Source: Parazoarcus communis
GTDB lineage: Bacteria > Pseudomonadota > Gammaproteobacteria > Burkholderiales > Rhodocyclaceae
Length of the DNA: 64,000 bases
Reading direction: 5' to 3'
NCBI RefSeq assembly: GCF_003111645.1
Contig: NZ_CP022187.1
Location: 1,922,001-1,986,000 of the forward strand
Each line of letters starts with the position of its first letter. Within the stretch, counting starts at the first letter, position 1. A model generated the notes under the pieces. That model worked only from the letters and a program-made list of their open reading frames with translations. It was not told the DNA's origin and ran no database searches. A program made the position numbers and the translations under genes. Shown in pieces: positions 1-64,000 of the stretch.

Positions 1-1
1 G

Positions 2-40
2 CGCAAGATGAGCTATTACCACAGCAAACGCACGCAGTAG
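2..40 (+). CDS. 3' end of an unidentified gene (partial)
   Basis: Reading from base 2, an open frame runs to a TAG at 38-40 and would encode a basic C-terminal tail ending MSYYHSKRTQ. Only 12 codons are inside the window, so no family can be assigned. It is convergent with the amidase gene that ends at 57, which is a normal arrangement. It could also be chance; confidence is low. Confidence 0.3.
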   Translation, partial: RKMSYYHSKRTQ

Positions 41-56
41 GCACCAAGGCCTGGCG

Positions 57-767
57 CTACCTGACGGGGTCGCCGTTGCGCAGGCAGGCGGCGATGGCAG
101 TGGCGATGCCGTCGGCCATGCGCGCCTGTCGCACGGGGTCGCGCAACAGCAGTTCTTCATCCCGGTGCTTGATCACGCCCGCCTCGAACAGCAGCGCGGG
201 CATGCTGGCGTGGCGCAGGACGGCGAGACCATCGTAGTAATGCACCGCATGGGCGGCATCGGCATAGGGGCGGCGACGCGCGTTCTTGTGCGTGGGGACG
301 AAACCCAGCCGCTGCAGCCGCGCCCCTGCCACGCGCGCGCACAGCAGGCTGCGCGGCAGGTCGGGATTCTCGCGCGAGACGAATAGCGAGTGACCGGCGA
401 ACTCATCGTTGAAGTCGAGCGCCAGACCGTTCCACGTCCACGGCTGCAGCTCGTGCGCGGACACCGAGTCGTGATGGATGGAGATGAACAGCTCGGCACC
501 TTCGGCCGCAGCTTGCGCGGGCCGGGCACGCAGGCTGGGGATCTCGCCGTCTGCGTTGATGACCCGCACCGTCAGCCCGCGCTCGCGCAGCGCGCTCACC
601 AGTTGCCAGGCCAGATCGCGATTGAACTCGAACTCGCTGCGCCCCCTGGCACTGGTCGCCCCGCTGGCCGCGAGGGTGTGGCCGATATCGACCGCAACGG
701 TCTGCGCCTGCGCCCCTGCCATGAACAGCGCAAAGATCAGGCCGGCACGGAAAAACGTCTGGAGCAA
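57..767 (-). CDS. N-acetylmuramoyl-L-alanine amidase (Amidase_3 family), secreted
   Basis: Predicted zinc amidase that cleaves the bond between N-acetylmuramic acid and the peptide stem of peptidoglycan in the periplasm. The protein opens with a hydrophobic signal peptide ending near GAQAQT. It then shows the family's zinc and catalytic landmarks: DIGH, a Glu in RGRSEFEFN, SIHHDS and a late LFEAG motif. The frame stays open upstream through the palindromic repeat at 914-967, but that N-terminal part is not credible protein. I place the start at a TTG (767-765), preceded by CGAGG at suitable spacing, giving about 236 residues; a GTG further upstream is an alternative. It lacks the AMIN domain of classical AmiC, so it is a short-form amidase. 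Confidence 0.8.
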   Translation of the reverse strand: MLQTFFRAGLIFALFMAGAQAQTVAVDIGHTLAASGATSARGRSEFEFNRDLAWQLVSALRERGLTVRVINADGEIPSLRARPAQAAAEGAELFISIHHDSVSAHELQPWTWNGLALDFNDEFAGHSLFVSRENPDLPRSLLCARVAGARLQRLGFVPTHKNARRRPYADAAHAVHYYDGLAVLRHASMPALLFEAGVIKHRDEELLLRDPVRQARMADGIATAIAACLRNGDPVR

Positions 768-913
768 GATGAAAACCTCGGTGCGTGAAAGGCCGCAGTG
801 TGTAACGCCAGCATCGTATACGCCATCCACGATAATCCTTATGCACAGCCGCCGCGAAGCCCGCGCGGGTTGTTGCGACGCAGCGCCCAACGCGGTAAAA
901 AAAGCATTCAAAG

Positions 914-967
914 AATCAAAGGGGTCAGAGTCGTTTGAAATTTCAAACGACTCTGACCCCTTTGATT
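914..967. repeat. Palindromic repeat copy 1 (REP-like)
   Basis: A perfect 54-base palindrome with 27-base arms and no central spacer. Each arm contains GGGGTCAGAGTCGTTTGAAA and the outer bases are AATCAAA/TTTGATT. It lies between the divergent amidase and deaminase genes and ends 23 bases before the deaminase start codon. The left edge shows an 8-base near-perfect tandem duplication (906-913 and 914-921). Identical arms recur at 14447, 15261 (half), 19878 and 26639. The apparent extension of both flanking reading frames through this element is an artefact of the palindrome being open. Confidence 0.95.
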
Positions 968-990
968 GCAATCCGATATGGAGCCCTGCC

Positions 991-2364
991 ATGAGCCGTA
1001 GCCTGCTGATTCGAAACGCCCTCCTCCTTGCCACCATGGACGATCAGCGTCGCGAGATCGGGAATGGCTGGGTGCTGATTCGTGGCAACCGGATCGAGGC
1101 GCTGGGCGAAGCCGGGGACGCGCCCGACACCGCGGACGAGATCATCGACGCCAGCGGTTGCGTGGTGACGCCGGGCCTGGTGAACACGCACCATCACATG
1201 TACCAGACCCTGACCCGTGCGGTGCCCGGTGCGCAGGATTGCGAACTGTTCGGCTGGCTCAAGCGCCTGTACCCGATCTGGGCGAGGCTCACACCGGCGA
1301 TGATCCGGGTATCGACGCAGACGGCGATGACCGAGCTGATCATGTCCGGGTGCACGACCGCGTCGGACCACCTCTACATCTATCCGAACGGCTGCACGCT
1401 GGACGACTCGATCGAGGCCGCCGCGGAGATCGGCATGCGCTTTCATGCCTGCCGGGGTTCGATGAGCGTGGGTGAATCCAAGGGCGGCCTGCCGCCCGAC
1501 CGCGTGGTGGAGCACGAATCCGCCATCCTGAAGGATTCCCAGCGTCTGATCGAAGCGTGGCACGACCCGGCGGACGGGGCCATGCTCAAGATCGCGCTGG
1601 CGCCATGTTCGCCGTTTTCGGTGTCGCAGGATCTGATGCGCGAATCCGCGGTCATGGCCCGCCACTACGGTGTTGGCCTGCACACCCACCTGGCCGAGAC
1701 CGTGGGCGACGTGGCCTACAGCCGCGAGCGTTTTGGCCGCACCCCGGCACAGTACGCCGAAGACCTGGGCTGGACCGGTGAGGGCGTGTGGCATGCGCAC
1801 TGTGTGTGCCTGGACGACCACGGCATCGACCTCTTCGCCCGCACCCGCACCGGGGTGGCGCACTGCCCTTCGTCCAACATGCGCCTGGGCTCCGGCATCG
1901 CTCCCATCCGCAAGATGATCGACGCCGGCGTGCCCGTGGGCCTGGGGGTGGATGGATCGGCCTCGAACGACGCCGGCCATCTGCTGCTGGAAGCACGCAT
2001 GGCGATGCTGCTGGCGAGGGTGCGCGACACTGGCGACGGCAGCGGCGACCCCGCCGCACTGAGCGCGCGCCAGGCGCTGGAGCTTGCCACCCGCGGCGGT
2101 GCTGCAGCCCTCGGACGCCGTGACATCGGCCACCTCGCACCCGGCATGTGTGCCGACCTCGCGATCTTCGACGTCGCCGGCATCGCCCACGCCGGTGCCC
2201 TGCACGACCCCCTTGCCGCCCTGCTCTTTGCCGCGCCGGCCGGCGTCCGGCACAGCATCATCAACGGCCGCCAGGTCGTGCGCGACGGCGAATTGCTGAC
2301 CGTCGATACACAGCGCCTGACCGAAATGCACAACCGCATGGCCCGGGTGCTGCTCGAAGACTAG
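991..2364 (+). CDS. 8-oxoguanine deaminase-like amidohydrolase
   Basis: A 457-residue metal-dependent amidohydrolase of the cytosolic deaminase/TrzN-AtzB superfamily, closest in pattern to 8-oxoguanine deaminases, which salvage oxidised guanine by hydrolytic deamination. Zinc-site motifs are visible in order: NTHHHM (first HxH), HTHLAET, HAHCVCL, and the Asp in GLGVDGSASNDAG. The start at 991 has GGAG seven bases upstream; the open frame extends far upstream only because the palindromic repeat and the shadow of the amidase gene are open. Substrate assignment among 8-oxoguanine, hydroxyatrazine-like triazines or other aminopurines cannot be settled from motifs alone. Confidence 0.8.
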   Translation: MSRSLLIRNALLLATMDDQRREIGNGWVLIRGNRIEALGEAGDAPDTADEIIDASGCVVTPGLVNTHHHMYQTLTRAVPGAQDCELFGWLKRLYPIWARLTPAMIRVSTQTAMTELIMSGCTTASDHLYIYPNGCTLDDSIEAAAEIGMRFHACRGSMSVGESKGGLPPDRVVEHESAILKDSQRLIEAWHDPADGAMLKIALAPCSPFSVSQDLMRESAVMARHYGVGLHTHLAETVGDVAYSRERFGRTPAQYAEDLGWTGEGVWHAHCVCLDDHGIDLFARTRTGVAHCPSSNMRLGSGIAPIRKMIDAGVPVGLGVDGSASNDAGHLLLEARMAMLLARVRDTGDGSGDPAALSARQALELATRGGAAALGRRDIGHLAPGMCADLAIFDVAGIAHAGALHDPLAALLFAAPAGVRHSIINGRQVVRDGELLTVDTQRLTEMHNRMARVLLED

Positions 2365-2497
2365 GCGGGCCGACCGACGCACGCCGAGATCGATAGCCCC
2401 CGCAGGCATATAAACTAAACTTTTTATTCTTTTGAAGTCTTTCCGCAGTGCGGTAATTTAGCGCGATCAGAAATCCGTCGCGCAGAAGAACCGCACC

Positions 2498-4303
2498 ATG
2501 CAGGTCCCCGAGACTTACCACGCCCTGATTGTCGGCCTCGTGCTGATCGCCCTGTTTGCCTGCTTCGCACGCGAGTGGCTCAAGCCCGACGTCGCGGTGA
2601 TGGGCGCGGTGGCTTTGCTGATGGCGATCGGGCTGCTCGACCCCAAGCAGGTGCTCGGCGTGTTCAGCAACAGCGCCCCGATCACGATTGCCTGCCTGTT
2701 CATCATCAGCGGCGCGCTGAGCAAGACCGGCTGCGTGGACCGCATGGGTGAGTGGATCGGCTCGATGGCGGGAAACAGCGAGCGCCGTCTGCTGCTGGCG
2801 ATGATCGCGGTGGGGCTGTTCGTGTCGCCCTTCATCAACAACACGCCGGTGGTGATGGTGATGATTCCGGCGGTGATCGCGATGGGCAGCCGTTACGGTG
2901 TGGCGCCATCCCGCCTGCTGATTCCGCTCTCGTACGCAACGATTCTGGGCGGCATGATCACCATGGTCGGCACCTCGACCAACATCCTGGTCGATGGTGT
3001 GGCGCGCAGCCACGGGCTGGCGCCCTTCCGCATGTTCGAGATCAGCCCGGCGGCAATCTTGCTGGCGCTGCTCGGCTGTGCCTTCATGCTGTGGTTTGCC
3101 CCGCGTCTGCTGCCGGTTCGCGAAACCCTGACGCAGCAGTTTACCGGCAGCGGCGACCGCCTGTTCATGACCGAACTCTTCGTACCCGAAGGCTCGCGCC
3201 TGGCCGGACGCACGCTCAAGGATGCGCGCCTGTCGAACGGCGTGATCAAGGTGCTCAACCTGTTTCGCGGCGACGAAGAGATCTCGTCGCCCTCGCCCGA
3301 CACCACGCTGATGGTCGGCGACCGCGTCGTGGTTCACAGCCGCAGCAGCGCGATGATGGACCTGCGCAGCAGCACCGACCTGATCGGCCTGCAGGCACAG
3401 GGCGCAGACCCTCACGACCTCGAGACCCTGCGCCGGCGCGGCGTGGTGATGGTGGAGGCGATCGTGGGCCAGACCTCGCGCTATGTGCTGCGCCCGATTC
3501 GCGACCTTGACCTGGCCGCACGCTACGGCATTCACCTGATCGCCGTGCATCGCAAGAACGCGTCGATTGCCGACATTGGCGACGACTTCCAGCTGCAGTT
3601 CGGTGACGTGCTGCTGGTCGAAGGCACACCGGCCCAGATCAAGCGCTTCTGCGAGAACGGCGACCTGTTCGCGATTACCGACGGCAAGGCGCCGGTGAAC
3701 AACCACCGCAAGGCGCCGATCGCACTCGCCACCATCGTCGGCGTGATGGCGCTTGCCGCCTTCAACGTGATGCCGATCGAAGGCCTGGCCATCATCGGTG
3801 CCGTGATCGTGGTGGCCACCGGCTGTCTGCGCGCAGACGAGGCCTACAAGTCGATCGAATGGCCGATTCTGGTGCTGATCTTCGGCATGCTGGCGATGAG
3901 CATCGCCATGCGCGACTCCGGACTGGACAAGCTGCTCGCGGGCAGCCTGGTCAATATCGGCGGCGACCTGCCGCCGTGGATGATGCTGTCGCTGGTGATC
4001 CTGATCACCTCGATCGCGACCGAGTTCATCAGCAATAACGCGGTGGCGGTGCTGTTTACACCCATCGTGATCGGCATCGCGGAGCATATCGGCGTCGATC
4101 CGCGGCCCTTCGTGGTGGGCGTGATGTTTGCAGCCAGCGCGAGCTTTGCCACCCCCATCGGCTATCAGACCAACACCCTGGTGTACAACGCCGGCAACTA
4201 CCGCTTCACCGACTTCGCCCGGCTCGGCGTGCCGCTCAACCTCATCGTGTGGATCAGTGCGACGGTGCTGATTCCGCTCTTCTGGCCGCTGGCACGGGTC
4301 TGA
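2498..4303 (+). CDS. SLC13/DASS-type permease with two central TrkA-C domains
   Basis: A 601-residue inner-membrane transporter. The N-terminal half holds about five hydrophobic segments and the signature SPFINNTPVV and MVGTSTN motifs of divalent anion:Na+ symporters. Residues about 205-385 form two soluble RCK_C/TrkA-C-like modules (for example FVPEGSRLAGRTL and VGDRVVVHS). The C-terminal half repeats the membrane unit with EFISNNAVAVL and ATPIGYQTN. The family moves sulfate, dicarboxylates or other anions; the substrate here is unknown. Its upstream region (2365-2497) is AT-richer than its surroundings and probably holds the promoter. No neighbour suggests a pathway. Confidence 0.85.
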   Translation: MQVPETYHALIVGLVLIALFACFAREWLKPDVAVMGAVALLMAIGLLDPKQVLGVFSNSAPITIACLFIISGALSKTGCVDRMGEWIGSMAGNSERRLLLAMIAVGLFVSPFINNTPVVMVMIPAVIAMGSRYGVAPSRLLIPLSYATILGGMITMVGTSTNILVDGVARSHGLAPFRMFEISPAAILLALLGCAFMLWFAPRLLPVRETLTQQFTGSGDRLFMTELFVPEGSRLAGRTLKDARLSNGVIKVLNLFRGDEEISSPSPDTTLMVGDRVVVHSRSSAMMDLRSSTDLIGLQAQGADPHDLETLRRRGVVMVEAIVGQTSRYVLRPIRDLDLAARYGIHLIAVHRKNASIADIGDDFQLQFGDVLLVEGTPAQIKRFCENGDLFAITDGKAPVNNHRKAPIALATIVGVMALAAFNVMPIEGLAIIGAVIVVATGCLRADEAYKSIEWPILVLIFGMLAMSIAMRDSGLDKLLAGSLVNIGGDLPPWMMLSLVILITSIATEFISNNAVAVLFTPIVIGIAEHIGVDPRPFVVGVMFAASASFATPIGYQTNTLVYNAGNYRFTDFARLGVPLNLIVWISATVLIPLFWPLARV

Positions 4304-4443
4304 GCCGGCGTTTCACGACATCCTGACTTAAGGCAGCAGACACCCTTCGTGTGCCCCTGCCGCCGCGCGCCTTGCCCTTCCGCCACGTCCCGCCACGCGC
4401 GGGGGCTGGAGCCGCAGTCGCACGCCGTACCCGCCCCTGCACC

Positions 4444-4459
4444 GTATCAGCGCTGATAC
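4444..4459. promoter_or_regulatory. 16-base perfect palindrome, candidate activator site
   Basis: GTATCAGCGCTGATAC is a perfect 16-base inverted repeat about 190 bases upstream of the sigma-54 promoter at 4650. Enhancer-binding proteins usually bind inverted repeats 100-200 bases upstream of such promoters, so this is the best candidate site for the VpsR-like activator encoded at 10111-11442. Assignment is by position and symmetry only. The 422-base gap 4304-4725 otherwise holds no gene; it also contains a short CTGTACAG palindrome near 4568. Confidence 0.45.
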
Positions 4460-4649
4460 ACATTCGGTTTCAAGGCTGCGTTCGCCGCTCGTACGGGCCT
4501 CAGGCCGCGTTTGAATGCCATGAGAATGCGAATCACGGCCCCGTGCCCCCTGAGTCTGTAACAAACCTGTACAGATCACGCCTGTCCGCGCCGCGATTCT
4601 CACCCGAATTTTCGCAAAACCTCCATATATCTCAGCCACTTGAAGAGGA

Positions 4650-4665
4650 TGGCACGAGAGCTGCT
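4650..4665 (+). promoter_or_regulatory. Sigma-54 (-24/-12) promoter
   Basis: TGGCACGAGAGCTGCT matches the sigma-54 consensus TGGCACG-RNNN-TTGCW at all but one defined position, with the invariant GG (4651-4652) and GC (4663-4664) exactly ten bases apart. Transcription would start near 4676, about 50 bases before the first gene of the secreted-protein operon at 4726. A sigma-54 activator with an intact GAFTGA loop is encoded 6 kb downstream in the same locus. Confidence 0.8.
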
Positions 4666-4725
4666 GATGATGAACCCGAGGTGGGACCTCTTGCCCCGCC
4701 CTCAAACGGCTCAGAGGAGGAAATC

Positions 4726-6414
4726 ATGAAACTCAGTCTGCTATCAGGTGCAATCGCACTGGCGTTCGGATTTGCCACGCAGGCCATGGCCAACCCGACC
4801 AATACGGTCAATGAAGCAACTGACTCAAACACGCAGACGGCTACGGCGACGTCGACGCAAGGCGGCACCGGCCCACAGGCGAATGAGTACGCGACAGCGA
4901 AATGGGACAGCAGCACGTTCACGGACAGCAGCAACAACTCCGATAACAGCAACAACTCGGACAACAGCAATAACTCCGACAACAGCAATAACTCCGACAA
5001 CAGCAACAATTCGGACAACAGCACCAATGGCATGGCGATGGCCAAGGACTACGGCAATGCGGCCGCGGTCAATGGCGCGACAGCCTCTTCGGCGATGACC
5101 GACTCCTTCAATACGACGAAGGCGATCGCGATGACGAAGCTCGACGGCATGGTCACCAAGATCCAGGTTCATGGCTTGGGCAACCACGCAATGAACATGG
5201 GTAGCGTCAATGGCGGCGACGGTGGCAAGGCTTACGGCGGCGACGGCGGCAGCGCGACTGGCGGCAATGCCAGGGGTGCCAACGGTGCCGACGGCGGCAA
5301 GGCCTATGGCGGCAATGGCGGTGATGGCGCCTCCGGCGGCAGTGCAACAGCGGGCAACGCCGACTCCGGCTACGTGAAAGGCGGCAGCGGTGGCGACGGC
5401 GGCCTGGCGAAGAACGCCACGGGCGGCAACGGTGGCGAAGCCTCGGCAACGACAGGTAACGCACGCGCAAACGACTCCGCGACAGGTGGCAACGCCATGG
5501 GCAAGGTCGGTGGCGCGACGGCATCCGGCGGCAAGGCCTATGCCAAGGACAGCGCCTCTTCGGGCAGCGCATCGGGTAGCGGCGGCAACGGCATGGCGTC
5601 CGACAAGAGCTATGCAGGCGGCGCAATGGCCGGCAGCAAGGCCGGCGGCAGCGGCGCCGATTCGGGCTCTGCAGACGCAGGAAGCTCCTGGGCCAAGGCT
5701 GCTGATGGCACCGCCCGGACACGTGGCGAGGGCAACGACCCGGCTGACGTAGCCAACCGTGCCACCTCGACCAGCGGTTCTGGCGGCACGTCCGGCGCAG
5801 CAACCTCGACCGGCGGCACGTCCGGCGCAGCGACCGCAAGCGGCGGTACCAGCACGCAAACCGCGACGGCCACGGCTGGTGCAGGCACGGCGACTGGCGG
5901 TGCAGCCACGTCCGGCGGCGCAACGGCCACGGCAGGCGCAGCAACCGCGACGGCGGGTACCAACACCTCGACCGGCGGTGCGGCGAGTTCGAGCGCCACG
6001 GCGACCTCGGGTAACAGCTCGGCCAACGGTGGCGCAGGCGGAATGGCCTCCAACACCGGCGGTGCTGGCGGTGACGGCGGTGCAGCCACCAGTGGCAGCG
6101 CGAGTGGCGGTGCAGCGACCGGCGGTGCTGGCGGTGCTGGCGGCTCCGGCCAGGGCGGTAGCGGTGGTGCTGGCGGTGCTGGCGGCACGGTGACCGCAGG
6201 TGCGGCAACCGGTGGTGCTGGCCAGGGCGGTAACGGCGGCGCTGGTGGTGCTGGCGGTGCGGTGACGGTGGATGCGGGACACTTCAACCTGTCCAACTCC
6301 ATCAGCGGCAGCTTCACCAACGGTGCTGGCATCATCCTCAATTCCCAGAACACCGGGATTGGTTCGCTGGTGCAGCAGAGTGCCAACGTCCAGGCCAACC
6401 TGACCCTCAGGTAA
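4726..6414 (+). CDS. Secreted Gly/Ala/Ser/Asn-rich repeat protein, candidate fibre subunit
   Basis: A 562-residue low-complexity secreted protein, first gene after the sigma-54 promoter, with a strong GAGGAGG ribosome site. Residues 1-21 are a signal peptide ending QAMA. Residues about 66-101 are hexapeptide repeats (DNSNNS-like). Residues about 160-515 are dominated by GG, GGA and GGD motifs with Ala, Thr and Ser, with no cysteine seen. The last 45 residues differ: a VTVDAGHFNLSNSISGSF block followed by an N/Q-rich segment (LNSQNTGIGSLVQQSANVQ). It has no recognised domain. Its position beside a C39 peptidase and a coiled-coil/barrel protein suggests the major exported structural protein of a Fap-like system, but canonical FapB/FapC repeats are not visible. 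The reverse strand is also open because of codon bias. Confidence 0.7.
   Translation: MKLSLLSGAIALAFGFATQAMANPTNTVNEATDSNTQTATATSTQGGTGPQANEYATAKWDSSTFTDSSNNSDNSNNSDNSNNSDNSNNSDNSNNSDNSTNGMAMAKDYGNAAAVNGATASSAMTDSFNTTKAIAMTKLDGMVTKIQVHGLGNHAMNMGSVNGGDGGKAYGGDGGSATGGNARGANGADGGKAYGGNGGDGASGGSATAGNADSGYVKGGSGGDGGLAKNATGGNGGEASATTGNARANDSATGGNAMGKVGGATASGGKAYAKDSASSGSASGSGGNGMASDKSYAGGAMAGSKAGGSGADSGSADAGSSWAKAADGTARTRGEGNDPADVANRATSTSGSGGTSGAATSTGGTSGAATASGGTSTQTATATAGAGTATGGAATSGGATATAGAATATAGTNTSTGGAASSSATATSGNSSANGGAGGMASNTGGAGGDGGAATSGSASGGAATGGAGGAGGSGQGGSGGAGGAGGTVTAGAATGGAGQGGNGGAGGAGGAVTVDAGHFNLSNSISGSFTNGAGIILNSQNTGIGSLVQQSANVQANLTLR
4921..5028 (+). repeat. 18-base in-frame tandem repeat array
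   Basis: Five to six copies of an 18-base unit (AACAGCAACAACTCGGAC-like, with synonymous variation) encode DNSNNS hexapeptides inside the Gly-rich protein. Because the unit is a multiple of three, slippage would change length without breaking the frame. Confidence 0.8.
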
Positions 6415-6487
6415 GCCTGAAAACGATGCCGGGTGGCTCGTCCAGCACCCGGCATCCATGCACGATATGCAGCATAGGAGGCTGACC

Positions 6488-6862
6488 ATGAGACCCCATC
6501 TGTCCATGATCGCCCTGGGCATTGCACTGGCTGTGACATGCAGCTCGCCTGCCTCGGTGCACGCAGAAGTATTCGTGCCGACCGTCACCGACGAGACGCG
6601 CAACGATTCGATCGGTCTTGGAAGCGCCCCCCTTGACGAGAGCGTGCTGGAGAACCAGCGGGGCGGCTCGGATCTGCATCTGAGCGAGATTCGCGCTGTT
6701 GGCAACGTCAGCGAGGTGGAATCGCACAACGTCATCACCGGCCACAACATTGTTTCGGACGGTGCGCTTGCAGGCGCATCCGGCATGCCGATGTTCATTC
6801 AGAACAGCGGTAATGGTGTGCTGATCCAGAACGCAGTCATCCTCAATGTCGAGGTGAAGTAA
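6488..6862 (+). CDS. Small secreted protein with RGG motif and N/Q-rich C-terminus
   Basis: A 124-residue protein with an AGGAG ribosome site just upstream and a signal peptide of about 26 residues ending SVHA. Residues 49-60 read LDESVLENQRGG, a double-glycine-leader-like motif nearly matching one in the gene at 7589. The remaining 64 residues include NVITGHNIVSDGAL and two IQN motifs (FIQNSGNGVLIQNAVI), a pattern resembling amyloid-forming repeats. It sits six bases upstream of the C39 peptidase ribosome site, so it is probably co-translated and a candidate substrate. No named family recognised; the role as minor fibre component or nucleator is inference. Confidence 0.7.
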   Translation: MRPHLSMIALGIALAVTCSSPASVHAEVFVPTVTDETRNDSIGLGSAPLDESVLENQRGGSDLHLSEIRAVGNVSEVESHNVITGHNIVSDGALAGASGMPMFIQNSGNGVLIQNAVILNVEVK

Positions 6863-6874
6863 AGGAGCATGACG

Positions 6875-7576
6875 ATGAAACGCATCGTGCTCCGTTCAGG
6901 CCTTTTGATCGTCGTGGCGATAGTGCAATCACTTGCCGCCACGACGGCCTTCTCCGACCAGCTGAGATTTCACGCTCCGATGGGCGGCCAGCTGACGGTG
7001 CCCACCGTCAGCCTGAAGGAAGCACGTTTTCTGTCGACCCTGCGCCAGCAGTACGACTTCAGTTGCGGCTCGGCGGCGGTCGCCACCCTCCTCACCCACC
7101 ACTACGATCAATCGGTTGGCGAATCCAGAGTGTTCGAGGTCATGTACGAACACGGCAACCAGGAGAAGATCCGGCGTGAGGGGTTTTCGATGCTTGACAT
7201 GAAGCGCTACCTCGATCATCTCGGCTATCGCGCCGAGGGGGTGGAGGCAACGCTCGATCAGCTGGCGTTGGCCTCCGTGCCCGCCATTGCACTGATACAG
7301 GAGAACGGTTACGCACACTTCGTTGTCATCAAGGGCGTGCGCGATGGCAAGGTGCTTCTGGGCGACCCGGCGCTCGGCACGCGCGTGATGAAGCGCCAGG
7401 CGTTCGAGAAAATATGGGTCAACAGCATCCTGCTGGTTGCACGTAACCGTGTCGGCATGGCCCGCTTCAACGACGAATCCGACTGGCGCGTGCAGCCAAG
7501 CGCGCCGATTGCACGCGGTCTCGACCGCAACATGGCAGACGTGCAGTTGCTTCGTCGCGGCCCCTGGGATTACTGA
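6875..7576 (+). CDS. Periplasmic C39-family cysteine peptidase (FapD-like)
   Basis: A 233-residue stand-alone C39 peptidase with a signal peptide (ending near TAFS), so it should act in the periplasm rather than on the cytoplasmic face of an ABC exporter. The catalytic set is visible: Gln58/59 and Cys64 in QQYDFSCGSAA, His148 in YAHFVV and Asp164 in LLGDPALG. C39 enzymes usually cut after Gly-Gly in leader peptides, and both neighbouring proteins carry an RGG motif. FapD of the Fap amyloid operon is this type of protein. I chose the ATG at 6875 because AAAGGAGC lies seven bases away; the ATG at 6869 is too close to it. Confidence 0.85.
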   Translation: MKRIVLRSGLLIVVAIVQSLAATTAFSDQLRFHAPMGGQLTVPTVSLKEARFLSTLRQQYDFSCGSAAVATLLTHHYDQSVGESRVFEVMYEHGNQEKIRREGFSMLDMKRYLDHLGYRAEGVEATLDQLALASVPAIALIQENGYAHFVVIKGVRDGKVLLGDPALGTRVMKRQAFEKIWVNSILLVARNRVGMARFNDESDWRVQPSAPIARGLDRNMADVQLLRRGPWDY

Positions 7577-7588
7577 GGACACCGCGCC

Positions 7589-8683
7589 ATGAAGAATTCA
7601 ATGAACGGACGCACCTCGGCCCTGATCACGACGGTCGCCACGCTCACTGCCTTGTGCGCAAACCTTGCACAGGCGCTGGGCGAGGAAGAAGAGCTTTCTT
7701 CAGTAATGGCCGGCGACGGCGTCACCAGCATCATGGACGTGACGAGCGTTGCCACGCGACAGGGCTTTCATCCGGCAAACTGCAGCAGACACGAAGTTCC
7801 GCCGGCAGAGTTGCTGGCACTGGCCGACTGGCCGCTGGACGATACCCCCACCTGCACCCAGGGCCGCGCCGTCGCGCGCGCTGCGCCTGTCGTGGAGGCG
7901 ACGATCCGCCCCGTCCGGGCAATGGCAGAGGTCGTTGAAGCGAGCATTCTCACCCCGCGTGAGGTGCTCGACCGCTACGGCGACACGCCCTTGCCCCTGG
8001 CTGCAGCGACGCCTGAGCAAGGGAAGCTGAACGCACGCAGCGGGCTGGCACGTGGCGATGAGGCTGGCAGAATCGCAGCCGTGCCGGCGCCGACCGCAGC
8101 AGGCTTGGCTCCCCCGCCCCCGGTGTCGGCGCCGGTCGCCGTCGCCTCGGTGGTGGAGGACAGGACCGCCGGCGAGCTGCCGGTCGCCATCCCACCGCTG
8201 ATGAAAGCGGAGAAGGCTGATCGCACCATCCATCGCCCCTCACCCGAGACGCTGGTACTGCGTCGCGCGATCCGGCTTGCGGAGGCGCCGGCCGTTGATG
8301 AGAACCGGCTCGACAAGCTGCGTGGCGGCTTCGAGACACCGTCGGGGCTGAGGGTGTCGTTCGGCATCGAGCGCGCGGTGTATGTGAATGGCGTACTCAG
8401 CAGCGTGACCAGCGTCAATCTTGCCGATCTGGGCAACATGACCGGACGCGGACTGCCCGAAGGCAGCACACTGGCCGTGATCCAGAATGGTCCGAACAAC
8501 GCGTTCATCGCCAGCGGCCTGAACAACAACGCGCTGGCCACGGTGATCCAGAACTCGCTCGACAATCAGAACATCCGCGCGGTGACCACGATCAATGCGT
8601 CGGTCAATAGCGTGGAGATGCTGCGCAGCGCGCAGATGAACAGCTCGATGCGCGACATGATGGTGCAGTCCCTGCTGCGCTGA
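7589..8683 (+). CDS. Secreted protein with Pro/Ala-rich linker, RGG motif and N/Q-rich C-terminal domain
   Basis: A 364-residue protein that follows the C39 peptidase after 12 bases. It has a signal peptide (ending about residue 31) and an Ala/Pro/Val-rich, charged middle region to about residue 235. A VDENRLDKLRGG motif ends at Gly247, and a conserved-looking C-terminal domain of 117 residues starts FETPSGLRVSFGIERAVYVN. That domain contains IQNGPNNAF and VIQNSLDNQ motifs like those of the small protein at 6488. It may be cleaved after Gly247 by the C39 enzyme, releasing the N/Q domain. It occupies the position expected for a FapE-like component; that label is inference. A bidirectional terminator follows at once. 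Confidence 0.65.
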   Translation: MKNSMNGRTSALITTVATLTALCANLAQALGEEEELSSVMAGDGVTSIMDVTSVATRQGFHPANCSRHEVPPAELLALADWPLDDTPTCTQGRAVARAAPVVEATIRPVRAMAEVVEASILTPREVLDRYGDTPLPLAAATPEQGKLNARSGLARGDEAGRIAAVPAPTAAGLAPPPPVSAPVAVASVVEDRTAGELPVAIPPLMKAEKADRTIHRPSPETLVLRRAIRLAEAPAVDENRLDKLRGGFETPSGLRVSFGIERAVYVNGVLSSVTSVNLADLGNMTGRGLPEGSTLAVIQNGPNNAFIASGLNNNALATVIQNSLDNQNIRAVTTINASVNSVEMLRSAQMNSSMRDMMVQSLLR

Positions 8684-8713
8684 AACGCGGCCGTCGCGCA
8701 CACGGCACAAAGC

Positions 8714-8754
8714 AAAAAAGACAGGCAGTGCAGGGTGGCACTGCCTGTCCTTTT
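8714..8754. terminator. Bidirectional intrinsic terminator
   Basis: A 12-base perfect stem (GACAGGCAGTGC, 8720-8731, pairing with 8738-8749) with a six-base loop, an A-run on the left and a T-run on the right. It separates the convergent secreted-protein operon and the beta-barrel gene. Confidence 0.9.
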
Positions 8755-8768
8755 CTTTGCAGCCTGAT

Positions 8769-10067
8769 CTAGAGCGTGATTGGCATGCGCAGGGTGAGTT
8801 GCAGATCGGGGGTGTCGTTGGTGACGCCGACACCGAGCGAGAGATTGACCGTATTGCCGGAGTTCAGGCGGTGGGAGTAGCCCAGCAGCAGGGTGCCGAG
8901 TTGCACCCGGACCGAACCCGGCGCGGTGCTGCCATTGATCTTGACCTTGCCCACCGACTGGTGGTCGTAGCCGATGCTGAAGGACGAACGGTCGTTGAGG
9001 GCAAGCCCCATGCCGAAGTTGAAGCCGATCACCCCGCCCGGCGCAACGTCGCCAACCAGGATGTCGCCGCCGTCGGTGTTTGCCTTCACGTTGCTGCGCT
9101 TGAAGCTGTGCTGATAGCTGATGCCGCCGAAGAACACTGCGGGATCGGAGGGAATCAGCACCGTCAGCCCCGGCGTGAGGGTATAGAAGCCGGAACCCGT
9201 GGGCAGCTCGCTTTGAAGGCCGGTGCCGCGTCCGCCAGGCAGCGTGTAGTTGGTCTTGACCTCGAAGGGGTCCTTGCCGGTGCGCGTCTTGAAGCGCAGC
9301 GAGGCGATGTAGTACGGGCTGTCGCCACCACCATCATTGAGCTGGTAACGACCGGTCAGTTCGACGTCGCCGATGCCGCTGCCGTCGGCGTCGAACACGC
9401 TGTCGACCGCAGTACCGGACGCAATCTCGCGGCTGATGCTGGTGTCGGAACGATAGACCCAGGGCAGCTTGGCCTCGAGCTCGAAGCGGTTGGTGATCCC
9501 GCGCCGGACGGTGAGCGCGGCGGTGAAGGTGTTGCGCTTGACCTCGCGCACGTCGATCAGGCCGATCAGGATGGCAGGAATCACGGTGTAGCCGACCAGC
9601 GCGATGCGGTTGCTGGACGAGTAGGCATACTGCAGCGACGGCTCGAGCACCCACTTCCCCGGCGCAGTGAGCACGCCGGGGGTCTCGAAGATCGGCGCGA
9701 TCTCGCGCGACCGCGTGTCGCGTGACGGGTCGGGCGCCTGACCCACGGGCTGCTGCCCGCCGCGCTGGGCCATGGTCGCCGGGACGTTGGCCTCAGCAGC
9801 AGGCACGGTGTCCGGCCCACGCCCGCGAACCTCTTCAAACCCGAGCGATCGGCGCAACTCGGACAGCGCGGCTTCCTGACGGGCGAGATTGGCCTTGAGG
9901 GCGTCGATCTCCGCGTTCTGCTCGGTGATCTGCTGCTTCATCCGCAGCATGTCTGCGCCCCCTGCCTCCGTATCCGCGGCCGCGCCCAGTCCCGGCAGTG
10001 CTAACAGCATGATGCCTGCGAAGCCCTGCCCCAGGGCCAGGGCAATCCGTGTCGGCTTATTCTTCAT
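8769..10067 (-). CDS. Outer-membrane coiled-coil/beta-barrel protein (FapF-like)
   Basis: A 432-residue exported protein. Residues 1-31 are a signal peptide, residues about 38-75 a coiled coil (heptads through QQITEQNAEIDALKANLARQ), residues about 80-120 a disordered linker with an RGG at 102-104. Residues about 125-432 are alternating beta strands typical of a porin-like barrel, ending in RMPITL. This coiled coil-linker-barrel order is that of FapF, the pore exporting Fap amyloid subunits. The gene has a GGGAGGAG ribosome site and starts 43 bases after the sigma-54 activator, with which it is probably co-transcribed, opposite to the four secreted proteins. General barrel annotations such as 'transporter' would fit the barrel part only. 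Confidence 0.75.
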   Translation of the reverse strand: MKNKPTRIALALGQGFAGIMLLALPGLGAAADTEAGGADMLRMKQQITEQNAEIDALKANLARQEAALSELRRSLGFEEVRGRGPDTVPAAEANVPATMAQRGGQQPVGQAPDPSRDTRSREIAPIFETPGVLTAPGKWVLEPSLQYAYSSSNRIALVGYTVIPAILIGLIDVREVKRNTFTAALTVRRGITNRFELEAKLPWVYRSDTSISREIASGTAVDSVFDADGSGIGDVELTGRYQLNDGGGDSPYYIASLRFKTRTGKDPFEVKTNYTLPGGRGTGLQSELPTGSGFYTLTPGLTVLIPSDPAVFFGGISYQHSFKRSNVKANTDGGDILVGDVAPGGVIGFNFGMGLALNDRSSFSIGYDHQSVGKVKINGSTAPGSVRVQLGTLLLGYSHRLNSGNTVNLSLGVGVTNDTPDLQLTLRMPITL

Positions 10068-10110
10068 GGTCTCCTCCCAGCAAAGTCGCGGTGCCCGTCA
10101 CCGCCATCGG

Positions 10111-11442
10111 CTACACGATAATTTTCAGTCGATCGATCATCCGGTAGAGCGTGACGCGCGACACCCCGAGCTGTCGGGCGGTCGCGGACACATTGTTCTG
10201 GTAGCGCTTGAGACTGGTCTCGATCATTTCGCGCTCGACGGTGTTCCGCACCTCGTCCAGTGTGGGCTCCGGCGCCTCGGCCTCGGCCGCAGTGAGTCCG
10301 AGATCTGCGGCGCTGATGAAGCGGTTCTCGCTCATGATCATGGCGTGCTGCACGCGATTGATGAGCTCTCTCACGTTGCCCGGCCAGTCGTAGGCAGCCA
10401 TCGCGTGAATGGCTTCGGTGCTGAAGCCCCTGACCTGGTGGCTGCGCAGGTCCTGGTTGCGGTCATAGATGACCTGGGCGAGCAGTTCGATGTCGTCCTT
10501 GCGCTCACGCAGCGCCGGCACCACCAGGTGCAGGACGTTGAGGCGATAGAACAGATCCTCGCGGAAACGGCCTTCGGCCACCGCCCGGTCGAGATCGACA
10601 TGGGTCGCGGCAATCACGCGCACGTTCATCTTCAGGCGCTCGGTGCCGCCGACGCGCACGATGGTTTTTTCCTGCAGGAAGCGCAGCAGGCTGGCCTGGA
10701 GGTCGAGCGGGAGGTCGCCGATCTCGTCGAGGAAGAGCACGCCTCCGTTGGCGGCCTCGATGGTGCCGATCTTGCGCTGATGCGCGCCGGTGAAGGCCCC
10801 GCGCTCGTAGCCGAACAGTTCGGAGTGAATCAGGGACGCGGGAATCCCGCCGCAGTTCATCGCGACGAAGGGTTTGGAGGCGCGGGCCGAATGCCGATGA
10901 ATGGCCGAAGCAACCAGCTCCTTTCCGGTGCCGGACTCCCCACCGATCAGGACGGGCGCATCGACTGCGACGATCTTGTCGATCTGCCGGTAGAGCTTGA
11001 GCATCTTGGCGCTGCGCCCGGTCATGCCGAAGCGACCTTCATCATCCTCCTGCGGCGTGACCTTTTCGAACAGGCTGGCCTTGCCGTGGGCATGGCCGAG
11101 CGTCATCCGCAGGCGATCGTGCTCGAGTGGAAGTGAGTGGAAATCGTTGAAATTGCGCCGGAGCAGCTGGGCAAGCACCTCGCTGTCGAGCAGGCTGCGA
11201 TCGAGAACGGCAATCCACTCGACGTCGTAGCGTGACAACAGCCCCTCAAGCTCGCGCAAGGGCCAGGAGTCCGCCGCGTCGAACGCAACCAGACCGACTG
11301 AAAATTCGCCGCCCGTCAATAACTCGCGGGCACACGCCAGGGTTGGCGCAACTTCGAACGACCATCCCGACAACTGCAAACCATCAAGGGCCGCGCTTAC
11401 CAAACCAGCACGATCCAGCAACAACCCTTTGCGTCGAGCCAT
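10111..11442 (-). CDS. VpsR-like sigma-54-dependent transcriptional activator
   Basis: An enhancer-binding protein of about 443 residues. The N-terminal 120 residues form a receiver-like VpsR-type regulatory domain. The AAA+ domain shows GGESGTGKE (Walker A), an intact GAFTGA sigma-54 contact loop, LFLDEIGDL (Walker B) and an arginine-rich REDLFYRLNVL sensor region. A C-terminal Fis-type helix-turn-helix (SATARQLGVSRVTLYRMI) binds DNA. I prefer the ATG at 11442, preceded by AGAGG, over the upstream TTG at 11487. VpsR of Vibrio responds to c-di-GMP and controls biofilm matrix genes. The near-perfect sigma-54 promoter at 4650 is the obvious target. The barrel gene follows it on the same strand. 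Confidence 0.85.
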   Translation of the reverse strand: MARRKGLLLDRAGLVSAALDGLQLSGWSFEVAPTLACARELLTGGEFSVGLVAFDAADSWPLRELEGLLSRYDVEWIAVLDRSLLDSEVLAQLLRRNFNDFHSLPLEHDRLRMTLGHAHGKASLFEKVTPQEDDEGRFGMTGRSAKMLKLYRQIDKIVAVDAPVLIGGESGTGKELVASAIHRHSARASKPFVAMNCGGIPASLIHSELFGYERGAFTGAHQRKIGTIEAANGGVLFLDEIGDLPLDLQASLLRFLQEKTIVRVGGTERLKMNVRVIAATHVDLDRAVAEGRFREDLFYRLNVLHLVVPALRERKDDIELLAQVIYDRNQDLRSHQVRGFSTEAIHAMAAYDWPGNVRELINRVQHAMIMSENRFISAADLGLTAAEAEAPEPTLDEVRNTVEREMIETSLKRYQNNVSATARQLGVSRVTLYRMIDRLKIIV

Positions 11443-11487
11443 AGGCCTCTGCCCCAGATCAGTCAAGTTCTGCGGGAAGACAGTCAA

Positions 11488-11915
11488 GTGTGCATATCAA
11501 GACGCTCGCTGTCACAAATGCGGCATCCCCGCATAGGGCAACGAGTGGAACCCTCCTCTGTCTCCATCCAACACCGGTGTTCAAGGTTTCTTGTGGTCTT
11601 TTGTACCGATGTCTGCGTTTACTTATAGCACCCAGATATTGCGCGCATCAACGTGATTATGTCCAACCGTTTGCACTCACGTGAGATCAAAGTAAACGTC
11701 TTAAAACCAATACTTTAATCACGTAATCAAACCACTAATTCATGGTATTGACAAAATGAAAAAATACGTATTTTTTACATTTTTTTAAAATGTCAAGGAC
11801 CCTCTTGCCACACAAGCAAGGCTTTAATGACTCGTCAAAAACAGATTGAAAAAATGTATCTGCCACTTTAAGTAATAGAAAAGCGGATACGGCGTCCGCC
11901 ATACCCGCTTACTCG
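11488..11915. other. AT-rich non-coding region with inverted repeats
   Basis: No credible gene. From about 11690 to 11880 the base composition drops far below the window average. It contains an 18-base perfect palindrome AAAAAATACGTATTTTTT (11759-11776), itself enclosed by TTGACA (11749) and TGTCAA (near 11790). It is the probable promoter region of the activator gene transcribed leftward, and a candidate for binding by a nucleoid protein. Confidence 0.6.
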
Positions 11916-12083
11916 TCAGCGTCCCGAGCAGTGTCCGCCCGATGCAGCTTGCCCGCTACCGAGCGCAATCGGTGGCGGTTCGACGCGTATGCCGCCGGTA
12001 CTCATCGTATCCAGCGCCACAAGCGCGAGCACTGCAAGCCAGAACACCGCCGTGCCGGCACGAAAGAGTTTCTTGCTGTCCAT
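11916..12083 (-). CDS. Small single-span membrane protein of the sulfur operon
   Basis: A 55-residue protein beginning MDSKKLFRAG with one hydrophobic segment (VFWLAVLALVAL) and a polar tail containing a single Cys (SGGHCSGR). The start has GAGGAGAC upstream and lies ten bases after the stop of the YedE-type transporter, so it looks like the last gene of that operon. No family recognised; an accessory role for the transporter is inference from position. Confidence 0.55.
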   Translation of the reverse strand: MDSKKLFRAGTAVFWLAVLALVALDTMSTGGIRVEPPPIALGSGQAASGGHCSGR

Positions 12084-12093
12084 GTCAGTCTCC

Positions 12094-13269
12094 TCAGGCA
12101 GCGACGCGCTTGCGGATGCGCACACCCAGAATCGACCCCGCAAAGGCCAGCGCAAACCACACCCAGCCATGCACGCTGGCCGAGGCGATGCCGCCGAGAT
12201 AGGCGCCAACGTTGCAACCGAAGGCCATGCGCGAGCTGTAGCCCATCACCAGCCCCGCCACACAGGCGGCAAGCAGGCGCTTGCCCGAGGGCATGCTGAA
12301 ACGGGCCGGGCCGTTCCAGCGCGATGCAGCAAGCGCACCGAAGATCAGGCCAAGGTTGGTGACCGAGGTCACGTCGGCCAGCACCGGCTCGGCCAGTCGC
12401 GCCGCATGCGGTGCGACACCCCAGAAGGGATCGCCCACCGGGGTCCAGCCGAACACGGAGACCAGCTTTGCACCCCAGATGCCGATGCCGTAGACGATGC
12501 CCCAGGGCTGGCCGGCGACCACCATGTGGATGAGGTAGAGCGCGGCAAGCAGCACCGCACCGATCCACCACCGACGCGCCCAGCCACTCGCAGCATTTGC
12601 GGACGATGACGCCGGCGCGGCAACAAAGCTCGCCACCGCCGAACGCGCAAGCTGCTGCACCTCGGCCGCCGGATTACCGTGCGCGGGATGACGGGCCGCG
12701 CGCCCGGCCAGCGCCGCGACCATGCCGCAGCCGATCACCGTGACCGCCAGCGCAGTCGGCCAGCCGTACTGCAGCAGATCGACGGCAGGCAGCCCACCGA
12801 GCTCAATCCAGCCCGGCTGGTGAGACGCCCCGACAAAACTGCCGATGGCGAAGGTGGGGAGCACGGCAAAGGACAGCGGCGCACCGGCCCCTGCCTTGTA
12901 CAGCGTGCCGGAACCGCAGCCGTCTGCCAGTTGCATGGCCGCACCGAACAGGAAGGCGCCCAGCACCAGGCTGATGGTCAGCGGCGCAACGGCCCCCACC
13001 AGCTCGCCACCGCTGCCCGCGATCAGCGGCAGGGTCAGCACGGCCGCCAGCACCAGCAGCAACATCTGCGCCCACAGCCCCTGAGGATTGCGGTGCTCGA
13101 TGAAATCACGCCACCCGGTGGTGAAACCGAAGCGCGCACCCTGCAGCACGGCGCCAAAGCCTATGCCAAGCAGGGTGAGCAGACCCTGACGGATGCCGGT
13201 AGCGAGCGTCACCGCCAGCACACCGCTCAGCCCGATCAGGACCAGTACAAAACGAGTAAACCAGCGCAT
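12094..13269 (-). CDS. YeeE/YedE-family sulfur-compound transporter
   Basis: A 391-residue inner-membrane protein with about ten hydrophobic segments and the duplicated cysteine-containing signatures of the YeeE/YedE (TsuA-like) family: LADGCGSGTLYKAG and MAFGCNVGAYLGGI. Family members import thiosulfate or related sulfur species by passing them between membrane cysteines. It starts 13 bases after the exported rhodanese gene, so the pair probably handles the same sulfur compound, with the rhodanese outside and the channel inside. YedE has also been linked with selenium in other genomes, but nothing here points that way. Confidence 0.85.
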   Translation of the reverse strand: MRWFTRFVLVLIGLSGVLAVTLATGIRQGLLTLLGIGFGAVLQGARFGFTTGWRDFIEHRNPQGLWAQMLLLVLAAVLTLPLIAGSGGELVGAVAPLTISLVLGAFLFGAAMQLADGCGSGTLYKAGAGAPLSFAVLPTFAIGSFVGASHQPGWIELGGLPAVDLLQYGWPTALAVTVIGCGMVAALAGRAARHPAHGNPAAEVQQLARSAVASFVAAPASSSANAASGWARRWWIGAVLLAALYLIHMVVAGQPWGIVYGIGIWGAKLVSVFGWTPVGDPFWGVAPHAARLAEPVLADVTSVTNLGLIFGALAASRWNGPARFSMPSGKRLLAACVAGLVMGYSSRMAFGCNVGAYLGGIASASVHGWVWFALAFAGSILGVRIRKRVAA

Positions 13270-13282
13270 TTCCCTGTCCGTA

Positions 13283-14275
13283 TCAGTTGCTGAAGCTGCG
13301 CTTCACGTCCTGTACCAGCGCGGAAATGCGCGAGGGCTGGTTGTCCATCGGCAGTTCAGCCTTGCTCCATTCGACGATCGACTCCGGATAGAGCTTCACC
13401 TGCTTGTTGCCGGCAATCTCGGACATCACGAACCAGTTGGTCGCAGCCCAGTGCCCGGTGTTGCAGAAGGACACGGCAGGCGCATCGGCCGCACCGGAAC
13501 GCTGCACCAGCGCCTTGAGCTCGCTGCCCGACTTCAGCGTGGTGCCGTCCTTGGGGAAGAACTGCGCATTGTCGAAGGACGACGCGCCCGGCAGCGTGCC
13601 GTAGCGAGCGGACGCATCGGCACGCGCTTCGCCGCCAAAGAACTTCTGCGGACGGGCGTCGACCAGCAGCGGAGCAGAGCCCGACTTGATCGCCGCAGCC
13701 AGTTCTTCGCGCGTCACGATCTGATCCTGATCGTAGCGATAGCTGAACTGGCTGGGGCTGACGGCTGCTGCTGCGGTTTCAAGCGCACCGCCGGCGGCCT
13801 TCCAGGCCTTGGAGCCGCCGTCGAGAATGGACAGGCGGGTCAGGCCGCCGACTTTCAGCGTCCAGTACACACGTGCTGCCGCGCCGAAATCGGTGTGATC
13901 AGTGCCGCCGTGAACGACCACGACATGGGTGTCGGCGCTCACGCCAGCGCTCTGCAGCAAGGTGCTCAGTGCTGCTTCGGTCGGCAGCTGACCAGGGTTC
14001 TCCTTCGGGCCACGGTACTTGCCGTAAGGCGTGTTCACCGCACCGGGGATGTGGCCGCTGGCGTAGTCCTTGTCGGCACGGATGTCGAGCACACGCACGC
14101 CGGGCCGGGAAACCAGTACCTTGAGCTCAGCGGGCGTCAGCAGCGGCGAAGGCGCCGCAGCCACGCTCGGTGCGGCGACGGTTGCAGCGGGGGCAACCGG
14201 GTTCGCTGCGGCAGGGGCAGCCACCAGCAGGCTGCCGGTGGCAAGGGCGAGAGAAACAACAAGGGTCTTGAGCAT
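13283..14275 (-). CDS. Exported tandem-rhodanese sulfurtransferase
   Basis: A 330-residue thiosulfate:acceptor-type sulfurtransferase. The signal peptide ends around AAPAAAN. A first, probably non-catalytic rhodanese domain covers about residues 45-160 (RVLDIRADKDYASGHIPGA). A second domain covers about 175-310 (LLVDARPQKF) with the active cysteine in SFCNTGHWAATNW. The downstream YedE-type transporter and small membrane protein make a three-gene sulfur operon. The leader contains a long imperfect hairpin (14305-14356). Confidence 0.85.
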   Translation of the reverse strand: MLKTLVVSLALATGSLLVAAPAAANPVAPAATVAAPSVAAAPSPLLTPAELKVLVSRPGVRVLDIRADKDYASGHIPGAVNTPYGKYRGPKENPGQLPTEAALSTLLQSAGVSADTHVVVVHGGTDHTDFGAAARVYWTLKVGGLTRLSILDGGSKAWKAAGGALETAAAAVSPSQFSYRYDQDQIVTREELAAAIKSGSAPLLVDARPQKFFGGEARADASARYGTLPGASSFDNAQFFPKDGTTLKSGSELKALVQRSGAADAPAVSFCNTGHWAATNWFVMSEIAGNKQVKLYPESIVEWSKAELPMDNQPSRISALVQDVKRSFSN

Positions 14276-14304
14276 GACGATATCGATCCATGAAAATCAG
14301 ACGG

Positions 14305-14356
14305 AAAACGCGCCATGACGCAAGGCTTAAACAGCCTGCGTGCCGTGGCGCGTTTT
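14305..14356. promoter_or_regulatory. Long imperfect hairpin upstream of the rhodanese operon
   Basis: AAAACGCGCCA (14305-14315) pairs with TGGCGCGTTTT (14346-14356), and inner segments ACGCA/TGCGT and GGC/GCC extend the stem around a TTAAACA loop. It lies 30 bases upstream of the rhodanese start. It could be a leader attenuator or a terminator for either strand; T-runs flank both sides. Confidence 0.5.
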
Positions 14357-14446
14357 TGATGCATGGATCTTACGAAAGACGACCGCACAACTGAAGCACA
14401 GTGAGGGCAGCTGTATATAACCAATCGTTCTTTGAAAACCAAAGTG

Positions 14447-14505
14447 AAAACCAAAGGGGTCAGAGTCGTTTGAAAGTTTCAAACGACTCTGACCCCTTTG
14501 GTTTT
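14447..14505. repeat. Palindromic repeat copy 2 (REP-like), upstream of the RAYT gene
   Basis: A 59-base palindrome with 29-base perfect arms around a single G (14476). The core is the same GGGGTCAGAGTCGTTTGAAA as in the other copies; outer bases are AAAACC/GGTTTT as in copy 4. The left edge is duplicated in tandem: TGAAAACCAAAG at 14433-14444 and 14445-14456. It ends 51 bases before the RAYT start codon. Confidence 0.95.
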
Positions 14506-14556
14506 TCTCCAACATCCGGATAGCATTCTCCATATATGCCAAATGAGAACCATGCG

Positions 14557-15273
14557 ATGCCGAGAAAACCAAGACTCTCGATCCCGGGGGCACCACAGCA
14601 TGTCATCCAGCGAGGTAACAATCGACAGGCCATCTTTGTTGTCGATGAGAATTATCACCAGTTCATCGAGATGCTCTCGCTCGCCGCGGACAAGCATGAT
14701 TGCCAGATTCACGCCTATGTGCTGATGACCAACCACGTGCACTTGCTCGCCACCCCGAGCACCGAGGATGGGATCGGCAAGATGATGCAGTCCCTCGGTC
14801 GCCGCTACGTGCAGTACTTCAACCTCCGAAACACACGCACCGGCACCTTGTGGGAAGGACGCTACAGGGCGACCTTGATCGATACCGAGCAGTATCTCTT
14901 TGCGTGCATGCGCTATATCGAACTCAATCCGGTTCGTGCCGGGCTGGTGAAGCGGCCGGGCGAATATCGGTGGTCCAGCTTCAGGTGCAACGCATTTGGC
15001 GCCTTGGACAAGTTGGTCACGCACCACCCCCAGTATCTGTCACTGGCCAACGTTTCAGCCGCGCGCCAACGAGCCTATCGGGCAATGTTCGATGGGCAGA
15101 TTGAAGACGCGTCGGCGGACGAGATTCGCCGGGCGACCAACAGCGCATGGGTGCTTGGCGGTGTCGAATTTGCCGAGACGGTTGTCTCCCGGCTCAATCG
15201 TCGGGTCACACCCGTGGGGCGAGGGGGTGACCGACGATCGCCGAGCTTTCAGAAACGGATCAAACGACTCTGA
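14557..15273 (+). CDS. REP-associated tyrosine transposase (RAYT)
   Basis: A 238-residue single-strand DNA transposase of the Y1/TnpA_REP family, thought to mobilise and spread REP palindromes in the chromosome. Visible motifs are the N-terminal MPRKPRLSIPGAPQHVIQRG block, the HUH motif in TNHVHLL, and the catalytic-tyrosine helix containing ACMRYIELNPVRAGLV. The start at 14557 matches the usual family N-terminus; an in-frame ATG at 14536 would add seven residues. A full palindrome sits upstream and its last codons (IKRL) and stop codon are supplied by a half palindrome. It overlaps the convergent formate dehydrogenase gene by 14 bases. It looks intact. Confidence 0.95.
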   Translation: MPRKPRLSIPGAPQHVIQRGNNRQAIFVVDENYHQFIEMLSLAADKHDCQIHAYVLMTNHVHLLATPSTEDGIGKMMQSLGRRYVQYFNLRNTRTGTLWEGRYRATLIDTEQYLFACMRYIELNPVRAGLVKRPGEYRWSSFRCNAFGALDKLVTHHPQYLSLANVSAARQRAYRAMFDGQIEDASADEIRRATNSAWVLGGVEFAETVVSRLNRRVTPVGRGGDRRSPSFQKRIKRL

Positions 15274-15296
15274 CCCCTTTGAAGACCCCTTTGAAA
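15260..15296. repeat. Half palindrome (REP-like copy 3) shared by two gene ends
   Basis: Twenty-one bases of the right arm (CAAACGACTCTGACCCCTTTG, 15261-15281) without a left arm, followed by a 12-base tandem duplication of its edge (GACCCCTTTGAA at 15272-15283 and 15284-15295). The plus-strand TGA at 15271-15273 ends the RAYT gene and the minus-strand TGA at 15262-15260 ends the formate dehydrogenase alpha gene. Confidence 0.9.
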
Positions 15297-18070
15297 CGTA
15301 CCCGCAGGGCGCAGTACTTGAATTCGGGGATCTTGCCGAAGGGGTCGAGGGCGGGCTGGGTAAGCAGGTTGGCGGCGGCTTCGACGTAGCAGAAGGCCAT
15401 GAACACCGAGCCGCGCTGCACGCCTTCGTCGGCGCGGACTTCGAGTTCGATCTGGCCGCGACGGGTTTCGAGCTCGACGTGCTCGCCATGGCTGACGCCG
15501 GTTTTTGCCATGTCGTCCGGATGCATGCCGCACCAGGGCACGGGGTCGAGCGCGTCGAGCACCTCGGCGCGGCGCGTCATGCTGCCGGTGTGCCAGTGTT
15601 CGAGCACGCGACCGGTGATGAGCACCATGGGGTAGTCGGCATCCGGCAGTTCGGCTGCGGGCAGCGGCGTGACTGGGACGAAGCGGCCGAGGCCGTTGCG
15701 GGTGGGGAAGTCGGTCTGGAACAGCACCGGTTGCGACGGCGCCTCGACCGCGATTTTCGGCGCGACCACGGCGCCCTCGCCTTCGAGCGCCGCCCAGGTG
15801 ATGCCGGCGTAGCTGGGCATGGCACGGGTGAGTTCGCCGAAGATCTCGGCCGGGCCGGCGTAATCCCAGGCCAGCCCCATGCGTTGCGCGATCTGCTGGA
15901 TGATCCACCAGTCCTGCCGTGCCTCGCCGGGCAGTGGCAGTACCGGTTGCGACATCTGCACCAGACGGTCGGTGTTGGTGAAGCTGCCGGACTTTTCGTA
16001 CAGGCTGGAGGCGGGCAGCACGACGTCGGCGAGCATTGCGGTTTCGGTGAGGAAGATGTCCTGCACGACGAGGTGTTCGAGCCCGGCCAGCGCGGCACGG
16101 GCGTGTTCGAGATCGGGGTCGGACATCGCCGGGTTCTCGCCCTCGACGTACATGCCACGGATGCGCCCGGCGCTGGCGGCGTCCATGATCTCGACCACGG
16201 TGAGACCGGGTTCTTCTGCCAGCTTCGCACCCCACAGGGATTCGAAGCGGGCGCGTACTTCGGGCTCGGCCACGCGCTGGTAGTCGGGGAACATCATCGG
16301 GATGAGGCCGGCGTCGGACGCACCCTGCACGTTGTTCTGCCCGCGCAGCGGATGCAGGCCGGTGCCGGGACGGCCGATCTGCCCGGTCATCAGCGCCAGC
16401 GCGATCAGGCAGCGCACGTTGTCGGTGCCGTGGGTGTGCTGCGACACGCCCATACCCCAGAAGATGATGCTGTTGGGGCCACGGGCGTAGGCGCGAGCCA
16501 CTTCGCGCACGGTGTCGGCCTCGATGCCGGTGATCGGCGCCATGCGCTCGGGCGGGTACTGCAGTGCGGCTTCGCGGAAGGCATCAAAGCCTTCGGTGCG
16601 GGCGGCGATGAAGGCCGGATCGGTGAGCCCTTCTTCGATGATCACGCAGGCCGTCGACAGCAGCAGCGCCACATCGGCATCGGGGCGGAACTGCAGCGTG
16701 CGCCAGGCGTGGCGGGCGAGCGGGGTCTGGCGCGGGTCCATCATCACCAGCTTCGATCCGCGCTCTGCGGCGTTCTTGATGAAGCTCGCCGCCACCGGGT
16801 GGTTGGCCGCCGGGTTGGCGCCGATGACGATCATGAGATCGGCAAACTCGACGTCGCGCACCGGGTTGGATACGGCCCCGGAACCGATGCCTTCGAGCAG
16901 CGCCGCCACCGATGAGGCGTGACACAGCCGGGTGCAGTGGTCGACGTTGTGGGTGCCGAAGCCGGTGCGCACCAGCTTCTGGAACAGATAGGCTTCCTCG
17001 TTGCTGCCCTTGGCCGAGCCGAAGCCGGCCAGCGCGTGCGGGCCGTGCGCGCGCTTGATGCGAGCGAGCCCTGCGGCGGCGAAGTCGAGCGCTTCTTCCC
17101 AGCTGGCTTCGCGGAAGGCGGCGAGCGGGTTGGCGGGGTCGAGATTGACGCCCTTGGGGATGCCGGGTTTGCGGATCAACGGCACGGTGAGGCGCTCGCG
17201 GTTGCGGCTGTAGGTGAAACCGTAGCGGCCCTTGACGCACAGCCGGCCGGCGTTGGCAGGGCCGTCGCGACCTTCGGCAAAGACGATCTTCTGCGCGGCG
17301 CCCTCGCCCGCCACATGGTAGGTGAGCTGGCAGCCGACACCGCAGAACGGGCACAACGAATCGACCTTGCGCGTAGGGACGAAGCGCGGGGGCTTCGCCT
17401 CTGCCACAGCAGCGTTCTCGATGACCGTGGCCGGCAGCAGCGCCCCGGTCGGACAGGCCTGCACGCATTCGCCGCAGCCGACGCAGGTGGAGCTGCCCAT
17501 GGCGACGTCGAGGTCGAACACGATCTTCGAGGCTTCGCCCCGGTGGGCGTAGCCGATGACGTCGTTGACCTGCTCTTCGCGGCAGGCGCGCACGCAGCGG
17601 TTGCACTGGATGCAGGCGGCCAGATTGACGGCGATGCCGGGGTGGCTGGTGTCGGTGGCGGGCTGTTCGCGCGGGGCAAAGCGGCTGGCGGTGACGCCGA
17701 GTCGGTCGCACCAGTGGGCAAGCTCGGAGTCGGCTTTCTCGGTTTCGGGTGCGACATCGGCACGCAGCAGCTCGAGCACCATGCGCTGAGAGGCACGGGC
17801 GCGCTCGCTTGCGGCCTTGACCTTCATGCCGGGTTTGGGTGCGCGGCAGCATGACGGGGCGAGCACGCGCTCGCCGTCGATCTCGACCACGCAGGCGCGG
17901 CAGTTGCCGTCGGCCCGCAGTCCGTCGGTGAAGCACAGGTGCGGGATGTCGACGCCGGCACGGCGGGCGGCGAGCAGGATGGTTTCGCCGGGGGCGGCTT
18001 CGATGATCCGGCCGTCGAGCTCGAAGGTGATGGTGTCGGTGGCGAGGGTCTCAGTGGTGAAGGTCGTCAT
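15260..18070 (-). CDS. Formate dehydrogenase alpha (catalytic) subunit, NAD-linked, cysteine type
   Basis: A 936-residue molybdenum/tungsten bis-pterin enzyme oxidising formate to CO2 in the cytoplasm. In order it has an N-terminal 2Fe-2S domain (CFTDGLRADGNCRAC), ferredoxin-like 4Fe-4S clusters (CIQCNRCVRAC, CVGCGECVQAC) and the 4Fe-4S of the catalytic domain (CPFCGVGC). The metal-ligand site DHCTRLCHASS has Cys in place of selenocysteine. A C-terminal molybdopterin-binding domain ends near KYCALRV. The final residues FKGVFKGVRVV are encoded by the half palindrome and are probably not ancestral. It overlaps the beta gene by four bases (ATGA). With a fused beta subunit it resembles the two-subunit FDH1 of methylotrophs. 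No fdhD or fdsD-like gene follows inside the window. Confidence 0.92.
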   Translation of the reverse strand: MTTFTTETLATDTITFELDGRIIEAAPGETILLAARRAGVDIPHLCFTDGLRADGNCRACVVEIDGERVLAPSCCRAPKPGMKVKAASERARASQRMVLELLRADVAPETEKADSELAHWCDRLGVTASRFAPREQPATDTSHPGIAVNLAACIQCNRCVRACREEQVNDVIGYAHRGEASKIVFDLDVAMGSSTCVGCGECVQACPTGALLPATVIENAAVAEAKPPRFVPTRKVDSLCPFCGVGCQLTYHVAGEGAAQKIVFAEGRDGPANAGRLCVKGRYGFTYSRNRERLTVPLIRKPGIPKGVNLDPANPLAAFREASWEEALDFAAAGLARIKRAHGPHALAGFGSAKGSNEEAYLFQKLVRTGFGTHNVDHCTRLCHASSVAALLEGIGSGAVSNPVRDVEFADLMIVIGANPAANHPVAASFIKNAAERGSKLVMMDPRQTPLARHAWRTLQFRPDADVALLLSTACVIIEEGLTDPAFIAARTEGFDAFREAALQYPPERMAPITGIEADTVREVARAYARGPNSIIFWGMGVSQHTHGTDNVRCLIALALMTGQIGRPGTGLHPLRGQNNVQGASDAGLIPMMFPDYQRVAEPEVRARFESLWGAKLAEEPGLTVVEIMDAASAGRIRGMYVEGENPAMSDPDLEHARAALAGLEHLVVQDIFLTETAMLADVVLPASSLYEKSGSFTNTDRLVQMSQPVLPLPGEARQDWWIIQQIAQRMGLAWDYAGPAEIFGELTRAMPSYAGITWAALEGEGAVVAPKIAVEAPSQPVLFQTDFPTRNGLGRFVPVTPLPAAELPDADYPMVLITGRVLEHWHTGSMTRRAEVLDALDPVPWCGMHPDDMAKTGVSHGEHVELETRRGQIELEVRADEGVQRGSVFMAFCYVEAAANLLTQPALDPFGKIPEFKYCALRVRFKGVFKGVRVV

Positions 18071-19776
18071 GCTGCGCCCTCCCCTGCGCGCGCATCGGCT
18101 GGCGTGGCACCCACCTCATGCGGAAAATAGCGCAGCACCGAGCGCACCGGGTTGGGCGCGGCTTGGCCGAGGCCACAGATCGAGGCGTCCATCATCGCGC
18201 TGCCGAGTTCTTCGAGGAGCGGCGCATCCCACGTCTTCGCGGCCATCAGACCGGCAGCCTTGCCGGTGCCAACGCGGCACGGCGTGCATTGGCCGCAGGA
18301 TTCGTGGGCGAAGAAGTGCATGGCGTTCTCGGCCAGCGCGCGTGCCTTGTCGTGCTGCGAGAACACGACGATGGCAGCCGAGCCGATGAAGCAGCCGTAG
18401 GGCGCGAGCGTGTCGAAGTCGAGCGGCACATCGGCCAGGCTCGCCGGCAGCATGCCGCCTGAGGCGCCGCCGGGAAAGTAGCCGTAGAGTTCGTGCCCTG
18501 GCGCCATGCCACCGCAGTGCTCGTCGATGAGCTGGCGCAGGGTGATGCCGGCATCGGTGACGATCACGCCGGGCTTGGCCACCCGACCGCTGACCGAGAA
18601 GCTGCGCAGGCCCTGACGACCGTTGCGACCGCGCTTTTCCAGCCAGTCGTAGCCCTGCACCAGGCTGGTGTCGACGATGTCGCGCACCCACCACAGGGTT
18701 TCCGGGTTGTGCACCAGCGTAGGACGTCCGAAGAGGCCCACTTCGGCCACATAGGGCGGGCGCAGCCGCGGCATGCCGCGTTTGCCTTCGATCGATTCGA
18801 TCATCGCCGACTCTTCGCCGCAGATATAGGCGCCCGCGCCCCGGCGCACTTCGATCGGCGGCAGGTCGGGCCAGGCTGCGCGCACCTTGTCGAGTTCGGT
18901 GATGAGCATCTTGCGCACGGCGGGATATTCGTCGCGGATGTAGATCCAGATCGCGGCGATACCCACCACGCGCGCGGCTATCAGCATGCCTTCGATGAAA
19001 CGGTGCGGGTCGCGCCCGAGGTAGTGGCGATCCTTGAAGGTGCCGGGCTCGCCCTCGTCGATATTGACCGCCATGTTGCGCGGCGCCGGCTGCGCCATCA
19101 CCGTCCGCCATTTGCGCGCTGCCGGAAATCCCGCGCCGCCCAGTCCGCGCAGGATGGCGGTGTCGAGCACGCCGAGGACCTCGTCGACGTCGTGCTCGCC
19201 GCTGCGCATCGTTTCATAGAGGTGGTAGCCACCCGCTGCGCGGGAGGCGTCGAAATCGATGATGTCGGGCGCGAGCTCGGTGCGATCATTCGCTTCCACC
19301 ACGGCCATTACCGTGTCCGCACTCGCCTGATGAACCGGGTTCTGCCCCACGACCGCCACCGGCGCGCAATCGCAGCGTCCGACACAGGGTACGCGCTGTA
19401 TCCGCACATCGGCGCCAACCCGACCTTCAAGCTTCACAGCCAGTTCTTCGCCGCCGTGCATCGCGCAGGTCAGCGAATCGCACACCCGCACGGTGAGCGC
19501 AGCCGGCGCTGAATCGCCCTCGGCCACGACATCGAAGTGATGATAGAAGGTCGCAACCTCATACACCTCGGCCCGCGCCAGCTTCATCGCCTCGGCCAGT
19601 GCTGCGAGGTGGTCTGCGAACAGCGCTCCGTGCGCATCCTGCAGACGGTGCAGATACTCGATCAACCGGTCGCGCTGCGGCGTCTCGCCCGCAAGCGCAG
19701 CCTGTGCCGCAGCACGGGCGGATTCAGGGAGTGGCGGCCGATTGGGGCCGCGGCGTGATCCTGCATTGACGAGCAT
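18067..19776 (-). CDS. Formate dehydrogenase beta subunit, fused NuoE-NuoF type
   Basis: The electron-transfer subunit that passes electrons from the alpha subunit to NAD+. Residues about 1-165 are NuoE-like with a 2Fe-2S site (CDSLTCAMHG, CVGRCDCAP). The rest is NuoF-like, with GLGGAGFPAARKW and NIDEGEPGTFKD for NADH/FMN binding and CGQCTPCRVGTG for a 4Fe-4S cluster. Three in-frame ATG codons lie at the start. The AAGGA site touches the first (19785), so I prefer the third (19776), giving 569 residues. Fusion of the two modules replaces separate FdsG and FdsB subunits. Upstream, 19786-19877 should hold the operon promoter. Confidence 0.9.
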   Translation of the reverse strand: MLVNAGSRRGPNRPPLPESARAAAQAALAGETPQRDRLIEYLHRLQDAHGALFADHLAALAEAMKLARAEVYEVATFYHHFDVVAEGDSAPAALTVRVCDSLTCAMHGGEELAVKLEGRVGADVRIQRVPCVGRCDCAPVAVVGQNPVHQASADTVMAVVEANDRTELAPDIIDFDASRAAGGYHLYETMRSGEHDVDEVLGVLDTAILRGLGGAGFPAARKWRTVMAQPAPRNMAVNIDEGEPGTFKDRHYLGRDPHRFIEGMLIAARVVGIAAIWIYIRDEYPAVRKMLITELDKVRAAWPDLPPIEVRRGAGAYICGEESAMIESIEGKRGMPRLRPPYVAEVGLFGRPTLVHNPETLWWVRDIVDTSLVQGYDWLEKRGRNGRQGLRSFSVSGRVAKPGVIVTDAGITLRQLIDEHCGGMAPGHELYGYFPGGASGGMLPASLADVPLDFDTLAPYGCFIGSAAIVVFSQHDKARALAENAMHFFAHESCGQCTPCRVGTGKAAGLMAAKTWDAPLLEELGSAMMDASICGLGQAAPNPVRSVLRYFPHEVGATPADARAGEGAA

Positions 19777-19877
19777 CGGCATCATTCCTTAGGAATTATC
19801 TACAGGAACATAAAATTCCCTTGGTGCAACAATACGAGATTATTGCTCACTTGAAAATAGCTCTTTGGAAGGAGAAG

Positions 19878-19938
19878 AAAAACCAAAGGGGTCAGAGTCG
19901 TTTGAAATTTTCAAACGACTCTGACCCCTTTGGTTTTT
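19878..19938. repeat. Palindromic repeat copy 4 (REP-like)
   Basis: A 61-base palindrome with 30-base perfect arms around a single T (19908), with the shared core and AAAACC/GGTTTT outer bases as in copy 2. The right edge is duplicated: CCTTTGGTTTT at 19927-19937 and 19940-19950. It lies between the start of the formate dehydrogenase operon and the end of the hydrolase gene. Confidence 0.95.
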
Positions 19939-19962
19939 GCCTTTGGTTTTAGGGTTGTTTGT

Positions 19963-20733
19963 TCAATCAAGCACGCGCTCGACGAAGGCGGCGACGGCTT
20001 CGATGACGGCTTGGGGCTGGTCCTTGTGCGGTGAGTGCCGGCAATCGGCCAGTTTGACCAGATCGACATCGCCTGCACCTGCGGCAATACGGTCGATCTG
20101 TTCCATGGTGGCGTACTCGTCGTCTTCGCCCTGAATCGCAAGAATCGGCGCGGAGATGCCGGGCAGGATGTCCTCGATGTTCCAGTCGCGGAAAGCGGGG
20201 TGCAGCCAGATGTTCTGCCAGCTGCGGAACACCGCGTCGGCATCGTTGTGGTATCGGCCCAGCCGGGCAGGAAGGTCGGAGTTCTCCCACACGGCCTTGG
20301 CCTGGAGAATGCCTTCGATGGTGACGTCCTCGACGAAAACGTGGGGCGCCATCGCGATCACGCCCGCGAGGGGCACATCGGTTCCACCCGCGCACAGAAG
20401 CGCGATCGAGCCACCATCCGAATGGCCGAACAGGAAGGGGCGCTCAAGGCCGAGTTCGGCAATGAATGCGGGCAGCACGGCCAGCCCCTCTTCGTGCAGG
20501 TAGGTGACATCACGCTGCCGTGTGGCAGGGTCGGAGCGGCCATAGCCGACGCGTGAGAAGACGACCGCCTCGCAGCCGCTCGCATCGGCCACCTTCTGCG
20601 GAAAATCGCGCCACATCGACACCGAGCCCAGGCCTTCGTGCAGGAACACCATGGCAGGCGCGTTTTCGCGCGGATGTGCAGAAGGCAGGCGGACAAATTC
20701 GAGATGCTTGCCGAGAATGCTGACGGTCTTCAC
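19963..20733 (-). CDS. Alpha/beta-fold hydrolase
   Basis: A 256-residue cytoplasmic hydrolase with the full catalytic triad visible: nucleophile Ser in FGHSDGGS, acid in GEDDEYAT and His in CRHSPHKDQP. The oxyanion region is FLHEGLGS. Size and motifs fit the esterase/C-C hydrolase group, but the substrate is unknown. It has its own upstream gap (20734-20800) and is separated from the formate dehydrogenase operon by a palindromic repeat, so it is probably an independent unit. Confidence 0.8.
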   Translation of the reverse strand: MKTVSILGKHLEFVRLPSAHPRENAPAMVFLHEGLGSVSMWRDFPQKVADASGCEAVVFSRVGYGRSDPATRQRDVTYLHEEGLAVLPAFIAELGLERPFLFGHSDGGSIALLCAGGTDVPLAGVIAMAPHVFVEDVTIEGILQAKAVWENSDLPARLGRYHNDADAVFRSWQNIWLHPAFRDWNIEDILPGISAPILAIQGEDDEYATMEQIDRIAAGAGDVDLVKLADCRHSPHKDQPQAVIEAVAAFVERVLD

Positions 20734-20800
20734 TTAAGTCTCCGGGTTATTCTTGCTTGACCCCGGATTATTGCGCATCCCCTGCCGGAAGAGACCTTTT

Positions 20801-21763
20801 TCAGTGGTTCACTGCGGCACGACGACCGATACGCTGACGCATCCCCGACAGCGCCACGCCACCGAGAATGAGCGCGAACCCGCCGATATGGAAAGCCTGC
20901 GGGATCTCGCCCAGCAGCGGCCAGGCAGCGAGCACTGCATACATCGGCACCAGGTAGAGCGAGATGCTTGCGCCGGCAGGGCCGCTCAGGCTGACCAGGC
21001 GGTCGTAGCACAGGTAGGCGCCGAGGCCGGGCACGAGGGCGAGGAATAGCAGTGCGAAGTAGAGTTCCCAGCGACCGAAATCGGGCGTTTGCAAGGCCAC
21101 GCTCTCGAACAGGGCAAACGGGGCCAGCGCCACGATACCGCCGATCATCAGCGCGCCAAGGCGAACTTCGGCCGGCAGTTCAGGCAGGGGGCGACGCCGG
21201 GCCAGCACGGTGTAGCCAGCCCAACCGCACGCGGCGAGCACCACCCACAAATCGCCGCGACCGAAGGACAGACTGCCGAGCGCCTCGACGTCGCCGCGCG
21301 ACAGGACAAGCAGGACACCCCAGATCGCGAGCGACATGCCGACCGCGCGTTGCGTACCCACCGGCACTCGCCACACGATGGCCTCGATCAGGGCCACGAG
21401 CGCGGGACAGGCGGAGATGATGAGCGCGACGTTGGTGGCGCTGGTATGCACCGCGCCGATGTATTGCGGGCCGACCGCGACGCCCATGCCGAGTGCACCG
21501 AGCAGCAGCACACGCGGGGCATTGGCCATCAGCACCTGACGCGAATGCCACAGGCGCGGCGCAATGAAGGGCAGCAGGATCGCAAGCGCCAGCACCCAGC
21601 GCCCAAAGGCAAGGAAGACGGGGGGAATGCCGACACTTTCCGCCCAGCGGGCGACCACCATGTTGGCGGCGAACAAGGCCGGCGCGATCAGCATCAGCGG
21701 GAGCGCGGCAAGCTTCGGGCCGGCAGCGTAACCCGAGCCAGCGCGGGCAATGGTTCCGGACAT
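20801..21763 (-). CDS. EamA/DMT-family transporter
   Basis: A 320-residue inner-membrane protein with about ten hydrophobic segments in two EamA repeats (first repeat starting PLMLIAPALFAANMVVARW, second near LWVVLAACGWAGYTVL). Drug/metabolite transporters of this type export amino acids, metabolites or toxic compounds. The start at 21763 is preceded by CAGGAAA; an upstream in-frame start is unlikely. The substrate is unknown. Confidence 0.85.
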   Translation of the reverse strand: MSGTIARAGSGYAAGPKLAALPLMLIAPALFAANMVVARWAESVGIPPVFLAFGRWVLALAILLPFIAPRLWHSRQVLMANAPRVLLLGALGMGVAVGPQYIGAVHTSATNVALIISACPALVALIEAIVWRVPVGTQRAVGMSLAIWGVLLVLSRGDVEALGSLSFGRGDLWVVLAACGWAGYTVLARRRPLPELPAEVRLGALMIGGIVALAPFALFESVALQTPDFGRWELYFALLFLALVPGLGAYLCYDRLVSLSGPAGASISLYLVPMYAVLAAWPLLGEIPQAFHIGGFALILGGVALSGMRQRIGRRAAVNH

Positions 21764-21900
21764 CTGTATTTCCTGAACGGTTCGTTCATCGGCCTGCCAG
21801 GATCGACACCACCCCGTGGTTGGGGGAAGGCCGAAAACGCAGACCACCTGGACGCCTTGTGGGCGAGTCCAAAGCGTACCGGTTCAGGAAAGGAATGAAA

Positions 21901-21968
21901 TTTCTGCTTTTCGCCAGAAAGCAGAAAACCTTAGAACAGGATTTCCGCCAAATGCGATTTGGCGGAAA
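21901..21968. terminator. Two tandem perfect hairpins
   Basis: TTTCTGCTTT (21901-21910) pairs with 21918-21927, and TTTCCGCCAAAT (21942-21953) pairs with 21957-21968 around GCG. No gene occupies 21764-22073. They may end transcription of the decayed diguanylate cyclase, whose last codon is at 22074, or protect transcript ends. Confidence 0.55.
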
Positions 21969-22073
21969 ATTTGTCCTTGGTTACATCTAAAAAACTGAAT
22001 AGTTCTGCGTTTCAAGCAAAAAACCCCGCAGCGACAGAGTGACGTGCCCGTTGCCCACGGGCGCAGTAACGCC

Positions 22074-23082
22074 TCAAGACTCAGCAAGCACCGTGCAATT
22101 GCGGCCCGCGGCTTTGGCCTGGCAGAGCGCCTTTTCGGCGCGATCGACCAGATGCCGGAAATCGGGATGGCCGTCATGTGCTGCAACACCAATGCTGGCC
22201 GTAACGCCGACGCTCTGCTCGTCGGTCAGCGGCGTCACGCTCGCCTCGATGCGGTGACGAACCTTCCCTGCAACGAAACACGCCTTAACGTGATCCACCT
22301 CGGCCAGCAGGATCAGAAACTCCTCGCCACCATAACGAAAGACGAGATCACTGGCCCGAACCTGCCCGATCAGCACGCCCCGCCACGTTCTGCAGCACCC
22401 TGTCGCCCGCGTCGTGCCAGAACCGGTCATTGACCTGCTTGAACAGGTTGATGTCGAGCAAGCGCACTCAGCACGCCACACCTTTGCGCCGGCTGAGCTC
22501 GATCTCGCGCTACATGATCGTGGGCAGGAAGCAGCGGTTGAACAGTTGCGTCAGCACATCGCGGCCCACCTCGAGATCGGTCAGGCGCCCAATCATGGAA
22601 GCGAGCAGAGAGCGGATCTGCTCGACTTCGCTCGTGACAGCCTTGATCAGCGCACGAACGCCATCGGGGACCGGCGCCACCTTTCCGGAACAAACGGCTT
22701 CGGGGAAAATTGCGTTGTCTACGCGGGCAACACACTCCGCGATCAGGGTCAGCTCCCGCGTATTGTCGAAAATCAGGGCGGCCTTGTGATTGCGCCACAA
22801 CCCGAACACCGAACCGTTCAGGGACGTGCCCCTTCGAGCGACAGCCCCATTGCCATCGCGCGAAACAGGCGGCTTCCCCAGTCGAGCAATGCACTGGTCT
22901 GCCTTTCCCGCTCAAGCAGCAGATCGCCGCTGCCAGCCGGCGAAAAAGGACAGGGTCAGCAGCGACAGCAGTACGAGGCGATCGCGGTCAGCCCTGACCG
23001 CCTGCACTGCATCGTGCTTGTGACTGTTCCAGTATGCCAGCTTGCCGAGCTCGATTCCGATGTCGGTCACCATGCCGGTCAT
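22074..23082 (-). pseudogene. Decayed membrane-bound diguanylate cyclase (GGDEF)
   Basis: Pieces of one cyclase are spread over different frames. A possible N-terminal part with a membrane segment (LVLLSLLTLSFFAGW) ends near 22912. A middle part starts VFGLWRNHKAALIF and runs to LFNRCFLPTIM, where an in-frame TAG interrupts it at about 22507. The sequence REIELSRR continues to a second in-frame TGA. After a one-base insertion, the catalytic part resumes with DLVFRYGGEEFLILL and ends TVLAES. At least one frameshift and three premature stops make a working enzyme impossible. The boundary at the 5' end is uncertain. Confidence 0.8.
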
Positions 23083-23193
23083 GTGCGAGGGGTACTGCTG
23101 AACGGCGAGGAAAGCGCCCGCAACCCGTTCAGCGCAAACCACCCCCCGTTCGTGGTAGAACTGCGCCTCACCCTGACAAGAAGTTTCTGCCCG

Positions 23194-25104
23194 ATGTCCG
23201 ATATCCCGCTGCGCGTGCTCTCCGTCATTCCGCCAATGACGCAGCTGAACACGCCCTACCCGTCCACTGCCTACCTCACCGGCTTCCTGCGCTCGCGCGG
23301 CGTCGATGCGGTGCAGGAGGACCTCGCGCTGGCGCTGGTGCTGAAACTGTTCTCGCGCGATGGGCTGAATGCGATCCGCACCCGTGCCGAGGCGCTGCCG
23401 GCGCGGCGTCGCAGCGAGAGCGTGGCGTGCTTTCTTGAGCACTTCGAGCGCTACCAGACAACCATCGAGCCGACACTGGCCTTTCTGCAGGGGCGCGACT
23501 CGACGCTTGCCCACCGTATCAGCAGCGGTGCGTTTCTGCCCGAAGGGCCGCGCTTCGACACGCTCGACGCCTATGTCGACCCGGACGGCGGCGACCCGCT
23601 GGGCTGGGCGTTCGGCGCACTCGGCGTGCATGACCGCGCCCGCCACCTGGCCACGCTCTATCTCAATGATCTGGCCGATGTGCTGCGCGAGGCGGTCGAT
23701 CCGCGCTTCGAGTTCGTCCGCTACGCCGAGTCGCTGGCCCTGAGCCAGCCCACCTTCGAGCCACTGGCACAGGCACTGGCCGCGAAGCCCAACCTGGTCG
23801 ACGACACCCTGCACGCGCTCACGCTCGACGCCCTGTCGCGCCACGCACCGCAGGTAGTGCTGGTGTCGGTGCCCTTCCCCGGCGCGGTGTATGCGGCCTT
23901 CCGCATCGCGCAGTCGGTCAAGGCGCACAACCCGGCCATCGTCACCGTGCTCGGCGGCGGCTATGTGAATACCGAACTGCGCGAGCTGGGCGAGCCACGC
24001 GTGTTCGACTATTTCGACTACGTCACCCTGGACGACGGCGAACGCCCGCTGCTGGCCCTGCTCGACCACCTGCGCGGCAAGCGTTCGCAGCAGCGCCTGG
24101 TGCGCACCTTCGTGCGCGACGCCGACAGCGGTGCGGTGCGCTACATCAACCTGGTCGAACCCGACGTGCCTTTCGCCGAAGTCGGCACGCCGACCTGGGA
24201 TGGGCTGCCGCTCAACCGCTACCTGTCGCTGCTCGACATGCTCAACCCGATGCACAGGCTGTGGTCGGACGGGCGCTGGAACAAGCTCACCGTGGCTCAC
24301 GGCTGCTACTGGAAGAAGTGCAGCTTCTGCGACGTCAGCCTGGATTACATCTCGCGCTACGACGGCGCATCGGCCGCCACCCTGGTCGACCGCATCGAAG
24401 CCATCATCGCCGAGACCGGGCAGACCGGTTTTCACTTCGTCGACGAAGCCGCGCCGCCCAAGGCCTTGCGTGCGCTCGCCGAAGAGCTGTTGCGGCGTGG
24501 CGTGTCGATCTCGTGGTGGGGCAATATCCGCTTCGAGAAATCCTTCACCCCCGAGCTGTGCCAGCTGCTGGCCGACAGCGGCTGCATCGCGATTTCAGGG
24601 GGGCTGGAAGTGGCCTCCGACCGCTTGCTCACGCTGATGAAGAAAGGCGTATCGGTCGATCAGGTGGCGCGCGTCACCCACGCCTTTGCCGAGGCCGGCG
24701 TGCTGGTGCATGCCTACCTGATGTACGGCTTTCCGACGCAGACGGTGCACGACACCGTGGATGCACTCGAATACGTGCGCCAGCTGTTCGAGGCGGGCTG
24801 CATCCAGTCCGGCTTTTTCCACCGCTTCGCCTGTACCGTGCATTCTCCGGTGGGCATGAACCCGGCAGAGTACGGCGTGCGCCTCGAGCCACTGCCGCCG
24901 GGCAACTTTGCCAAGAATGACATCGGCTTCATCGACCCCACCGGCGTCGACCACGATGCACTGGGCAAGGCGCTGAACAAGGCGCTGTACAACTACATGC
25001 ACGGCATCGGGCTGGATACCGGGGTACGCCAGTGGTTTGACGACAAGGTGCCCAAAGCCCGCGTGCCGCGCAACTTCATCGAGCAGGCGCTGCAGAAGCG
25101 CTGA
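23194..25104 (+). CDS. B12-binding-domain radical SAM protein
   Basis: A 636-residue enzyme. The N-terminal half holds an atypical cobalamin-binding-like Rossmann region (VVLVSVPFPGAVYAAFRIA, TVLGGGYVN). The radical SAM domain starts near residue 360 with HGCYWKKCSFCDV, a C-x4-C-x2-C arrangement instead of the usual C-x3-C-x2-C, followed by FHFVDEAAPP and a GGLEVAS motif. The family uses SAM radicals, with or without B12, for methylation or rearrangements of unknown substrates. The ATG at 23194 is chosen because upstream sequence belongs to the decayed cyclase on the other strand. The flavoprotein gene starts 90 bases downstream and may be co-transcribed. Confidence 0.85.
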   Translation: MSDIPLRVLSVIPPMTQLNTPYPSTAYLTGFLRSRGVDAVQEDLALALVLKLFSRDGLNAIRTRAEALPARRRSESVACFLEHFERYQTTIEPTLAFLQGRDSTLAHRISSGAFLPEGPRFDTLDAYVDPDGGDPLGWAFGALGVHDRARHLATLYLNDLADVLREAVDPRFEFVRYAESLALSQPTFEPLAQALAAKPNLVDDTLHALTLDALSRHAPQVVLVSVPFPGAVYAAFRIAQSVKAHNPAIVTVLGGGYVNTELRELGEPRVFDYFDYVTLDDGERPLLALLDHLRGKRSQQRLVRTFVRDADSGAVRYINLVEPDVPFAEVGTPTWDGLPLNRYLSLLDMLNPMHRLWSDGRWNKLTVAHGCYWKKCSFCDVSLDYISRYDGASAATLVDRIEAIIAETGQTGFHFVDEAAPPKALRALAEELLRRGVSISWWGNIRFEKSFTPELCQLLADSGCIAISGGLEVASDRLLTLMKKGVSVDQVARVTHAFAEAGVLVHAYLMYGFPTQTVHDTVDALEYVRQLFEAGCIQSGFFHRFACTVHSPVGMNPAEYGVRLEPLPPGNFAKNDIGFIDPTGVDHDALGKALNKALYNYMHGIGLDTGVRQWFDDKVPKARVPRNFIEQALQKR

Positions 25105-25193
25105 ACGCGAACGGAAACGCGGGCGCATAGCCCACTGTAATGAATTCGCGCCCGGCGGCGACCAAATCCAATGACTCGACCCCTGAAGACTTC

Positions 25194-26357
25194 ATGACCC
25201 AGGCTGCAAAACACCTCGTCCTTGCCGGTGGCGGGCATGTGCATCTGTCTGTGCTGGAGATGCTTGCTCAACGCAGACCTGCCGGCCTTGAGACCACGCT
25301 GATCACGCCCGCGCCCTTCCAGAACTATTCCGGCATGCTGCCGGGCTGGATTGCCGGGCACTACACGCTGGATGAGTGTCGCATCGACCTGCGCCCGCTG
25401 GCCGAGGCTGCCGGCGTGCGCCTGATCGTCGGACGCGTCACCGGCATGGACGCTGATCAGCACCGCCTGCACCTCGACGATGGCAGCACGATGGACTACA
25501 GCCTGCTCTCGCTCGACGTCGGCAGCGAGACCGACACCGCGGATCTCGCCGCGCTGGGCGAGCGCCTGCTCCCGGTGAAGCCGCTGGATGATTTCTTCGT
25601 GCAGTGGCCGCTGCTCATGGCCACCGCACTTGAGACGCCGGGCTTTCGCATTAGCGTGATCGGTGGCGGCGCAGCCGGGGTAGAAATCGCGCTCGCGGCA
25701 AGCCACAGATTGCGTGAGGCCGATAGCACGGCACGAATCGACCTGGTCATCTCGGAGACAGGGCTGCTTCCCGGCCATGCTGCGGGCGTCGTCAAGCGCG
25801 CACAGCAAAGTCTCAACAAGGCAGGCATCGGGATCCATCGCGCGCGTGCCCGCGCCAGCGAATCCGGACTGGTGCTTGCCGATGGCACGCAGTTTCCGGC
25901 CGACAAGGTGATTGCCACGACCGGCGCACGGCCACTGGGCTGGCTCGCGCACTGCGGCCTCAAGCTTGACGCGCGCGGCTACATCCTTGTGGATGCCCAC
26001 CACCGCAGCCTGTCCCATGCCGACGTCTTTGCCGCGGGCGACACCTGTGCGCGCGCAGACGTACGCATGGCGCGTTCAGGCGTGCACGCGGTGCACGCGG
26101 GTCCGGTCCTCGCCCGCAACCTGCTGGCAACGATCGAAGGCGGCGACCTGCAAACCTACCAGCCGCGCCGTCGCTCCCTGTACCTGCTGGCCACCGGGCC
26201 CCGGCATGCGATCGCGTCCTGGGGTCGCTGGTCGGCCGAAGGCGCCTGGGTGTGGCGCTGGAAGGACCGCATCGACCGCCGCTTCATGAACCGCTTCGCC
26301 CTGCCCGGCAGCGCCATCAGCGCTGCCACGCCGGCCAGCGCCGAGCGCAAGTGCTAA
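25194..26357 (+). CDS. SelD-N-terminal-like FAD/NAD(P) oxidoreductase
   Basis: A 387-residue pyridine-nucleotide-disulfide-type flavoprotein. It shows the FAD-binding LVLAGGGHVHLSVL at the N-terminus, the family signature PFQNYSGMLPGWIAGHY, an NAD-binding VIGGGAAGVEIAL and a second FAD motif DVFAAGDTC. This pattern fits the family that in many bacteria is fused to the N-terminus of selenophosphate synthetase (SelD). Here it stands alone with no selD nearby. The start at 25194 keeps the FAD motif near the N-terminus; an upstream in-frame ATG at 25140 is less likely. Its electron acceptor is unknown. Confidence 0.8.
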   Translation: MTQAAKHLVLAGGGHVHLSVLEMLAQRRPAGLETTLITPAPFQNYSGMLPGWIAGHYTLDECRIDLRPLAEAAGVRLIVGRVTGMDADQHRLHLDDGSTMDYSLLSLDVGSETDTADLAALGERLLPVKPLDDFFVQWPLLMATALETPGFRISVIGGGAAGVEIALAASHRLREADSTARIDLVISETGLLPGHAAGVVKRAQQSLNKAGIGIHRARARASESGLVLADGTQFPADKVIATTGARPLGWLAHCGLKLDARGYILVDAHHRSLSHADVFAAGDTCARADVRMARSGVHAVHAGPVLARNLLATIEGGDLQTYQPRRRSLYLLATGPRHAIASWGRWSAEGAWVWRWKDRIDRRFMNRFALPGSAISAATPASAERKC

Positions 26358-26392
26358 GCATCCACCCCTGCAGACTCACCATTCGACCCAAC

Positions 26393-26617
26393 ATGTCCGA
26401 AGTCCTCCGCCTCGCCCTCGCACCCGCGATCGTGCGCAATGCGCTGCGCGTCGCCCTCGTTGTGGGCACCATCCTGAACCTGATCAATCAGGGCGCGCCT
26501 CTCATCTCGGGGGAGGCCGTATCCTGGTTTCATGTGTTCCTGAACTATCTGGTGCCCTACTGCGTGTCCAGTTACAGCGCGGCGAGCCACGAACAAGCGC
26601 GCAGACGCGCCCACTGA
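26393..26617 (+). CDS. NrtS-like small nitrate/nitrite transporter
   Basis: A 74-residue membrane protein with two hydrophobic stretches (ALRVALVVGTILNLINQG and a segment ending NYLVPYCVSSYSA) matching the NrtS family of small nitrate/nitrite transporters. It starts 35 bases after the flavoprotein gene and may be in the same transcript. It is followed by palindromic repeat copy 5. Recognition rests on the short conserved INQG and LVPYCVS patterns. Confidence 0.7.
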   Translation: MSEVLRLALAPAIVRNALRVALVVGTILNLINQGAPLISGEAVSWFHVFLNYLVPYCVSSYSAASHEQARRRAH

Positions 26618-26638
26618 TCTGCCAGCAACGAAGCAAAG

Positions 26639-26709
26639 AGAATCAAAGGGGTCAGAGTCGTTTGAAAATTTCAAACGACTCTGACCCCTTTGATTCTGAC
26701 CCCTTTGAT
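26639..26709. repeat. Palindromic repeat copy 5 (REP-like)
   Basis: A 59-base palindrome (26639-26697) with 29-base perfect arms around a single A (26668), shared core and AATCAAA/TTTGATT outer bases as in copy 1. The right edge is duplicated in tandem: TCTGACCCCTTTGAT at 26680-26694 and 26695-26709. It lies between the nrtS-like gene and the symporter gene; the remaining 200 bases to the symporter hold nothing I recognise. Confidence 0.95.
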
Positions 26710-26896
26710 ATTGTCCATTGGGCGCTCCGTAAGGATTTGCGCCGCTCGCGCGACGAAACGCAAACGATCCGTTTGTGGAGCCCCTCATGCAGTATCCCGC
26801 CTCGAACCCGCGCCAGCGCCAGCGCACCTGCGCCCTGCTTGCCGACAATCCGCTACAGCGCGCCAGCGCGACTGCCACCTCGCACAGGGGGAGCGC

Positions 26897-28303
26897 ATGA
26901 GCGGCATGACCGAACTTCAGGGTGTCTTCTTCTGGTCCTTCCTGGTTGTCTTCGGACTGGTGATGTACTGGATCTCGCCGCGCGCACGGGACGAGGCCGG
27001 CTTCTTTCACGGTGCCGACGATGCCGGCAGGCCGGCTTCGCAATGGGCGCTGATGATGAGCGTGTTCATCAGCTGGATCTTTGCCAAGTCGGTCACCAAT
27101 GCCGCGAACCTGGGCGCGGCCTACGGCATTGTCGGCGGGCTGGCCTATGCCGCTTACTGGCTGTCGATCCCGGTGGCCGGCTGGATCATCTACCGCCTGC
27201 GCACCCGCGAAGGGGCGACCGGCATGGTGTCCTTCCTGATCGCAAAGTACGGACGCGGCGCGGCGCTGGCGTTTTCGGCCGCCATCCTGGTGCGGCTGTT
27301 CAACGAAGTGTGGAGCAACACCGCCGTGGTTGGCGGCTACTACGGTGAATCGGGCTCGGGCGCCTTCATCGCCGCAGCGCTGCTGTTCACTGCGTCGGTG
27401 CTGTTCTACAGCCTGAAAGGCGGGTTGCGCAGTTCGATCTTCACCGACGTCATCCAGACGGTGGTGTTCGTGCTCTTTCTCGGCCTGACGCTGCTGTGGG
27501 TCGTGCCGACCCACGGGCCGGTGGCCCTGCTCACCGAAGGCGAGTTTGCGCTCGGTTCGGGCGTCGACCTGCTGCTGGTGGCGGTGCTGCAGGTGCTGTC
27601 CTACCCCTTCCATGACCCGGTGCTGACCGACCGCGCCTTTGTCACCCGCGAGAAAACCATGCTGCGCGCCTTCATCGTGGCCGGCGTGCTCGGCTTTGTC
27701 GCCATCGTGGCCTTCAGCCTGGTGGGCGTGCATGCGCGCCTCGAAGGCATGCCGGTGAGCGGCAACGTGCCGGCGGATGTGGCGCGGGTGCTCGGCGTGG
27801 CGGGCTTCTTCGCGATGGCAGTGGTGATGATCTCGTCGGCAGCATCGACGCTGGACTCCACCTTCACCTCGCTCGCGCGCTCGGTCGCGCATGATCTGCC
27901 GCTGCTGGCCGGACGCGCGAAATTGCTGCGACCGGTGCTGGCGGGGACGATTGCGATGGTGGTGTTTGCGCTGATCGGCAACCTGCCGATGATCGCCGGC
28001 ACCGACATCCTGAAAGCCACCACGATCAGCGGCACCATGGTGATCGGTTTGGCGCCGGTGTTCCTGTTTTCGCGCTGGGTGGGCTATTCGCCGCTGTCCT
28101 TCCACCTCAGCTTCTGGACCGGCATGATCCTTGGCACCTTGCTGGCGGTCGGTGCAATTCCGCCGGGCTGGGCGATTGGCGACGGCAAGTACGCGCTGCT
28201 GCTGGGTACCAACCTCTATGGTCTGGGGCTGTGCATGACCGGCTTCCTGCTGCCGCTGGCTTTCGGCCGTCGCCCGGCGCGCGGCTGCGAAGGCGCGACC
28301 TGA
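26897..28303 (+). CDS. Sodium:solute symporter family protein
   Basis: A 468-residue inner-membrane protein with about 13 hydrophobic segments and the SSS-family pattern (FISWIFAKSVTNAANLGAAYG near the start, the SSAASTLDSTFTSLAR motif around residue 315 typical of the Na+ site). The ATG at 26897 follows GGGGGAGCGC. The family couples Na+ to uptake of sugars, amino acids, acetate, urea and others; the substrate is not evident. The next gene begins 14 bases downstream. Confidence 0.85.
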   Translation: MSGMTELQGVFFWSFLVVFGLVMYWISPRARDEAGFFHGADDAGRPASQWALMMSVFISWIFAKSVTNAANLGAAYGIVGGLAYAAYWLSIPVAGWIIYRLRTREGATGMVSFLIAKYGRGAALAFSAAILVRLFNEVWSNTAVVGGYYGESGSGAFIAAALLFTASVLFYSLKGGLRSSIFTDVIQTVVFVLFLGLTLLWVVPTHGPVALLTEGEFALGSGVDLLLVAVLQVLSYPFHDPVLTDRAFVTREKTMLRAFIVAGVLGFVAIVAFSLVGVHARLEGMPVSGNVPADVARVLGVAGFFAMAVVMISSAASTLDSTFTSLARSVAHDLPLLAGRAKLLRPVLAGTIAMVVFALIGNLPMIAGTDILKATTISGTMVIGLAPVFLFSRWVGYSPLSFHLSFWTGMILGTLLAVGAIPPGWAIGDGKYALLLGTNLYGLGLCMTGFLLPLAFGRRPARGCEGAT

Positions 28304-28317
28304 GGCGCCACACCAGC

Positions 28318-28983
28318 ATGCCGGATACGCCTGCCCCGCCCAGCGCAGACGACAGCGCAACGCCACGGCTGTCGATCATCGTCCCGGTGCTGAACGAGGC
28401 GATGCAGGCGTATGCGCAACTGCGCCTGCTCGCGCCCTTGCGCCGCTGCGGGGTGGAGGTGATCGCAGTCGATGGCGGCAGTACCGACGACACCCTGGCA
28501 GTCGCCCGTCGACACGCCGGGCGCGCGATCACGGTACCGGGGCCACCGGCCCGGCAGTTCAACGTCGCTGCCGCGTTCGCCAGCGCCGAGGTGCTGCTGC
28601 TGACCGGGGCCGGCATCGTGCTGCCCGCCTTCGCCGACCAGCTGATCGACCAGGCCATGCAGGACGACGCCTGCGAGTGGGGACGCATCGACCTGCGCAT
28701 CAGCGGCACACCTTGGCGACGCCTGCTGGCCAGCCTGCCCGATGCCATCACCGGTCGCCATGCCGAACGCGAAGTCGCGGCGCCGCTGTTTGTCAGTCGC
28801 AGGGCCTTCATGGCCGTGGGCGGGATTCCAGCCGACGCGTGCCCCCCGCTGGCGGCGCTCGCGAACCGGCTCCGCGAGGCCGGCTTCAAGGCCACGAGGG
28901 TACGCAAACCCGCACGCGTACGGCGCTCAGCGCAGGCCTCTCCGCCAATGCTACAGTGGCTGGGGAAGCACATCAGAGAATAG
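28318..28983 (+). CDS. Glycosyltransferase family 2, rSAM/selenodomain-associated transferase 2 type
   Basis: A 221-residue GT-A-fold transferase. It begins with LSIIVPVLNEAMQAYAQL and has the donor-binding DGGSTDDTLAVA motif, an ARQFNVAAAFA stretch and a REVAAPLFVSRRAFMAVGG block. This fits the 'transferase 2, rSAM/selenodomain-associated' family. Its expected partners, transferase 1 (32415) and ArsS (30747), lie downstream within 4 kb, separated by an HD-GYP and a dehalogenase gene. Acceptor and donor are unknown. The usual DxD metal motif is not clear in it (TGAGIVLP at that position), which deserves a check. Confidence 0.75.
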   Translation: MPDTPAPPSADDSATPRLSIIVPVLNEAMQAYAQLRLLAPLRRCGVEVIAVDGGSTDDTLAVARRHAGRAITVPGPPARQFNVAAAFASAEVLLLTGAGIVLPAFADQLIDQAMQDDACEWGRIDLRISGTPWRRLLASLPDAITGRHAEREVAAPLFVSRRAFMAVGGIPADACPPLAALANRLREAGFKATRVRKPARVRRSAQASPPMLQWLGKHIRE

Positions 28984-28988
28984 CGCGC

Positions 28989-29900
28989 ATGAGTCTGTTC
29001 GACTATTTCAAACCTCGACGCAAGGTGGCGGACGACAGGTCGGCCCAGATGCTGGCCAGCCTGCTGGTCATGGCCTGGGTTGTCGAGGCGCGGGACCCGT
29101 ACACCGGCGGCCACCTGTGGCGCGTGTCGCGCTATTCGGCCCTGCTCGCGGAGGCGGCCGGCATCAGCGGCGGGGCGCTGGCGCGCATCGAGATTGGCGG
29201 CTTTCTGCACGACCTGGGAAAGATCGGCATTCCGGACGCCATCCTGCGCAAGGCGGACAAGCTCACCGACGACGAATACGCCGTCATCAGGACCCATCCC
29301 GACGTCGGCGCACGCATGCTCGCCGGCCATCCGCTGGCAGCCCTGGTGCGCCCTGCCGTACTGCATCATCACGAGACCCCGGATGGCCACGGCTATCCGC
29401 ACAGACTAGCGGGCGACGCGATCCCACTGGATGGCCGTCTCGTCGGCGTCTGCGACGCCTTCGATGCCATGACCAGCAGCCGCCCGTATCGCAAGAGCAT
29501 GCCGATTGCGCAGGCGCTGGACATCATCCGCAGCCGCCTCGGCACCCAGTTCGATCGGGACCTCGGCGCGCAATTCATCACCCTCGGCGAAGCCGGCCTG
29601 CTCGACCACATCGCCGGGCACAGCGACGAAGGCATTCCGCTGCAGAACTGCGTGATGTGCGGCCCCACCCTCGTGGTGAGGCGGGAGGCACAGGCGGGGG
29701 AAGAGGTGTACTGCCGCTCCTGCGGCGGCGAGTACCACCTAGAGCAAGGTGACGGCGGTCGGCCGCACGCGGTGCCGACCGGGCGCAAGGGCAATCCCGC
29801 GGCGCTTGAGCCCGAGGCCGACACCGATCTCATCTCACGCGTAATTCAAAGCGCAGCCGCGCGCGCACCGGTCGAGGATATGATATCGGCAAATCGCTGA
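28989..29900 (+). CDS. HD-GYP cyclic-di-GMP phosphodiesterase with C-terminal zinc ribbon
   Basis: A 303-residue cytoplasmic protein that should hydrolyse c-di-GMP. The HD-GYP domain covers residues about 15-210 with HDLGKIGIPDAIL, HHHETPDGHGYP and FDAMTSSRPYR, all key metal-binding residues present. Residues about 220-250 add a zinc-ribbon-like pair (CVMCG, CRSCGGEY) not normally part of the catalytic unit. There is no membrane or receiver domain. It starts six bases after the glycosyltransferase stop. Confidence 0.85.
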   Translation: MSLFDYFKPRRKVADDRSAQMLASLLVMAWVVEARDPYTGGHLWRVSRYSALLAEAAGISGGALARIEIGGFLHDLGKIGIPDAILRKADKLTDDEYAVIRTHPDVGARMLAGHPLAALVRPAVLHHHETPDGHGYPHRLAGDAIPLDGRLVGVCDAFDAMTSSRPYRKSMPIAQALDIIRSRLGTQFDRDLGAQFITLGEAGLLDHIAGHSDEGIPLQNCVMCGPTLVVRREAQAGEEVYCRSCGGEYHLEQGDGGRPHAVPTGRKGNPAALEPEADTDLISRVIQSAAARAPVEDMISANR

Positions 29901-29947
29901 GCAGCACCTGAAAGACACTCGCCAACCCCAGGCACGAAGAGGAGACC

Positions 29948-30637
29948 ATGAAAACAGTCAGACTGGATGGCGTCAAAGCCTGCATCTTCGATGCTTATGG
30001 GACCCTGTTCGACGTCTCCAGTGTCGCCCGCGGGGCCGAGACCGCGCTCGGCAACAAGGCGCAGGACGTGCTTGAGCTGTGGCGTGCAAAGCAGCTCCAG
30101 TACACCTGGCTGCGCAGTCTCGCCGGTCACCATGCGGACTTCTGGCAGGTTACCGGGGAAGCGCTCAGCTTTGCGTTGTCGAGCTTCAATCTGGACCGCC
30201 CCGATCTCAAGGTCCAGCTCATGGCCTGCTACATGAGCATCCCGGCCTACCCGGAAGTGAGCGAAACCCTGCAACGGCTCAAGACCGGCGGCATGAAACT
30301 CGCGATCCTGTCCAATGGCTCGCCCGCCATGCTGTCGGCAGCGGTTCACCATGCGGGCCTGAGCGCATTCTTCGACGCAGTCATATCGGTCGAGGAAGTC
30401 GGGGTGTATAAGCCGCACCCGAGCGTCTACGCCTTGCCCGAAAGGCATCTCGGCGTTGGCGCCGATCGCAGCTGTTTCGTCTCGTCCAGCAGCTGGGACG
30501 CGTTTTCAGCGAAGGCTTCCGGCTGTCGGGTGATGTGGTGCAACCGTTTCAGGCAGCCCCCGGAGTGCCTGCCATCGACGCCCGACGGCATGATCGGGGA
30601 TCTCTCAGCGCTCCCGGAAATCGTGCTTGCGCCCTGA
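29948..30637 (+). CDS. Haloacid dehalogenase type II-like hydrolase
   Basis: A 229-residue HAD-superfamily hydrolase. Motif I is IFDAYGTLFD with the nucleophile Asp. Motif II is ILSNGSP and motif III is VYKPHPSVY. The SSSSWDAFSAKASG segment is close to that of (S)-2-haloacid dehalogenases, which convert 2-haloacids to 2-hydroxyacids. An AGGAGACC ribosome site precedes the ATG. Whether it acts on halogenated acids or a phosphate substrate cannot be told from this. Confidence 0.8.
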   Translation: MKTVRLDGVKACIFDAYGTLFDVSSVARGAETALGNKAQDVLELWRAKQLQYTWLRSLAGHHADFWQVTGEALSFALSSFNLDRPDLKVQLMACYMSIPAYPEVSETLQRLKTGGMKLAILSNGSPAMLSAAVHHAGLSAFFDAVISVEEVGVYKPHPSVYALPERHLGVGADRSCFVSSSSWDAFSAKASGCRVMWCNRFRQPPECLPSTPDGMIGDLSALPEIVLAP

Positions 30638-30746
30638 GTTCTGCCGAACCCTGACCCGGATGTAAGGTCACAGCGTCCTTATTCGACTACACGTGCACAG
30701 GGCGATCACGCGAACGGTCGCCGCAATTCACGATACAAGGACATCC

Positions 30747-31715
30747 ATGCACGCCACCCTGCCCCTGCTCCAGGCCACCGCCTTCCCCGCTCTGCGCCGC
30801 GACCGCCTGACCACGCTGCAGGTCAATCTGGGCTATCGCTGCAACCAGACCTGTCTGCACTGCCATGTCAATGCCGGCCCCAACCGTACCGAGATGATGG
30901 ACGCCGAGAATCTCGCGCTCGTCACCCAGGTGATCGAGGCCCGCGGCATCGAGACCATCGACCTCACCGGCGGCGCACCCGAACTGCATCCGGCGTTCCG
31001 CGAAGTGGTCCGTTCGGCGCGGGCACAGGGCGTGAAGGTGATCGATCGCTGCAACCTGACCATCCTGTTTGAACCCGGTCAGGAAGATCTCGGCCAGTTC
31101 CTCGCCGAGCAGCAGGTGGAGGTGGTTGCCTCCCTGCCCTGCTATTCGCTGGAGAACGTCGACAAGCAACGCGGCAAGGGAACCTTTGACAAGAGCATCG
31201 CCGCCCTGCAGGCGCTCAATGCGCAGGGCTACGGCAAACCCGGCACCGGGCTGGTGCTGAACCTTGTCTACAACCCCCAGGGCCCGTCACTGCCCCCCGA
31301 CCAGGTCAGGCTGCAGGCCGACTACAAGCGCGAGCTGTTCGAGCACTTCGGCATCGTCTTCAATGAGCTCTATGCGCTGGCCAACATGCCGATTCAGCGC
31401 TTCGGCTCGATGCTGATCTCGAAGGGGCAGTTCAACACCTACATGAAGCTGCTGAAGACGAACTACAAACACGACAACCTTGCCGGCGTGATGTGTCGCA
31501 GTCTGGTCAGTGTCGACTGGCAGGGCTATCTGTACGACTGCGATTTCAATCAGCAACTGGGTCTCGCCCTGCCCGGCACCTCGATGCCCGTTCGTCCGCA
31601 TCTGCGCGACCTGCTCAAGACCAACCCCGCCGGCGATCCGGTGCGGGTGGCGGACCACTGCTATGGCTGCACCGCCGGCCAGGGCAGCAGTTGTGGCGGC
31701 GCACTCCAGGCCTGA
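30747..31715 (+). CDS. arsS: ArsS-like radical SAM protein (arsenosugar biosynthesis family)
   Basis: A 322-residue radical SAM enzyme with the cluster motif CNQTCLHCHV, a GPNRTEMM segment, TGGAPELHP and a C-terminal cysteine motif (CYGCTAGQGSSCGG). This matches the ArsS family, also called rSAM/selenodomain-associated, proposed to attach a 5'-deoxyadenosyl group to dimethylarsenite. It overlaps the next gene by one base (TGATG). There is no arsM methyltransferase in the window, so an arsenic role is uncertain. The start at 30747 places the cluster motif at the usual distance from the N-terminus. Confidence 0.85.
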   Translation: MHATLPLLQATAFPALRRDRLTTLQVNLGYRCNQTCLHCHVNAGPNRTEMMDAENLALVTQVIEARGIETIDLTGGAPELHPAFREVVRSARAQGVKVIDRCNLTILFEPGQEDLGQFLAEQQVEVVASLPCYSLENVDKQRGKGTFDKSIAALQALNAQGYGKPGTGLVLNLVYNPQGPSLPPDQVRLQADYKRELFEHFGIVFNELYALANMPIQRFGSMLISKGQFNTYMKLLKTNYKHDNLAGVMCRSLVSVDWQGYLYDCDFNQQLGLALPGTSMPVRPHLRDLLKTNPAGDPVRVADHCYGCTAGQGSSCGGALQA

Positions 31716-32407
31716 TGACGATGAAGAAGATCGCTCTCGTCCTCGCCGCGGCGCTGCTGGTCGTGCTGTTCTTCGTGTTCGACCTGCAGCAGCTGCTCAC
31801 GCTGGACGGGCTCAAGGCCGGCATGGACCGCCTGACCGCGCAGCGCGACGCGTCGCCGCTCCTGCTCGGGCTGGCGTATCTGGGCATCTACATCGTGGTC
31901 ACCGCGCTGTCGCTGCCCGGTGCGGTCATCATGACGCTGGCCGGCGGGGCGCTCTTCGGTTTGCTGTGGGGCATGGTGCTGGTGTCCTTTGCATCGACGA
32001 TCGGCGCCACGCTGGCGTTTCTCGCCTCGCGCTACGTGTTGCGCGAGACTGTGCAGGCGCGCTTTGGCGACCGTCTCAAGGCGCTCAACGAGGGGGTGCG
32101 CAAGGATGGCGCCTTCTACCTGTTCACCCTGCGTCTGGTGCCGGTGTTCCCGTTCTTCCTGATCAACCTGCTGATGGGGCTGACACCGATCCGTGCCGCC
32201 ACCTTCTACTGGGTGAGCCAGCTCGGCATGCTCGCGGGCACGCTGGTGTATGTGAACGCCGGTACCCAGCTCGCCCGCATCGACGGTCTTGGCGGCATTG
32301 TGTCGCCCGGCCTGCTGGCCTCGTTCGCGCTGCTTGGCGTGTTTCCGCTGCTTGCCCGGGCGGCGCTCGGCTGGGTGGGGCGTTACCAGGCATGGCGTCA
32401 CGGCTGA
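31715..32407 (+). CDS. TVP38/TMEM64-family (DedA-like) membrane protein
   Basis: A 230-residue inner-membrane protein with five to six hydrophobic segments and the SNARE-associated/DedA core: SLPGAVIMTLAGGALFGLLWG, then a re-entrant-loop region with FTLRLVPVFPFFLINLLMG. Relatives act as lipid scramblases or flippases, and this subgroup often sits beside ArsS. It is translationally coupled to arsS by a one-base overlap and followed after seven bases by transferase 1. Confidence 0.85.
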   Translation: MTMKKIALVLAAALLVVLFFVFDLQQLLTLDGLKAGMDRLTAQRDASPLLLGLAYLGIYIVVTALSLPGAVIMTLAGGALFGLLWGMVLVSFASTIGATLAFLASRYVLRETVQARFGDRLKALNEGVRKDGAFYLFTLRLVPVFPFFLINLLMGLTPIRAATFYWVSQLGMLAGTLVYVNAGTQLARIDGLGGIVSPGLLASFALLGVFPLLARAALGWVGRYQAWRHG

Positions 32408-32414
32408 CAGTGGC

Positions 32415-33062
32415 ATGCAAACGTTGAAACCGACCCGCATCATCATCTTTGCCAAGGCGCCCGTCGCAGGCTACGCCAAGACCCGGCTCATCCCCACGCT
32501 CGGCGCCGACGGAGCAGCGCGGCTTGCGCAGCGCATGCTGACCCACACCGTCGACAACGCGCTGCGCGCCGGACTCGGACCGGTGGAACTGTGTGCGGCC
32601 CCCTCGGCCGCAGATCCGGCCTGGCACGAACTGAACCTGCCACCCAAGCTGCAATGGTCCGGGCAGGGCGAGGGCGATCTTGGGGCCAGAATGGCACGTG
32701 CGGCGTCGCGCGGGCTCGACGCCGGCCTGCCGGTGCTGCTGATCGGAACCGACTGTCCGGCGCTCGACAGCGATGTGCTTCGCACTGCAGCGCAAGCGCT
32801 GACCGATCATGACGCGGCCATCACCCCGACCGCCGACGGCGGCTATGCCTTGCTCGGGCTGAACCGCTTTCACGCCTCGCTGTTCGACAACATGCACTGG
32901 AGTGTGCCCACGGTCGCCACCGAAACCCTCGACCGCATCGGGCGCATCGGCTGGCGCGTCGCCCGGCTCCCGGAACAGCACGACATTGACGAAGCACAGG
33001 ATCTGGAATGGCTGCCGTCGGGCTGGTACGGTAGCGTGCACAGAGTCCCCGCCACGAACTGA
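32415..33062 (+). CDS. rSAM/selenodomain-associated transferase 1 (nucleotidyl/glycosyl-transferase-like)
   Basis: A 215-residue GT-A-fold protein starting IIIFAKAPVAGYAKTRL, the signature of the family named transferase 1, rSAM/selenodomain-associated. It also has LIGTDCPALDSD and ITPTADGGYALLGL. It completes the arsS-TVP38-transferase run, which reads as one operon. Function in this family is not established; a role in building a sugar-linked metabolite is inference from association. Confidence 0.8.
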   Translation: MQTLKPTRIIIFAKAPVAGYAKTRLIPTLGADGAARLAQRMLTHTVDNALRAGLGPVELCAAPSAADPAWHELNLPPKLQWSGQGEGDLGARMARAASRGLDAGLPVLLIGTDCPALDSDVLRTAAQALTDHDAAITPTADGGYALLGLNRFHASLFDNMHWSVPTVATETLDRIGRIGWRVARLPEQHDIDEAQDLEWLPSGWYGSVHRVPATN

Positions 33063-33214
33063 TTCGCCTGCCGTGAGTCTTATTCGCGTCAGTCCCGGCT
33101 GGTAAGCTTGCGGAATTCGACGATCAGGCCGTTTGCCCGTCGCCCCGTCACCCTGTGCCGGGGCTTTTGCAAGCCCGCATCACGCATCGCGCACACTGCA
33201 CTGGAGCACCCGAC

Positions 33215-35374
33215 ATGAAGCGAAACATCCCCTGGATTCTGCTGGCGCTGGCCACCGCGGTGCAGGCGGCCACCCCGGCACCTGCGCCCATCACGCTGCA
33301 GCCGGACGAGACACAGGCGGAGGCAGCGGCGGTCAGCGCCAGACTGCTCAGCCGCTACCATTACGAAGCGGTTCCGCTTGACGACCGCATGTCGGAGAAG
33401 ATCTTCGACCGCTACCTGAAGTCGCTCGACCCCGAACGGGTGTTTTTCCTGCAGGCTGACATCGACCAGTTCTCTGTCGCCCGCACCCTGCTCGACGATG
33501 CCATCGCCGGACAGCAGCTCGACATGCCCTTCACCATCTACACGCGCTATGTGGAACGCGTGCAGGAAAGGCTGGGCCTGGCGCGCAAGCTGCTGGAGAA
33601 GGGTTTCGACTTCGAGCTCGACGAACAGTACCGCTACGTGCGTACCGATCTGCCCTGGGCCGCTACCCAGGCCGAGATCGACGACATCTGGCGCAAACGG
33701 GTGAAGAACGACTGGCTGCGCCTGAAGCTCGCCGACAAGGACGAGAAGGAGATCCGTGCCACGCTCGACAGGCGGTACGAAACCGCCCTCGCCCGCTCCT
33801 TGCGCGCGAAGAGCAGCGACGTCTTTCAGGTCTTCATGAACGCCTATGCCGCGTCGATCGAACCGCACACCAGTTACCTCGGACCGCGCGCTTCCGAGGA
33901 CTTCGCCATCTCGATGAAGCTGTCGCTGGTGGGTATCGGCGCCGTGCTGCAGGAGCGTGACGACTACGTCACCATCCGCGAACTGGTGGCAGGCGGGCCG
34001 GCCAGCCGCTCAGAGCGCCTTGCGGTCGGCGACCGCATCGCCGGCGTCGCCCAGGGCGAGAACGCCCCCTTCGTGGACGTGGTGGGCTGGCGGGTGGACG
34101 ATGTGGTGGGCATGATCCGCGGCGAAAAGGGCACGACGGTCGTGCTCGACATTCTCCCCGCCGACGCCGGCCCGGACGCCGAGCACAAGCAGGTGGTCAT
34201 GGTGCGCGACACCATCACCCTCGAGAAGCAGGCGGCAAGCAAGACCATCCTCGACGTCGGCAACACAGATGCCAGGAAGCGCGTCGGCGTGATCACGCTG
34301 CCGACCTTCTATCAGGACGTCGGCGCGCGGCGCAATGGTGACGACAACTACCGCAGCGCGAGCCGCGACGTGGCCCGGCTGCTGTCCGAACTGAAAGCCG
34401 AATCGGTCGATGCGGTGCTGCTTGACCTGCGCAACAACGGTGGCGGCTCGCTCGACGAAGCCATCGCCCTGACCGGTCTCTTCATCCACACCGGCCCGGT
34501 GGTTCAGCAGCGCAACGCGCAGGGGCAGATCCGCGTCGAGAGCGACATGATCCCCGGCCAGGCCTGGGATGGCCCGCTTGGCGTGCTCATCAACCGCGCG
34601 TCTGCGTCGGCCTCCGAGATCTTCGCCGCTGCGGTGCAGGATTATGGCCGCGGCCTGATCATCGGCGAGCAGAGCTTCGGCAAGGGCACGGTGCAGACCC
34701 TGCTCGATCTCGATGAAATGGCCGCCAGCAGGACGCCCACGTATGGCGAGCTGAAGATGACGGTCGCCCAGTTCTTCCGCGTCTCCGGCGGCACCACGCA
34801 GCTGAAGGGCGTCACCCCGGATATCGCCCTGCCCTCGCTGGCAGACAAGGAGAACTTTGGCGAGTCGAGCTACGACAACGCCTTGCCATGGACGCAGGTG
34901 CAGCCCGCCACCTTCACCCCGGAAGGCCAGTTCGAGGAATTGCTGCCGGCGCTGACGCTGCGTCACGCAGCCCGGGTGACGAGCGACATCGGTTACCGCA
35001 ATCTTGAGGAAGACGTCGCCGAACTGAACACCCTGCGCAAGCGCAACGAGATCTCGCTCAACGAGGTCGAGCGTCGTCGCGAACGAAGCATGCAGGAGGC
35101 GCGCCTCAAGGCCAGGGAGCTGGCACGCGCAGCGGCAGCCGGCGACAGCGGTGAAGCCGCCCCGGCCGCCATTGCGGCGCTTCGCGACGACGGCCTGATC
35201 GCCGGAGAGCGGAGCCTGCGCGCCGAACTGGACGCCGAAAAGTCGGGCAAGAACCGGCGCGACGTCCTGCTCGACGAGGCCAGCGCCATCCTGGGTGACA
35301 TGGTCGAGCTGCTGCAATCGGAAACCGGACTGGCTTCTCGCAATCCGCCCGCAAGCGGCGCCCGCGTCAACTAG
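33215..35374 (+). CDS. prc: Carboxy-terminal (tail-specific) processing protease Prc
   Basis: A 719-residue periplasmic serine protease of the S41 family that degrades proteins with exposed nonpolar C-termini and trims cell-wall enzymes. It has a signal peptide to about residue 20, an N-terminal helical domain, a PDZ domain (LSLVGIGAVLQ to VVLDILPADAG) and the Ser/Lys dyad in NRASASASEIFAAA and GEQSFGKGTVQT. A long helical C-terminal region contains the ERRRERSMQEARLKAREL coiled stretch. The ATG at 33215 is at the signal peptide. Confidence 0.92.
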   Translation: MKRNIPWILLALATAVQAATPAPAPITLQPDETQAEAAAVSARLLSRYHYEAVPLDDRMSEKIFDRYLKSLDPERVFFLQADIDQFSVARTLLDDAIAGQQLDMPFTIYTRYVERVQERLGLARKLLEKGFDFELDEQYRYVRTDLPWAATQAEIDDIWRKRVKNDWLRLKLADKDEKEIRATLDRRYETALARSLRAKSSDVFQVFMNAYAASIEPHTSYLGPRASEDFAISMKLSLVGIGAVLQERDDYVTIRELVAGGPASRSERLAVGDRIAGVAQGENAPFVDVVGWRVDDVVGMIRGEKGTTVVLDILPADAGPDAEHKQVVMVRDTITLEKQAASKTILDVGNTDARKRVGVITLPTFYQDVGARRNGDDNYRSASRDVARLLSELKAESVDAVLLDLRNNGGGSLDEAIALTGLFIHTGPVVQQRNAQGQIRVESDMIPGQAWDGPLGVLINRASASASEIFAAAVQDYGRGLIIGEQSFGKGTVQTLLDLDEMAASRTPTYGELKMTVAQFFRVSGGTTQLKGVTPDIALPSLADKENFGESSYDNALPWTQVQPATFTPEGQFEELLPALTLRHAARVTSDIGYRNLEEDVAELNTLRKRNEISLNEVERRRERSMQEARLKARELARAAAAGDSGEAAPAAIAALRDDGLIAGERSLRAELDAEKSGKNRRDVLLDEASAILGDMVELLQSETGLASRNPPASGARVN

Positions 35375-35410
35375 GCTGCCGCAGACGCCCAGCCGGAAGG
35401 GATGAGCCGG

Positions 35411-35620
35411 TTACTGGCTATCGCCTTTCGGCTGTGGCGGTGCGTCCATCCATTTCTCAAACCCGGCCACCGGCATCGGCCGGGCGACGTACCAGCCTTG
35501 CAGGCTGGCGTTTTCGAGCGTTTCCACGAAGCGAGCCTGGTTTGCCAGCTCCACACCCTCGGAAACGACGCTTGCATCAATGGGCTGCGCGATGGAGAAG
35601 AACGGCCGGGCGGTTTGCAC
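35411..35620 (-). pseudogene. C-terminal remnant of an EAL-domain protein
   Basis: The segment ASVVSEGVELANQARFVETL followed by LQGWYVARPMPVAGFEKW is the terminal part of an EAL c-di-GMP phosphodiesterase domain. The upstream part is missing: the frame meets IS481-type transposase sequence at about 35620. The active-site glutamates and aspartates lie in the lost part, so nothing functional is expected. Confidence 0.75.
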
Positions 35621-36398
35621 AACCGCTCTTCACGCCCGCACCGCTGCCCGCATGCACTGAGTACCGAACGCCAGCAGATGATCATCGAGCGACGCAAGAG
35701 CCGACAGCCATACCATCAAATTTAGCCAGGATCTGGGCGTCGGGCACAGCACGGTGGGGCGTATCCTGTGCCGCGCAGGGCTCAACCGGCTGGCGAACCT
35801 TGAGCCGGCCAAGCCGGTGCAGCAGCACTATGAGTACCCGACTCCTGGCGGCCTGTTGCACCTGGACATCAAGAAACATGGGCGCTTTCGTCGCCCTGGG
35901 CACCGTGTAACCTGCGATCGTCGGCAAGACTCGCCGGGAGCCGGTTGGGAGTACGTCCATGTGGCAATCGACGATCATTCGCGTATCGCCTTCAGCACCA
36001 TCTGCCCAGACGAGAGCGGGCGCAGCGCCTGCATCGCTCTGCTTCTGGCGGTGCGCTATTACGCCAGCCTTGGCGTTCGTTTCCAGCGCGTACTGACCGG
36101 AAACGGTGCGTGCTACAAGTCCCGAATGTTCAAGCGATCATGCCGGCGCCTGCGACTCAGGCACCTGCGCACCAAGCGATACACGCCGCGCACCAACGGG
36201 AAAGCGGAGCGCTTCATTCAGACCGCCCTGCGCGAGTGGGCCTACGCCCGACCCTACGAATCCTCAGACCAGCGCGCGGCCCATTTGCTCTTCTGGTTGC
36301 ATCACTACAACTGGCACAGACCGCACGCCGGATTGAAATATCTACCGCCGATCAGCCGACTGCCGATTACGAACAACCTGGTGGGCTTACACACCTAG
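35617..36398 (+). pseudogene. Dead IS481-family transposase fragment
   Basis: The sequence begins mid-protein (GLHNRSSRPHRCPHAL), suffers a frameshift around 35715-35724, and then reads through the DDE core. It shows LLHLDIKKHGRFRRPGHR, then WEYVHVAIDDHSRIAF, and KAERFIQTALREWAYA. In the second catalytic motif, normally TDNGSCY, the Asp is replaced by Gly (LTGNGACYKS). The N-terminus is lost. Clear terminal inverted repeats were not found. Truncation, frameshift and the missing Asp make it inactive. Confidence 0.85.
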
Positions 36399-36401
36399 GC
36401 A

Positions 36402-36551
36402 GAAAACTGTGCGCTCCCTCGACCCCCACGACGAAAAATCACCGCCTTCACAGGAAGTGAAGTGTCCCGTGGGACACAAATGGGACAGCGAGCTTATAGA
36501 TAAGCCGGTATCTCAGGATATGTCACGGTATGCCCCCGAAGACGCAGGCGT
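36402..36551. other. Short non-coding stretch between IS remnant and tRNA-Ser
   Basis: No gene. It contains a 7+2+7 inverted repeat GTGTCCCGTGGGACAC (36462-36477) and a nearby repeat of GGGACA (36482). This kind of sequence beside a tRNA-Ser could be a leftover from an integrated element, but no integrase gene is present. Confidence 0.4.
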
Positions 36552-36578
36552 AAAAAAACCGCCTGAGAGGCGGTTTTT
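36552..36578 (-). terminator. Intrinsic terminator after tRNA-Ser
   Basis: AAAAACCGCCT pairs with AGGCGGTTTTT around GAG, giving an 11-base perfect stem with T-tracts in both directions, 18 bases downstream of the tRNA 3' end. Confidence 0.85.
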
Positions 36579-36595
36579 CCACAACATTTCCGTGA

Positions 36596-36688
36596 TGGCG
36601 GAGACGAAGGGATTCGAACCCTTGAGACAGGTTTTGCCCGTCTGCTCCCTTAGCAGGGGAGTGCCTTCGACCTCTCGGCCACGTCTCC
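36596..36688 (-). tRNA. tRNA-Ser (anticodon GCT)
   Basis: The reverse strand folds as a complete class II tRNA. The acceptor stem GGAGACG/CGTCTCC is perfect and the anticodon stem CTCCC/GGGAG encloses CTGCTAA (anticodon GCT, reading AGC/AGU). A long variable arm (AGACGGG/CCTGTCT, one G-T pair) is typical of serine tRNAs. The T arm is AAGGG-TTCGAAT-CCCTT. A discriminator G and an encoded CCA end it. It lies downstream of the decayed lysC copy, with no damage visible. Confidence 0.97.
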
Positions 36689-36754
36689 ATCACGAAGGCG
36701 GGACTATATAGACTCCCTGCCTCGCGGTCAATTTCAGTTCACGATATTTTTCGA

Positions 36755-37565
36755 TCACGCCACGGAATCGGGTTCGAAGGCCTTGTGCAGCACGCGCACA
36801 GCCAGTTCGAGGTACTTCTCCTCGATCGCGACCGGGATTCTGATCTCGGACGTCGCGATCATCTGGATATTGATGCCCTCCTCGGCCAGCGCACGGAACA
36901 TCTTCGATGCCACGCCCGGATGCGAGCGCATGCCTACGCCGACGACGGAGACCTTGCACATGGTCTTGACAGCCAAAATCGCTGCCGCGCCGACATGCGA
37001 CCGCACACCTTCGAGCAGGGCCAAGGCCTTGTCGAGGTCGGCGCGACCGACCGTGAAGGAGAGGTCGGTGCAACCGTCCTTGCCGACGTTCTGGATGATC
37101 ATGACCACGTCGATGTTGGCCTCGGCAACCGGACCGAGTATCTGGTACGCAATACCCGGCTTGTCGGGCAGGCCCACGACCATGCCTTGCGCAAGATCCT
37201 TGCGAATGGACGCTTCATCGATACTCAGGATGCGCGCGCGGGTGTGGGCACTATCGGTCTGGATCTTTACCTGGCCGCCGGTGTAACTCTTCGCCCTGAT
37301 GCCGATCTGCTGCAGCGCCATGCAAAAATGCCAATCGTGACCTGCTCGCCGGTCGACATGACCACGTCGAGTTTACGCGGTTCCGGATTCAAAGAACCGC
37401 CTTGGACAGCGCGATCAACCGGTTGGTCTCACCGCTCATTGCCGACACGGTAACCACCACCTGGCGCCCCTGTTTACAGAACTTCGCCACCCTGCGTGCA
37501 ACACTCCCGATGCGCTCAGGCCTACCCATCGACGTGCTGCCATACTTCTGGACTATCAGGACCAT
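36755..37565 (-). pseudogene. Decayed aspartate kinase (lysC) with large internal deletion
   Basis: The N-terminal part ([19 protein letters not shown] to [11 protein letters not shown], with GGTS changed to GSTS) stops at about 37389. A short piece in another frame (PRKLDVVMSTGEQVTIGIF) follows, then a third frame continues as MALQQIGIRAKSYTGGQVKIQTD. At SIRKDLAQGMVV the protein jumps straight to GLPDKPGIAYQILG in the ACT region, missing roughly 130 residues that include the GGSDTT catalytic loop. The two C-terminal ACT domains, with LSFTVGR and KVSVVGVGM, are well preserved to the stop. Two frameshifts plus the deletion rule out kinase activity. Confidence 0.88.
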
Positions 37566-37697
37566 CTTCGTACCCAAGTACCTGTCGGGAAAGGGCTTGA
37601 CTCTACTCGATGCCTGTCGTTTTGCAGAACTGCAACAAATCCGGGGGTTTGTACTCTTATGGATTGTGGTTAACCCCGATTCGTGATTTATCACCGT

Positions 37698-37754
37698 TGT
37701 ATATTTGGTTGGGCTTGATCTATACTCTGGCCATCCTACAACTTAAGTTGTAGG
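37698..37754 (+). promoter_or_regulatory. Promoter and operator-like palindrome of the XRE regulator
   Basis: TTGTAT (37698-37703) and TATACT (37721-37726), 17 bases apart, form a plausible sigma-70 promoter. Immediately downstream, CCTACAACTTAAGTTGTAGG (37735-37754) is a perfect 20-base palindrome placed across the expected start site. The gene that follows encodes a small helix-turn-helix protein, so this is probably its own operator. Confidence 0.6.
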
Positions 37755-37815
37755 AATCACATACAGACAAATTCAGTCTCAATATATGTCTGACAACTCG
37801 ACAAAGGACAAAGTC

Positions 37816-38109
37816 ATGAAAAACTCCGACACCCTTGATGTACGCGAAATCCGCCGCAAGCTCGGCCTCAACCAGTCCCAGTTCTGGTCCAAGATCGGTG
37901 TCACGCAGAGTGGCGGTTCCCGCTACGAGAGCGGCCGCAACATTCCGCGCCCGGTTCAGGCCCTGCTTCGCCTGGTTCACGTCGAACAGATCGACATCAA
38001 CAAGGTCAAGCGCGACGACGTGGATGTGGCCGAGTACCTGAAGGCCAGCAACCCGGAGCTGTACAAGACCCTGAAGAAGGAAGCCAAGGCCAAGCGCAAG
38101 GCTGGCTAA
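37816..38109 (+). CDS. XRE-family helix-turn-helix regulator
   Basis: A 97-residue DNA-binding protein. The helix-turn-helix spans about residues 12-50 (REIRRKLGLNQSQFWSKIGV, then SRYESGRNIPRPVQALL), followed by an acidic/basic linker and a lysine-rich tail (KKEAKAKRKAG). The ATG at 37816 has AAAGGA eight bases upstream, while the earlier in-frame ATG at 37786 has none. A 20-base palindrome in its leader suggests autoregulation. No toxin gene is adjacent, so it does not look like part of a toxin-antitoxin pair. Confidence 0.8.
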   Translation: MKNSDTLDVREIRRKLGLNQSQFWSKIGVTQSGGSRYESGRNIPRPVQALLRLVHVEQIDINKVKRDDVDVAEYLKASNPELYKTLKKEAKAKRKAG

Positions 38110-38149
38110 TGGTGGGGAGTGCCGCCCGCAAGCCGGGCGCATGCATGAA

Positions 38150-39004
38150 TCAGGGGCTGACGCGAACCGTCAGCCCTTTTTCCTTGATGCGAGCAGCGAT
38201 CTCTTCGAGTTCATCGAGCCTCAGCGCCGAAAGGTGGGATGCCTCGGGCTGCCTCGACTCGCGCGCGATGCCGTATAGAAGCACCCCCTGCAGATTTTCG
38301 ATGCCTGCCGCCGTCAGCACCTCGAGATAGGCGTCGATGTCATGCCGGGACGGCAGTTCGCCGTCCCAGCGGAACATGCAGGTCTGAACCCAGGTCGGAC
38401 AGCGCGCGGCACACAGCGCCAGGTGGCGGGAAATGGCCTCGGGCTCGAGACGCACACCGTTGATGCGCTCGATTGCGTCAACATCGCCCCCATCGACCTT
38501 GAACCAGACCTCACCGTTCGCCGCTGCGAGCAGACTCACCCCCTCCTGCACCCGCGCCTGCGCCATCAGGCTGCCATTGGTGATCAGACGAACGGGAACG
38601 CCAGCCCCCAGTCCGAACTCATCATGCAGGCGTGCCACCAGCGCGACCGCTTCGGGGAACACCGCCGCACTGGTCGGCTCGCCGTTTCCCGAAAACGCGA
38701 TGTCACGGATCTCACGCAGCCCCTCGGGCGCATTGTGCTCGAGCCAGTCGCCGTGCACCAGTGCGTTGAGGAAGCCGCGCAGCTCCGACTCGAGTTGCGC
38801 GAGATCGATCTCCGGCGCCTTGCCACGCACCAGGTTCGGCACCTGACAGTAGGCGCAGTGCCAGTTACAGGCGTTGTTGGGATTCAGGTTGATCCCGATT
38901 GAAACCCCGCCCGCACGCCGGGACAGCACCGGATAGACATAGGTCAGTCCGGCGAGCTCACGGTCATGATTGTGGATGGTCAGGATCTGCGAGGTCGAAA
39001 TCAT
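38150..39004 (-). CDS. Radical SAM protein of unknown substrate
   Basis: A 284-residue radical SAM enzyme with the canonical C-x3-C-x2-C motif (CNWHCAYCQV), a FSGNGEPT motif typical of the SAM-binding GGEP position, and VRLITNGSL. It has no extra cluster domain. It is divergent from queD, but the sequence does not look like QueE, whose motif and size differ. It resembles COG0731-type radical SAM proteins related to wyosine enzymes, without a tRNA-binding domain. The ATG at 39004 is preferred over a GTG at 39031. Confidence 0.75.
   Translation of the reverse strand: MISTSQILTIHNHDRELAGLTYVYPVLSRRAGGVSIGINLNPNNACNWHCAYCQVPNLVRGKAPEIDLAQLESELRGFLNALVHGDWLEHNAPEGLREIRDIAFSGNGEPTSAAVFPEAVALVARLHDEFGLGAGVPVRLITNGSLMAQARVQEGVSLLAAANGEVWFKVDGGDVDAIERINGVRLEPEAISRHLALCAARCPTWVQTCMFRWDGELPSRHDIDAYLEVLTAAGIENLQGVLLYGIARESRQPEASHLSALRLDELEEIAARIKEKGLTVRVSP
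38154..38181 (+). terminator. Intrinsic terminator after the XRE gene
   Basis: GGGCTGACG (38154-38162) pairs with CGTCAGCCC (38168-38176) around CGAAC and is followed by five T. It overlaps the 3' coding end of the convergent radical SAM gene. Confidence 0.75.
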
Positions 39005-39060
39005 TTTGGGCTCAGTAAGTTGCGTTCGCACGGACAGCGGGAGCGGATTCAGGCAAATGC

Positions 39061-39066
39061 TATAAT
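39061..39066 (+). promoter_or_regulatory. -10 element upstream of queD
   Basis: A perfect TATAAT 26 bases upstream of the queD start codon; the corresponding -35 region is weak (CGGGAG at 17-base spacing). A GCGAGG ribosome site follows before the ATG. Confidence 0.5.
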
Positions 39067-39092
39067 CCGCCGCCTTTCAAGCGAGGTTAACC

Positions 39093-39542
39093 ATGCGCAT
39101 CACCCGTCGTCTCGAATTCGACGCTGGACACCGGATTCCGGATCACGCCAGCCAGTGCCGGCATCTGCACGGTCATCGCTACGCGCTGGAGGTGACGCTG
39201 TCAGGTAACATCATCGACGCCGCAGGACAGGCGGTCAACGGCATGGTGATGGACTTCGCCGACGTCAAGAAAGTTGCCAACGAAATGATCGTCGACCGCT
39301 GGGACCATGCATTTCTGGTGTACCGCGATGATACCCAGGTGGCCGCGTTCCTCGCCTCGATGCCGGGACACAAGACCGTCACCCTCGATGTGGTGCCGAC
39401 AGCCGAGAACCTTGCGGCCGAGGCCTTCCGCGTTCTGGACGGTGCCTATCAGGACGTCTACGGAAACCAGCTCCAGCTCGAACGCGTAAGGCTGTACGAA
39501 ACGCCGAACTGCTGGGCAGACGCGGTACGCGGCGAGCGCTGA
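39093..39542 (+). CDS. queD: 6-carboxy-5,6,7,8-tetrahydropterin synthase
   Basis: A 149-residue enzyme of queuosine biosynthesis that converts dihydroneopterin triphosphate to 6-carboxytetrahydropterin. Zinc ligands are His in DAGHR and the HLHGH motif, the catalytic Cys is in QCRHLHGH, and the family segment MVMDFADVKK and WDHAFLVY are present. The C-terminal VRLYETPNCWADA is typical. Other queuosine genes are not in the window. Confidence 0.93.
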   Translation: MRITRRLEFDAGHRIPDHASQCRHLHGHRYALEVTLSGNIIDAAGQAVNGMVMDFADVKKVANEMIVDRWDHAFLVYRDDTQVAAFLASMPGHKTVTLDVVPTAENLAAEAFRVLDGAYQDVYGNQLQLERVRLYETPNCWADAVRGER

Positions 39543-39591
39543 GCCGAAACACGGGCGGTGCAGCGAACTTGCTGCACTCAACAGCGGAAAA

Positions 39592-39622
39592 GCAAACGGG
39601 CGGATGGTTTCCGCCCGTTTGC
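39592..39622. terminator. Terminator-like hairpin between queD and desaturase
   Basis: A 12-base perfect stem GCAAACGGGCGG (39592-39603) with 39611-39622 and a seven-base loop, between convergent genes. There is no long T-run, so it may work poorly as a classical terminator in either direction. Confidence 0.65.
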
Positions 39623-39633
39623 CTTGTGTCGTG

Positions 39634-40803
39634 TCAGATTGCGTAGCGTCGCAGCCGCATGGAGAAGTCCTGCAGTTGCTGGATGCCGCTCTGCTCGGCG
39701 CGCTCGATCCAGTCGTGCAACTGCTTGAGCAGTTGCTCGTGTGTCGCGGTGGAACGCGCCCAGATTGCGGCCAGCTCCTCACGCATGGACACCACGGTGG
39801 CGAGGGCCTTGCTGTCGCCGATCACCTCCGCAAGCTGTGCCTTCTGCACTTCGCCCAGGTGCCGCTCTTCACCCGACAGGACCCAGCGCCGCATGGCGCG
39901 GGCGTCGAACTTGCCTGCATGGCTTTTCTTGAGACGCTCGATTTCCTCGCTGCAGGTGTGCTTGAGCGACTGCATGTAGCGCGTCATCACGTCATAACGG
40001 TGGGTGATGATGGCCTGCAGGGTGTCGAGATCGGGCTGAGGCTTGGCGTCGCTGAACTTCGGCATCGGAATGACCTTCTTGGCCTTGGCCAGGCCCAGGA
40101 TCTCAAGAATGCGGATGTACATCCAGCCGATATCGAACTCGTACCACTTCGCCGACAGCTTGGCCGAGGTGGCGAAGCTGTGGTGGTTGTTGTGCAACTC
40201 TTCGCCGCCGATCAGGATGCCCCAGGGCACGAGATTGGTCGATGCGTCGGTGCAGTCAAAGTTGCGGTAACCGATGTAATGCCCCAAGCCATTGACGACG
40301 CCGGCGGCCCAGATCGGGATCCACATCATCTGCACGGCCCAGATCGTCAGACCAATTGCGCCGAAGGCCACCACGTCGATGAACAGCATCAGCGACACCC
40401 CGACCACGGAGCGGCGATAGACGTTGCGCTCAAGCCAGTCGTTGGGCGTGCCGTGGCCGTAGCGTGCAAGGGTTTCCTTGTTGTCGGCCTCGATCCGGTA
40501 CAGTTCGGCGCCCTCCAGCAACACCTTGCGGATGCCGCGTGTCTGCGGGCTGTGCGGGTCTTCGGGCGTCTCGCATTTGGCGTGGTGCTTGCGATGCACC
40601 GCAGCCCACTCACCCGTGACCATGCCGGTGGTCAGCCACAGCCAGAAGCGAAAGAAATGGCTTGGCAACGGGCTCAGCTCAAGCGCGCGGTGAGCCTGAT
40701 GGCGATGCAGATAAATGGTGACTGACGCAATGGTGATGTGGGTCATCACCAGCGCGACAACGACATAGCCCCACCAGGGAAGCTCGAAAAGCCCGGAATA
40801 CAT
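39634..40803 (-). CDS. Acyl-CoA/acyl-lipid delta-9 fatty acid desaturase
   Basis: A 389-residue membrane di-iron desaturase that introduces a double bond into saturated acyl chains. The three histidine boxes are present: HRHQAHR, HRKHH and HNNHH, along with hydrophobic pairs before the first and third boxes. The C-terminal 130 residues form a charged helical tail. It follows the mechanosensitive channel gene by about 90 bases on the same strand. Confidence 0.88.
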   Translation of the reverse strand: MYSGLFELPWWGYVVVALVMTHITIASVTIYLHRHQAHRALELSPLPSHFFRFWLWLTTGMVTGEWAAVHRKHHAKCETPEDPHSPQTRGIRKVLLEGAELYRIEADNKETLARYGHGTPNDWLERNVYRRSVVGVSLMLFIDVVAFGAIGLTIWAVQMMWIPIWAAGVVNGLGHYIGYRNFDCTDASTNLVPWGILIGGEELHNNHHSFATSAKLSAKWYEFDIGWMYIRILEILGLAKAKKVIPMPKFSDAKPQPDLDTLQAIITHRYDVMTRYMQSLKHTCSEEIERLKKSHAGKFDARAMRRWVLSGEERHLGEVQKAQLAEVIGDSKALATVVSMREELAAIWARSTATHEQLLKQLHDWIERAEQSGIQQLQDFSMRLRRYAI

Positions 40804-40892
40804 TCCTTAGAAATCCTTATACAAGAGAAACCTGTGCACCCGCGACACTACACGAGCCACAGCAAACCACCAAACAGTGGCCTTGCCGGCAT

Positions 40893-42224
40893 TCAGACCG
40901 GCTCTGTAAACCCTTCGACAGCGGGCGCGGGAGAAAGTGGCGGGAGCAGACGCACTTCTCGCTGCGGATACGGGATACCAATGCCCGCAGCCTTGAATCG
41001 GCGCCACACTTCCATGTTGATCTCGGAGGTAATGGCCAGCGTACCCTCCTGCGGGTCTGCAATCCAGCACCCCAGCCGCAGGTTGATGCCATTGTCGCCG
41101 AAACCCGTCAGAAAGGCCTTCGGTGCCGGATCGGCAAGCACCCGCGGCTGCGTACCCGCCACGGCAACGAGAATCGCCAGCGCCTGATCGAGATCCGCAT
41201 CGTAGCTCACCTGAAACACGAGCGGCAGCGCCACCTGGGTATCGCTGAACGTTTCATTCTGCACCACCGAGCTCACCAGCACTTCGTTCGGCACGATGGA
41301 TTCGATGCCATTCGGCGCCCTGATCACGGTATAGCGGGTGGTGATCTCCTTGACCACGCCCCGCTCGGCGCCAACCGAGATCAGGTTGCCGATACGCAAT
41401 GAACGATCGACCAGGATGATGAAACCCGATACGTAGTTTGCAGCGATCTTCTGCATGCCGAAACCGAGGCCGACACCAAGCGCGCCGCCGAACACCGACA
41501 AGGTGGTGAGGTTGATGCCGACCATCGGCAAGGCCACCAGAAACGCGACCAGGATCAGCAGTGCGCGCATCACCCGCGTCAGCACCAGGCGGACACTGGC
41601 ATCGAGCCCCGTCGCGCCGGCCAGCCGGCGCTCGAGCACGCCAGCCAGCCACATGGCGACGAGCAAGGTGAGCAAGACCATCGTCAGACCCTTCATCAGG
41701 GTCCAGGCCGACAGCTTCTGCCCGCCAAGGGTAATGGACATCGAGTCCAGCCCTTCGATGACCTCGGGCAGCCAGCCCAGAATGTAGAGCGCAACCACGC
41801 TCCAGGCCAGGGCCGAGACAAACCTCTCCAACGCGCCCAGCCAGCTCGTGCGGCCGACTGCCTGCCGCAGGGCAAACACGACGAAACGGATCACCGCCAG
41901 CGAGGTCAGCAAGGGCACGGCCAGGTCGAGCAGATGGACGGGCTGATAGCGCGCAAGCACTGCCCGCGCAACGACGACCAGCAACAAGGCGGTCAGGGGA
42001 AACAGCACGCGCTTGGCGCCATGCTGCCCGAAGCGCCGCGCGGAGTTGAGCGGCTCGGGATCGAGCTGCAGCAGACGGCGATCCCAGGCCCGCTGAATGA
42101 ACCATCCCACGACAAGCGCACAGACGATGACGGCGAGCTGGCGCAGCATGGCGGCCTGGCCGAGGCCCGACCAGGCTCGCGCAATATTGTCGGCCAGGGC
42201 GACCAGATTCGGACCTTGCTGCAT
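40893..42224 (-). CDS. MscS-family mechanosensitive channel
   Basis: A 443-residue inner-membrane protein that should open under osmotic downshock. Four to five hydrophobic segments precede the pore helix and MscS core, with LSVFGGALGVGLGFGMQKIAANYVSG and the beta domain DRSLRIGNLISVG and VIRAPNGIESIVPNEVL. The start at 42224 lies two bases after the stop of the phospholipase D gene, indicating tight coupling. Residues ahead of it in the same frame belong to the overlapping gene. Confidence 0.88.
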   Translation of the reverse strand: MQQGPNLVALADNIARAWSGLGQAAMLRQLAVIVCALVVGWFIQRAWDRRLLQLDPEPLNSARRFGQHGAKRVLFPLTALLLVVVARAVLARYQPVHLLDLAVPLLTSLAVIRFVVFALRQAVGRTSWLGALERFVSALAWSVVALYILGWLPEVIEGLDSMSITLGGQKLSAWTLMKGLTMVLLTLLVAMWLAGVLERRLAGATGLDASVRLVLTRVMRALLILVAFLVALPMVGINLTTLSVFGGALGVGLGFGMQKIAANYVSGFIILVDRSLRIGNLISVGAERGVVKEITTRYTVIRAPNGIESIVPNEVLVSSVVQNETFSDTQVALPLVFQVSYDADLDQALAILVAVAGTQPRVLADPAPKAFLTGFGDNGINLRLGCWIADPQEGTLAITSEINMEVWRRFKAAGIGIPYPQREVRLLPPLSPAPAVEGFTEPV

Positions 42225-42226
42225 GC

Positions 42227-42808
42227 TCACGGTTTCCAGGGCAGGCGCCGGACGGGCGTCGCTTCGGCGCGATGGCGCCGCCAGTTGTTGCGGTAACTGC
42301 GTGCCAGCGGGCAATGCGCACGCATCACCAGCAGATTCTCCGCGTTCCGGTTGTTGGCCGACCAGGTGAAATTGTATGAACCGGTCACCACAGTGCAGCC
42401 CGGCCCTTCGGCATCGGCAATCACGACCTTGTTATGCGCTGCGCGATAGCGGGTCTCGAAGGCGACCGGCACCCCACCCGCGAGCAGGCGTGGCACGGCA
42501 TTCCCGCGCTCGCGCCGGTTCATGCCGGCGTCGGCGAGCACCTCAACGCGAACACCACGTTTATGGGCGGCCACCAGCGCATCGGCAAACGTGCGGCTGG
42601 TAAAGGCATAGGCCTGTACCAGCACGCTGTGGCGCGCCTTCCTCACCACGTCGAGCAATAGCTTCTCCGGATCGTCCCAGGGCGCGAAGGCGAGTTCGAT
42701 CTCGCCCTGCGCGCGAAAGGTCTGCGAAGCGGATGCGCTGCCTGCCAGCGCTACGAGCAGAAACACCTGGAACACCGCCAGCGCCACGCGCCGCCAGCCA
42801 TCAGTCAT
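42227..42808 (-). CDS. Phospholipase D-family nuclease-like protein, exported
   Basis: A 193-residue protein with a signal peptide (ending GSASAS) and a single HKD motif (HNKVVIADAEG) followed by GSYNFTWSANNRNAEN, as in the Nuc-type PLD endonucleases that dimerise to form one active site. It is likely a periplasmic nuclease or phosphodiesterase. It overlaps the end of rsmB by eight bases and is followed closely by the channel gene. Confidence 0.85.
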   Translation of the reverse strand: MTDGWRRVALAVFQVFLLVALAGSASASQTFRAQGEIELAFAPWDDPEKLLLDVVRKARHSVLVQAYAFTSRTFADALVAAHKRGVRVEVLADAGMNRRERGNAVPRLLAGGVPVAFETRYRAAHNKVVIADAEGPGCTVVTGSYNFTWSANNRNAENLLVMRAHCPLARSYRNNWRRHRAEATPVRRLPWKP

Positions 42809-44108
42809 CGGCAGCGCCGGGCACTGAAGACTGGCGCTCGAGCACCGCGGCAAAGAAGCCGTCGGTATTGTGCTCGTGCGGCGACAGGCGCAGACGTTCG
42901 CCGGTGGCCAGGGTCACGCCCTGACGCTCGAGCACTTCCTGGGCGGACACGGCCTTGAACGCCGGGTTTGCAGCCAGGAAAGCGTCGACCACGGCGTCGT
43001 TTTCTTCGGCGAGCAGGCTGCAGGTTGCATACACCAGGCGGCCGCCGGGGCGCACGAGCCGGGCCGCTGCGGCGAGAATGGAGCCCTGCTTGACGACCAT
43101 TTCATCCACCGACTCGGGCGTCTGGCGCCACTTCAGGTCGGGATTGCGGCGCAGGGTGCCCAGCCCGCTGCAGGGTGCATCCACCAGCACGCGGTCGGCC
43201 TTGCCTGCCAGGCGCTTTACCTTGGCATCGTTCTCGTGCGCGATGAGCACCGGATGGACGTTGGAAAGCCCCGAACGCGCCATCCTCGGCTTGAGCTTGG
43301 CCAGACGCTTCTCGGACACATCGAAGGCATACAGGCGCCCGGTCGAACGCATCATCGCGCCCAGCTGCAGGGTCTTGCCGCCAGCGCCGGCGCAGAAATC
43401 CACCACCAGCTCACTGCGCTTGGGCTGCACCAGCAAACCAAGGAGCTGGCTGCCTTCGTCCTGAACCTCGAAGCCACCTTCGAGAAACAGCGGGTACTTC
43501 TGCAACGCAGGCTTGCCCGCAAGCCGGATACCTTGCGGCGACATCGTGCAGGCTTCCGCGGCGAAACCATCCTCGTTCAGCTTCGCGAGCACGGCATCGC
43601 GGTCGGCCTTGAGCACATTCACCCGCAGGTCGAGCGGCGCCGGCCTGTTCAGGCTGTAGGCAAGCTGCAGCACCGCTGCTTCGTCGTGACTGGCGAGCAG
43701 GCGCTCGGTCAGCCAGTCGGGGAGGTCGGCGCGCTCGGCAACCGTACCCTCGTCCAGCGTGGCCGACTTGATGGACTCGATCCAGTCCCGCTCCGTGGCT
43801 GACGCAAGGCCTTCGAACTGACGCATCGGCCAGCCTTCGCCACGAGCCAGCCAGGCCAGCAGCAGCTGACGCGGTGTGGCAGTGGCGCCGGCGATACGAC
43901 GCAGCCAGCGCAGGCGGCGCACGATGCCATAGACGGTCTCGGCGATGAAGCCGCGATCGCGGTGACCGAGATCGCGATTCTCGCGGAAATGCCGCGACAG
44001 AACCGCATCGGCGGGGTGTTCGAAAGACAGCACGGTGCCGAGCACCTGTGTGGTCTGAATGATGAGACCGCGCGAGATGGCCTCGGCTGCCTTGACTGTT
44101 TTCTGCAT
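42801..44108 (-). CDS. RsmB/NOP-family RNA (cytosine-5) methyltransferase
   Basis: A 435-residue SAM-dependent methyltransferase. An N-terminal NusB-like helical domain is followed by the methyltransferase core with VDFCAGAGGKTLQLG, a DAPCSGLGTLRRNPDLKW motif carrying one catalytic Cys and YATCSL carrying the second. It probably methylates C967 of 16S rRNA or a related site, but the branch within the family is not certain. It lies ten bases before the DUF3108 gene. Confidence 0.85.
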   Translation of the reverse strand: MQKTVKAAEAISRGLIIQTTQVLGTVLSFEHPADAVLSRHFRENRDLGHRDRGFIAETVYGIVRRLRWLRRIAGATATPRQLLLAWLARGEGWPMRQFEGLASATERDWIESIKSATLDEGTVAERADLPDWLTERLLASHDEAAVLQLAYSLNRPAPLDLRVNVLKADRDAVLAKLNEDGFAAEACTMSPQGIRLAGKPALQKYPLFLEGGFEVQDEGSQLLGLLVQPKRSELVVDFCAGAGGKTLQLGAMMRSTGRLYAFDVSEKRLAKLKPRMARSGLSNVHPVLIAHENDAKVKRLAGKADRVLVDAPCSGLGTLRRNPDLKWRQTPESVDEMVVKQGSILAAAARLVRPGGRLVYATCSLLAEENDAVVDAFLAANPAFKAVSAQEVLERQGVTLATGERLRLSPHEHNTDGFFAAVLERQSSVPGAADD

Positions 44109-44117
44109 GATATCCGT

Positions 44118-45263
44118 TCAGTTCGTATAAAGATTGGCCAACGGTTCTGTCGGCGCTTCTTCCTTGAGTTCAATACTGTCGACCGCAGCTGCGGTCTCGC
44201 TCGCCTTTCCGTCCGGCGGTGCAAGCCTGAGCTGCACGGCTTGCTGGTCGAGCACTTCGCCCTTGTCGTCCACCATCCTGATGCGCACCGGCAACATGCC
44301 GTAATTGCGCGCCAGCCAGATGTCTATGGTCAATACGCCGGTCTGCGCCTGCGCCCTGACGCGCAAGGTTTCGAGCCGCCCGATGGGCAGGCTCAGCCCT
44401 TCGTCCCCGACTGCCTCGAGCAGTGCAGGCGTGGCTTCCTTGTTGCTGACCACCATGATCTCACGCGGCAGCCCTGCGGTACCGACGATACCGATCTGGT
44501 GCCACAGACTGAGCACATCCTGATCGCCGGTCTGCAAGGCTGCGTTGCGACGCTCCCGCTCTCCGCGCCGGATGCTCACCTTCGCATTGTCCCAGTCGAA
44601 CAGGGCACTTTCCAGTTTCTTGCCCTTCTGCGCAACGGTGAACTGATTTGGCCTGAGCCCCTCCGGCCCCAGTTCGCCTTCGCTCTTCTGCACGTAGTGA
44701 AAACCGTGGAGCAAGGCCGCCAGCCCGGTCGTTTCGAGCGTGACCTGCATGCGGTAACTCGTATCGTCATGAAACCAGTCATGACGGGCTTCACCCACCT
44801 GCAGGCCGGCCGAGCCCAGATAGACGCGATATACGATGGCACCGTGTGCGGGCCAGCCGTCGAGCGCGAACGACTCACCCAAGTCGGGCGCAGCGGACTC
44901 GGCTTCAGGTGCAGCTTCGGCTTCGGCGAGTTCAAGCGGAGGCTCCAGCGCCCCAGGCGCCGCTGCCTGCTCAAACAGCGGCTCGGGCGCTGCATCGCTG
45001 ATCACGTCGGTCGGCGGGGACGACGCAGCAATCGGTGCGAAGGCAGGCGGCGCCTGCTTGCGCGCCGGCGGGGCTGCAGGCGCTGCCGCAGCCACCACCG
45101 CGGGAGCTGTCGTCACCGGCACCGCGACCGTTCGCAGCGCTGCACTGAGCGTCTGCGCCGTTTCGGGCTCACCGTCAGCCCAGTGCCAGCCTTCGCCCGC
45201 GAGCAGCGTGCCATGGGCCAGCACAGACAGACCCAGCGCCGCGATGAGGCCTCGATCGATCAT
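44118..45263 (-). CDS. DUF3108 domain protein
   Basis: A 381-residue exported or membrane-anchored protein. An N-terminal hydrophobic segment (GLIAALGLSVLAHGTLLAG) is followed by a long Ala/Pro-rich linker to about residue 120. A DUF3108 domain then starts around YRVYLGSAGLQVGEARH. Function unknown. The gene starts 13 bases after purN, an arrangement common in betaproteobacteria. Confidence 0.8.
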   Translation of the reverse strand: MIDRGLIAALGLSVLAHGTLLAGEGWHWADGEPETAQTLSAALRTVAVPVTTAPAVVAAAAPAAPPARKQAPPAFAPIAASSPPTDVISDAAPEPLFEQAAAPGALEPPLELAEAEAAPEAESAAPDLGESFALDGWPAHGAIVYRVYLGSAGLQVGEARHDWFHDDTSYRMQVTLETTGLAALLHGFHYVQKSEGELGPEGLRPNQFTVAQKGKKLESALFDWDNAKVSIRRGERERRNAALQTGDQDVLSLWHQIGIVGTAGLPREIMVVSNKEATPALLEAVGDEGLSLPIGRLETLRVRAQAQTGVLTIDIWLARNYGMLPVRIRMVDDKGEVLDQQAVQLRLAPPDGKASETAAAVDSIELKEEAPTEPLANLYTN

Positions 45264-45276
45264 GATCCGGCCGTCC

Positions 45277-45930
45277 TCAGCCTGCCACCTGCTCGACTGC
45301 GGGCACTGCGCTCGGGGCCACGGCGAAGTCCGCATCGGCAACACTGACGCGGGCATCGGCACCCAGTGCAATCCGTCCCTCGACAAACCAGCGCACGGCC
45401 TGCGGATAGATTCGATGCTCCTGTTCGAGCACGCGCGCAGAAAGTGTTGCCTCGTCGTCGCCGGCGTGCACCGGCACGACGGCCTGTATCACGATCGGTC
45501 CACAATCAAGCGTCGCCGTCACGAAATGAACGGTCGCGCCATGCACCCTCACCCCGGTTTCAAGCGCCCGGCGATGCGTGTGCAGCCCCGGAAAGGACGG
45601 CAGCAGTGACGGATGAATGTTGATCAGGCGCCCCTCGTAATGACGAACGAAGTCATCCGTGAGCACCCGCATGAACCCTGCCAGCACCACCAGATCGGGC
45701 TGATGCGCGTCGATTGCGGCAGCCAGCGCGGTGTCGAAGCCGGCGCGGTCGGCATAGGCCTTGTGGTCGATTGCCACGGTGGCAATGCCGCGCGCAGCGG
45801 CAAAGGCAAGCCCCGCCGCATCGGGCCGGTTACTGATCACGGCTGCAATGCGGGCACCCGGTATGGCGGCCCGCACAATGGCTTCCATGTTGCTGCCGCG
45901 ACCGGAAACTAGAATAACGATGGACTTCAT
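45277..45930 (-). CDS. purN: Phosphoribosylglycinamide formyltransferase
   Basis: A 217-residue enzyme transferring a formyl group from 10-formyltetrahydrofolate to GAR in purine synthesis. Motifs: VSGRGSNMEAI at the phosphate loop, LAGFMRVL, NIHPSLLPSFPG with the catalytic Asn and His, and ATLDCGPIV with the catalytic Asp. The ATG at 45930 starts directly at the conserved MKSIVILVSG. Confidence 0.95.
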   Translation of the reverse strand: MKSIVILVSGRGSNMEAIVRAAIPGARIAAVISNRPDAAGLAFAAARGIATVAIDHKAYADRAGFDTALAAAIDAHQPDLVVLAGFMRVLTDDFVRHYEGRLINIHPSLLPSFPGLHTHRRALETGVRVHGATVHFVTATLDCGPIVIQAVVPVHAGDDEATLSARVLEQEHRIYPQAVRWFVEGRIALGADARVSVADADFAVAPSAVPAVEQVAG

Positions 45931-45956
45931 GATCCTCGAAGGGGATGGCGGTGTAT

Positions 45957-46679
45957 TCAATACACCGGCAGGAATACTGCAGTTGCAAGGTTCTGGACCA
46001 CTCGGGTGACAGTACGTTCGGTCTTTTCCTCGACCACGTCGGAAAGCGCTTCGAGCAGACCGATCACACGGCCGAAATCGCGCTCGAAACTGAGATTGGT
46101 GACGTCCCCCATCTCATTCGACAACAGCAGCAGATGACCATCCGCGCCGGTTGCGTTGCCCAGTTTCCAGGCTGCAATCTCGACATTGCGGGCCGCATTG
46201 TAGAGGTGCTGGGCGTCAAGATCATCCAGAAGATAAAACTCCTCACGATCGCCGAAGGCCGACTGCACCATGCTGGCCAGTCCGACAATGTACGCCTGAA
46301 CCCGGTCGCCGCGATAAGCGGGGTGCAGGGCAACCGTCAGCGCATCGAGATCGCGCCGGTAACCGAGCGACTCCAGACGCCAGCCGTGCGGCTCGTCGAA
46401 GATATGCGAAACCGCCGCCTCGATGCTGCGGGCATCGGACTTTCGCCATTCACGCGGATTGCGCTTGTAAAGCTTCTCCGCCAGGCGCCGCAGACTGATG
46501 AAAATACGCTGCTGATGCGCTTCGGCGAAGCGATTGAAGTCCGTTTTCACCAGATGCTGCGCAGCAAAGCCCGGCAAGCGCCCGGGCTTCGGCCCCGTAC
46601 CGGGCGACGAACAGGCCATCAGGCCGGCGGCCGCCATGACCAGCAGCAGACAACGCCAGCGCTTGCGCTCAGCAGCCAT
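45957..46679 (-). CDS. Predicted lipoprotein of unknown function
   Basis: A 240-residue protein with a lipoprotein signal (GLMACSS lipobox, Cys at about residue 23). The rest is predicted helical with HLYNAARNVEIAAWKLGNA and no catalytic motif. It precedes purN by 26 bases and may be the first gene of the long minus-strand run to 39634. The 166-base divergent gap to mutL holds both promoters. I do not recognise a named family. Confidence 0.75.
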   Translation of the reverse strand: MAAERKRWRCLLLVMAAAGLMACSSPGTGPKPGRLPGFAAQHLVKTDFNRFAEAHQQRIFISLRRLAEKLYKRNPREWRKSDARSIEAAVSHIFDEPHGWRLESLGYRRDLDALTVALHPAYRGDRVQAYIVGLASMVQSAFGDREEFYLLDDLDAQHLYNAARNVEIAAWKLGNATGADGHLLLLSNEMGDVTNLSFERDFGRVIGLLEALSDVVEEKTERTVTRVVQNLATAVFLPVY

Positions 46680-46798
46680 TCACCCTCCAGCCGGGGTTCG
46701 CACCCCGGGTCGTATTGAATAGTTTCGGAGCAAATCATACCGGATCGGGGACGCTCGCACGCCAAACCCCGCGTGCTGGCTGATGGCCGCACGCCCCG

Positions 46799-46804
46799 TA
46801 TAAT
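46799..46804 (+). promoter_or_regulatory. -10 element upstream of mutL
   Basis: TATAAT, 41 bases upstream of the mutL start, with no convincing -35 hexamer. Confidence 0.45.
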
Positions 46805-46845
46805 CCCCGATCCAACCCCGCTCGTTGCAGCCACCCTGTCCGCAC

Positions 46846-48693
46846 ATGCCCTCAATACATCGCCTTTCAGACCTCCTCGTCAACCAGATCGCTGCCGGCG
46901 AGGTGGTGGATCGCCCGGCCTCAGTGCTCAAGGAGGTTCTCGAAAACGCAGTCGATGCAGGCTCGCGTGCCATCGAGGTGCAACTCGAACAGGGCGGCGT
47001 GCGCCGCATCCGGGTCAGCGACGACGGCTGCGGCATCCAGCAGGACGAACTCGCGCTCGCGCTCGAGCGTCACGCCACCAGCAAGATCGCCAGTCTCGAC
47101 GATCTCGAGCGGGTTGGCACCATGGGTTTTCGTGGCGAAGCGCTGGCGGCGATCTCGGCCGTTGCGCGCACCACCATCACCAGCCGCGCCGAGGGCGCCG
47201 GACATGCGTGGCGTATCGACGGCGACAGTGGTGAACTCACGCCGGCGGCACTCAACCAGGGCACGGTAGTCGAGGTCGCCGACCTGTATTACAACACCCC
47301 GGCGCGGCGCAAGTTTCTCAAGAGCGAAGGCACCGAGTACGCGCATTGCGACGAGATGTTCCGTCGCGTCGCCCTCGCCCGCCCGGACGTCGGCCTGCAG
47401 CTTTCGCATAACGGCCGGGTGGTGCACCGCCTGCCACCGGGCGAGCCGATTCGTCGCGTCGGCACCCTGATGGGTGACGACTTTCTCGAGCACGCGCGCG
47501 AGGTGCGCGCCGAGGGCAGCATTCTTTCACTGGGTGGCTTTGCCTCCCTGCCCGCCTATTCGCGCAGCAGCCGCGACGCCCAGTACTTTTTCGTCAATGG
47601 CCGCTACGTGCGGGACAAGCTGCTGACGCACGCGGTGCGTCAGGCCTACACCGACATCCTGCACGGCAGCCGCCATCCGGCCTATGTGCTGTTTCTCGAA
47701 CTCGACCCTGCGGGCGTGGATGTCAACGTCCACCCGGCCAAGATCGAGGTCCGCTTCCGCGATTCGCGGGCAGTCCATCAGTTCGTGTTTCATGCCGTCA
47801 GCCGGGCGCTGGCCGAATCCGGCGCCGGACGGGCGCTCGACGAACCGCTTTACGCCGAAACCTCCGTCCCTGCGCAATCGGTGCAACCCGCGGCGCACTC
47901 GACCGCGCAGACACCAAGCCCCTACGGCAGGCCGCCGGAAAGCGCCTGGAACCGCCCCCCGGTGCAGGGGCAACTGGCAATGGACTCGGCCAGCCGGGCC
48001 TACTTCGACTTTGCAGCGAGCGCACGGCCCGCACCTGCAGGCGCGGGCGCAGATGCGCCCCGGCCATCATCCGCGCCCGTCGCGCCGCCGCCCCTGCCAT
48101 CGGGCGACAATGGCGCGCCGCTGGGCTATGCGCTGGCGCAGCTGCACGGGGTCTATATCCTGGCCCAGAACGCAAATGGCCTGATCCTCGTCGACATGCA
48201 CGCCGCCCACGAACGCATCCTGTACGAAAAACTCAAGACCGTGCTCGACGGCACGCCGGCGGTACAGCGCCTGCTCATTCCCGCCGTATTTTCCGTCAGC
48301 GCGAAGGACATGGCCGCAGCCGACGAGTGCGCCGACGTCCTGTCGCGCATGGGATTCGAGATCGCCCCCGCGGGGCCGCAGGAGCTTGCGGTTCGCAGCG
48401 TGCCGGCGCTGCTGGCAAACGCGCCGGTGGCCGAACTCCTGAGAAAGCTGCTGGAAGAACTGCGCGAATTCCCCGCATCCGACGTGGTCACGGCGCGGCG
48501 CAACGAGCTCCTCGCCACCATGGCCTGCCACGGCGCGGTGCGCGCCAACCGCCACCTGACGCTACCGGAAATGAACGCCCTGCTGCGCGACATGGAGGCA
48601 ACCGAGCGCGCCGATCAGTGCAACCACGGCCGCCCGACCTGGACCCAGCTGACGATGTCCGACCTCGACCGCTTCTTCATGCGCGGGCAGTGA
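46846..48693 (+). CDS. mutL: DNA mismatch repair protein MutL (endonuclease type)
   Basis: A 615-residue GHKL ATPase that links MutS to strand incision. The ATPase motifs are EVLENAVDAGS, DDGCGIQ and GTMGFRGEAL. After a Pro/Ala-rich linker (about 340-430) comes the dimerisation/endonuclease domain with DMHAAHERILYE (the DxHAxxExxxxE metal motif) and CNHGRPTW. This marks it as a nicking MutL, unlike the E. coli protein. The ATG at 46846 is preferred over an upstream TTG. It lies on the plus strand like miaA further on. Confidence 0.95.
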   Translation: MPSIHRLSDLLVNQIAAGEVVDRPASVLKEVLENAVDAGSRAIEVQLEQGGVRRIRVSDDGCGIQQDELALALERHATSKIASLDDLERVGTMGFRGEALAAISAVARTTITSRAEGAGHAWRIDGDSGELTPAALNQGTVVEVADLYYNTPARRKFLKSEGTEYAHCDEMFRRVALARPDVGLQLSHNGRVVHRLPPGEPIRRVGTLMGDDFLEHAREVRAEGSILSLGGFASLPAYSRSSRDAQYFFVNGRYVRDKLLTHAVRQAYTDILHGSRHPAYVLFLELDPAGVDVNVHPAKIEVRFRDSRAVHQFVFHAVSRALAESGAGRALDEPLYAETSVPAQSVQPAAHSTAQTPSPYGRPPESAWNRPPVQGQLAMDSASRAYFDFAASARPAPAGAGADAPRPSSAPVAPPPLPSGDNGAPLGYALAQLHGVYILAQNANGLILVDMHAAHERILYEKLKTVLDGTPAVQRLLIPAVFSVSAKDMAAADECADVLSRMGFEIAPAGPQELAVRSVPALLANAPVAELLRKLLEELREFPASDVVTARRNELLATMACHGAVRANRHLTLPEMNALLRDMEATERADQCNHGRPTWTQLTMSDLDRFFMRGQ

Positions 48694-48729
48694 GGGCACG
48701 CCACCACGCTGCGGCCCGCCACCCCGCTG

Positions 48730-49308
48730 TCAGGCGCGATACAGGACGATGCCCGCCACGACCGCAATGACCGTTGCCCAGCCGAGGCGGTCGATGTAGC
48801 GCTGGAGCATGACCTCCATCCGTTGCCCGCCCCAGGCCATCAGCCCGGCCACCATGAAGAAGCGCAAGCCGCGCCCCACCAGCGAGGCCAGGGTGAAGGG
48901 AATCAGGGCCATGGAGAGCGCACCGGCGGCAATCGTGAACACCTTGTACGGAATCGGCGAAAAGCCAGCGACGAAGACCGCCCAGAAGCCCCATTCGTGG
49001 AACCACTCGACTGCGGTCGAGTAGCTCGACCAGTAGCGACTGGCGCGCAACCAGGGCTCAATCATTTCGAAGGCGTAGCTGCCGATCACGTAGCCCAGCA
49101 ACCCGCCTGCCACCGATGCGAGCGTGGTGATGAGCGCAAACCACAGTGCCCGCCGGGGATTGGCGAGACTCATCGGCGCCAGCATCACGTCGGGCGGAAT
49201 GGGAAAGAACGACGACTCCGCAAAACTGAGGCCGCCCAGAAACCACGGCGCACGGCGGTGGCGCGCCCATTGCATGGCGCGCTGATATAGCGGCGAAAAT
49301 ATCTTCAC
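48730..49308 (-). CDS. DedA/YqaA-family membrane protein
   Basis: A 192-residue inner-membrane protein with four to five hydrophobic segments and the DedA-type SFFPIPPDVMLAPMSLANP and VFVAGFSPIPYKVFTIAAG loops. Family members are lipid or ion transport-related. I take a GTG start at 49308, preceded by GAGGAC, which yields VKIFSPLYQRAMQW; an ATG 36 bases further in is possible. Confidence 0.8.
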   Translation of the reverse strand: MKIFSPLYQRAMQWARHRRAPWFLGGLSFAESSFFPIPPDVMLAPMSLANPRRALWFALITTLASVAGGLLGYVIGSYAFEMIEPWLRASRYWSSYSTAVEWFHEWGFWAVFVAGFSPIPYKVFTIAAGALSMALIPFTLASLVGRGLRFFMVAGLMAWGGQRMEVMLQRYIDRLGWATVIAVVAGIVLYRA

Positions 49309-49409
49309 GAAAAGTCCTCGAAATCCGGCGACGCAGCACGGGCCGTAAACGGCCGCCATGATAGCTGGTTGGCAAGAAACTTATTGCACTGGATGCCGCG
49401 GCGCAGCAA

Positions 49410-50081
49410 TCAAGGCCGGCGCTCCGGGCGCTCTTCGCTGCGGGACGCATTGCCGGCTTCCCTGCGACCTTCCCCGCCTTCGTCCCGTTTGCGCGCGGAA
49501 TCGCTCTCGGCGCCACGCCGGCGCTCGCCCTCCTGCGCCTCCCGGCCGCCCCGCTGATCACGACGCAATGCCCGCTCGGACGCCAGATCGCGCCGAGCGC
49601 TGCCAGCATCCCGTGCCGGATCCCGATGCAAGGGTCGGACCGTCGGCATCCCCGGCAGATGCGGAAACGGCCGCGGCGGCACCACGATGTATCGCTTTCC
49701 GGCCGGTTCGCCGTCGTCGTCACAGGGCTCCCGGTAGCGCGCCTCGCACTCGGCTTTCAATTGCGCGCGCTCAAGCTCGCGCGCCTGCTCCGCCGCCTCC
49801 GCGTCGAGACGCAACTGGCGTTCGGCTTCGAGTTCGCGCTCCAGCCGATCCAGGCGCGTTTCCGGTGGCGGCGGGGGTGGCACAGGCGGCAGAACAGGCG
49901 CCGGCACCACCGTCAGCCGGCCCCGGCCTCCGACCGGCTCCGCGTCCACACCCGGCGGCGGCATGTTGCCGTAGTTGATGCGGCCTTCGCGGTCCTTCCA
50001 GCGAAACACCTCGGCGTCGTCCGCGCACACCGAAAATGCAATCAGAATCCCTGTACCGAGCACCAGCCAATTGCGGTTCAT
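49410..50081 (-). CDS. DUF4124 domain protein, exported
   Basis: A 223-residue protein with a signal peptide (to about residue 20). A short DUF4124 unit follows (EVFRWKDREGRINYGNMPPPG), often an envelope protein module. Then come a Pro-rich stretch and a coiled-coil of Glu/Arg/Leu (RLDRLERELEAERQLRL). The last 70 residues are Arg/Glu-rich and low complexity. Function unknown. Confidence 0.75.
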   Translation of the reverse strand: MNRNWLVLGTGILIAFSVCADDAEVFRWKDREGRINYGNMPPPGVDAEPVGGRGRLTVVPAPVLPPVPPPPPPETRLDRLERELEAERQLRLDAEAAEQARELERAQLKAECEARYREPCDDDGEPAGKRYIVVPPRPFPHLPGMPTVRPLHRDPARDAGSARRDLASERALRRDQRGGREAQEGERRRGAESDSARKRDEGGEGRREAGNASRSEERPERRP

Positions 50082-50300
50082 TACCCTCTCCGCGCCATGC
50101 CTGCCATTCCCTGCACTGCAGGAGCCTCCAGCTTACTGCAGCAGGCGTCCTGGCCGGCGCACAAAGCGCAACAAGGGATTGCAGCCCCCCTTCAGGATCA
50201 TCAGATAAACCACGCGGCATTGCACAATATGGCTTTCCTGTAGAGAATCAATCCCTTCCACCTTTCGTGTCTTGCCATAACCGGCTGGGCAGTTCAGATC

Positions 50301-52052
50301 ATGTCGAAGCCGTCAGCCCCCCTCTCGCTCAAGCTGGTCCTGATTGTTCCCTACGTCGTGCTGGTGATTGCACTTGCGGTCGCGGTGGGCTCGCTGTCGT
50401 ATTCGGCCGGGAACCGGGCCGTGTCGACGGTCTCGGAGCACCTGCTGCTCGAAACCGTGGGACGCATTGCGCAGGCAGTGGACCGTCACATCGTCGGATC
50501 GGGCGCGGTGCTCGAGTCAGCCTTCCCGGACGGCATGGCAGCGCCGGAGAAGATCGAATCGGATTTCCATGAGCTCCGGACGCGCTTCTGGATTGCGACC
50601 TCACTGCATATCGACCCTAACAACTACGTCTATTACGGCAACGAATCCGGGCAGGGGCTGGGCCTGTACCGGCACTCCCTGCAGGACGCCGAACTGCGGA
50701 TGAAGATCAATGCCGACGAACACCGGGCAATCTATCGCTTCACCGGTATCGACGGCCCTTTGAATTTCGAACGGCGCGAAACGAAGCTCTTCGACCCCCG
50801 CTCCCGCCCCTGGTATCAGGACGGCAAACGGGTCACAGGTCATACTTGGACCTCGGTATACATTGATTTCGGCACGCGGGAACTGCTCGCCACACGGGCG
50901 CGCAGAGTGCTGTCGAGCGCAGGCGCTTTCGAAGGCGTGGTCGCGACCGACATTTCCCTGCGCGCGCTGAACGACTTCGTTGGCCGGCTCAAGGTGTCTC
51001 CCAACGGCATCGCCTTCATCATCGAGCAGGACGGCAACCTGATCGCGTCCTCGGCGAGCCCCAACATCCGGGAGTTGCCCGATGGCAGCAGCGCCCGTCT
51101 GAAGGCGCGCGAAAGCTCGCATCCGCTGCTCAGATCAGCCTACCGCCTGGTGCAGGAGCGCCTGGCCACCCCCGATGCCACCTCGCTGCCAAGAGTACTG
51201 ACCTTTGTCACCGAAGAAGGCGAGGAAATCCATGTCGCCTTCGACCGCATCCAGGACAAGGCCGGCCTGAACTGGATTACCGTCGTCGCCATGCCGACCA
51301 GCGACTTCATGTCCGGGGTGACCGAGAACGCAACCCGCACGGTCATGCTGGCGGCCGCGGCGGTCGTGATCGCCATCGTCATCGGACTGCGCATCCTCGG
51401 CTGGGTTGCGGGTGATCTGAGGCGCATTGGCGAGGCCGTGCGCAAGGTGGGCGAAGGCGAGCTCGACGCACCGGTCGGTGTGGCGCGAAACGACGAGATC
51501 GGCGCCCTGGCGCGCAGCTTCGAGGCCATGCAGACCCGCTTGCGCACGGACAAGCTCACCGGACTCGCCAACCGCGACGCCTTCATGCAAAAACTCAACA
51601 AGCGGGTTGAGCTGGCTCGCAGCGATCGCCGCGCTGCGAAGCTGGGTGTGCTGTTCATCGATCTCAACCGCTTCAAGCAGATCAACGACCAGTATGGACA
51701 CGACGCCGGCGATCTGGCTTTGCAGGAGATCGCCGAGCGCCTGCGGACCAACGTCCGCGGAGGTGACCTCGTCGCCCGTTACGCCGGTGACGAGTTCGTC
51801 ATCCTGCTCGACCAGGTAGCGAGCCGCGAAGCCGTGGGCCACATCCGCCGCCAGATCGAGGAGGTTCTGCGTCAGCCCCTGTGCTGCATCGAAGCTGAGA
51901 GCACGGTCGAGATCAGTGTCGGCGGTGCGATCGGAGAAGCCCTGTATCCGGACGATGGCCTCGATGCGCAAAGCCTGCTCAAGAGCGCGGACCGGGCCAT
52001 GTACGTGCATAAATTTGCCGACCGCGCTGAACGGGGAGATGCGCCGGCTTGA
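50301..52052 (+). CDS. dCache-HAMP-GGDEF diguanylate cyclase
   Basis: A 583-residue membrane sensor that makes c-di-GMP. It has an N-terminal membrane helix (about 12-32), a large periplasmic dCache domain to about 345 (contains SRPWYQDGKRV) and a second membrane helix (VMLAAAAVVIAIVIGLRIL). A HAMP domain (about 370-415) precedes a GGDEF domain with active motif AGDEF in RYAGDEFVILL and an RxxD inhibitory site (RGGD) five residues earlier. Both features indicate an active, product-inhibited cyclase. It appears to be a single gene. Confidence 0.9.
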   Translation: MSKPSAPLSLKLVLIVPYVVLVIALAVAVGSLSYSAGNRAVSTVSEHLLLETVGRIAQAVDRHIVGSGAVLESAFPDGMAAPEKIESDFHELRTRFWIATSLHIDPNNYVYYGNESGQGLGLYRHSLQDAELRMKINADEHRAIYRFTGIDGPLNFERRETKLFDPRSRPWYQDGKRVTGHTWTSVYIDFGTRELLATRARRVLSSAGAFEGVVATDISLRALNDFVGRLKVSPNGIAFIIEQDGNLIASSASPNIRELPDGSSARLKARESSHPLLRSAYRLVQERLATPDATSLPRVLTFVTEEGEEIHVAFDRIQDKAGLNWITVVAMPTSDFMSGVTENATRTVMLAAAAVVIAIVIGLRILGWVAGDLRRIGEAVRKVGEGELDAPVGVARNDEIGALARSFEAMQTRLRTDKLTGLANRDAFMQKLNKRVELARSDRRAAKLGVLFIDLNRFKQINDQYGHDAGDLALQEIAERLRTNVRGGDLVARYAGDEFVILLDQVASREAVGHIRRQIEEVLRQPLCCIEAESTVEISVGGAIGEALYPDDGLDAQSLLKSADRAMYVHKFADRAERGDAPA

Positions 52053-52558
52053 AACCCCGGCTTATCCCCACCGGGCGTAGACAAGATGCGTGACAAGCTG
52101 TGGACAAGTGCCTCAAGTATCTGACGATGAAGATCAAATTCGCACTGCTGCGAAATCGGGCAGTGGCGGATGGGCATCCACCCGCGCTGCGCCAGTGGCA
52201 CCGCTGCCTGCATGGACTTTCGTGCGCATCCGGGCGCACCGGGGCAGTGCAACGCACCAGAAAAGTGCATTCGGATGCGAATATCCAGATGTCAAAGCCC
52301 CATCGCGGCCCTCCACCCCCCGGACCACCACGTCCCCCCGCAAGAATGCGCCTGAGAGCCTCCGTCAGGCCGGATGCAACACGCGGCACGCAATTTGCTA
52401 TTCTCCCGCAAAGCACGCCGTTGGGCGCTGCGCAGCGGCCTCGCCGGTCGATGAAGTCGATTCCGGCGCTTCACAACCGCTACCAGCCGCAACGGCAAGC
52501 CGGCCGGATTCACCCGGCCGCAATCCAACACCCGAATGACCGCTCACCGGAGAAACAC
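52053..52558. other. 506-base gap without a recognised gene
   Basis: No credible open frame with a ribosome site. Near the left end two DnaA-box-like 9-mers occur (TTATCCCCA at 52072-52080 and TGTGGACAA at 52099-52107). I did not find a convincing cobalamin or nickel riboswitch ahead of hupE. The last 100 bases probably contain the hupE promoter. Confidence 0.6.
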
Positions 52559-53134
52559 ATGTCCAAGCCGCGCGCCCTTGTTGCCCTCACCCTGTTGCTC
52601 ACAGCCGGCGCTGCCGTTGCACACCCCGGCCACGAAGCCATGAGCTTTGCCAGTGGGCTCAGTCACCCGCTCGGCGGGTTCGACCACCTTCTGGCGATGC
52701 TGGCAGTGGGCCTTTTCGCAGCACGCCAGCAGGGCGTCGCGCGCTGGGCGCTGCCTGCAGGATTCGTCGCCGCCATGCTGGGAGGCGCTGCGCTGAGCAC
52801 AAGCGGAATCGAACTGCCGGCTGTCGAGGCCGGCATCGCGACGTCGGTACTCGTCTTCGGCCTGCTGATCGCTTTTGCGGCACGCCTGCCACTGGCGGCG
52901 GCCATGCCGCTGATCTCCGTGTTCGCCCTGTTTCACGGCCATGCACACCACGCGGAGATGGGCAGCAACACGCTCCTGACCTACACGGCCGGTTTCACGC
53001 TGGCCTCTGCAGCCCTGCATGGCGTCGGCTACCTCGCAGCCCGCCACCTCCCCGACTCGCGGTTTGGCAAATACGCTCAGCGCGCAATCGGCATGACGAT
53101 CGCCGGTGCCGGCGTGCTGCTGATCGGCGCCTGA
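52559..53134 (+). CDS. HupE/UreJ-family metal permease
   Basis: A 191-residue inner-membrane protein with a signal-like N-terminus followed by HPGHE, then about six hydrophobic segments. Two histidine-bearing motifs are typical of HupE/UreJ: GLSHPLGGFDHLLAMLAVG and FALFHGHAHHAE. Family members import nickel or cobalt. No hydrogenase or urease gene is in the window. Confidence 0.88.
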   Translation: MSKPRALVALTLLLTAGAAVAHPGHEAMSFASGLSHPLGGFDHLLAMLAVGLFAARQQGVARWALPAGFVAAMLGGAALSTSGIELPAVEAGIATSVLVFGLLIAFAARLPLAAAMPLISVFALFHGHAHHAEMGSNTLLTYTAGFTLASAALHGVGYLAARHLPDSRFGKYAQRAIGMTIAGAGVLLIGA

Positions 53135-53144
53135 GCGACATGGA

Positions 53145-54011
53145 TCAGGGCAAGTCCCTGATCCTGAGAAACGACGGAAAACGGGGCAGCCCCTTGCCCG
53201 TCAGCTCGCGGTAGCGGTAGGTCACCAGCGTGCCGGGTGGCGGTGGCTCGCGGCGCTGGGCATCGGTGAAGCCGGTTCCAATCCGGAACCGGCGACCGTC
53301 CGGCGCCTCGACCAGCAGCGCACCAAGCATGCCTGTGTATTTCCCCTTGCCCTGAACGTGGGCGATCACCCTCGCCTCGTCGTCCAGCCAGGGCACGTAT
53401 TTCAGGATGGCATCGGTGCGCCCGGCCACCCGCAGCGCATCTGCCCGGTGCAGCATCAAACCCTCGCCCCCCGCCCGCACAACCCGCTCGAACTCGCGCT
53501 GCAAGGCCTCACGGTCGGCAACGCGGCGCTGTGCGACGCGTTGCAGCCAGGGCCGGCCCGCACCGCTTACGATGCGCGCCATGGCGTCGATGCGCTCGGT
53601 GAAGGTGCCACCATGGGCGGGCAGATCGAAGACCATGTACTTCACCTGCCGCCATGCCGCATCGTCGGGCTCCTGAGTGCGCACCGCACCCACGAGTTGT
53701 TCGAAGCGGCCACGGCCGACCCAGAGTTCGCCATCGAGCGGCTCCGGCGGCAGGCCGGCAACAAACCACGCTGGCGCAGCCACCGGGTTTCCGCTGCGAA
53801 ACAGCAGCTGCTGCCCATTCCACAGCGCACGCACGCCGTCCAGTTTCTCGCTCACCCAGTACCCGGCCGGATCGACATCCGCGTGATAGCGCCCTGCGAG
53901 CATCAGCGGAGGCAGTTGCGCCCATGCGGGGCAGGACAGCGCGAGCAGCGCAAGAGTCAGAACACGGGCAATCGCCTGCCCGGCAGGCACGGGGCGTCTC
54001 CTTGTTCGCAT
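53145..54011 (-). CDS. Exported ATP-dependent DNA ligase (LigE type)
   Basis: A 288-residue ligase with a signal peptide (ending CPAWAQ). The nucleotidyltransferase domain has the adenylated lysine in [31 protein letters not shown] and LKYVPW. An OB-fold ([24 protein letters not shown]) ends the protein. Small LigE-type ligases act in the periplasm, possibly on incoming DNA during uptake. It is convergent with hupE, 10 bases away. Confidence 0.85.
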
Positions 54012-54174
54012 TGCGGGGATTCTCCGGAAAGGATACGATTATGCCATTCTCATTTTTCGAACGCATCTCCGGGAACCTGACCCCACGCCAACTTCCGCCA
54101 GGCACTCCGATCCGGATACCCCAAAGCGCCACGGCACGAGGATAATGCGAGGCCATCTCCCAGTCCTGACCCCG

Positions 54175-55131
54175 ATGCCGCACACCGACCTCCCACCCGC
54201 CCTGCTTCTGCTCGGCCCGACCGCAAGCGGGAAGACCGCCAGCGCGCTGGCCCTGGCGCACGCGTTGCCGGTCGAGATCATCAGCGTGGATTCGGCCCTG
54301 GTGTACCGCGACATGGACATCGGCACGGCCAAGCCGACGGCGGCAGAACAGGCGGTCTGCCCCCACCATCTGATCGACATCATCACGCCGGAAGAGGCCT
54401 ACTCGGCGGCGAGCTTTCGCGACGACGCGCTGCGCCTGATGGCCGAAATCACCGCTCGCGGGCGAATTCCGGTGCTTGCCGGCGGCACCATGCTGTACTT
54501 CAAGGCATTGCGCGACGGCCTGTCGGCACTTCCGCAGGCCGACGCCGGGCTGCGCCGGCAGATCGACGATGACGCCATGCGTCTCGGCTGGCCTGCGATG
54601 CACGCGGAACTCGCGCGCCTCGACCCCGAGGCTGCAGGCAGGCTCGAGCCCGGCGACTCGCAGCGCATCCAGCGCGCACTCGAGATCGTTCGTGTCACCG
54701 GAAGACCGCTGGCCGAAAGCTACGCCCGCCGCGAAATGACACCCCCGCCCTTTCGCCTGCTGCCAATCGCGCTTGCGCCCTCGGACCGCAAGGTGCTGCA
54801 CGACCGTATCGCAGATCGATTCGTGCAGATGCTGGATGGCGGACTCATCGACGAGCTTGCGCAACTGCGCCAGCGCTACACCCTGAATACGTCCATGCCC
54901 TCGATGCGCTGCGTCGGCTACCGCCAGGCATTGGCCTATCTCGACGGCGAAGACGATCTTGAAACACTCCGCTTCAAGGGCATTGCCGCAACCCGTCAGC
55001 TCGCCAAGCGCCAACTCACCTGGCAGCGCCAGTTCCGCGACACCTGGCCGGAACTGGTCGAACTCGACTGCCTGCGTGCCGATCTCGCCACCGCGGTGCG
55101 CGACACTGCGCTCGAACGCCTCGAACCCTGA
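54175..55131 (+). CDS. miaA: tRNA dimethylallyltransferase
   Basis: A 318-residue enzyme adding a dimethylallyl group to A37 of tRNAs reading codons starting with U. Motifs: [13 protein letters not shown]-loop, [19 protein letters not shown], the [16 protein letters not shown] region and [12 protein letters not shown]. The ATG at 54175 is used; an in-frame ATG at 54145 would add ten residues. Only 23 bases separate it from the DUF1415 gene. Confidence 0.94.
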
Positions 55132-55154
55132 AACAAACCCGGAAACCAGACCCA

Positions 55155-55700
55155 ATGGACCAACAGATCATCAGCGACGTACGCCAGTGGCTCGACGACG
55201 TCGTCATCGGACTCAACCTCTGCCCGTTCGCGGCCAAACCCCGTGCCGAAGACCGCGTGCGCATCTGCGTAAGCCACGCCACCACCGACGAAGCACTGCT
55301 CGACGACATGCAGGCCGAACTCGAGCGCCTCTCGGACACCCCCGCCAGCGAACTCGAGACCACGGTCCTTGCGATCCCGGACATGCTGTCCGACTTCGAG
55401 GACTACAACCAGTTTCTGGACCTGGTCGATCTGTGGCTGCAGCAGTTCGGCTGGGAAGGCGAACTCCAGGTCGCGAGCTTTCACCCCGACTACCAGTTTG
55501 CCGACACCGAAGCGGACGACGCCGGCAACCTCACCAACCGCTCGCCGTGGCCGCTGCTGCACATGATCCGCGAAGAAAGCCTGGAGCACGCCCTGGCGCA
55601 CTTTCCCGACCCGGAAGGCATTCCCGAGCGCAATGTGCTGCGCATGGAGCAGCTGAGCGAGGACGAGCGGAAGCGGCTGTTCCCCTATCTTTTCGGCTGA
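55155..55700 (+). CDS. DUF1415 family protein
   Basis: A 181-residue cytoplasmic protein with the conserved VVIGLNLCPFAAKPRAEDRV start and YQFADTEADDAGNLTNRSPWP motif of DUF1415. Function is unknown. It probably shares a transcript with miaA. Its last 16 bases overlap the convergent RDD gene. Confidence 0.85.
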   Translation: MDQQIISDVRQWLDDVVIGLNLCPFAAKPRAEDRVRICVSHATTDEALLDDMQAELERLSDTPASELETTVLAIPDMLSDFEDYNQFLDLVDLWLQQFGWEGELQVASFHPDYQFADTEADDAGNLTNRSPWPLLHMIREESLEHALAHFPDPEGIPERNVLRMEQLSEDERKRLFPYLFG

Positions 55701-56185
55701 CCCGGCAGCAGGACCACGCAGCTGCCACCAAGGCGATCGTGCAGGAACTGGCGATCGCGATCGAAGATGGCCCAGATCAGACCGACGCCACCGATCAGCA
55801 CCGACGGCCACGCCAGTGCATAGCGCAGCCAGCTGCGCGCTGCGCTGAGCGGCTGGCCGCTGACCGAATCCACGACCTTGAGCCGCCAGGTCTGCATGGC
55901 CAGGGTCTGCCCCTGGCGGTGCCAGTACCAGACGAAATAGAAGCCCAGCACCAGGAACACGTGAATCCACGCCAGCCAGCCCGGCGGCGCAACCTCGAAG
56001 ATCATGCCGATCAGCAGGTTGGGCACCATGAAGGTCAGCGCCAGCACCCCGAGCAGCAGCATCGTTTCGTACAGCATGCTCGCCAGCCGGCGGCGCAGGC
56101 CGGCCAGTTCAACCACGGTGGGCGAGCGCCCGGGTGCTGCGGCCTGAGCTCCGGCCGCCGGTGTCTTGTTGCCTTTACGACTCAT
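55685..56185 (-). CDS. RDD-family membrane protein
   Basis: A 166-residue membrane protein with the RDD pattern (LRRRLASMLYETMLLLG start, VDSVSGQPLSAARSWLRY, DRDRQFLHDRLGGS). Three hydrophobic segments are visible. It is the last gene of the sigma-factor operon, starting within the stop of the DUF3106 gene (ATGA). Confidence 0.85.
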   Translation of the reverse strand: MSRKGNKTPAAGAQAAAPGRSPTVVELAGLRRRLASMLYETMLLLGVLALTFMVPNLLIGMIFEVAPPGWLAWIHVFLVLGFYFVWYWHRQGQTLAMQTWRLKVVDSVSGQPLSAARSWLRYALAWPSVLIGGVGLIWAIFDRDRQFLHDRLGGSCVVLLPGQPKR

Positions 56186-56643
56186 TGAAATATATCTACC
56201 TGTCCTTGAAGCGCCGCACCGGGTCGGCGTGGCGCAGGCGTCACCGCTTCGGGGCGGCGTCCTTCAGGGGGCAGATTCTGATAGCGTTCCCACTCCGCGT
56301 GCAAATTACTGCGTCGATCAGGCGGCAGTTTCTGCATGGCACGGTACTGCATCCGCGCGCGGCTGCGCTCGTCCGGGTTGAGTCGCGCCCAGTCCCGCAT
56401 CCGCACCTGGATACGCGCCTGCTCGTCCGCCGACAGACGATCGTAACGGTCGCAGATGCCCAGCCATTTGCGCCGGCTGACCGGCGTCATCCCGTCCCAG
56501 TCTGCCTCAAGGGGCGCAAGTACCTCATGCTGTCGCGCATCGAGCTCGGCCCACGCCGGTGCGGCCAGCGGCAGAACGCCCGCCGACGCCACCGCACTGC
56601 ACAGCAGGCACGCGATCAGGATGAGGAATCTTGCTGCAGCCAT
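56182..56643 (-). CDS. DUF3106 domain protein, exported
   Basis: A 153-residue protein with a signal peptide (to SAVASA). DUF3106 repeats of W/L-Asp/Glu-x-R composition follow (RKWLGICDRYDRLSADEQARI, LPPDRRSNLHAEWERYQNLP). It is encoded between the DUF3619 and RDD genes, overlapping the former by 28 bases. Function unknown; similar clusters accompany sigma-E-like factors in betaproteobacteria. Confidence 0.8.
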   Translation of the reverse strand: MAAARFLILIACLLCSAVASAGVLPLAAPAWAELDARQHEVLAPLEADWDGMTPVSRRKWLGICDRYDRLSADEQARIQVRMRDWARLNPDERSRARMQYRAMQKLPPDRRSNLHAEWERYQNLPPEGRRPEAVTPAPRRPGAALQGQVDIFQ

Positions 56644-57026
56644 GCGGGAAAATCCGAATCAAGATATGCGTCGATGGGGAGTTCGTCCGTCAGCAGCGCC
56701 GCGTCGACCTCTTCGAGTTCGAGCAGCATGGACGTCGTCGTCCAGTGGTCACCCGCAAAAACGAGCACGACAACCGCCACCAGTGCCACCGACTGACGCA
56801 GCACCGGACGCAAGGACCACGCGGCCCGCATCGTCGCCAGCAGCCTGGCGGTCACGCCGCGCCGCGGGCGATGCGCCTCGAGCGCGCGCAGTCGCGCTGC
56901 CCTGAGGCGCTCAGCGACCCGCTCGTCGGTGTAATGGGCAGCAACCGAAAGACTGCCGACAATGCGCCGTGCGACCGCTTCGTCGCTCAACCTGTCGCCC
57001 CCTGGGCGCTGATGCTGATCGGTCAT
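56616..57026 (-). CDS. DUF3619 family membrane protein (putative anti-sigma partner)
   Basis: A 136-residue protein with one membrane segment (SVALVAVVVLVFAGDHW) and a cytoplasmic helical N-terminus, the topology of single-span anti-sigma factors. DUF3619 genes directly follow sigma-70-family genes in related bacteria; the ATGA overlap with the sigma gene at 57023 indicates coupled translation. No zinc-binding anti-sigma motif is present, so the role is inference. Confidence 0.7.
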   Translation of the reverse strand: MTDQHQRPGGDRLSDEAVARRIVGSLSVAAHYTDERVAERLRAARLRALEAHRPRRGVTARLLATMRAAWSLRPVLRQSVALVAVVVLVFAGDHWTTTSMLLELEEVDAALLTDELPIDAYLDSDFPAWLQQDSSS

Positions 57027-57640
57027 GGCATGAGCCCCTTTGCGCTGAGGGCCGCGGCAAGCGTCTGGGTGGCACGCGAGCAGTGCGTCTTCACACTGCC
57101 CTCGGAACATCCCATGGCCGCGGCCGTTTCGGCGATATTCATTTCCTCCCAGTAACGCATCAGGAACGCCTCCCGTTGACGATTCGGCAGCCGGGCGATC
57201 TCGCGCTCGATCTGGACAAGCACATGGCGACGCTCGAACAGACCATGAGGCGTTTCATGCTCTGCCCCGTCGCGCTCGTCGGCCACGCTCTCGAGCGGGT
57301 CGCCTTCGTCCTCGTTTGCGCCCTTGAGCACGGACAGCGGCGACACCCAGAAGCGGCGCACCTTGAGTCGCCTGTGCGCATCGAGAATCACGTTCTGCAG
57401 GATGCGCTGAAACAGCATCGGAAACTCGTCGGCCGGGCGCTCACCGTAGCGCAGCGACAGTTTCAGCATCGCATCCTGCACCGCATCGAGCGCGGCGTCG
57501 TCATCGCGCAGGGACCAGACAGCCTGCTTGAACGCACGTTTTTCAACGCTTTCAAGAAACGCGGAGAGTTCGGTGCGGGTGGCCAGCTGGGAATCCTTGA
57601 AAGAAGCGCCTATTGGACCGGCATTTACAGCCTTGACCAA
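57023..57640 (-). CDS. RNA polymerase sigma-70-family factor (ECF type)
   Basis: A 205-residue ECF-like sigma factor. Region 2 is around WSLRDDDAALDAVQDAMLKL and region 4 has LPNRQREAFLMRYWEEM with the helix-turn-helix ETAAAMGCSEGSVKTHCSRA. Regulators probably include the DUF3619 membrane protein encoded next, with which it overlaps by four bases. Confidence 0.85.
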   Translation of the reverse strand: MVKAVNAGPIGASFKDSQLATRTELSAFLESVEKRAFKQAVWSLRDDDAALDAVQDAMLKLSLRYGERPADEFPMLFQRILQNVILDAHRRLKVRRFWVSPLSVLKGANEDEGDPLESVADERDGAEHETPHGLFERRHVLVQIEREIARLPNRQREAFLMRYWEEMNIAETAAAMGCSEGSVKTHCSRATQTLAAALSAKGLMP

Positions 57641-57700
57641 ACTCCCTCGGAGCGGGTACTGTTATCCGTTTCTTCAAACGAATTACAGGGCGACTTTGCG

Positions 57701-59404
57701 ATGGTGCTGACTGGAGCGGAAATTGTAATCAGGTGCCTGCAGGAAGAAAAGGTCGAATACGTATTCGGCTATCCAGGCGGCGCCGTGCTGTACATCTATG
57801 ACGCACTTTTCCAGCAGGAAGAGGTTCGCCACATTCTCGTACGCCACGAACAGGCCGCTGTCCATGCCGCTGACGGCTTTGCACGCAGCACGCAAAACGT
57901 GGGGGTTGCACTGGTGACCTCGGGCCCGGGCGCGACCAATGCCGTTACCGGCATCGCCACCGCCTTCTGCGATTCGATTCCGATGGTGATCATTTCCGGA
58001 CAGGTACCGACGGCAGCGATCGGCCAGGACGCCTTCCAGGAAGTCGACACCGTGGGCATCACCCGCCCCTGCGTGAAGCACAACTTCCTGGTGCGCGACG
58101 TCAAGGACATCGCCACGACCATCAAGAAGGCTTTCTATCTGGCACAAAGCGGCCGTCCCGGCCCGGTGCTGGTCGACATTCCCAAGGACATCACGATCGC
58201 CAAGTGCGAATTCGAGTATCCGAAGGAAATCTCGATGCGCTCCTACAACCCGGTGGTCAAGGGCCACCAGGGTCAGATCAAGAAAGCCGTGCAGTTGCTG
58301 CTCGAAGCCAAGCGTCCGATGATCTACGCCGGCGGCGGCGTGGTGCTGTCCGACGCGGCCGAGCAACTGACCAAGCTCACCCGCATGCTGGGCTATCCGA
58401 TCACCACCACCCTGATGGGTCTGGGCGGCTACCCCGCAAGCGATCGCCAGTACCTCGGCATGCCCGGCATGCACGGCACCTACGAAGCCAACATGTCGAT
58501 GCACTACTCCGACGTGCTGCTGGCAGTCGGCTCGCGCTTCGACGACCGCGTGATTGGCGATCCGGCCAACTTCGCCGAAGAGCCGCGCAAGATCATCCAC
58601 ATCGACATCGACCCGTCGTCGATCTCGAAGCGCGTGCGCGTGGATGTGCCGATCGTGGGCGACGTCCGCGAAGTGCTCGACGAAATGATCCGCCAGCTCG
58701 AAGCCGGCGCCGCCCGCCCCGACATCAGCGCGTGGTGGAAGCAGGTCGAGGAATGGCGCAGCCGCAACTGCATGGTGTACAAGAACTCCGACACCATCAT
58801 CAAGCCGCAGTTCGTGGTGCAGAAGCTGTGGGAAGTGACCGGCGGCGATGCCTTCGTCACCTCCGACGTCGGCCAGCACCAGATGTGGGCGGCGCAGTAT
58901 TACCGCTTCGACAAGCCGCGCCGCTGGCTCAACTCCGGTGGCCTGGGCACGATGGGTGTCGGCATGCCCTATGCCATGGGCGCCCAGCTTGCCCACCCCG
59001 ATGCGCAGGTTGCCTGCATCACCGGCGAGGCCTCCATCCAGATGAACATCCAGGAGCTGTCGACCTGCAAGCAGTTCCGGCTGCCAATCAAGATCTGCAA
59101 CCTGAACAACCGCTACCTCGGCATGGTTCGCCAGTGGCAGCAGCTGTTCCACGGTCAGCGCTACTCCGAGTCGTACATGGATTCGCTGCCCGATTTCGCC
59201 AAGCTGGCAGAGTCCTATGGTCATGTGGGTTTCCGCATCGACAAGCCCTCCGACGTCGAAGGCGCGCTGCGTGAAGCTTTCACCACGCACAAGAAAGATC
59301 TCGTGTTCCTCGACTTCCAGGTCGATCAGACGGAAAACGTGTATCCGATGGTTCAGGGCGGCAAGGGTCTCACCGAGATGATCCTGTCTGCCGAAGACCT
59401 GTGA
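57701..59404 (+). CDS. ilvB: Acetolactate synthase large subunit
   Basis: A 567-residue ThDP-dependent enzyme making acetolactate (or acetohydroxybutyrate) for branched-chain amino acids. It has the catalytic Glu near the N-terminus (RHEQAAVHAADG), GPGATNAVTG, and a central FAD-type domain. A C-terminal ThDP domain has TSDVGQHQMWAAQ and ITGEASIQMNIQEL. The latter replaces the usual GDGS metal motif by GEAS, a change to verify. It starts 60 bases downstream of the divergent sigma gene and is followed by ilvH and ilvC. Confidence 0.94.
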   Translation: MVLTGAEIVIRCLQEEKVEYVFGYPGGAVLYIYDALFQQEEVRHILVRHEQAAVHAADGFARSTQNVGVALVTSGPGATNAVTGIATAFCDSIPMVIISGQVPTAAIGQDAFQEVDTVGITRPCVKHNFLVRDVKDIATTIKKAFYLAQSGRPGPVLVDIPKDITIAKCEFEYPKEISMRSYNPVVKGHQGQIKKAVQLLLEAKRPMIYAGGGVVLSDAAEQLTKLTRMLGYPITTTLMGLGGYPASDRQYLGMPGMHGTYEANMSMHYSDVLLAVGSRFDDRVIGDPANFAEEPRKIIHIDIDPSSISKRVRVDVPIVGDVREVLDEMIRQLEAGAARPDISAWWKQVEEWRSRNCMVYKNSDTIIKPQFVVQKLWEVTGGDAFVTSDVGQHQMWAAQYYRFDKPRRWLNSGGLGTMGVGMPYAMGAQLAHPDAQVACITGEASIQMNIQELSTCKQFRLPIKICNLNNRYLGMVRQWQQLFHGQRYSESYMDSLPDFAKLAESYGHVGFRIDKPSDVEGALREAFTTHKKDLVFLDFQVDQTENVYPMVQGGKGLTEMILSAEDL

Positions 59405-59452
59405 TCCGCGCCACCGTCCAGTCAATCATCTGAATCCAGGACCGAAATCATC

Positions 59453-61049
<1,597 letters not shown>

Positions 61050-61071
61050 GACGTCTTCGTCACGGTTCAGA

Positions 61072-61106
61072 AGGCCGGAAGCGCAATGCGCTTCCGGCCT
61101 TTTCTT
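61072..61106 (+). terminator. Intrinsic terminator after ilvC
   Basis: A 14-base perfect stem AAGGCCGGAAGCGC / GCGCTTCCGGCCTT with a three-base AAT loop, followed by a T-rich run. Confidence 0.9.
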
Positions 61107-61149
61107 TTTGTTCGCTGCAGCAACGAATCGATACATCTGCTGAGCCCAG

Positions 61150-61166
61150 CTTAAGCTTGGCTTCAT
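61150..61166 (+). promoter_or_regulatory. Candidate response-regulator direct repeat
   Basis: CTTAAG-CTTGG-CTTCAT is a direct repeat with five-base spacing, the form bound by PmrA/QseB-type OmpR-family regulators. TTAAAT follows about 10 bases downstream as a possible -10, and the PepSY gene starts at 61232. The regulator at 62153 is of that type; the link is inference from spacing and location. Confidence 0.4.
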
Positions 61167-61231
61167 GCTGGCGGGTTTAAATGCATTCCGTCGCCCCAGC
61201 CGGGGCGCTTCTATCGATAAAGGAAGCCAGT

Positions 61232-61492
61232 ATGAAAAAGCTCTTTGCCGCCGCCATCATCGCCGCCACCGCCACGACCGCCTTCGCCGGCCCGACCTGC
61301 AACGCGCCGGAAGAGAAGTGGATGAAGGAAGCAGACTTCAAGGCCAAGGTTGAAGCTCAGGGTTACCAGATCAAGACCTTCAAGGTTTCGAAGGGCAAGT
61401 GCTACGAAATCTACGGCTACGACAAGGCCGGCAAAAAGGTCGAAATCTACTTCGACCCGGTCACCGCCGACATTCTCGAAACCAAGTCCTGA
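61232..61492 (+). CDS. Small exported PepSY-domain protein
   Basis: An 86-residue periplasmic protein with a signal peptide ending AFAGP, two cysteines (CNAPEEKWM and GKCYEIYGYD) that could form a disulfide, and a PepSY-like fold (VEAQGYQIKTFKV, VEIYFDPVTADILE). It precedes a cytochrome b gene and a two-component system, a frequent arrangement. It may be their signal or ligand protein. Confidence 0.8.
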   Translation: MKKLFAAAIIAATATTAFAGPTCNAPEEKWMKEADFKAKVEAQGYQIKTFKVSKGKCYEIYGYDKAGKKVEIYFDPVTADILETKS

Positions 61493-61573
61493 TTGCCGTA
61501 TTCACTGTAGCTACTAACCATACCGGATCGACCTTGAAATGCGTCGATCCGGACTGCAACGAGGACTGCTGAC

Positions 61574-62119
61574 ATGAGCGCTTCAGAAGCCGCCACCTCT
61601 ATTCGCGTATGGGACCGCTTTGTCCGCGTGTTCCACTGGAGCCTCGTGCTGTGCATCCTCACCAACTACTTCATCATCGATGACGGTGAGCTCATCCACC
61701 AGTGGATTGGCTATACCGCGAGTGGACTGGTTGTTGCACGGATAGTCTGGGGCTTCGTCGGCAGTCGCCATGCACGGTTCTCTGATTTCTTCCCGACCCC
61801 CGCCCGGCTGAAGCAACATGTCAGCCGCGTCGTCGCGGGCGAGCCTGATTTTCATCCCGGACACAACCCGCTGGGCGCGCTGATGATGCTGGCGCTCATC
61901 ACGCTGGTACTGGCGCTGGGTGCCACGGGCTTCATGCAGACGCTCGACGCCTTCTGGGGTGAAGAATGGCTGCAGGAACTGCACGAAATACTTGGCTCAA
62001 CACTGATCGGCTTTGCCGTGCTGCATGCTGCCGCAGCGATTATCATGAGCCGTATTGAAGGCATCAATCTCGTTGGCGCCATGATCACGGGCGTGAAGAC
62101 CCGCAGCGGAAAACCCTAA
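61574..62119 (+). CDS. Cytochrome b561/b6-type membrane protein
   Basis: A 181-residue inner-membrane di-haem-like protein with four hydrophobic segments. Candidate haem-ligand histidines are in VFHWSLVL, LIHQWIGY and near LHEILGSTLIGFAVLHAAAA. It resembles b-type cytochromes that accept electrons from ferredoxins or hydrogenases. It is encoded between the PepSY gene and the two-component genes, so it is probably controlled by them. Confidence 0.85.
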   Translation: MSASEAATSIRVWDRFVRVFHWSLVLCILTNYFIIDDGELIHQWIGYTASGLVVARIVWGFVGSRHARFSDFFPTPARLKQHVSRVVAGEPDFHPGHNPLGALMMLALITLVLALGATGFMQTLDAFWGEEWLQELHEILGSTLIGFAVLHAAAAIIMSRIEGINLVGAMITGVKTRSGKP

Positions 62120-62152
62120 ACGACTTGAGACTCCCGCCGGATAGCCTGATAC

Positions 62153-62806
62153 ATGCGCCTGCTGCTACTGGAAGACGACATCACACTGGGTGAAGGCCTA
62201 AAGGACTTTCTGCGCAGCGAAGGGCATGTGGTCGAATGGTTCATGTCAATTTCGGAAACAAGGGGCTTGGCACAGGAGGCCTTTGATCTGCTGCTGGTCG
62301 ACTGGAACCTGCCCGACGGCTCGGGCACCGACTGGATCGCCAGCTTGCGCAGACACGGCAACACAACGCCTGCTGTGGTCCTGACTGCCCGCGACCGTCT
62401 CAGTGACCGTATTCAAGGGCTCGACAGCGGTGCAGATGACTACATGGTCAAACCGTTCGCACCGGAAGAGCTTGCTGCCCGGGTGCGTGCAATGGGGCGC
62501 CGCCTGAGCGGCGTATCCAACCACCTGCGCAAGTTCGGCGACGTGGAAATCGACCTGACAGCACGCGCGGTCCGGGTTGACGGAAAGCCCGCACAGATCA
62601 CTGCCCGGGAATGGGCCCTGATCGAGGCGCTCGTGCTCCGCTGTGGACGAATCGTCTCGAAGAACGACCTCGAAGCGCTGGTCAGTGGTTTTGACGGAGA
62701 GGTCATGAGCAATGCCCTTGAAGTGCACGTGAGCCACCTGCGCCGCAAGCTCGGGAAGGATCTGATCGAAACCGTCCGCGGCATGGGTTATCGCATTCCC
62801 GCATGA
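62153..62806 (+). CDS. OmpR-family response regulator
   Basis: A 217-residue regulator. The receiver domain has acidic residues EDD near the N-terminus, the phosphoacceptor Asp in LLLVDWNLPDG and the conserved Lys in DYMVKPFAPEELAARV. The C-terminal winged helix has EVHVSHLRRKLGKDLIETVRGMGYRI. It overlaps the kinase by four bases. It is PmrA/QseB-like in overall pattern. Confidence 0.92.
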   Translation: MRLLLLEDDITLGEGLKDFLRSEGHVVEWFMSISETRGLAQEAFDLLLVDWNLPDGSGTDWIASLRRHGNTTPAVVLTARDRLSDRIQGLDSGADDYMVKPFAPEELAARVRAMGRRLSGVSNHLRKFGDVEIDLTARAVRVDGKPAQITAREWALIEALVLRCGRIVSKNDLEALVSGFDGEVMSNALEVHVSHLRRKLGKDLIETVRGMGYRIPA

Positions 62807-64000
62807 AAACCCCCACATCGATTCGAAGCAGACTCTCGACCAGCGTCGTACTGATCGCGCTGGTCTGGAGCGTAGCGGTCACTGCTGCAGTATGGACTGT
62901 CGTCCGTCACGAAATCGACGAACTACAGGACAGCGCCCTGGATGAGTCAGCGCAGATCATATTTGGGTTACTTTCGCGCCACCTGCAGCGCACGCCCCTC
63001 AGCGATGAGCAGACAACAATGCCGGCTCCGACGCATGTCGAGCACCTGATCTGGCAGGTAGTGGACATGAACGGTCGAAGCGTGATGCGCTCTCATGACG
63101 CGCCTGAACGACCTCTGCTCGACACCCGAACACCCGGACTTTCCAATGCAGGCGACGCATGGCGGGTCGTCACCATGGAGATTCCTGGCGCTGAAAACCT
63201 CGTTCTGCATGTCGCGCAGGATGCAGGAGAGCGCAGGGAGATCGGTTTCGAAGCCGCCCAATACACAGCCCAGTTCGCCTTGGGCATTAGCTTGATATGC
63301 GTTTTGTGGTTGAGGTGGCGGCTCAAACGCGAACTTATCCCTGTGGCTGAGTTGTCGGATGCCGTGCGTACATTCGACCCGCTCGACCAGCGCGCGGCCT
63401 TGCCTGCGGTAACGCGTGTCGAGCTTGAGCCGATGCACCACGCCATTACCGCGCTCAGTGGCCGCCTGATTCAGCGCATCGCCAATGAGAAGGCATTTTC
63501 GGCTCACGCCGCGCATGCGCTGCGCACCCCTCTGGCCGGACTGGACGCACAACTGGCTGTCGCCTTGCGCGAGAGTCCGGCTGAACTTCGTCCACGCCTG
63601 TTGCGCACACGCGCCGCCGCAAATCGACTGCAGCGCGTTGTTACCGCCTTGCTCGCCCTGTTTCGCAGCGGCTCCGAGCCTGTCATGCAGTCATTTTGCA
63701 TGCACGACCTCGTGACCCACCTGACTTTCGATGGATTGACGACAACAACAGACGGCGTTGACTGCATTCGGGCAGATCCCGACCTGATCGCCGCTGCCTT
63801 GATGAACCTGCTCGACAACGCGACCCGCCACCATGCCGACAGCGCACGCATCACCGTCCGCGAGGAAAACGGCATCATCATGCGGGTGAGCGACAACGGC
63901 AGTGGCATCCCACCGGCGAAGCGAGCCATGCTGCAGCAGGCGATCAGCGCCCAGACCTACTCAGAACATACAGGGCTGGGCCTGATGCTGGCCGACCTTG
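62803..64000 (+). CDS. Sensor histidine kinase (truncated by the window end)
   Basis: About 399 residues are visible. There is a membrane helix near residues 13-33, a periplasmic region, and a second helix (FALGISLICVLWL) near residue 165. The His box FSAHAAHALRTPLAGL, N box LMNLLDNATRHH and the G1/G2 motifs VSDNGSGIPP and TGLGLML follow. The frame is open at 64000, so the end lies outside. It starts in the ATGA overlap with the response regulator. Confidence 0.9.
   Translation, partial: MKTPTSIRSRLSTSVVLIALVWSVAVTAAVWTVVRHEIDELQDSALDESAQIIFGLLSRHLQRTPLSDEQTTMPAPTHVEHLIWQVVDMNGRSVMRSHDAPERPLLDTRTPGLSNAGDAWRVVTMEIPGAENLVLHVAQDAGERREIGFEAAQYTAQFALGISLICVLWLRWRLKRELIPVAELSDAVRTFDPLDQRAALPAVTRVELEPMHHAITALSGRLIQRIANEKAFSAHAAHALRTPLAGLDAQLAVALRESPAELRPRLLRTRAAANRLQRVVTALLALFRSGSEPVMQSFCMHDLVTHLTFDGLTTTTDGVDCIRADPDLIAAALMNLLDNATRHHADSARITVREENGIIMRVSDNGSGIPPAKRAMLQQAISAQTYSEHTGLGLMLADL

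Follow-up and report, generated by a model that had tools for sequence, protein, structure and literature searches.

Curli combine a major subunit, a nucleator and an outer-membrane exporter (CsgA, CsgB and CsgG), a general plan that is also that of the system proposed here. C39 peptidases cut substrates, best known from bacteriocins, behind double-glycine leaders in which hydrophobic residues at positions -12, -7 and -4 are followed by Gly-Gly. The NCBIfam models FilB and FilC represent the Fil system of Acinetobacter. The closest described system is Fap (fapABCDEF) of Pseudomonas. FapD is required for FapC secretion, yet a 2018 review called its substrate undetermined (PMC6173800), and a 2025 review goes no further than to name FapE and the periplasmic part of FapF as its presumed targets (PMC12822426). 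The 2018 text also places fapD and fapF homologues side by side in five further phyla (PMC6173800). A C39 peptidase next to a coiled-coil barrel, taken as the Fap signature in the first-pass annotation of the DNA described below, is as a pair insufficient to diagnose Fap: the published FapD and FapF HMMs mostly draw non-Fap matches (96% and 69%, respectively; PMC3792158).

The window analysed is a stretch of 64,000 nucleotides of Parazoarcus communis (contig NZ_CP022187.1, positions 1,922,001 to 1,986,000). Four genes on its plus strand (4726-8683), whose Sec-type signal peptides were judged visually and with a simple rule of hydrophobicity, converge on minus-strand genes for a barrel and a regulator (8769-11442; Table 1). 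Every gene named in the first-pass annotation, namely four secreted-type genes opposite a coiled-coil barrel and a VpsR-like sigma-54 activator, is present. The locus resembles Fap in its FapF-type coiled-coil barrel, in a C39 peptidase of FapD type whose active site is the same, in a FapE-like, leader-bearing protein next to that peptidase, in predicted N/Q-rich exported subunits, in linked sigma-54 activators and in strong -24/-12 sites. By its sequence it is nevertheless a sister system to Fap and not Fap itself, probably a Fap-related secretion and assembly system that has its own fibre proteins and would work through the steps proposed further on.

Table 1. Features of the locus, in coordinates of the window
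Feature	Position	Strand	Details
Promoter-like sigma-54 (-24/-12) site for the four-gene unit, TGGCACGAGAGCTGCT	4650-4665	+	11/12 consensus bases
ORF1, secreted protein rich in Gly/Ala/Ser/Asn; candidate for the main surface or fibre protein	4726-6414	+	562 aa
DNSNNS-coding tandem array, variable part of ORF1	4924-5027	+	18-nt period; 5.8 copies, 88% matches
ORF1 C-terminal unit, homologous to the ORF2 end	6292-6399	+	profile search
ORF2, secreted protein of small size; candidate nucleator-like subunit	6488-6862	+	124 aa, conserved
Predicted C39 leader of ORF2, LDESVLENQRGG	6632-6667	+	cut expected after second Gly
ORF2 C-terminal repeat unit, G-x8-G-x6-[NQ] register	6746-6847	+	register in 42/45 ORF2
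C39 peptidase, secreted-type, FapD-like	6869-7576	+	235 aa; Pfam/NCBIfam matches
ORF4, FapE-like secreted protein	7589-8683	+	364 aa; FapE-like position after C39, leader region
Predicted C39 leader of ORF4, VDENRLDKLRGG	8294-8329	+	RGG in 44/45 relatives
Inverted repeat GACAGGCAGTGC...GCACTGCCTGTC between converging units, probable two-way terminator	8720-8749		read in sequence
FapF-type coiled-coil outer-membrane barrel	8769-10067	-	432 aa; FapF matches
VpsR-type sigma-54 activator, GAFTGA loop intact	10111-11442	-	443 aa; domain matches

The Fap-like nature of the exporter, as first proposed, is borne out by the matches of barrel and peptidase to the FapF and FapD models. The barrel, sole FapF-type match in the genome, hits the NCBIfam FapF model at 1.4e-46 from residue 43 onwards, which means that its coiled-coil part is covered, and the solved FapF chains in the PDB at 7e-35. 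Its 159 bits lie below the model cut-off of 700, as do the FapF scores of the comparison fap loci (456 bits at most), and none of 370 sampled genomes reached the cut-offs of the FapE or FapF models. The peptidase, with the only C39 domain found in the whole genome, matches Pfam PF03412 (1.2e-23), the FapD model (1.3e-41; 142 bits, for a cut-off of 330) and PDB entry 7n87 (6.9e-07), and the C39 active-site residues Q60, C66, H150 and D166 are conserved in 47/47 window-type (type 2) rows. Peptidase and barrel also match FilB (4.8e-35) and FilC (1.6e-16), but far more weakly than FapD and FapF; Fil in addition differs by long tree branches and other cargo genes, although one secreted protein of a Fil-like locus (L120) has a comparable leader, which ends in TGQ.

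In trees cleared of long-branch rows, window-type barrels are separated from bona fide FapF, and window-type peptidases from bona fide FapD, with a support of 100 in each case; these trees omit the Fil, lone and L125 rows (that of C39 also L085), and one carries a warning that long branches meet at L123. The trees were built without L035, L041, L043 and L049. When Fil-like and lone barrels are included, neither type 2 nor Fap forms one side of a branch, because the lone barrels L094, L095 and L116 fall inside, and in the corresponding C39 tree type 2 needs three changes: a weak branch places L123 with Fap and Fil, and one Fil row lies within type 2. The 14 fap loci compared come from genomes other than Pseudomonas, twelve being classed by their Fap repeats and two, L085 and L091, by barrel score (402 and 351 bits), L085 having a FapE match besides. 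By the refutation criterion of the first-pass annotation, the placement of barrel and peptidase apart from bona fide FapF and FapD makes the system Fap-like rather than Fap, and its suspected distinctness holds once long-branch rows are removed.

The structural proteins point the same way. The curated FapB and FapC models (NF058557/NF058558) match 0/17 ORF1 and 0/23 ORF2 proteins, and the FapE model (NF058559) 0/26 ORF4 proteins, results of the profile checks first suggested that agree with the description of the structural protein as atypical. An ordinary but strongly diverged fap operon, with FapB, C, D, E and F, would account for the homology of barrel and peptidase to FapF and FapD, for the FapE-like position and leader of ORF4 and for the resemblance in register to the Fap repeat described below, but it is improbable in view of these missing matches, of the split with support of 100 (long rows omitted) and of a genome (G159) that has both the window-type and the fap systems.

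Conservation of the cassette across loci excludes a chance grouping of genes. ORF2, C39, ORF4 and barrel are found as a group in 48 loci, window included, of Rhodocyclales, Oxalobacteraceae, Cupriavidus, an alphaproteobacterium, Photobacterium and others, a count in which not all loci are independent (L106 is almost identical to L030, and L027/L028 may duplicate G002/G003). The first three genes stand beside the barrel in 24/27 named loci, the exceptions being L041, with an ORF2 fragment at a contig edge, and L035 and L043, the one a contig of 6.4 kb, the other a match located where its contig ends. Full cassettes were found in 20/39 further fetched stretches; the remainder are mainly fap loci. 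The inverted barrel gene, to which the first-pass annotation had drawn attention, loses its value as a hallmark: it is inverted in 24/44 fetched full-cassette loci and on the peptidase strand in the other 20/44. Among the 370 sampled genomes ORF2 is present in 16, all within the 74 with a FapF-model match, and FapE in 14. No earlier description of the cassette appeared in titles or abstracts among the matches listed, subscription papers and preprints lying outside that scope.

Aligned to 16 named relatives (38-78% identity), ORF1 is conserved at both ends and in a short middle block. The DNSNNS repeats stressed in the first-pass annotation do exist in the window, and they are no constant feature of the family, many relatives having other repeats at that position. 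The Gly fraction of the body is 0.21-0.35 in most ORF1 proteins, those of L096, L098, L099 and L100 being Asn-rich and Gly-poor. ORF1 has no NCBIfam or Pfam match at E<=1, and AlphaFold2 gave no confident fold (mean pLDDT 34.6); the ORF2 model is weak (pLDDT 55.0), with a helix at residues 51-57 adjoining R58-G59-G60. A poly-glycine II bundle was considered for ORF1 and dropped, the literature providing no evidence for or against it.

According to profile searches, ORF1 and ORF2 end in a common unit, the spacing of which matches the Fap repeat, G-x4-N-x3-G-x6-N. A profile of ORF1 C-termini finds 39/45 ORF2 proteins (E<0.1) and 0/61 C39 peptidases or 0/67 barrels, and G-x8-G-x6-[NQ] is present in the C-termini of 42/45 ORF2 (7% in shuffles) and of 34/41 ORF1. 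The two proteins take the place of the Fap fibre proteins, usually with a single repeat-like unit apiece: matches to the unit profile number at most one per ORF1, at the C-terminus, except in L098, where an ORF1 of 303 aa bears four copies. An ORF1-like protein lies upstream of ORF2 in 21/23 named loci examined. A Fap-repeat HMM found 0/41 ORF1 and scored <=8.1 bits on ORF2, and a first hhalign comparison of the unit with Fap repeats (one ORF2 profile was built without L097, L100 and L102) gave probabilities of 0.84% for ORF1 and 9.56% for ORF2. With in-register segments, which were picked by G-x8-G-x6-[NQ] and so favour likeness to the Fap repeat, ORF1 and ORF2 together reach 40.7%, and column shuffles equalled the in-register scores in 1/100 cases for ORF2, 4/100 for ORF1 and 0/100 for both together.

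The same exporter and protease could also serve a non-amyloid ORF1, forming a soluble or loose Gly-rich coat or matrix, with the unit acting only as a secretion or anchoring signal. Such a role would suit the mostly low-complexity, predicted unfolded sequence of ORF1, its single C-terminal unit resembling a sorting tag (L098 aside) and a body that ranges from Gly-rich to Asn-rich with little Gly. It is unlikely all the same, given that ORF2 bears the same unit and little else after RGG, that the four units of the L098 protein are what would be expected of a fibre subunit and that the spacing of the unit agrees with the Fap amyloid repeat. A fibre built on ORF1 and ORF2 is preferred here.

ORF2 and ORF4 both bear a predicted C39 double-glycine leader, with a hydrophobic residue at -12, L at -7 and RGG; neither these leaders nor the common unit figured in the first-pass annotation. 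For ORF2, L occupies -7 in 42/42 leader segments, which were selected so that -3 is always R and -2 always G, and one of LIVMF stands at -12 in 79% and at -4 in 38%, the protein of the window having Gln at -4; L54, R58 and G59 are invariant in the alignment of 23. For ORF4, LIVMF is found at -12 in 98%, at -7 in 98% and at -4 in 74% of 46 segments, some of which may rest on an earlier RAG. The strict -12/-7/RGG pattern occurs in 44/45 ORF4 and 34/44 ORF2, and in 37/3147 other ORFs, a background that includes spurious frames, or 5/469 of those with a signal-like N-terminus. Three of 45 ORF2 proteins (L097, L099, L100) have no leader, and 9/44 have no RGG as such. Two other candidate targets were examined. 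The barrel, already proposed in print as a target in the case of FapF, is not favoured here, since the strict pattern is found in 0/66 barrels (two looser patterns in 4/66 and 2/66), that of the window having an RGG in its linker; for ORF1 the alignment shows no conserved leader.

The leaders of FapE have the same register and differ in ending RG[RK] instead of RGG, in 13/13 FapE found in the 14 fap loci, proteins picked by a pattern that fixes the -7 surroundings, RG[RKG] and the next residue and leaves -12 and -4 free. FapA-like proteins fit the leader pattern in 5/5 cases, a count that is no evidence because the picking pattern contains the leader. Cutting FapE there would call for a C39 enzyme that accepts R or K just ahead of the cleavage point, and to our knowledge no such enzyme has been established.

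Leader register and C39 fold are likewise common to bacteriocin ABC exporters, and double-glycine leaders bring to mind a C39 peptidase that matures ORF2 as a secreted signal or bacteriocin-like peptide, the barrel being an uptake or release channel and ORF1 unrelated. The resemblance of FapF to COG4313 hydrophobic uptake channels, noted in the 2018 review (PMC6173800), would fit. This explanation is nonetheless very improbable: unlike in bacteriocin exporters, the peptidase stands alone as a protein whose start is signal-like, and the substrates have their own signal peptides, ORF2 among them by its Sec-type N-terminus; the genome yielded no C39-ABC transporter. ORF4 bears the same leader, moreover, and ORF1 shares its end with ORF2, which an ORF1-like protein precedes as reported above.

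ORF4 follows the C39 gene, as FapE does. Its HMM found none of the FapE proteins of fap loci at E 0.01, the hhalign probability of 59% between its leader region and FapE extends over 36 columns only, and no related solved structure was found at E<=1. No FapA was recognised, the four-gene unit leaving no gene for it; two FapA-like proteins from fap loci matched no NCBIfam model. In Fap as well, fapA is often missing (PMC3792158).

The cassette is likely under sigma-54 control, judging by site and regulator. The site TGGCACGAGAGCTGCT fits the consensus TGGCACGNNNNTTGCW at 11/12 positions (0/300 shuffles as good), and -24/-12 sites of at least 10/12 are present at -39 to -114 in 31/41 loci. The regulator has VpsR (2.3e-11), sigma-54 (1.7e-70) and HTH_8 (1.2e-10) domains; homologues are linked in 21/27 named loci and the VpsR domain occurs in 5/5 type 2 regulators tested. 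No regulator was found in the fetched stretches of Cupriavidus (L122), Polymorphobacter (L123), L099 and L100. Sites of 11-12/12 lie around the first gene in 7/13 fap loci (one being 7 bases inside the assumed ORF and one at -332), and sigma-54 activators are linked to 12/14 fap loci. The first-pass claim of sigma-54 control therefore stands as regards promoter-like site and activator, but probably marks no difference from fap operons.

From these features we infer fibre formation, cleavage, export and activation by the regulator as follows. The VpsR-type activator and sigma-54 would drive ORF1, ORF2, C39 and ORF4 from the site at 4650, and Sec would carry all four proteins and the barrel across the inner membrane. 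The periplasmic C39 would cut ORF2 and ORF4 after RGG, freeing their prosegments, and the FapF-type barrel would export ORF1, mature ORF2 and mature ORF4 in unfolded form. Outside, ORF2 would nucleate ORF1 through the common unit, with ORF4 in the role of FapE, and the long Gly/Asn body of ORF1 would form a coat on the cell, either a surface fibre or a matrix.

A broader reading, which we put forward tentatively and hold to be somewhat short of probable, is that the locus represents a second system for fibre export, found in the sampled class roughly as often as Fap, and that it reveals the recognition code of the entire FapD/FapF superfamily. In the periplasm, C39 peptidases would cut Sec-exported subunits at a bacteriocin-style leader, RGG here, RG[RK] in FapE and similarly in FapA. 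The ORF1/ORF2 unit and the Fap repeat would represent a single ancestral element, which is here reduced to one copy and caps a fast-evolving Gly/Asn body. If leader cutting holds throughout the superfamily, FapE, perhaps also FapA, would therefore be the substrate of FapD, at that very site. The canonical double glycine in two proteins of the sister family provides an exact prediction of the cut site for both systems. The exporter pair may be a reusable platform, able to take on surface proteins of quite different kinds, and the comparison offers a reading for cassettes, such as that of Polymorphobacter, whose annotation is hypothetical.

The window locus represents a conserved system that is sister to Fap and has proposed fibre proteins of its own. 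Its genes form two units that converge in the window sequence, the first comprising ORF1 (Gly/Ala/Ser/Asn-rich), the small ORF2, a C39 peptidase and ORF4 (FapE-like by position), and the second a FapF-type barrel and a regulator. The barrel, ORF4 and the C39 domain each have a single match in the window's own genome; one of the sampled genomes (G002) belongs to the same genus in the genome-taxonomy sense. Elsewhere in the window, a gene at 14536-15273 lies between copies of the palindromic sequence CAAAGGGGTCAGAGTCGTTTGA and its complement. Its product reads like a REP-associated tyrosine transposase, and this is likely a RAYT gene with the palindromes as its REP elements.

Features of the window (window coordinates)
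Feature	Position	Strand	Remark
-24/-12 site	4650	+	ahead of four-gene unit
ORF1	4726-6414	+	
ORF2	6488-6862	+	
C39 peptidase	6869-7576	+	
ORF4	7589-8683	+	
Barrel	8769-10067	-	
Regulator	10111-11442	-	
Perfect inverted repeat	8720-8749		between converging units
Palindromic copies	14447-14505, 15260-15281		flanking the 14536-15273 gene
Additional perfect palindrome	914-967		

The barrel matched the FapF model over residues 43 to 429 of 432 (1.4e-46) as well as the solved FapF (7e-35), and the peptidase matched the FapD model (1.3e-41). Both scores are far below the curated cut-offs (159 bits vs 700 for FapF, 142 vs 330 for FapD), the fap loci of this analysis being likewise below that of FapF. 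Residues Q60, C66, H150 and D166 are present in the window peptidase and are kept in 47/47 rows of window-like cassettes (ORF2, C39, ORF4 and barrel, hereafter type 2), in 3/3 Fil-like rows and in 13/13 Fap rows, one of the latter having a gap at Q60.

One genome scan returned a first set of 27 loci with a related barrel, 24 of them carrying ORF2, C39, ORF4 and barrel together; in a 25th (L041), ORF2 is a fragment at the contig edge. The regulator was found in 21 of the 27, and the loci devoid of the full cassette or of the regulator either are on short contigs or sit at the end of one. Of 23 loci searched for an ORF1-like protein, 21 had one (partial in two of the 21); in the remaining two, fewer than 450 bases separate the start of ORF2 from the end of the contig. 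The full cassette was also present in 20 of 39 stretches selected for FapF-type barrels (second set). All four genes further occur in Cupriavidus metallidurans CH34, in the alphaproteobacterium Polymorphobacter, where ORF1 to barrel are ordered alike and four of the five are annotated as hypothetical, and in Photobacterium, with the barrel inverted and one additional gene, bringing the total to 48 loci with the window included. Among 150 relatives, 22 had a barrel match, 16 of these of the window's type. Across 370 genomes of the class, ORF2 was found in 16 (one match weak) and the FapE model matched in 14; a FapF-model match accompanied ORF2 in 16/16 genomes vs 74/370 overall. One genome carries both systems, a fap locus lying about 90 kb away from a type-2 barrel that is accompanied by ORF2 (G159, contig C11, ~247000-250100 and 336200-338300), meaning that type 2 and Fap are not simple replacements for each other. 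Some FapF-type barrels had no C39 neighbour detected in the fetched stretch (L116:7900-9093, minus strand; L094; L095).

The Fap loci used for comparison (L083-L093 and L117-L119) were identified through FapB/FapC repeats, present in 12 of the 14, and, where tested, through the FapB, FapC and FapE models. As long as lone barrels and the very long Fil-like rows were included, in a first tree, the groups stood almost, not completely, apart, and the first C39 tree placed the Polymorphobacter row on the Fap side of a weak branch. When the Fil-like rows, the lone rows and L125 were omitted (and L085 as well from the C39 tree), a branch of support 100 divided type 2 from Fap in the barrel tree, which carried a long-branch warning at L123, and likewise in the peptidase tree. 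With the long rows thus omitted, the distinct system proposed in the first-pass annotation is borne out, as is its atypical structural protein, since 0/17 ORF1 proteins matched a Fap model (likewise 0/23 ORF2 and 0/26 ORF4). A Fil-like locus (L120:9021-12151, minus strand), from a genome of the same taxonomic order as the window, encodes a barrel together with a C39 peptidase and has a secreted protein as well; the start of this secreted protein, VDDEVLSAQTGQ, resembles a C39 leader.

Conservation of ORF1 is confined to the signal region, a short block in the middle and the C-terminus; the intervening body is Gly-rich in most proteins and Asn-rich in some. At E<0.1, the profile of its C-terminus matched 39/45 ORF2 proteins and 0/61 C39, 0/67 barrel, 0/54 regulator, 0/46 ORF4, 0/17 FapB/C and 0/13 FapE proteins. 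This unit shares with the repeat of FapB/FapC the spacing G-x8-G-x6-[NQ], which was searched after the likeness had been noticed and occurs in the C-termini of 34/41 ORF1 and 42/45 ORF2 proteins vs 7-8% of shuffles. Profile comparison aligned unit and Fap repeat in register, with probabilities of 40.7% (both sets), 14.3% (ORF2) and 11.2% (ORF1), scores reached by 0, 1 and 4 of 100 column shuffles, respectively. Such sequence resemblance makes common descent of the two likely. An ORF1 homologue in another locus (L098:3359-4267, plus strand) contains the unit four times without a Gly-rich body, and may stand midway between repeat proteins of the Fap type and the window ORF1.

With gene starts set by rule, 31/41 loci have a -24/-12 site of at least 10/12 bases ahead of ORF1, at positions between -39 and -114; three of the other ten have a 9/12 site in range. 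The window regulator combines a VpsR domain with an intact sigma-54 domain, a pairing seen in 5/5 related regulators tested; near fap loci the VpsR domain was found in 1/4 regulators. The regulator profile matched in 12/14 fap stretches, indicating sigma-54 activators nearby, and sigma-54-type sites of 11 or 12 of 12 bases are found around the first gene in 7/13 fap loci (L083, L089, L117, L118, L119, L091, with the site falling 7 bases within the ORF as delimited here, and L093, with the site at -332). Together, these matches and sites suggest that the predicted sigma-54 control is probably a trait of the wider kind rather than of the window type alone, and sigma-54 regulation of fap may be general.

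The motif RGG is present in ORF4 of 44/45 relatives. Its distance from the start of the ORF ranges from 36 to 284 residues, so that the motif is conserved and the length preceding it is not. Counting back from the predicted C39 cut site after the second Gly, 46 ORF4 segments aligned on RGG have L, I, V, M or F in 98% at -12, 98% at -7 and 74% at -4, with 0 to 15% at the remaining positions from -11 to -5. This register, that of the C39 double-glycine leaders described in the bacteriocin literature, recurs in 42/45 ORF2 proteins (79% at -12, 38% at -4, Leu at -7 in all), whose second Gly position holds Gly in 36, Arg in 5 and Met in 1. The -12/-7/RGG pattern was found in 44/45 ORF4 and 34/44 ORF2 proteins, against a background of 37/3147 other ORFs (5/469 among those with a signal-like start). 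FapE (13 proteins from 14 fap loci) has the same register, with RG[RK] at its end and F or Y as the next residue, fitting at -12 and -7 in 13/13 and at -4 in 12/13; FapA-like and FilA-like proteins appear by eye to have a similar leader. According to PMC5557850, FapE is the sole Fap protein whose N-terminus is absent from mass spectra, and PMC6173800 describes the FapD target as not settled. The main value of the type-2 leaders is that they predict where FapD-type peptidases would cut.
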